Below the pieces are notes generated by a model. That model worked only from the letters and a program-made list of their open reading frames with translations, did no database searches and was not told the DNA's origin. The translations under genes were made by a program, and so were the position numbers. This document shows positions 1 through 29,302 of a stretch of DNA of 29,302 bases, in pieces. The DNA is taken from assembly GCA_009602725.1 (NCBI GenBank), contig WELB01000211.1:194711-224012 (forward strand), given 5' to 3'. The DNA is from Spirogloea muscicola (taxonomy: Eukaryota > Streptophyta > Zygnematophyceae > Spirogloeales > Spirogloeaceae). Position 1 is the stretch's first letter. Each line of letters opens with the position of its first letter.

Positions 1-276
1 ATCAAGCCCGCCAGGGCATCGCGAAGGAGGTTGTGAATGCCCACCACTTCTGGTCCAGTGGGGCATCTCAGCATGTGAGTGGCGAGCACAGCACCCTCTG
101 CACGGAAGCCGCACTCGCACTGGCGCACCCCAATCAGGCGATTAGGTGGGAGGCCGAGGAAGAGTTGAAGCGATGTCCGAAAGGCCTCGGAGCTGATGCT
201 GAAGGCGTTGGCGACGGGGGAAGAGGTGATCCAGTCAGTGGCACCAGGTGTGGCCAGAGAAGTGAGTCTTGCCAAG
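1..276 (-). mobile_element. LINE (non-LTR retrotransposon) ORF2 fragment: region after the reverse transcriptase with zinc-knuckle
   Basis: The minus strand from about 268 downward encodes a stretch containing LFLGLPPNRLIGVRQCECG, then LATHMLRCP and HNLLRDALAG. The CxC...H...C spacing followed by a histidine and 'LRDAL' is the usual putative zinc-binding block downstream of reverse transcriptase in plant and algal LINE ORF2 proteins. The same block occurs at 7153-7347 with different residues (VRQCECG...AAHVLRCSHGG), which supports homology. Upstream, around 276-345, the frame is broken by a shift and a stop, so this copy is dead. The element runs off the left window edge. Recognition as LINE is by motif; the clade is not determined. 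Confidence 0.7.
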
Positions 277-344
277 CTCCTTGGATTGTTCTAAATCTCT
301 GGCAGCCTCCTCAACCTTCTGCGGCGTTCGTCTTCCACTGCCAG

Positions 345-477
345 AGCACGGCCCGCGCGCGAGTGGACGGCATGAGCTAGGGAGCGTTGAAGGGAAAGAA
401 TTGACAAAAGTTCGAAGGGGCCAAAAACGTGTAGCAGCTTTCTCGCTCATGCTGTCCACTCGCGCGCGGGCCGTGCT
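345..477. repeat. 32-bp inverted repeat (345-376 / 446-477)
   Basis: The sequence at 345-376 is the reverse complement of 446-477 with one mismatch, separated by 69 bases. The right arm belongs to the LINE 3' coding tail; the left arm is the same LINE segment in the opposite orientation. This fits two LINE pieces joined head to head or an inversion during insertion. Confidence 0.85.
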
Positions 478-725
478 AACGATGCTGCTTCCTGGTCTCG
501 TCTGCCTGCATCTTTTCCAGCTTCGAGCTACTCTGACCTGATGTTGCTCACCCGCGGGTATTGAGCTTCCTGTGGTTCCGTCGTGTCTAGTTGTCTATAT
601 GCCTAGCTAGTGTTTCCCTTCTTTAGGGCACCTGTTGTGGCTCTTTGGTTTTTGTCCATTCTTTTTTGGCTGGCTTCTGCCAGCCCCTCTTTCCTATGGG
701 CGAGCCCCTTCTTGAAGGGGCCTGA
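446..725 (+). mobile_element. LINE ORF2 3' end and 3' UTR
   Basis: The plus strand reads VHSRAGRA at 454-477 and ends SYSDLMLLTRGY then a stop at 562-564. This matches the C-terminal signature found in the other LINE tails of the window (H.RAGRA....SDL.LLTRGY-stop). About 105 bases after the stop comes the hairpin GGCTGGCTTCTGCCAGCC (668-685), then a 'gggcgagcccctt' segment. The same order of stop, about 100 bases, hairpin and 'gggcgagc' recurs at 1535 and 7451, so I take it as the element's 3' UTR. The reading frame upstream of 446 is broken. Confidence 0.7.
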
Positions 726-730
726 CGAAG

Positions 731-1253
731 CTATGTCAGAACGGGGGGAGGATGGATCCACTCAGTAGGTACGGTACGAGTGAGGAGCCTCAACTTCGAC
801 AGGAAGAAATGCGGAAAAGAAAATGCGGCTGCTGATATGAAAGAATCGGCTGTAAACTGCCAGCCAGATGCATACAGGTGTTCATGACGGAGCCTAAGGC
901 TAGGCAGACAGGGCGCCCTCAATACCCCGTGTCAGCAGTAGGAAGTCAGATGAGCTGAGGGGAGGAAGAGCAACCCCGCTGCGCAGACCAGAGGATGCTG
1001 CAAGGGCGCGACCAGCCCGGCGATGCAAAGCAATCGCCTGAGACCGCTGTAGGCAAATAGACAAACGCATTCGGTAGCAGGACACAAGACCCACAGGCAC
1101 CGAGCCACCGGGAAGGGCTGCACCCTGTTCACGGCGCCGCTGGTCAGCTTGAGAGGCCAGCAGCGAAAGCAATGAGGACCACCGACCCCCGTAACACCCA
1201 TGGATGTCCATGGCCAAGGTATCACCCGCCTGGTGGTCCTTGTACTTGCTCAA
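731..1253 (-). mobile_element. LINE ORF2 C-terminal tail(s), minus strand
   Basis: From 1253 down to about 905 the minus strand encodes RMRLSICLQRSQAIALHRRA, then GRALAASSG and SSSDFLLLTRG. This aligns with the plus-strand copy at 7800-7984 (RVSACLQRAQASALHQKAGR ... SDLYVLTRGY). A one-base loss just before the end destroys the usual TAT-TGA stop. The hairpin ggctgtaaactgccagcc lies about 50 bases further on (848-865), reading GGCTGGC...CAGCC on the minus strand. A second degraded tail (LRLLTR, then an indel) is visible near 765-800, so this stretch probably holds two overlapping insertions. Confidence 0.65.
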
Positions 1254-1503
1254 CTACTTCTGTTCGGCCACCTTCACGGCATAGCCGGTCTCAGAAGTAG
1301 TGGGGCCCTTTGTCCGGAAGCTGTCGGTTAGGACGACGTCCGCGAGGAGCCGTTTGCCACCGCCCAGGGGGAAAGGGGGGAAGGCGCGCGGTGCGCATGA
1401 AATTAAAGCGAGGCATATTCAAGCCAATGCATTGTTGGCAAAAGGTGGACGGTGGCTCCTGTTAGAGTCGAGGAAGCTTGTGCTCACTCGACCCCCCTAG
1501 CAT
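1254..1503. other. No gene seen; diverged repeat shared with 15568-15634
   Basis: Positions 1380-1445 resemble 15568-15634: both begin 'gaaggcgygcggygc' and share 'aagccaatrca' followed by 'ggcaaaag'. The short open frame here (1300-1500) has no recognisable protein. The stretch probably belongs to the surrounding retrotransposon debris. Confidence 0.4.
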
Positions 1504-1720
1504 CTCTGATCTGCGGCTGCTTAGCAGGGGTTACTGAGTGATTTGTAGCTGCTTTGTTTCTTTGTGTGCTTGTTTTTCTTATCCTCAATGGGCGAGCATT
1601 TTCTTCTTTTTCTTAGCGCTTTCCCTGGCCCCCTTCTCGTACTCTGTTCAATCTATTTTGGGCTGGCTTTTCCAGCCCCTATCCTCAATGGGCGAGCACT
1701 TTCTTCTCTCTAACTGGGTG
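1504..1720 (+). mobile_element. LINE 3' tail plus 3' UTR
   Basis: The segment reads ISDLRLLSRGY and stops at 1535-1537, the same terminal motif as the other LINE tails. The hairpin GGGCTGGCTTTTCCAGCCC lies at 1660-1678, followed by 'atcctcaatgggcgagcac'. The phrase 'cttatcctcaatgggcgagca' also occurs at about 1577, before the hairpin, so the 3' UTR contains an internal duplication or two nested ends. Confidence 0.6.
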
Positions 1721-1747
1721 TTTAGAGCAGGTTCTTTACAGGGTCCG

Positions 1748-1797
1748 GGCGGGTCAGCCCGCCGAGGGCCCGAGGGGGCCGGCTGCAGAGCCGGCCC
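1748..1797. repeat. Two adjacent GC-rich hairpins
   Basis: ggcggg-tcag-cccgcc (1748-1763) is followed by gggccggct-gcag-agccggccc (1776-1797). The second has a perfect 9-bp stem and a 4-base loop. They lie directly downstream of a LINE 3' end. No coding sequence is seen from 1800 to 2150; a short 'gtgaggcact' repeat sits near 1830-1850. Confidence 0.6.
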
Positions 1798-2158
1798 GAG
1801 GTGGCCGTTAAGCTAGTCGGGCAGGGTGTGAGGCACTGATGTGAGGCACTATCTCACACGTGTGATCTGCCTGCGTGTCACCCTGATGGTCCGGGCAAGA
1901 CGCCCTGGAAGCGACAGATGCTCCCCTGAGTGGGAGGCTTGAATGATATGAAGGCTAAATGGAAGGAGCTAATGTATAAATTCTGAGAGATACAGGGGTA
2001 CGGCGTTTGAGCGAGAGCCTGTGATTCTCATATCGAGTTCCAAGAAGTAGAAAGAATGCAATGGATGGGTGTGATTGGCCAGCCCATTTTGAGAAATAAA
2101 CTAGCTCGAGCGGGGCAGAAAAGCGCTAGAGCACCCATCGACTCAAGTGGCCACTGGG

Positions 2159-2182
2159 AGCTGGGCCGTGCACGGCCCAGCT
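2159..2182. repeat. Perfect 24-bp palindrome
   Basis: The sequence agctgggccgtg followed by cacggcccagct is its own exact reverse complement, with no spacer. It lies about 500 bases beyond the stop of the LRR gene. From 2183 to 2675 I see no gene I can defend. A minus-strand frame with a run of alanine codons (GCC/GCG, 2220-2245) has no recognisable protein. Confidence 0.85.
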
Positions 2183-2675
2183 AACTAGGTGTCACTTTGT
2201 CTTGCCAAAGCTGTCCCAGCGCCGCCGCCGCTGCCGCCGCTGCATTACACAGACTTGCTGGACGCCATAACTCGTATTTGCGCCTGCTCTTATCAATAAG
2301 GTGGGAGCGGGCAAAAAGAATGTGCGGCAAGGCTCCAGTATGGTGGAGCTTGACCTCCTATGCTGCAGATATAAGAAAACCATTGCCCACAATGTGGAGA
2401 ACCTTGCCGCTTAGAGCAGCAACATTGCTCCATGCATGAGTATCTGCTCAGCTCCTTGGTGTTCCCAAGTGCTTACCCATCCACTCGACTGCGCATTCGC
2501 TTGCTTCCGCTCATTGTTATCCATCAGTCTGGCACTCGCCCAGCCCAGGGCCATGCACCCGCACGCTCCTTGGAGATGGGACATGAGGACAGCACTCGAC
2601 CTGGCCAACAGCTTCGCGTTGTTGGGAACCGCGACTAGGTTCAGAAATGCTGCCAGTCCAAAGAGGAGCACAGCA

Positions 2676-4752
2676 TTAATTGTCAATTTGCACATCAATC
2701 TCGTGAACATGCAGACTTCCAAGTGTGCTCACTGCGCTTGCAAGCTTCTGCCTTGTGCATGGATCACAACCGTTGGCACAACTGTATCAACAGGTTACGT
2801 GCGGCCAAGCTCACCTCGTAGTGGCTGCAGAGCTCGTCCAGTCACCTCAGTCTGGCGCACATCCAAGAGTACCAGATTCTTGAGAGCTGCAATGAAGATG
2901 ATTCCAATAATGAAGCACAGTTGCTTGGTCTATGGTACAGCATTGCAACGAAGCCCCCCTTTGAAGCCCTGAAAATTCAAAAAGCAGGCTGCACGCTTAC
3001 CAAGTAAGTGAGAGACTGATGAAGGGTGGACAGGCGCTCTTGCCAAGCTAAGGTACTCCAATTTGCACAGTGGCCAGTTGCTCTCAGCCATTTCCTGAGC
3101 GTGCAGCTACTAAGAATAAGAAAACAGCAAATAAGCCAGACCTCAGTATACGACATCACTTTTGTACTTGCAAGTGACTCTTTTCTTTGAAAGTAGCCTT
3201 CTTGCCAACACACCCATGAGAGGATGCATATGTAAGGGACGACCTACATACAGCGTAACATAGTAAATCATAGCCAACACAAGATATGCTCCTGCAGCTT
3301 GCCTTGCCTTGTTCATATTGCCAGTTCCTCAGTCGCAAGCCGTATGTTGCAAACTCAATGAATGTGGTACCGATGGTTGTTCCAGATGCATTCAGCGCAA
3401 TGAGAGACGACATTCCTGAGATGAGAAGACTGGACTTTGTCATCCTGGTGACGTACTGGAAACAAGAACCTCATGTACTGCAGAAGTTGGAAGATGGAGT
3501 ACCAGAAAGAAAGCGTATGGCACTTGCTTCATCGACTTGTACTGCATTCTCCAGGTCCAGGCACCTCAACTTGGGAAGAGCTGCATGAGCCAAAGCCTTA
3601 GTCATTAGTCACTGGGAGCAGCAGCATCTCTGCATGATGCTTGCTAAGAGGCTTACTGAGAGTGATACCCCATGCATTGCAACAATCAGAGACTCCTCAG
3701 GGCCTCTTGCCTGCCACATGCTCCAGCTGACTGCCTCGTACGTTGCTGCAGCTACGTATCCTTAAGCATTCTAAGGCTCTGAGAGCTGCCCCCGAAGGTA
3801 CACAAAAAGAAGTGATAGGGGATATATTTCAGGATGTATGACGTAAGCAGTGACATTTGTCATGGAATGGCTACAGTAGCTTGGGCATATCATTTACTAT
3901 CATATCCCACATCAAAGTGAAGCAGTGGCTGCGTGTTGTATGCGCCAATACTGCAACTACTGAGCGAGTGACCATCAAATGTACCAGCAACAGGCGCGAG
4001 GTCCTCCAGCCAAGCGCAGTTGCTCAGGTCCAGCCTTATCAAAGAATCTGCATGGTGACAGGTCTGCTTTGGTGACACCGGGAGCTAGATTGGCAAATGG
4101 CAAGGCAATGTAAGGCAAAGCAAGGCATGACAAGGCCAGCTGCCAGTGGCCTTCAGAAGGATTGCGTGCTCAGATCTGTCCGCCTAGCAAGTACAGCTGC
4201 GGCAAGGAGCAGAGAAGAATATATAATATCTGCTATTATAAAAAATATTCCATGACAGGGAATGAGCACCTGAGAAGATGGCCAAACGGTGTAGCTTAAA
4301 TCCGCTCATGCCCTGCACCTCTGCCATGCCGCCACCACATAGAACCGCTGGCATGGCGACTTCAGACGGTCAAGACCTTCTGTGGACACCAAGTCTTACA
4401 GCAGACCTTGCAATCTGCATGGTCAGGAGTGTGGAGTCCAGCTACTTGAGCAGCTGCAGCTGAACCTTTAAGCTAGGCTCCCATGACTGGCGGCTAATAA
4501 CAATTTAACAGGCGTAGTGGATGAAAGCGCAGGTTATTGAGCATGCTCACTGGACAGCGCCAGCTCCCGGGGCCGCCAGAAAGCCGCGGCGAAGGCGCGC
4601 AGCTCCGCCAGGCCGGCGTCCCGCAGGAAGAGGCGGTGGATCTCCTCGGCGACCTCCAGCGGCAGCCGCCGCAGGCGCCGCGGCGGCTGCCGGGCCAGCG
4701 ACGCCGCGACGGCGGCCATGGCCAGGCGCGCGAGCGACGGGACCTCCCGCAT
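2676..4752 (-). CDS. Leucine-rich-repeat protein (RNI-like), multi-exon
   Basis: Probable exons, in transcript order: 4551-4752 (start ATG at 4752), 3985-4047, 3543-3580, 3371-3455, an unresolved junction, 3001-3094, 2815-2886, 2676-2731 (stop TAA). The first exon encodes LARLAMAAVAASLARQPPRR and an AEEIHRLF helix, like the helical cap before LRRs in plant RNI-type proteins. Later exons each carry LRR pieces: SLIRLDLSNCAWLEDLAPVA, LPKLRCLDLENA, GMSSLIALNASGTTIG, LCKLEYLSLARA, ALKNLVLLDVRQTEVTGRAL and TLGSLHVHEID. Exon 2815-2886 is exactly 72 bases, one 24-residue repeat. Phases agree everywhere except between 3371 and 3094, where a small exon of length 3n+2 seems to be missing from my reading. 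Such LRRs bind other proteins; the partner is unknown. No F-box was recognised. Confidence 0.7.
4092..4136. repeat. Short ggcaa-type simple repeat in an intron
   Basis: A run of imperfect 'ggcaa/ggcaat/ggcaaagcaa' units lies in the first intron of the LRR gene. Confidence 0.5.
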
Positions 4753-4838
4753 GTCACGTCTTCACGTCACGGGCTCTCGGCGGCCGGTGGCCGGCTCGAC
4801 CTGCGCCGCGGGAGGCAGACGGCCGCTACGCAGGCGCC

Positions 4839-4967
4839 ATGCCTCGCTTCTCCGCCTTCGCTGCGACGGGCATGGACCTGCTGGCCCACGCAGAGCGCCG
4901 CGAGATCGGCATGGCTGCGACGCAGCCGACAGTCGCCGCCACTGCGTCGGAGCGGCAATGCCTCCAA
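4839..4967 (+). CDS. Possible orphan first exon, divergent to the LRR gene
   Basis: In the GC-rich stretch upstream of the LRR start, the plus strand has an ATG at 4839. The 43-codon frame begins MPRFSAFAATGMDLLAHAER and ends at a good donor (CAA|GTGAGG, 4968). It looks like the GC-rich first exons of the other genes here, so it could be the start of a divergently transcribed gene. No continuation is recognisable, because rRNA-derived and repeat sequence follows immediately. The alternative is non-coding GC-rich promoter sequence. No family is recognised. Confidence 0.25.
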
Positions 4968-5036
4968 GTGAGGTTAGGTGCACCACAACGCCATGCATAA
5001 CTGGTCGTAACCGGAAGCGACTTTTTCTCTTGCTCC

Positions 5037-5290
5037 TTTGTACCATCCACCTTCCTCCAACATATCGCTGGCAGTTTCTTGTAAGTACAGCATTGTTTTG
5101 CTTTGCTTAGTAGTACAAGACGAGGGTTGCGCTCGCTCTAGGACTTGATACAACATCTCACGACACGAGCTGCATGGCTGTCGTCAAAGCTGACGACAGC
5201 CATGCAGCACCTGTACGAAATTGTTATGCCGTACGTCAAATACAAGCGACTTCGTATGTCAAGGACTGGGAAAGGTTTTAACTGCAATGC
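5037..5290 (-). pseudogene. Fragment of bacterial/organelle-type small-subunit rRNA (probable NUMT)
   Basis: The plus strand carries the reverse complement of several universal 16S segments in the right order. These are catccaccttcctcc (5044-5058), 'ctggcagtttctt' (5068-5080), gagggttgcgctcg (5122-5135), caacatctcacgacacgagctg (5151-5172), gacgacagccatgcagcacctgt (5192-5214), and a weaker match 'tatgtcaagg..tggg.aaggtt' (5253-5277). They correspond to roughly positions 960-1200 of Escherichia coli 16S rRNA, with rRNA sense on the minus strand. The sequence is clearly diverged, more than expected of a chloroplast gene, so a mitochondrial origin is the better guess. It is interrupted by a fold-back duplication (5173-5192) and stops abruptly, so it is not a working gene. 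Transfer of organelle DNA to the nucleus is well known; which organelle is inference. Confidence 0.7.
5169..5208. repeat. Perfect 17-bp hairpin inside the rRNA fragment
   Basis: The arm gctgcatggctgtcgtc (5169-5185) is repeated inverted as gacgacagccatgcagc (5192-5208), with a 6-base loop. Normal SSU rRNA has this segment once; here about 20 bases are duplicated in inverted orientation at the conserved AGCT site. Confidence 0.9.
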
Positions 5291-5359
5291 CATTATCCAT
5301 CCCTCAATTTTACATCATACGGATGGATGCAAAGGACCAGAGAAGCAGAGAGAAAGTCG

Positions 5360-5490
5360 CTTCCAGTAGAGGGCGACGCCTGTGCGATGCCAGCCCAGAG
5401 ACGAACAAAGAGAAACAGCTCTTCCAATGTAAGGCAACGGCTGTGAGAGGCCAGCCGAAAGGAATGTACAAGGAGCAGAGGGACTCGGTG
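5360..5490 (-). repeat. Two tandem copies of the dispersed hairpin repeat (LINE 3' end)
   Basis: On the minus strand the unit reads CCTTGTACATTCCTTTCGGC, then TGGCCTCTCACAGCC (hairpin 5439-5456), then a 'cattggaagagc' element. A second, more diverged unit with GGGCTGGCATCGCACAGGC follows (5379-5398). The same unit occurs at least a dozen times in this window. Confidence 0.7.
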
Positions 5491-5546
5491 CACTGAGCCC
5501 GCCTTTTCCGACGACAACCCAGCACGACAAAGGAAGTCCACCTGGC

Positions 5547-7151
5547 CTTCCGTGACGTTCTTATAGACTCCCCCTTGTCTTGCTACCAGTCTGCGCTGGC
5601 CATCCGCAGCCACGGTCCCATTAGATTCTTCCAGTAGCGGGCTATATGTGGCCAGCCCAGAGAAAGAATGTTCCAAGGGGCTAGAAACGAGGAACCACCG
5701 CCATGGGGTTCCAGTATTGGTAGTGATTGCAGTAGTCCTTCTTGCAGGTACTTGTCCCACGAGCTTTCGCTGGCTGCCTTTGTTGACACAGTGCTTGCAA
5801 GCACAAAGGATTTCTCACGTTGATGACAGATCAAGACTCCTAGGTTGTAGCATCCTCTCTACCTGCATCATCTCTACTTTGCTATCCTAGACTCCGCACA
5901 CGAGCTGTCTGTGCAAAGCATCCTCAGTCAAGTCTTGCAACACATAAGAGAAAAGTCCAAAACGAAAGAATCTTCAGCAAATGTCTCTAAGGTATGTCGT
6001 CAAAGCTCAGAAGACAGGCGAAGCAACTTCCAGCACGATCTGTACGTAGATTGTCAACTATGGTGTGGAGTCATGAAGTTCCAAACAGGAGCGGGTAGAA
6101 GCAACAGCGGCCAGTGCTCCAATGCTGCAATAAAGGAGGAGAGCATAAGCTGAACATTGATTGGCAGCACGCACGATTCGCTTGGTACAATCTATACAGT
6201 TGCTGCATCAATGACAGGGGTAGATCAAGTACATGATAGGCACACCACAGACTTGACCAATTTCTGCAGCTTACCACTGCCAGTAAAGCTCCCCAACGTA
6301 TCTTCTCAAAGAAGGCAAAGGAGATGGGCTTTGCATGAGGATCATGTCCTCTCAAGAAGCCTCTGCAAGAAAGCATCCAAATTTTCCTTTAATAATGGGC
6401 AGCGTCCAGCGTAGATACATTCTCTGTGGCGGTGTTAGTTTAGGTGCATGCAACTCAGAAGGCAGAAGCTGAGGTTCCTGATCCGCATGATACAGTGCAA
6501 CCAAGTGCTTACATGAAGGACACTGACACAATAGGAGCAGTACGCGTGTCGTAGATAGCAATCAGGCCGTCAGCGGAGGCATCACCAGTCCTTGCATTCA
6601 CGGCCAGCCGCTGCCCTGTCGGATCCCAGGCCATGCGTTCAATGCCGATCCTGCAGACAGCACCGGAGATTGAGTATGACATCTGCAGTCCAACACAATC
6701 GACTCGGAAGAGACTTATGTTGCTATGGTTATGTAAGAGATAGGTGGTGTACATACTGATGAGCAGAGGCAGCAGGTCCCGCCACGGCGTCAAGCTCCGG
6801 TAGGTCAACAGGGATCAGGGTTGCATCTAGCAAATGACGCATGAAGCCAAAAACCAGTTTAGTCGTCAGCTGAAGGATGGCTTCATACTGTTCTGACGCT
6901 TTATAGACTAACAAAGAAACACCACAACTAGCGATCTCCTCGATCTGCATTTTGGAGGCTTCGTAGGAACATTGCTTCTTTGAGAGCCACTGCTATTACA
7001 AAGATCTCTACATTTTGCAGATGAGCATCTGCATCTGTCACCTAAGGAGGGTGGCTGTCCTGCCAGATGGATAGCAGCCAGCGTTGTTGCATTTTCAAAT
7101 GCAGCTAAAATCACCTTGCCACCGGAGCTCCACCTTGCACTCTGCCCAATA
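5547..7151. repeat. Segmental duplication, copy A (partner 8459-10008)
   Basis: From 'cttatagactcc' at about 5553 to the N at 7152, this stretch matches 8466-10008 with scattered substitutions and small indels. It covers the ALADIN 3' exons 7-11, their introns and about 500 bases of downstream flank. Similarity starts near 5547/8459. It ends at 7151/10008, where copy A meets a single N. Confidence 0.85.
6071..7141 (-). pseudogene. Partial second copy of ALADIN (last five exons)
   Basis: Exons 7042-7141, 6757-6826, 6513-6650, 6275-6362 and 6071-6124 have exactly the same lengths (100, 70, 138, 88 and 54 bases) as the last five exons of the complete gene at 8944-10002. All splice sites and the stop codon are intact. 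The protein has only a few conservative changes, for example DPTGQ for DPSGQ, DTRTAPIVSVSF for DARTAPIISVSF, and HAKPISFAFF for YAKPISFNFF. Everything upstream is missing: the copy ends at an N (7152), beyond which LINE sequence begins. Either it is a 5'-truncated paralogue without promoter, or a complete second copy whose 5' part lies in a hidden assembly gap, or a second allele placed in tandem by mistake. Intact splice sites argue against a long-dead pseudogene. Confidence 0.7.
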
Positions 7152-7152
7152 N
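7152..7152. other. Single N at a sequence-context break
   Basis: Left of this base the sequence is ALADIN intron (matching 10003-10008); right of it is LINE coding sequence on the minus strand. The break coincides exactly with the N, as expected for a gap shortened to one base. Confidence 0.8.
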
Positions 7153-7347
7153 TCGCGGAGGCGGTCGTGGGCCGCTGTCCGCTCTCCGCCGTGGGAACAG
7201 CGCAGAACATGAGCAGCCAGCTCTCCAGGCTCGGTCCCGCGCTCGCCACACTCACATTGACGCACACCCTGGAGACATGGCGGCAGTAGGCCCAGGAGCC
7301 GGTGGACGGCACTTCGGAATACCTCGTCCGGGAGGGTGAGGGCGTCA
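7153..7347 (-). mobile_element. LINE ORF2 fragment with zinc-knuckle (inverted part)
   Basis: The minus strand reads LPDEVFRSAVHRLLGLLPP, then GVRQCECGERG, AAHVLRCSHGGERTAAHDRL. This is the same post-reverse-transcriptase block as at 1-276, with the C.C...H...C pattern. At about 7347 it meets, in the opposite orientation, the LINE 3' tail that starts 'ccagaaagctgggcgagctc'. Its left end is at the N. Confidence 0.75.
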
Positions 7348-7605
7348 CCAGAAAGCTGGGCGAGCTCTAGTAGGTGGCAGAAGGGCTCCGTTCTTGGCAT
7401 CTAGTATTCATGCATCGAGTAGTAACCTTCATGTTTTGACCCGTGGTTATTGAGCTGGTCAATCTGCTGTAGGTTATGTAGATCTTTAGATGTGCTTGCC
7501 TTTGTACCTGGCCATTTGGCCTCCATCTCTTTCTAATACACGGTCTTTTCTTTCGGCTGGCTTTGCCAGCCCCTCTTCTCTATATAAAGGCCCAGCATCA
7601 ACACA
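7348..7605 (+). mobile_element. LINE 3' tail and 3' UTR, first of two direct copies
   Basis: Positions 7348-7545 are nearly identical to 7879-8079 and carry the end of ORF2 (stop at 7451-7453, after VLTRGY in the intact copy). The 3' UTR includes the hairpin GGCTGGCTTTGCCAGCC at 7555-7571 and ends in 'ctctatataaagg'. Confidence 0.75.
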
Positions 7606-8099
7606 CATTGCTGGGCACGCAGTGGGTGGAGCAGAACAAAGAAAACTGCGGCATTACTCCGATTACCCCCAATGCGATCAACTCCTGCCAGCTGCAATCG
7701 ACATCTTCGGCTGTCTGGGTCCTCGCTTCCACCCTTTGCTTCAAAACATTGCCAATCTAGGCTACACTCGACGCGCAGATGTGTTTCCGGCTGAGATGGG
7801 CTTGCCAGCTGCATATCTGTCGCTCTTGCGACGACGAGTTTCGGCCTGTTTGCAGCGTGCTCAGGCTAGTGCCTTGCACCAGAAAGCTGGGCGAGCTCTA
7901 GTAGGTGGTAGAAGGGCTCCGTTCCTGGCATCTAGTATTCATACATCGAGTAGTGACCTTTATGTTTTGACCCGTGGTTATTGAGCGGGTCAATCTGCTG
8001 TAGCTTATGTAGATCTTTAGATGTGCTTGCCTTTGTACCTGGCAATTTGGCCTACATCTCTTTCTAATACACGGTCTTCATCTATGGGCGAGCACTTTC
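7606..8099 (+). mobile_element. LINE ORF2 C-terminal end, second direct copy
   Basis: Open frame from about 7625 to the stop at 7982-7984. It encodes LPAAIDIFGCLGPRFHPLLQ, RRRVSACLQRAQASALHQKA and SSDLYVLTRGY. This is the longest uninterrupted piece of the ORF2 C-terminus in the window and the best reference for the family. The 3' UTR repeats that of 7453-7545 and ends 'atgggcgagcactttct', directly joined to another tail. Confidence 0.75.
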
Positions 8100-8420
8100 T
8101 TGACTAGAGGTTACTGAGCGTTCCCTGGCTGATATCTTAGTCCTAGTCCTTCGCACTCCGGCTCCTTCAGACCTTGTCCATTCCTTTGGGTGGCCTTTCC
8201 CAGCCACCAGTCTATCTGGCCGCGCTTTCTATCCTTCGGCGGCCCTTTGTGATGTACATCTGTCAACGTGCTTGCTGTTGTACTTGGCCACTCGGGCCCT
8301 CCATCACTCATTACACATGCCGCTTTCCTTTCAGACCTTGCACATTGCTTTGGGCTGGCCTCTCACAGCCACTGCCTTTGAATGGAAGAGCCGTTTCATC
8401 AGCGATACCAACTGAGGCGA
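8100..8420 (+). mobile_element. Nested LINE 3' tail and hairpin units
   Basis: Immediately after the previous element's 3' end comes LTRGY-stop (8100-8117), with no coding sequence before it. Two hairpin units follow: a weak one at 8188-8205 (gggtggcctttcccagcc) and a clear one at 8352-8370 (GGGCTGGCCTCTCACAGCC). Each is preceded by 'ccttgtccatt' or 'ccttgcacatt'. The stretch is a pile-up of truncated 3' ends. Confidence 0.6.
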
Positions 8421-8458
8421 AGTTGCACCACAACACCAACCACAGCTAGTAATCTTCG

Positions 8459-10008
8459 CCTTCCATGACTGTCTTATAGACTCCACCTTGTCTTGCTACC
8501 AATTTGTGCTGGTCATCCGCATCCACGGTCCCCTAAGAATAGAATCTTCCAGTAGAAAGCGATGGCTGTGATTGGCCAGCCCAGACAAAGAATGAACAAT
8601 ATCCGAAGGGGCCAGAAAAGAGGAACCACCTCTGTGGAATTTCTGTGTTGGGTAGTGACTGCACAAGTCCTCCTTGCAGGTACTTGTCACCGCGTTGATG
8701 ACCCACAAGTCTTGGTTGTAGCGGCATTTCTCCTGCAAGGCAACCCTGCTATTCTGTGCTAGATGCCGCAAGCAAGCTGTCCGTGCAAAGCATCCTCAGT
8801 GAACCAAGGTCTTGCAACACATTACACAGAAGTCCATGCATGGAAGGACACTTCAGCGACTGACTCTAAGGTAGGTCGTCAGAGCTCAGAAGACAGGCAA
8901 GCATTATCCTGCAGGATCTGTGCGTAATTTGTATCGTATGGAGTCAAGAAGTTCCAAAAAGGAGCGGATAAAAGCAACAGCGGCCAGTGCTCCAATGCTG
9001 CAATAAAGGAGGAGAGCATAAGCTGGAAAATGGTTGGCAGCACGCACACTCAGCTTGGTACAATCTCTACATTTGCTGCATCAATGAGAAGGGCACTTCA
9101 AGTCCATGAGAGGAACACCACATACTTTAGCAACGTCTGCACTTACCACTGCCAGCAAAGCTCCCCAACGTATCTTCTCAAAGAAATTAAAGGAGATGGG
9201 CTTTGCATAAGGATCATGTCCTCTCAAGAAGCCTCTGCAAGAAGCAGCAAGTCTTCCCGTTGACGACGGACTGCGATCCGTGTGACGCTGTCCTTTTAGG
9301 TGCATGAAACTTAGAACTGGCAGAACTGAGATTACTGATCCAAGTGATACAGTGCAACCAAGTGCTTACATGAAGGACACAGATATAATGGGAGCAGTAC
9401 GTGCGTCGTAGATGGCAATCATGCCGTCAGTGGAGGCATCACCAGTCCTTGCATTCACGGCCAGCCGCTGCCCTGATGGATCCCAGGCCATGCGTTCAAT
9501 GCCGATCCTGCAAATAGCACCGGAGATTGAGTATGACATCTGCAGTCCAACACAAGCAACTCGAAAGAGATTGATGTTGCTATGGTTATGTATGAGATAG
9601 GTGGTGTACTTACTGATGAGCAGAGGCAGCAGGTCCCGCCACGGGGTCAAGCTCCGGTAAGTCAACAGGGATCAGGGTTGCATCTAGCAGATTACACATG
9701 AAGCCAAGACACCAATTCAGTCATCAGCTGAAGGATGGCTTCATACTCTTCTGACGCTTTAATAGACTAACAAAGGAATACCACAACTCACGATCTCCTC
9801 GATATGAGTTTTTGGAGGCTTCGAAGGAACATTGCTTCTTTGAGAGCCACTTCCATTGCAAAGATCTTCACAATGCTGCAGATGAGCATCTGCATTTGTT
9901 ACCTAGCGAGGGTGGCTGTCCTGCCAGATGGATAGCAGCCAGTGTTGTTGCACTTTCAAATGCAGCTAAGATCACTTTGCCACTGGAGCTCCACCTTGCA
10001 CTCTGCCC
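8459..10008. repeat. Segmental duplication, copy B (partner 5547-7151)
   Basis: This is the ALADIN 3' half and its downstream flank, in the gene that is complete on the 5' side. The flank contains the hairpin repeat at 8564-8582 in both copies, so that insertion predates the duplication. Confidence 0.85.
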
Positions 10009-11763
10009 AAATACGAGATTGCAATGGCAAAATCTTCTCAGTGTCACAACAAGCACATCAATATGCATCAAATACATAGTCTATGACCAGTGTGCAGCTC
10101 CTGCAGGTAGACCTAGCTTGTAGAGGAGCTCCCTCACAACAACATTGCCGTGGACGGAAGACCAGAGCTCCGACGTCCACGTCGTGGTCTCCCATATGTG
10201 GAAAGTAGCATCCCTGAATACAACCAACCCATTACAGTGCTCGTAGGCGTCCAGGAGTTGCTACACAACAATGCTCTGAGCAGGGAACAACAAGTGCGTT
10301 GCATGCAACATGATTGATTTTGACTAGGCGGAGTTACATCTTCAGTTTGTATGACTATGATGTCTTACGTATGAGCTGAGAACAAGTAGTCTCCTGAGGG
10401 AGACCATTCCACCAACGAGACACCAGCAAACCCTCTCCGCAAGGGCTCCCCAAAACCTTCACTTGAACAACTCACTCATAAGACTGTCTTGAAGATCACT
10501 GGCTACAAACAACAGCCTTCCAAGAACTCAATTTGCTGTTAGTGCTATGTAAGCCTGGGTGCACTCTGGTGTCATCACCCTAGCTCAACACATTGCATTT
10601 GCCGTCTAAGTGTCTTCTTATCTGCAGTCCAAGCGTCTTGCAGCTAGTGCAGTTGTTGAGAGACCATTGAGCAGAGCTTAGAAAAGCCAACTGCTCACCA
10701 GAAGCCACGTCCCACACCGTAAATGTAGGACTGCTTGTTGAAGCTGAAGCAAGGTATGTGCAGATTCATTAAGGACAATCTACCAGTAGTTCATTCTCAG
10801 TGGCTTGTGACAAGCCCTCAAATTAGGGGAAACTCTACACTAAGTTGATTGCTCCATACATCGGCATCACACCTGCTCTAGTAACCTCATTCCTTACAAT
10901 GTTGTACCGCACACAGCTGTAAAGCATGACATTGATGTTATCATTGACCACAATGTCCTGATCACAATGCTGGCGAGTCGTAGCAACATTTGAGACCCAT
11001 GGTAAGCATGGGGGCTTTGGATATTGTCCGCAAGGGCTCCAGGTCAGTGATGTGACAGGCGTGGCGCTCTCTGACTGCAGAAAGGTCATCTTTGCATCTG
11101 CGAGCAGGCCAGTGCTATGCTTGGCCCTGCCCCAGTGCCCAGCGGTAACCTGCCCTCGTCCAGAGACCACCCACAGGCTTACTCCTGACCTGCACATCAA
11201 TGTACTTACCATAGTGTCCTTTTGATTTACCAGGTAAAGACTTCAATCACAGCCATTGGAGGGCATCTGAGAGACCGAGCAAAAGCGTCGCATCTTGACG
11301 CAGTAAGACCTCCAGATGCAATGGATTGGAAATCACAAACCAATACTGATGCAGTGCAAGTCCACTGTGCCTCATCATCTGCCACTTGAGGTGCCTCCAG
11401 CAAGCTCACCAACATACCGGCAGGCTGTTGCTAGAGATTGACCAGCACGAGGTCTCCAAGCGACTGCAGCCACTTGGCGCTGGAACTCATGACCCAGCAC
11501 AGATGGCTGCGCAGCCTTGTCTGAAATAGAAAATGGCCAGATAGTAGACTTAGGCAGGTAGTGCCTATTCATGCAAGTGCCAAATTTTGCCTGTCAGTCT
11601 CTACGTGCAAGCTCCTAGGCCTCCGAGCTTAATGAACATGGTAGTGGCAATGCAATGATGCACTATGTGGAGCAGTACCTTGGTCATCAAGATCGTACAG
11701 GAGCACGCGGTCACGGGCGTCAACAACTGCAAGCCTCTGCCGTCTCCAGTGGCAGCTGACCGT
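8944..11763 (-). CDS. AAAS: ALADIN/AAAS nucleoporin (WD-repeat), N-terminal exon(s) unresolved
   Basis: Eleven exons in transcript order: 11679-11763, 11418-11520, 11025-11189, 10699-10757, 10369-10456, 10138-10213, 9903-10002, 9614-9683, 9370-9507, 9147-9234, 8944-8997 (stop TGA). Phases agree throughout, giving 341 residues. WD-repeat pieces in order are RLAVVDARDRVLLYD, VAAVAWRPRAGQSLATACR, PVTSLTWSPCGQYLASAS plus FTVWDVASG, GVSLVEWSPSGDYLFSA, WETTTWTSELWSSVHG, LIPVDLPELDPV, IERMAWDPSGQRLAV, GMIAIYDARTAPIISVSF and the C-terminus VHWSTGRCCFYPLLF. These match plant and animal ALADIN in order and spacing. ALADIN sits on the cytoplasmic side of the nuclear pore. About 100 N-terminal residues are not placed; they should lie between 11770 and 12270. 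One intron is probably U12-type (see separate entry). A partial second copy lies at 6071-7141. Confidence 0.85.
10758..11024 (-). other. Probable U12-type AT-AC intron of ALADIN
   Basis: On the minus strand the exon ends TGCGGACA and the intron starts ATATCC. It ends with tgtCCTTAATgaatctgcAC, and the next exon starts ATACCTTGCT. Joining there gives codons for CGQYLASAS, exactly what ALADIN needs; no GT-AG pair does so. ATATCC is the known U12 AT-AC donor core, and TCCTTAAT fits the U12 branch-site consensus at the right distance from the acceptor. Splicing itself is inferred. Confidence 0.75.
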
Positions 11764-12000
11764 CTGCCTCCGGAAGCTGTCCTGTGTAGTGCAACAGATG
11801 CACAGGATACGAGCCGTGAGAGAATGTGCAAACGAGTTTTCACCAGTGTAAGTTGAGAAAGGAATATCCTTAATAATGCAGTCGGCACAAGAATGGCCAT
11901 CGATTACATGTGAGCCATTGCAGTGTGGGAGGTCGTGCAAGGGTAGCCATGCAATCCGCAGCGGCAGCTCAACCAGCCACCACGCGGATTCTGGAGGTGG
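11764..12000. other. Upstream of the placed ALADIN exons; no confident exon
   Basis: A minus-strand frame stays open from 11940 into the 11763 exon. The translated segment does not resemble ALADIN, and a clean acceptor (GGAGGCAG|ACG) lies at 11763, so I take this as intron or upstream sequence. Confidence 0.4.
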
Positions 12001-12105
12001 GGTTAGGGTTCAGGGTTTAGGTTTAGGAGTTAGGAATGAGGGGTTTAAGTTAGGGTTTGGGTTTAGAGTTTGGGGGTTTAGGTTTTGGGGTTTGACAGTT
12101 AGGGT
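12001..12105 (+). repeat. Degenerate interstitial telomere-like repeats, TTTAGGG type
   Basis: There are about a dozen variants of GGGTTTAG, GGTTTAGG and GTTAGGG in a row. The plant/green-algal heptamer is recognisable, but no long exact array remains. Confidence 0.8.
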
Positions 12106-12269
12106 CAGCGCAGATGACCAGCCGGCAGCCGGCGCACAGCTGGGAGGGCCACCGACCTGGCTGCCAAGCGACGCCGCCGGCGCGACTCGAGAGGCGGCGG
12201 CCCGCAGCCGCCCAACCAACAGCTGCGCCGTCGAGCGCAGCCCCCGCGGCGCGGTCGCCGGCGGCGCGG

Positions 12270-12380
<111 letters not shown>

Positions 12381-12470
12381 CTGGCCCGACGAGCCGGCTG
12401 CTCGCCCTCGACTCCCGGCTGTGCTGGTCCGCTCAGCAGCCGAAGGTCGCCTCACGCCGCCGGCACCGCT

Positions 12471-12837
12471 ATGCCCTTCTCTTGGTGCCCGAGGCGGCGG
12501 CAGCTCCTTTGCGAGAGGAGGCCTAGCTCTGCAGCTCGGCGCGTCTCAGCATCTACATCAACGGGCTCGGCCATTGACGAGGCTGCAGGAGGAGTGACGG
12601 TGAAGGAGGACGTGGCTAATGTGCGTCGTCGATCCTTCCTTGTCTATGCTATTCCCTCTCTAACTCGGATGTAGCGGGGATTTCATTTACTATTGCCTGC
12701 TAATGCTTGCCATCCCCCTGGACAGGGTGCAGCAGCTGAAGCCGCGCAGGAGCAGGCCAGGAAGGACGAGGAATTGCAGCTCGTCCAAGACCTTCTCAAA
12801 TATCTGAACACATCCTGGACGCCTTTCCATGCAACAG
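12471..12837 (+). CDS. Aspartyl aminopeptidase (M18), first two exons only
   Basis: Exon 12471-12611 has its ATG in a GC-rich first exon and is 47 codons long. Exon 12726-12837 follows in phase. The second exon encodes ELQLVQDLLKYLNTSWTPFH. This matches the N-terminal signature of M18 aspartyl aminopeptidases ('..dlL.fLn.SpTpFHav'), cytosolic or organellar metallopeptidases that release N-terminal Asp/Glu. The first exon is rich in Arg, Ser and Ala with few acids (MPFSWCPRRRQLLCERR, SSAARRVSAS), so an organelle transit peptide is possible. The metal ligands lie in exons not present: 53 bases after the second exon is a single N (12890), and beyond it a different gene begins. The gene is therefore cut by a gap or rearrangement. 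It is divergent from ALADIN. Confidence 0.6.
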
Positions 12838-12889
12838 GTGGGTGGCCTGCATTGTGTGCTAGTTGAGGAGATAAGCAGGCGCAAGCAGG

Positions 12890-12890
12890 N
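12890..12890. other. Single N at a sequence-context break
   Basis: The intron of the M18 gene ends here. Directly after the N comes a GC-rich fold-back (gccccgccgcgccgcggggc, 12891-12910) and the start of the 7TM gene. As at 7152, the N marks a change of context. Confidence 0.75.
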
Positions 12891-12922
12891 GCCCCGCCGC
12901 GCCGCGGGGCCGTGAAGTCGTC

Positions 12923-14904
12923 ATGGCGGCCTTTAGATGGCGCTCCCGCCGGAGGCCTCTCCCGGCGGGCCTCGCCTCGGCGGCGCTGCTGCTTGCGGCG
13001 GCGCTGCTGGCGGCAGCGCCGCAGCCCGTGGCGGGCGAGCGCGCGGCGCTGGCGTTGGAGACGACGACGGCCTGCCTCCGCCTCCTGCACGTATTCGCCT
13101 TCCGCGCCAACGGCGTGCTGGACCTCAACCTCACGGGCGGCTTCGCCGTGCACTCGGACGCCGTCCGCGCCGCGCCGCCGGACCTCGCCCTCATGGGCTT
13201 CCTCCTCGCTCGGCCGCCCGCCGCCCTCAAGCTCCACTGCGGCAGCGACGGCAGCGGCGGCGGCGGTAACTCGTCGTCGGCACCCTGTGTGCTCGCCAGC
13301 GCCAATGTTAGCCGCCTCTTCACGCTGCGTGACGTTGTCGACCCCAGCCTCGCTTACCATTACTTCAAGCAGGTGAGTGGCTGGCCATCTGCATGTTCTG
13401 ACTCTCCTCAGCCTCTGGCATCAGTCTCTTCGCTCTCTGCGGCGCTCTTGCAAGCAACGAGCCTCTGTACTGTCTCAGGGCTCGCCAACATTCTTAGGAA
13501 GACTAGACTTCAGATGAACCTTAGCATACACAGCACATGCACAAGGGCCAGGCTTTGGCTAGATAGCGGTGGCTTTATGTAGGTTTGGTGCTCAGTAGCC
13601 GTGCGCTAGGCATGTTCAGAGCGAGCTGCACAGGTTGAGCTGAGCTGCACAGTACCTGTCACGTAGACAGATGACTACATAAAGAGCAAATGCTGGATGC
13701 TCCTCTACTCGCCGCCTGCTCGACAGAATTTTACATGCAGAAATAGCACCAGAAGCTCCTTGACACATATTGCGTACACTATTCTATGGTATGTTTGTCA
13801 GTGGTCCTGGTTCAGGGTTTAAGGCCCAAAATACGAGGGCGGAGACAGTCGTTGGTGGCACACGCCATCTCATACTTGTTCCACTTTTCCGCATTTACTG
13901 ACAGGCCATCTCTTGTGCATGCATGACAGATTCTGGAGCCAGACGAATATTTCCTCTACTTTGCCAACTGCGAAGCCTCCCACCTTGTCACCATCCCAGA
14001 CATTGCTGCCACCTTTTACAACCAAGATCCGACAGGCCCTCTTGACTACCTCTCAGATGGCATGGCGCCGTTGAAATATGTGTACATTGCTGTGGCCGCT
14101 GTCTTCCTCATAGCGAGCGCCATTTGGTCGTGGAGAGTGCGAAAGCTGTGGAGCCAGCCGGCGAGCCCACACGGTCTGCAGGTCGTACTGTCCTGCCTGC
14201 TTTGTTCGACGGGACTCCTCATGGTCTCCTACGCTGTCCTCTATGCCATGGTGCAGACCAAGGGCACCGCCGGCCCCTGGCAGATTGTCAACTGGGCTCT
14301 GCTGGGTGTACAGAAGGCTCTACAGCTCCTCGCTATAGCGCTCCTCGTCAACAGGTTCGACCCCTACCTGTCTGCGCTGGAAAGGCTGGTGCTTCCGTGG
14401 GCGGTGGTCGGCCTGCTAGCAGTGCTCACTGTGAAGCAGGTGAAGAGCTCCCTCCTCCACCCACCGCTGGGGTTGCAATGGCGAGACCAGTTCCTCGCCT
14501 TCAACTGGAGCCTGTGGAGCATCGACACGCTCGCAGACGTTTGCTGGTCCTTGCTCATCCTGATAGTTATGTCCTACGCCCTCTCATGGATACTGAAGCA
14601 CTTCTGCTTCCGGCACAAAAAGCAGCAATGGGGCAATTGGATGGAGGAGGAGGACGATGACCCCATTCGGGGTTTCCTTGCCTCCTTGATTATATATGCC
14701 ATTGTCACAACGGCGCTGGTGCAGTACCTTGCAGTTTCGGTGCTGTACTCCTTTGCGTGGACTTGCTCTTTAAGCCAAGAAATGGCTGCCCTAGGAGTCT
14801 ACCTTTGCTTACTGTACAAGTGCAGGCCCTTGCTCCTGAAGTCCGTCTATCAACTATTTGACGAGAAGGACCCTTTTGATGAGGACATGCTAGATGACTT
14901 GTAA
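12923..14904 (+). CDS. GPR107/108-like lung seven-transmembrane family protein
   Basis: Two exons, 12923-13372 and 13930-14904, join in phase 0 to give 474 residues. The N-terminus has a signal peptide (PLPAGLASAALLLAAALLAA), followed by a lumenal domain of about 170 residues. That domain includes NVSRLFTLRDVVDPSLAYHY and ends ILEPDEYFLYFANC. Next comes the junction GPLDYLSDGMAPLKYVYI typical of this family, and about seven hydrophobic segments (for example VYIAVAAVFLIASAIWSW, VVLSCLLCSTGLLMVSYAV, GFLASLIIYAIVTTALVQYL). The last segment ends LYKCRPL, comparable to 'GYKFRP' in GPR107. The cytosolic tail is acidic (DEKDPFDEDMLDDL). Family members work in Golgi/endosomal trafficking; in plants they were proposed as candidate GPCRs. 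TMEM87 is a related alternative. The 556-base intron at 13373-13929 holds nothing recognisable. Confidence 0.75.
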
Positions 14905-15536
14905 CAATGCCCATTAAGTTGCCATTCAATTATTTCCACTCAGCATCCAGGAGGCTCAAGGGTCCTTCACCTCTGGCGGCGGTCCACTCACAAAGTTGGA
15001 CCTAGCTTGACAACTGTTGAGTCATGATGCCCTTTGAGTGCTTGATTGCGAAGAGTAAAGCAACACGTGGCGAGAGCTCCAAAAGAGATCCTGTGTGATG
15101 TTCGACTACAGCGAAGGGCAGCTCCGAGAGACTTGCCATGAATGATTAGGCTCCCAGTGATCACGCCTGCGACATCACTTCCTTCGTAAACTTGCACTTC
15201 GCTGCAGGCAAGTCCTCTGGCTGCGGCATCGCAGCTAGACCAGCTCGCAGAGCGATATAACAACAAAGCAAGGCAACCACGCCAGAATGTCGTTCTTAGA
15301 GACTGGGGCATATGTGGCACCTCAAGGTTAGCACAGTTCATGTCACTTCTAGTCGAATTGACGACTTTGCGGCCGGCCTCCCAAAGCCATTGCCTTACGT
15401 TCAGGGGAGTTATTTCTCGTCTTTGCTTATGGTACGAGTCCCCATTCACTCGTTTCGTTGTGTTACGTTTCATCCCTCTTATACTCTTGGTCTTTACACA
15501 AACAATGTACTGGATTGCTCTGCCCGTACACCAAAG

Positions 15537-15652
15537 CGCCTTCTCTTTTTGGGGCTGGGGGTGTAGAGAAGGCGTGCGGCGCCCATGCAATGGAAAGGTG
15601 GCTAATTTAAGCCAATACACCGTTCAGGCAAAAGCTAGTACACTAGCTTTTG
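15537..15652. repeat. Hairpin, shared repeat and near-palindrome
   Basis: cgccttctc (15537-15545) pairs with gagaaggcg (15566-15574). The following 65 bases resemble 1380-1445. Then caaaagctagt (15629-15639) is mirrored by actagcttttg (15642-15652) with a 2-base centre. The cluster may be the end of a small transposable element. Confidence 0.5.
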
Positions 15653-15734
15653 TTAGTGCACTATTGGGGCTACGTAATATGAAGCCCTATGCTAAGGTGG
15701 CTAAGGTAACAATGTGACGTTGGTACCCACGAGT

Positions 15735-15870
15735 GAGCACATGCGGATTCGACAGGCTAACTGGGAGCTGTAGCGCCGTCATTTGGCCCCTTCAAACCTT
15801 TGTCATTTCTTTCGGGCTGGCTTTCACAGCCCTTGCCCCCATTGGGAGAGCCACTTCTTTCTTGTAGCGC
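15735..15870 (+). mobile_element. Diverged LINE 3' end
   Basis: A degraded tail ('aggctaactgggagctgtag') is followed by 'cctttgtcatttctttc', the hairpin GGGCTGGCTTTCACAGCCC (15814-15832) and 'attgggagagccacttc'. This is the same order as in the better preserved LINE ends. Confidence 0.55.
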
Positions 15871-16320
15871 CGCTATGGAAGCGGGTGGCCTCACTTAGAG
15901 CGCGCCCAGCACGCTGACGGTAGGCAGGCCTTGGCTGGAAGAGCCACCTCTGGTCTGCTTGACAGCCACGTTGAACGATTGTCACGGACTGCTGGTACAT
16001 TGCCGGCAGCCCATCAAAATCCTCAGATCTCTGCGGTATGTCATTTCGTTGTTACTGCGGATCCTCCGTGGCTACCAAGAAAAAGGTGTTGGCGCTTAGA
16101 TCTACTACTTGGGCAGATCTAACCCTGTCTGCCGAGCCTGGGACTACGCACGTATAAGCAATGACAACCCGCTGTGTACAACTGGCTGGCTTTTACAGCC
16201 GCTCGTTTTACATGACCAGCCGTGTCTAAGCTCCTCATTTCTTTTTCTAATTGAGCAGTTCCGGGTGGACCACATTCGGCGCCGCCGCTGCGCCACGCCG
16301 CGCCGCGCCGCGAGCCCGCC

Positions 16321-18367
16321 ATGGCCGCGCCGGACCTCCCCGTCCGCGGCGGGCCCGCGGCGTCGCCGCCGCCGCCGCCGCTCGCCGCCCTGGTCAGACC
16401 CTCCTTGCCACGCGCTCCTTGGCGCTGCACCTTTGTGGCGTCTCATCTTCACGTCTCGTCTCGCCTCTCGTCTCGACGTCTCGTCTCGTCTGTCGTCTCT
16501 ACGTCTGGCGGCAGCTGCACCGGCTTGGGCTGACGTCCTTGTCCAGCGCCGCCCCCGGCTTTGCTCATCAATTGGCGGCGTGGGGGCATGTCTTCGTGCG
16601 GCCATTGCATGCTCTGGCGCCGTCAAACCCTGCGCTGAAAGCTTCTTGGAGCAGTAGCTGTGCGGAGTCGTCCTGAGAATGCTGGCCGTAAGCAATTCCC
16701 CAGCTTCTCTGGTGTCGGTCTGAGGTGCCTTCAGGCGATGTTACGCCACGGATGTGCGAGTCGTGTGCAGCCCTGCATGGGCGGAGGGCCGATGGCCTTC
16801 CCACCGAGGCGCGACAATCTCGTAATGTACGCGCGGCAGACCCGGGACAGCTGCGCCACCTACATGCGCGTCAGCGGCTCCTTACAGGAGGTATGAATGC
16901 GTAGACAAGTAAGACTGTTTGTGATGAATACAGGGCATTGTCGAAGGTCGAAGGTGTCATCATGACGATGCTCACTTGTCATCAATCCATTATACAAAAG
17001 ATTCACTAAGCTCGCCTCTTAGAAACACCACGTCATTAGCATCAATTGCCATGATCACACGCTTGATGCCTTCTGTTCATGCTCTGCGCATGCAGGAGCG
17101 CGATGGCAGTGACAAGAGGCAGCACAGCAGTAAGCAGCACCAGGCTCTTGAAGCATACTATGCCAGGCCTGCAAGTAGCACTAGTGGACGGCCAATGGCC
17201 GCCAACCAGGCATGTTCCTACTCAGCCAGTTGCATTGTGTTCACTGATACTTGACCTTCAGGGCCACGTTAAGATTCTTAGTAGCAGGCTTGTGTGGACT
17301 CATCCTCGTGTTTCCCATACGTTGAGAAAGTCACCTATGTGACTGAAGTTTATATTCTCAACATATTTCATTCACTAGACGAATGCCAAGGTCTATGGGT
17401 ATTTCTTAGGCGGTGGTGCTTGAAGGCTGCTGATTATGGTCTGTCTGCTTTATGGTTGCCTTTGATCAGGAGGGAGAATCTCAAAGCCATACCAACATGG
17501 TCACGAAGAGTGGGGCAGAAGCGGAGCCTGCGTTTGCTCGGGCTGTCCAAAGTAGCCACCCACCTTGTCCTACTGACTTGAAGGAGCAGAGATGGCAAAC
17601 GCCATCCTCTGAGAAGCACGATCCGCTTATCTGCTCTGCAAAGAGTGAGTCCTCAGAAGCTTCAGGCCTCCGCCTTCTTTACAGTCTTGCAAGAGCAAAG
17701 GTGGAAGCCATGTTGTTACCTGTGCTTTGGCTCTTTGCAATGACACACAATCTGGTGATTGCTGTGCAGTCACTGGTGAGTGGGTGCCTAGGATGGATGT
17801 TGTTGAGACCCCAGCTGCATACAAGATCACCCTGGACTTGCCTGGAGTGAACGTTGAAGGGATTCGTGCAGAAATCGTGGGTGGCAGGTTGGGCCTACAT
17901 TACGAACGATTCGAACGAGCCTAGAGTCTGCAGCAGAGGAAGTATTTACTTTCTGTCTGATGCCAACCAACGTTAGCATTCCTCTTGCTGCTAGGCATTC
18001 TGGTCTTTGTGCACGGTGGCATTTGTGCTAAAAACCTGCTCACATGCTTGCCCAATATCAACTTGGTTTCAGCCTTGTCATCACGGGAATCCGAGCAGGG
18101 GAAGCTTGGACCACGGAGAAGTCAGGCCAGAAAAACTCGGTGTATCACAAGCGTGAACTTGTCAATGGACCATATCGTGCAATCTTTCGCATCCCAGCTG
18201 ACTGCAAGGTGGAGAGTGTCAACGCTGAGTTTCTGTAAGTCGTCTTTTCTTACTCTTTGACTCATTAGTCTAAGATTCTCGCCACCACTCGGTCATAGCC
18301 TGATAGTCTACTTTGGTGCCTTTCTTGCAGGGATGGGGTATTGCACATTTTGATGCCAAGGAAGTAG
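16321..18367 (+). CDS. Small heat-shock protein (alpha-crystallin/Hsp20 domain)
   Basis: Six exons, all in phase: 16321-16392, 16735-16890, 17096-17174, 17770-17887, 18073-18234 and 18331-18367 (stop TAG); 207 residues. The alpha-crystallin domain starts in exon 4: WVPRMDVVETPAAYKITLDL, PGVNVEGIRAEIVGG. It continues SLVITGIRAGEAWT, YHKRELVNGPYRAIFRIPAD and ends FLDGVLHILMPRK. The 'DVVET..aY.i..DLPGV' and 'R.F.iP.d' to 'GVL.I..P' pattern is diagnostic of Hsp20. sHsps are ATP-independent holdases. The N-terminal region (about 105 residues, proline-rich start, then basic and uncharged) is long and unlike common plant classes. The protein ends at the last beta strand, with no C-terminal I/V-x-I/V extension. 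Exons 1-3 are joined only on splice phase and are less certain than exons 4-6. Confidence 0.75.
16443..16506. repeat. CGTCT-type low-complexity run
   Basis: Repeated cgtctcgtctcg units lie in the first intron of the sHsp gene. Confidence 0.7.
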
Positions 18368-19481
18368 ATTGAGATACTCTTGAAATCCTGTTCGATGGTT
18401 GCAAACACCCCAATCCTCGGAAAGGAGGGCAACTGCTATGTAGTCTGTACTCAGCAGGCCACGTAGCATCGCTGTACATATTGATGTTCATATGTCCGAT
18501 TCTCAATACTCTAAGTTGGTAAATACAATGGCCTCAGTGCATATTTGTGCGCTATGCTGCTAAGACATTGACCTAATAGGACTCACTGCATGGTATACAT
18601 GTCTTCGGAGCTCTGCTGCCTGTGCAGCCAAGGCAGTCCCAGGTCATCTTGGTACATGTGACCTTGCTATTGTCACTGCTCTAGAAGGTTGCCTTGTTTC
18701 TGCATAGGCAACGTGATCCTCTACTGGTCATTCAAAGTTGTAACATGTTTCGACGCACTGATCAGTAGCCATAAGGTGTGCATATATGCCCATTATAGTT
18801 ATCCATGCTCTTCCTTGTACAATTGGGCTGGCATCTCACAGCCATGGCCTTGCTCCCAGAGTATGGTGAGTGAGGTGTGGAGCAGAAGATTATGCACCCG
18901 TGCAAGGTACAAGTTGTGCATTTCTTTGGGCAGGACTGTCCTGAAGGGGTTATGAAGAGGCCGACTTCAGCGCCGCTGGCTCGCTAGCGCAGGTGTTGGG
19001 CATGCGCCTGTCCGTCTCCCTCTACGGTCCATGGCCCACGTCTTGCATCTGCATGCTGGCCCTGCTCTAGCTGCAGCCTCTGGCTTTCGTCAAGGCGTTG
19101 TCTTTCCGGCGGCTAGTCTTTCTGACTTGCGGCTCCTAACTAGAGCCTACTAAGTGATTGTCCTCCAGGGCAACCCTTGGGCAAGCGCTGTGTGGGAGGC
19201 CAGCCCCAAGGAATGTACAAGGAATGTCTTTGAAGGGAGTGGGCCGAACGGTGAAGGCATTACACAGCTGCCAAATATTTAATGTGTTCGCTCACGATTT
19301 CAATACCCTTTGCTCTGGCCGCTTCCCCCCCCTTCCCCCGCAGCCGCCGTCACCGCCGCCGCCTCCGCCGCCGCCGCCGCCGCACTTGCGCTTCGCGCCC
19401 CGAGCCGCGCCGGGCTAGCCCGCTCCACGCCGCGCCGTGCCGGAGGAGCGCCAGCCGAGGCCGCGTCCTCGGGGCGCCACC
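18368..19481. other. Intergenic between sHsp and HIR genes; repeats
   Basis: The stretch contains a plus-oriented hairpin unit (ccttgtacaattGGGCTGGC..., 18811-18843), a LINE tail (see next entry) and a minus-oriented hairpin unit (19187-19215, ending ggaatgtacaagg). The two hairpin units are inverted relative to each other. Otherwise only GC-rich upstream sequence of HIR (19310-19481) is seen. Confidence 0.5.
18995..19153 (+). mobile_element. LINE ORF2 C-terminal tail, diverged
   Basis: The tail reads LHLHAGPALAAASGFRQGVV, then SLSDLRLLTRAY and a stop at 19151-19153. It aligns with LHQKAGRAL...SDLYVLTRGY (7984) and LHRRAGRALAASSGLRSGVA (minus strand, about 1000). A frame shift precedes it, near 19045. 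Confidence 0.65.
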
Positions 19482-21351
19482 ATGAGCATCAGCTTCCCGT
19501 GCTGCGCGTGCATCGCGCAGTCCAACGTCGGCGTCGTCGAGCGCTGGGGCCGCTTCTCGCACCTTGCGCAGCCGGGGTTCCACTTCTTCAACGTCCTCGC
19601 CGGCTCCTGGCTCGCCGGCGTCCTCTCCCTCCGCGTCCAGCAGCTCGACGTGCGCTGCGACACCAAGACCAAGGTGCTCCTCGCCAGCCCGACCCCTGTG
19701 GAGCACAGCCGCTGCTGCCGTCGATGGTCGCTTGCGCGCCTGGCTATGCAGCAGAGACACACAAGAATACATTGAAACAGGAACAGAAACAGAAGCAGAA
19801 ACCGAAACGATTGTTTTAAGTAGAAAATTGTGGTATTTAGTGTCCAGTAGACGTGCTACTTTTCTCAACTCATTTCCGGCTTGCTCCTTGTGCCTCTCTC
19901 TCGCAACTGCTGCCAATTGCGTGCAGGACAACGTCTTCGTGACGGTGGTGTGCTCGGTGCAGTATCGCGTTGTTCGCCAGAGCGCCGATGACGCGTTCTA
20001 CGAGCTCCAGAACCCGCGCGAGCAGATTCAGGCATATGTCTTTGATGGTGAGGCTTTCGGATTTTAAGGTTCACCTGAAAGTTCTGCGAGCAAGGTCTAC
20101 TGCATATGGCCGAGCTACAAATCACTTAGAAGCTGGGCAGTGCAGTCTCCTCCTGAGGCTGCTCTGTGTCCTTGCAGTCGTGAGGGCGAGCGTGCCGAAG
20201 ATGCCTCTGGACGACGTATTTGAGCAGAAGGATGAGATCGCACGCAATGTTGCCGATGAATTGGAGAAGGTCAGCAAAGCAGCAGAGGCGATGCTTTGTA
20301 GTCAGCACAGGAAGATGCAGCTAGCACAATAAGGTTATGTAGGCTGCTTACAGGTTATTCTCAATTGCAGATTGTAGAGGAAGTAAGCCTACTTTTGCGT
20401 TAGATAACCCCTAACATTGCTTGCAAATTGAGGAGGCTAGAGGGTACTTCTGTGACTTGTATCGAGTTGGCTGTCCTTCTCAGGTGATGGGAGCATACGG
20501 ATATACCATCCAACAAACCTTGATTGTGGATGTTGAGCCGGATCAAACAGTGCGTCGTGCCATGAACGAAATTAATGCCGGTGTGCCTCTTCCTCATTGC
20601 TTACATGCATCATGCAATTCTTTGAATGTGGTCGGGCCTATTGTGAGCGAGCGGGATCTGGGATGCTCTGGCAGGAAGGCTCCACTTTGGTGCACCCGAA
20701 GTATATGTTGTGTCTCTGCTCGCTCAGACAGTTAAAACGGCCAGAAAGCAGTAGAAACTTTTAAATTCCCATGCTTTATGTTGCATCGTGCTAATCTATC
20801 ATGTTACCTGTGGTGCTCTCAACGATTAAGGATGGCAGCGACAGAGAAGGCAGAAGCAGAGAAGATTTTGCAAGTCAAGCGGGCTGAGGCAGAGGCCGAG
20901 TCTAAGTACTTGTCGGGGGTGGGCATTGCACGGCAGAGACAGGTCAGCAGGCAGTCCGACCTTGTAGAAGTTGTGCCTTCTGTGTCCAAGTAGGATATAA
21001 TGTAAATACTCTCATGGTCGAACAGACCGTTCGTGTTTTCTTCTCAATATCTTCTGAAAAGTACCTAAGTTTCCTGATACATAATTACTGGCCTGTTGAT
21101 ATCAGGCAATTGTGGATGGACTTAGGGAAAGCGTGCTTGCTTTCTCGCACAATGTTCCTGGGACCTCACCCAAGGATGTGATGGACCTTGTCCTGGTGAC
21201 ACAGTACTTTGACACCATGAAAGACATTGGAGCCAACTCCAAGAGCCACACCGTTTTCATTCCCCACGGTCCTGCACAGGTTGGTGATATCGCCAACCAG
21301 GTCCGCAATGGCCTGCTTCAAGCACAGGCAAATCAAGAATATCCACTGTAG
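19482..21351 (+). CDS. HIR: Hypersensitive-induced-response-like protein (SPFH/band 7)
   Basis: Exons: 19482-19673, 19927-20047, 20178-20269, 20484-20580, 20839-20942, 21106-21351; about 283-289 residues, the length of plant HIR proteins (about 285). Conserved blocks run in order: [129 protein letters not shown] and [24 protein letters not shown] proteins oligomerise on membranes as microdomain scaffolds; plant HIRs act at the plasma membrane in immunity. The N-terminus is MSISFPCC: the double cysteine could be acylated, but the Gly2 myristoylation site of plant HIRs is absent. The junction 20580/20839 is odd. The expected residues QRLRMA are encoded just before the only AG acceptor that keeps phase. 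Confidence 0.9.
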
Positions 21352-21463
21352 TAAAAGTCACTATAGCCCTTGCTACTGCTTGTGGTACAAGAAGCATGCA
21401 ATGAAGCCATATGTAAATGGCAGTTATGACTTGCCAAGCAGTTGGCAGCACGTAGCCCGTGAC

Positions 21464-22177
21464 CTACTCGGTAGAAGTTGAGCCTAGGTTGCAACAGCTT
21501 CGAGCAGGCTGTCTGTTATTGACCAATAATTTGTATATAAGTAAGCCACTTGTGGCCACTGACATTGACGTTGACTTTTCATGGTCAGTGTCTTGCTCCG
21601 GGCCATTGCAAAGGTCGTCTATTCTCCAAGTTTGACAGTCAAGCGTCAATGCTGGTATTTTGTCAGCATTGTCAAACAATAGTTTAAACGCCAGCTTATA
21701 GTGTGGTTTTGCAGTTTCAAAGACGTTCTTGGTGAGTGGAAATTTATTCGGCGTCATGCATCTTTCAAGCGCTACACCGTTCAGATCGCTGGCTGTCCAA
21801 GTGCGCTTCATGCCGCTTGACATTAGTAGCTTGGTGATCTGGTGGGTCCTGCACACGGGCCTGTGGCTGGGGCAGGGCCAATCGTGTTGGAAAGTTGGCA
21901 CGAGAAGTGGAATGATGAACGGTTCACAATGTAAGGAGCGTAGGCAGTGAGAAGTAACTGGAGCTACTGAGACTAACGGGGGATGTAAACCCAAGTTACA
22001 CATAATAGCACATAGTAGCACAAAGTTGCACAAAAGTAGCGCAAAGTAGCACAAACAATTTAGCAAAAGTAGCACAAAAGTAGCACAGAGAAAGTGGCAC
22101 AAAAGTAGCACAAGTAGCAAAAAGTAGTTTAAATAAGTAACACAGATGTAGCTAATCAGACTCTCCTTGGCTAGCAT
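21464..22177 (-). CDS. Uncertain 237-codon open frame, hydrophobic N-terminal part
   Basis: The minus strand is open for 714 bases, longer than expected by chance at this base composition. The first third is made by the AGCACAAA-type tandem repeat and so is rich in Leu, Cys and Phe. The rest looks more like ordinary protein (PNKFPLTKNVFETAKPHYKL, then LTLDCQTWRIDDL) but matches no family I know. The upstream GC-rich 5' exon typical of this genome is absent. It could be a lineage-specific gene, part of a transposable element or chance. Confidence 0.25.
   Translation of the reverse strand: MLAKESLISYICVTYLNYFLLLVLLLCHFLCATFVLLLLNCLCYFALLLCNFVLLCAIMCNLGLHPPLVSVAPVTSHCLRSLHCEPFIIPLLVPTFQHDWPCPSHRPVCRTHQITKLLMSSGMKRTWTASDLNGVALERCMTPNKFPLTKNVFETAKPHYKLAFKLLFDNADKIPALTLDCQTWRIDDLCNGPEQDTDHEKSTSMSVATSGLLIYKLLVNNRQPARSCCNLGSTSTE
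21995..22135. repeat. Tandem repeat, unit about 10-12 bases (gtagcacaaaa)
   Basis: About a dozen imperfect units of 'agtagcacaaa' are interrupted by 'caatttagc' and 'gagaaagtgg'. Confidence 0.85.
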
Positions 22178-22221
22178 TATCAGCTAGCATTGACACAACA
22201 CACCAGCTGGCCGAGGCAAGC

Positions 22222-25156
22222 ATGGCCAGTGCTGCACTTGCAGCCGCCGCAGCCGGCGGCGGCGTCGCCTCGGCTGCAGCACGGCAGCCCGAGCTGGGGC
22301 GGCGGCCTTGGCTCCGAGGCGGCGAGCGAGCACCAAGCTCGGCGGCAGCGGCGGCGTCGGCGCCGCACCGGGCTCCTGCGGTCGGCGTCTCTGGCAGCGG
22401 TGGGTGCCCACCAAGAGCCCCGGCTGCACCTAAACCCTGAACCTCAACCCTAAACCTTACACCCCTAAACTATAACCTAAACCTTCAATGAAGGCCTCAC
22501 TGCATCTCAGACTCAGATTCTGGGTTTAAGCCTTCGGCGTGGGCGCCGTGGCCACTGAGCTTCTGATACTGCGGCCATGGCCCCCGCTGCGCAGAGCACG
22601 CGGCTTTCCTGAAGGGCGTTGCGAAGGTGCCGCCGCCGGCTCTGCTCCCTGCTCTCCTCCGAGTCCTCGAGGCCCGAGGTGGGCCCTGGCCCTTCCACCT
22701 GCGGAAGCCTAGGCGGCGTCGTTGACGACGGCCTATCGACGCGCCATGGCCATCTTGGGTCTGCGCCGGCGGTGGTCAAGGCATAGCCGGCGGACGCGGC
22801 GGCTGTTACCAGCAATTGGACACTCGGCTGAGCCGTCACAGCTGACAGAGGGTGGCGTGTGGTGCTGACGGCGACAGGGGAGGAGCTCGTGCCGCCCGGA
22901 GACCGCCGCGGCATCCTCCCGCTCGTCGTGCCGCTGTCCAGGGACCCTGCCACCGGTACGCCCCCATACGCCGCTCTAATCTGCTGCAAAAGACACCTAA
23001 AGCCTAATCCTAACCCTAACCTCTCTACTTAAACCCTATGCCGTTGACCCCACATGATAAGTATCAGAGGTCTTGGCACTGCTGACTCGTACTGACTCTC
23101 AACGCCTGCATTGCAATTCCTGAGATCATGGATTGGTAGCCGACTTGTGGTTGTCAAGGACACCTCGCAAATGATCTGGCTTTTGGTTGCTTAAACCCAG
23201 CTTGATTGCTTGATTGCTTGATTGCTACTTTTACCCATTCAAAAAATATCACGGTATTGTCACTTGCAGCTCCCTACAGCTTGATACAGATGTCATCGAC
23301 CTGTATAACCGTAACAGCCAATTGCTGTTTTGCTTTTCCTGAAGTGCAGGCAGCACTAAAGCACTCCTGAGATGGCCGACTGCTCCGACAAGGTCAGTTG
23401 CCCACTCCCCCAGCTGCTCATTGCACTCGTGCATATAGAGTGGCTCGCAACTTCTGCACAAACAAGCTCACACGGCAGAAGTCATTGCTAAATGTTCATC
23501 ATTCAGACATCTCTGTTTTTTTGTTCTTCCCACAGCATGGAGCTGCCAATCGTTCTTGTCAATGACACAGGCGTCCTGCTCATGGCCAAGACGGTATGGG
23601 CTTTACCAGGAGCTGCAGTTTGGAGCTCCTCAACCGCTCAGCTGTGCTTCTTGCTAAGAAACAAATCACGCTGCAGCAGCTCTTTGTAGGAAAGGCTCGT
23701 CATTTCAGGTACTGCACCAGGGTAATACGTTTGCAGCCTTCTGTGATTGCGTGCAGGTGGAGGAGTATATTCGCAGGCTGCTGGCAGAGGAGGATGCTGA
23801 GGGCAGCAGGTCCACGGTTTCGGCGGCTGCTGGAGATGACGGTGCCAACCTCTACAAGAGCGGCAGCTTCTCAGCGTCTGGCATCAGCAAGTTGGAAGTC
23901 TTCCTGATGAAGAAGGTGAGGTCCTTGCAGGCCAGGACACAAGTATCCATTTTGACATGTATGTCGAGAATAGATGGTTGATGCGAGAGTTCCTAAGTGC
24001 AGGTGGGTATGTTTCCTGACGTGCTGGAGGCTCTTGCGCTCGGACATCTGGAACGTGGAGATGAGGTAGAGTTTATCTCAACTCAAGTCTGCAATCAGAA
24101 AACTTTAGGAAATGGTGCTAGCTGTTGATCAGTATATAAATCTAACCCTGCTGATGCTGCTGCTGCTGCTGCTGCTGCAGAACAAGTGCTAACTAAGTTC
24201 GAAATGATTTGACTCCTGCGGGGCAGGTATCTGCTCTTGTCACCGGCGAGTACTATGCCAGCAGACAGCACTTTCCAGGTTTTGGCCGCCCATTCATATT
24301 CAATGCCCAGCTCATGTTGAGGTGACTATGGCAGCCTATACCTGATTGCAAGATCTATACCCTTTTATCATTCTCAGTCATCTTCTAGTCTTAATCGAGT
24401 AGCCATTTAAGGCACATAATTGCTGCAATCACAGGCATCCATTGATTGTCTATTTTGCCCTTGATCCTTGAGCTCTTGTTTCTCGGTATGTCTATATTTC
24501 GGCCTTGCATTGCGTTGCATCGCACGTGCTCACTGACACGGCTGTGCCTGATGATGTAGAGTAGGGCGGGAAGCTGAAGCAAGGGATGCAGCCCGCATTG
24601 CACTGAAGTCTCCTTGGTGGACCCTTGGCGCTCCTTTCCAGGTGCATTAAGTTGTGCATGGCTACTAATTGGGTCACAATTGCGTGCATCACTCGAGTAA
24701 GGACACTGCTGATGCGGTGATGCTGCTGTTACAACGTGCAATACAGGAAGTGGCCGACTTGTCAGGCTATGGGAGCACGCAGCTCGAGTTTGTGCGGGAG
24801 AAGCTCTCTGAGGAGGGCCGCCGGGAGGACATCACCAAGGGCAAGGCTCCAGCACAGGTAAGCTCCGGTAGTCTGAAGCAGCATTGCAGCAATAGTTTCT
24901 TTTCTTCTCGATGAGACTCTGCTTCTCTGGCCCACTCCACAGCTTATTGGCGCTCCACCCTGGACCTTCCTTTCCTTTTGTAATCAGTATCATGATGTTG
25001 CTGCCATCCTGACAGGTAGCACTCGACCAGGCTGCCTTCTTACTGGACTTGGCTGCAGCTCAGGGAAGCTGGGATGCCTCACGGGAGCGCCTTGCTTCTT
25101 TATATGTAGAGGGCGGTTATTCAGACATTGCCAAATTCATTCTTGCTGATACTTAG
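22222..25156 (+). CDS. Conserved chloroplast-type protein, ten exons
   Basis: Exons, all in phase: 22222-22399, 22851-22955, 23350-23392, 23536-23593, 23757-23915, 24003-24065, 24227-24321, 24560-24641, 24747-24857, 25016-25156; 344 residues. Exon 1 is Ala/Ser/Arg-rich with almost no acids (MASAALAAAAAGGGVASAAA), as in a chloroplast transit peptide. The mature part has blocks I recall from a plant family of chloroplast proteins: LRWPTAP, LVNDTGVLLMAKT, VEEYIRRLLAEEDAE, VLEALALGHLERGDEVSALV, TGEYYASRQHFPGFGRPF, RDAARIALKSPWWTLG, LSEEGRREDITKGKAPAQVA and LDQAAFLLDLAAAQGSWD. The helical pairs suggest a TPR-like fold. It may correspond to PAB, a factor in chloroplast ATP synthase CF1 assembly, but that is a weak memory and unchecked. 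The exon 1 assignment rests on phase and composition. Confidence 0.75.
22428..22485 (-). repeat. Degenerate telomere-like repeats (CCCTAAA on +)
   Basis: A run of 'ctaaaccctgaacctcaaccctaaacc' variants starts 28 bases after the first exon of the chloroplast-protein gene, in intron 1. Confidence 0.8.
22995..23038 (-). repeat. Second telomere-like block in the same gene
   Basis: 'cctaatcctaaccctaacc...aaaccctat' lies in intron 2, 40 bases after the exon ending at 22955. Confidence 0.75.
23201..23226. repeat. TTGATTGC microsatellite (3 units)
   Basis: Three exact 8-base units sit in intron 2 of the chloroplast-protein gene. Confidence 0.8.
24148..24178. repeat. CTG trinucleotide repeat
   Basis: About ten CTG units, with one GAT interruption, lie in the intron between 24065 and 24227. 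Confidence 0.9.
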
Positions 25157-26187
25157 GCTTTAGCGTTGCTTAGGCCAACTGGCAAGTTCCTCATTAATCT
25201 TGCAGTACGGCTACACATGGCCTTTCCCATAACGGTTCGATATACCATGCTCTGTACCTAAGCGAATGGAACAGCCCACTGGTTTCCAGCCTTGTCCATA
25301 CCCATTTGGGCTGGCCTTCCGCAGCCATCGCCCCTATTTCAAAAACAATCCTTCTAACGCAGTCTGCTATCCAAAATCGGCAATTCTCTCGCTCGTCAGA
25401 AGAACTCCCCCTATCGTATGGATATGCACCTCGCCCAGAGATTGATAGTCGTTGTCGACTTGCAGAGGCACCACGATCTTGCTGAAGACCTCCTGGTTGC
25501 CAAGCTGTCTTGTGGAGGCTGCCATGCGCTAAGGTCTGCGGCAGGGTGGGTGCCCAAGATCAGGCTTCGACACTCGCCTCTGTTAGCTGGCAGCCCTAAA
25601 AATCCATGGCTCTATCCGGAGAAGCTTAGCTGGCCCACAGTTTTCAGCACGATGCAGATCCGCTTATAATAGACAGATCTTCGAGAATGATTGGAAGCAC
25701 TTCGAGCTCTCCATTCTGATCTTAACTTCTGCGTTTCTGACAAGCAGAGGAGCTGCATGGAACTGTCTGGTTGAAGTATTTAAATATATGCCATCGCAAT
25801 GGCAGGAAGGCTGATGATGACCATGGTGGCCACTGTAATGAAGGCCTCTTTGAGCTCTTCCTACAACATGCTTAACCAGGACACCCATCATCAAAACTGC
25901 TGTGGCTTCAACTTCGTCACAAATGCATCAAGCGCTCCGACCTTGTGAACCCTGCCACTGCCTATGCTGCCCGATGTGGCCTGCTTCTTCATTCTCACAC
26001 GATCTTCTGGGAAGGACCTGCCACGCCCAATGCACAAGCAGCAACTTGAGCTAATATGGCTAAGACAGGCAGCACAACCTGGAAGTGAAAGATAAAGATA
26101 GAAGGCTACAAATCACCCCCTCGAGTTTTGGTAGCTTGTGGGGTCTGCCATCCTTACCTTCCCAGTCTTGTCTCAGTAGGACGTTTC
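25157..26187. other. Convergent intergenic region; one hairpin repeat
   Basis: The region lies between the stop of the chloroplast-protein gene and the stop of polymerase kappa. It holds a hairpin unit at 25290-25345 ('ccttgtccatacccatttGG', GCTGGCCTTCCGCAGCC, 'atcgcccctatttc'). Short open frames here (for example 25418-25669) have no recognisable protein. Confidence 0.5.
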
Positions 26188-29100
26188 TCAGGCAGCAGCC
26201 GATGCATGGTAACGTCGGCCTCGACTTCCTCTTCCTGAAGCGACAGCAAAATGGAAGTCTTCATGCTCCTGCATTTCATCCTGGGCAACCTCCGCAAACT
26301 CTGCACCGCAGAGGGAGCAGGCCACCAGTAGAAAATCTCCTGCGGCCGAGGACGCCTCCAGCCACCGGACGTCTCCACCACGTCGCTGCTTCCACCTAAC
26401 GTGCTCGTCTCCCTGCTCCTCACTGCCTCTAAGATTGTGTTGAGCAGCAGTTGGTAAACTGGAAGGAGGCCACTGCCACAAGTCCTGCTCAAGCACTTGC
26501 GAGACTGGTTCCGTCGTGGGGGCTGCGGGCCTACTTCGGTCACAGCCGCCGCAGTAGCCCACCTCAAGGCTGCTTGTGCGCCCGCAAGCTTGGCATTCGT
26601 GGTCATGACAATCATCATAAGCACGGTCATGATTATGACTGTGGTCATTCTCTTGACCACTTTCTTTTGTTGGCGATGACCCGGGCTCAGCAAACACGGG
26701 ACCTTGTCTCAGAAAGAGCTCGGCACTTGCTCTGGACTGCGGTACTGCAGCCTCCAACGCTGCCATCTTTGTCGGCATGTCAATGTGCCCCCCAGAAAGG
26801 CACTCCTTTGCGAGCCCCTTTGTTGGCGAATCAGCCGAAAGGAAGCCCGCAAGCGTTGGCTGCTGCGGATCGGTGATGTGCGCCTTCTCCTCCTTGAAGC
26901 TTGACATTCTGATGCCTGGGCACAAAGCTCGCATCTGAGCCATTGAAGGAAATCTAAAGCTCAACTGCAAGCCTGCAACACTACTTGAGGCAAACAATCA
27001 CCAACTTCTTACGCAAAGACTAACTGCAGTTTGCCTCAAGAGCATACCCATCAGCCGCACTTCAATTGGCAATTCAGCCTTGAGTAGCTTCATTGCAACA
27101 GGCCGGACCTCCTCCAGCGTCGAGACATACAAGCTCAGGGATGCCGCACGCGTCCTGACCTGTTCTCAGCCAAGGCCCGAATGTATCTATCATTCCTTTA
27201 CATTCCAAATTTTGCAGCATATAGCCTTCAAGTGGGAGGCTCAAAAGGAGTAGCAGGATGGCGCTGCTAAGCTTAGGTGAATGTTTGAACTTGACATCAT
27301 AAAGCCCAGAGCCTCATTTCTGCATGAAAAGGCCTTCAACTTAAAGTAAAGATCACACCTCAAAGCCCGTAGTCTTGAGTTTCAGAGTAAGCGTCCGGCC
27401 GTGCAGTCCTTCCTTAGCCATGTCGTCAACAAGGTGCAAGACCAGCTCATCTGCAAGATCGAAACATACTGTATTACAAGCAAGCCAATGCCTGCGAGCG
27501 TAGCATACACAAACAATGTGCAATGTGCTGCACATTGTTAAACAGAAAGGTCTTCATGATGTACCAAGCTTAGTGACAAGGTCAGCCTCGCTGCTGATGG
27601 ACGCGAATGTCCGCTCGCAACCAATGCTCTTGCGATGCTCGTCCTCTGGAGGCTCACTGCCACCAATGCCAAGGCCCACCGCCAGGAAAAAGTCTGCACA
27701 TGAGAATCTGTAGGCAATTAATGACTTAATCACAATAAGGTAATGACAAGTGACAGATTAGTACTGTATGATAACAAATGAGTATAGGATCATCGCACAA
27801 TCATCTTAATGAAGGTCTGAGGGTAACAATGGCTACTCCACTGCCTGTAGAACTGCCTTCTGATCAAACCTGCTAGGTGTATAGCTTCATGCTCATATGC
27901 AGGCACATGAAGACTTCATGCAGACAAGGAGCTAAAGCAGCCACTTGTAGCAGGCATACTCAAGTCTTTTCAAGTGCGTGCCTGTGGAGATCTGGGAGAA
28001 GAGCGCGGAGAGCCAGGCACTCTTGTCGAGCAGCTCACCACACGTGCTGATGCCCAGACCCTCCTTTAGGAGTTTCTCTGTCACCTTGCCAATACCCGTC
28101 ACCTGGCACCACCTTGGTTGCAGCGTCAGCTGACTGCTTCATCCAACCAATGACTTCATAGAGACTTACTGCTTACAACTAATTACAGTTTTCAGCTAAT
28201 ATTCAGCAGTCCTGGCACCAAGGACGTGGGCTTCTAGGCTTGCCATCACCTTGCGGATGGGGAGGGTACTGACAAAGCGCATCACCGCGGCCCGGTCATT
28301 GGGCATAGTATACTGTCCGTCAGGCTTGTTGATGTCTGAGCAAACCTGCGCCAGCAGCAGCCATGCTTGCTGAGCACGCGGCACGGTGTAGCACCATGGT
28401 GCAGAGGCCGACAAATCGCAGACAGAACTGCAGGAAGTGAGCGCGGAGAAGACGCGCTGCAATTGACCTTGGCAATGAGTCGGTTGGACCCGATGCCAAC
28501 GCTGCACGTCAGCTTGGTCGCCTCCTTGACGCGCCGCCGAATCTCCTCAGCAATCTGCACAGTCTTAGCTGGTTTGTCCTGTGAGCACGGAACATGCCCA
28601 AATGACGTGCCGGGATGCAAAGGCAGCAAGTGGAGGCCTGCACCTCAGGACCGCTGAGGTTCCGCCGCCGGCAGCACTCGGTGAGGTCGAGGTAGGCCTC
28701 GTCCAGGCCGCGGGCGATGAAGTTTGGGTCGTACTCCTGAAGCACTGCCACACAGCAGGGCACAAAGCCGTTGACTATTGCTGCTGATTAAAAGGTCCTC
28801 ATATCCCAAACCAGAAGTTGTCAGTAGCCTGACTTGACTCGTCTAGACTCAACTTACCGTAACCTGGCAGTAACTTTGAGAAGCTGCCGCTCAAGGAATC
28901 CAGACCAGCACCAGGTAGCTAGTGACAAGCAGTAGGCCTAAACTCCCACAGGGCGCCTGTTCAAGTCGCACCTGCGCGGACAGCCTCGGCGGCTCGCGTG
29001 TACTTGGCGAAGTTGGGCTTCACGAAGACGAGGGCGGGGCAGAGGCGGCGGCCGATGAAGCCCGGCATGGCGGCGCGCACGCCGTACTTGCGCGCCTCGT

Positions 29101-29302
29101 AGTTGGCGGTGCAGATCATGCCGAGGCCGCCGACGGCAACGGGCTTGGCGGCCAGCGACGGGTCGTCCAGCGCCTCGACTGCGGCGTAGAAGGCGTCCAT
29201 GTCGACGTGGAGCCAGGTGCGAGAGAGGTCGCGGCCGGCCTCCAGCGCCGCCGCGCGGCGCTCCATGGCCCGCCGGCGCACGGCCAGCTCGTCGGCGCCG
29301 AC
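26188..29302 (-). CDS. POLK: DNA polymerase kappa (Y-family, DinB), 5' end outside window
   Basis: Nine exons in phase: 28972-29302 (partial), 28644-28744, 28468-28554, 28250-28345, 27982-28102, 27565-27693, 27359-27450, 27048-27159, 26188-26915 (stop TGA); 598 residues. Y-family motifs are present: LHVDMDAFYAAVEALDDPSL with two catalytic Asp, GMICTANYEARKYGVRAAMP, YDPNFIARGLDEAYLDLTE with the third acidic pair, CSVGIGSNRLIAKVCSDINK. The thumb/HhH follows (TGIGKVTEKLLKEGLGI), then the little finger (SIGCERTF, GLHGRTLTLKLKTTGFE, LLKAELPIEVRLMGIRMSSF). This enzyme bypasses minor-groove lesions. The last exon adds a PIP-box-like QPTLAGFL (about 26839-26862), a His-rich low-complexity stretch and a C-terminal ubiquitin-binding zinc finger, CSLCG...QEHEDFHFA. 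The intron after exon 27982-28102 has a GC donor (ACAG|GCACGC). Exon 1 continues upstream of ELAVRRRAMERRAAALEAGR. Confidence 0.9.

Follow-up and report, generated by a model that had tools for sequence, protein, structure and literature searches.

The ALADIN locus

The window, by which we mean the whole analysed stretch of 29,302 nt (C211:194711-224012 of a genome of 153 Mb in 471 contigs), contains a gene for ALADIN whose features are collected in Table 1. Its ten modelled exons, read from 11781 to 9147, join into one continuous frame with zero stops, and eight of the nine introns in the model are GT-AG while one is AT-AC. The spliced protein matches the Pfam family Beta-prop_Aladin with 189.3 bits (cut-off 171.1). 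A full-length alignment to the PDB chain 9sob_4 'Aladin' gave 293.8 bits, and 7r5j 'Aladin' was matched with 105.3 bits; we take 9sob to be a plant ALADIN structure and 7r5j to be the human protein.

Several repeats accompany the gene. A tandem partial duplicate of the 3′ half of ALADIN occupies window positions 5545-7149 (5818-7149 is 85% identical to 8693-10010, and 5545-5756 is 79% identical to 8458-8688); it stops short of the AT-AC intron. A 202-base direct repeat is present at 7346-7547 and 7877-8078 (95.5% identity), and a run of 109 T (12272-12380) lies between ALADIN and the neighbouring gene. Degenerate TTTAGGG-like repeats are found upstream of both ALADIN copies, at 11990-12100 in the window and at ~640-700 of the locus on contig C295 (L051).

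Table 1. Features of the ALADIN gene and of its AT-AC intron, in window coordinates
Feature	Position	Strand	Remarks
ALADIN gene as modelled	9147..11781	minus	10 exons; model without the 5′ and 3′ end exons
Model exon 3	11025..11189	minus	ends ...SPCG plus two bases of the Q codon
Model exon 4	10699..10757	minus	encodes YLASAS...
AT-AC intron, assigned to the U12 type	10758..11024	minus	267 nt, phase 2
5′ splice site ATATCCAAAG	11015..11024	minus	+1 to +6 agree with ATATCC, the core of U12 A-type donors
Branch-site element TCCTTAAT, predicted	10768..10775	minus	complementary to GUAAGGA of the host U12
3′ terminus AC	10758..10759	minus	frame restored across the junction

The AT-AC junction and its sites

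On the minus strand the upstream exon ends ...GGACA (last base 11025) and is followed directly by ATATCCAAAG (11024..11015). The 3′ part of the intron reads GTCCTTAATGAATCTGCAC, its last base being 10758, and the next exon starts with ATACCTTGC at 10757. The peptide across the junction, SPCGQ-YLASAS, aligns with SPCGR-YLASAS of 9sob_4. We scored 3549 open in-frame junctions of the local ALADIN region against the 9sob_4 stretch: the AT-AC junction reached 121, as compared with 92 for the best GC-AG and 77 for the best GT-AG junction, and GC-AG and GT-AG readings of this intron were rejected on these scores. The first-pass annotation had placed a U12-type AT-AC intron of ALADIN at exactly these coordinates, and frame and homology agree with it. 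It had also called the junction the only one that restores SPCGQYLASAS, which is too strong, as the score of 121 is common to six adjacent offsets with an identical peptide (the AT-AC offset and five shifted ones, one of them AT-AT). What distinguishes the AT-AC offset is the donor, since ATATCC is found there only among the six. Homology thus makes AT-AC the best-supported junction predicted for ALADIN.

The predicted branch A is base 10769, at a distance of 11 nt from the final base of the intron, and fits a TCCTTRAY element placed ~10-15 nt before the acceptor. The donor, the branch site and the terminal AC, named at the outset as U12 signals, are all in place, and the second gene copy has the same ends. 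At +7 to +9 the donor has AAA in both ALADIN copies, a mismatch to the consensus TTT on which the first-pass annotation had not remarked; TTT is a preference of U12 donors and no requirement. U2-type AT-AC introns have a donor like ATAAG and are without a U12 branch element; the intron studied here has ATATCC and the U12 branch element TCCTTAAT. With the U12 A-type introns of plants and animals it shares the ATATCC core, TCCTTRAY 11 nt from AC and GT-AG neighbours, but those introns have TTT at +7 to +9, where ALADIN has AAA and the antiporter intron described below has TCT. Across both strands of 154,893 bases, ATATCC occurs 165 and TCCTTRAY 100 times per Mb; this sample consisted of 34 records, a few of them overlapping, and the TCCTTRAY rate is inflated because 18 records had been chosen for TTTCCTTAACT. 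Post hoc arithmetic puts the chance of donor, branch element and AC at the small number of allowed positions at ~1e-7.

The second ALADIN copy, on C295, contains the same intron with a length of 277 nt. Its first 14 nt are identical to those of the window copy and it keeps ATATCCAAAGCCCC; in place of the window's TCCTTAAT it has TCCTTAAC, an exact branch match, and it ends in CAC. Aligned over their whole length the introns share 76% identity, and their interiors 74%; identical columns number 14/15 at the 5′ end and 26/30 at the 3′ end. Fully identical windows of 15 columns all lie in the interior and none at the ends, and we therefore regard end conservation between the copies as modest evidence.

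A second U12-type intron in an NHE6/9-like antiporter

Na+/H+ antiporters were targeted because two U12 positions common to animals and plants are reported for this family (PMC2426677). All three NHE6/9-like antiporter copies retrieved (C58, C155 and C90) contain an AT-AC intron of the form ATATCCTCTT...TTTCCTTGAC...CAC. Its pattern, ATATCCTCTT...TTTCCTTGACTCCC[C/T]TGTGCCTCAC, stands between the peptides LPPIIY and WSGFSLQP. Among solved chains the spliced peptide has its best matches with NHE9 (106 bits) and NHE6 (99 bits), and the junction aligns without a gap. With a score of 59 the AT-AC junction is the sole best in each copy (907, 1082 and 1016 open junctions, respectively); the runners-up, at 54, have unusual ends, the best GC-AG junctions reach 10-12, and the number of open GT-AG junctions in the three copies is zero. 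We consequently rejected a GT-AG or GC-AG reading of this intron. Its donor has TCT at +7 to +9.

In the other antiporter group (L040-L042) five of five introns read by eye are GT-AG. An exon piece of L041 (~330-430, NAGYALKKK) is apparently repeated within the next intron, and the decay of this repeat differs among the three copies. Degenerate TTTAGGG-like repeats also occur within the antiporter gene, in L040 (reversed), L041 and L042 (~130-240).

Our claim is limited to two U12-type introns, which together occupy five gene copies, and does not extend to a genome-wide number. Scanning the genome with the strict branch 11-mer TTTCCTTAACT gave 18 matches versus 138 for the reversed control, and a simple donor scan of the 18 sites yielded no clear U12 intron (0/18). 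The low number of matches indicates that introns fitting the strict 11-mer are not abundant.

Minor-spliceosome components in the genome

Rfam searches of the genome recovered U12 snRNA in three copies (80-81 bits), U11 snRNA in four (46-60 bits) and U6atac snRNA in three (83-86 bits, with 46 of 5506 first-look candidates scored), all of them over the Rfam cut-offs. In nine of the ten copies the element TATCCCA is found at -76/-77 (U11 and U12) or -68/-69 (U6atac), each time with a TATA-like box between -29 and -33. The background frequency of TATCCCA is 0.009 per 150 nt across the loci examined, the nine snRNA occurrences included, and the element resembles the upstream element of plant snRNA genes. 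The remaining copy, a fourth U11-like sequence (L007, C439:1913-2051), is 89-93% identical to the others, carries neither the upstream element nor the TATA-like box and is probably a pseudogene. AAAGGG is kept in the three promoter-bearing U11 copies, as is GUAAGGA in U12.

On the protein side, CENATAC (Pfam CCDC84) was detected at two loci with 99.2 and 97.9 bits, plus further exons. Five of the six matches of the profile exceed the cut-off and fall at these two loci, and the sixth, located elsewhere, is below it. The N-terminal zinc finger and WLPSFGRVW, which we recognise as a CENATAC motif, are readable at the loci. CENATAC has been described as belonging to the minor spliceosome and promoting AT-AN introns, the genes of which are enriched for nucleocytoplasmic transport (PMC8280824); ALADIN itself is a nucleoporin.

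The first-pass annotation had made its reading depend on such components and on other U12-like introns. The proposed genome search for U12 and U6atac snRNAs returned three copies of each, a minor-spliceosome protein was found in CENATAC, and the antiporter AT-AC intron was added to them. Its further claim that the host encodes U11, U12, U4atac and U6atac holds for three of the four RNAs. U4atac gave 0 matches at E<=10 in the Rfam search (48 of 1771 candidates scored), and two patterns complementary to the host U6atac had 0 matches in the genome, a non-detection that does not show absence.

Lineage of the host

We compared light-harvesting proteins of the host with PDB chains. The LHCII protein (L035) matches 8htu and 7xqp with 444 bits and other land-plant chains with ~420 bits, 6kac with 395-402 bits and Bry-Lhcb1 of 8hlv with 363 bits; we take 8htu and 7xqp to be moss, 6kac Chlamydomonas and 8hlv Bryopsis. 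The top summed score, 555 bits for 9vfj_2, comes from a two-domain chain whose better domain reaches 308. For the LHCI protein (L037) there are 18 matches at E<=1e-60, of which the specifically named ones are Lhca4, P4 or '4' chains. A chlorophyte host was rejected, as the LHCII is closer to moss and land plants than to Chlamydomonas or Bryopsis and the LHCI matches Lhca4-type chains. Judged from these proteins, the host is a streptophyte. It is probably an alga, although an early land plant is also conceivable.

The evolutionary frame proposed initially, in which several green algae have lost the minor spliceosome, does not suit such a host: minor introns are known in the streptophytes Klebsormidium nitens (110) and Chara braunii (166) (PMC10639083). 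These algae belong to the same broad lineage and have likewise retained minor splicing, so that retention in the host is expected and not startling. The main text of PMC10639083 contains none of the words 'zygnema', 'mesotaenium' or 'spirogloea', and our literature searches found no work on a minor intron in ALADIN and nothing related that joins Zygnema with the minor spliceosome. The ALADIN intron extends the known U12 class to another host in the land-plant lineage.

An altered U6atac

In the standard scheme AAGGA at nt 12-16 of U6atac pairs with UCCUU at +4 to +8 of the donor, and this pairing is taken as essential, with support from suppressor genetics in animal cells. In all three U6atac copies of the host (L008, L009 and L010) the canonical AAGGA is replaced by GCCGA: nt 12-14 are GCC versus AAG in the Rfam consensus. 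The 5′ start is GUGUUCGUUGAGCCGAGAGAAGGUUAGCA in each copy as compared with GUGUUGUAUGAAAGGAGAGAAGGUUAGCA in the consensus, where the box is printed in capitals, that is, as highly conserved. GUUAGCA and CGAUAAGGACGGG segments are contained in the host U6atac. The predicted pairing that is left consists of A16-U4 and G15-C5; donor positions +6 and +7 are opposed by C14 and C13, with loss of their pairs, while +8, which is C in the antiporter and A in ALADIN, faces G12. For AAA at +7 to +9 of the ALADIN donor we predict no pairing with U11 AAAGG and none with U6atac. A donor co-adapted to the altered U6atac (ATATCGGC; TCGGC) was considered and is absent from both introns found. Computed duplexes of U11 and U6atac with the donors have weak energies, the best ones being partly out of register, and a canonical GT donor has equal energy with both forms of U6atac; duplex energies are therefore of little use here.

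The minor splicing of Cyanophora paradoxa has been described as possibly transformed (PMC10639083). Like the host, C. paradoxa has minor introns and snRNAs that depart from the Rfam models, but its U11 alone is significant, whereas the host has U11, U12 and U6atac above the cut-off, a changed U6atac donor box and an undetected U4atac. The portion of PMC10639083 on Klebsormidium and Chara that we draw on is silent on an altered U6atac, whereas the host has one. A title-level literature search, with divergent Giardia snRNAs and Physarum (Larue 2021) outside its scope, found no report of an AAG to GCC-type change, a silence that is not proof of novelty.

Interpretation and alternatives

ATATCC, branch element and AC, their recurrence in the second gene copy and the genes for U11, U12, U6atac and CENATAC together argue for the U12 type, and we are nearly certain that 10758-11024 is a genuine U12-type A-type AT-AC intron of ALADIN in a streptophyte. 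GGGU at the 5′ end of U11 would read AUCC of the donor, GUAAGGA of U12 would pair with UCCUUAAY and leave the branch A bulged, CENATAC would assist introns of the AT-AN kind, and catalysis would then fall to a U4atac/U6atac.U5 tri-snRNP. Splicing in cells, these RNA pairings, the presence of U4atac and the way in which the altered U6atac engages the donor are what we infer from the sequences. Removal of the region by the major spliceosome, whether in the form of a U2-type AT-AC intron or by use of a GC-AG or GT-AG pair close by, is extremely improbable: major-class AT-AC introns do exist (PMC8280824) and the GC-AG pair 11007/10744 has an open frame and a score of 92, but a GC-AG or GT-AG alternative would cost YLASA of a conserved WD40 blade. 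In addition, the U12 signals, ATATCC and TCCTTAAY at 11 nt, are also present in the second ALADIN copy, and the antiporter intron cannot be read as GT-AG in an open frame.

The intron could also be real but decaying, a poorly spliced relic with a weak donor (AAA) in a lineage that is losing minor splicing. The few canonical branch 11-mers, the altered U6atac and a U4atac found neither by Rfam nor by the two patterns would suit such decay, which we nevertheless consider unlikely, since the two ALADIN copies, whose intron interiors are 74% identical, do not differ in AAA or anywhere else in the opening 14 nt, the ALADIN frame is intact, and U12, U11 and U6atac each retain three copies with promoter elements. 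Less likely still is a scenario in which the three U6atac loci are mimics or pseudogenes, their function being served by a canonical U6atac that escaped detection. Only 46 of the 5506 first-look candidates were scored, which leaves some room for this, but the same altered box occurs in three copies with differing flanks and promoter elements at fixed distances, and a canonical U6atac would score higher, yet none is among the matches listed.

With the intron read as U12-type, we give an even chance to a transformed minor spliceosome, in which the donor box of U6atac has been rewritten, donor identity would rest on U11 (GGG:UCC) together with proteins, and positions +7 to +9 of the donors would be drifting (AAA, TCT). 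If true, nature would here have put to the test whether U6atac must pair with the donor in full. In the three U6atac copies at least two of the five predicted donor contacts are gone, and yet ATATCC persists in the donors found; a natural setting is thus available for testing this textbook interaction. It is the altered U6atac, more than the retention of the intron, that merits follow-up.

U11 and one antiporter gene lie ~21-25 kb apart on each of the contigs C8, C39 and C42. From this constant spacing the three promoter-bearing U11 copies stem from a large duplication, the trace of a triplication, and a genome triplication is mentioned for Spirogloea muscicola (PMC7994812).
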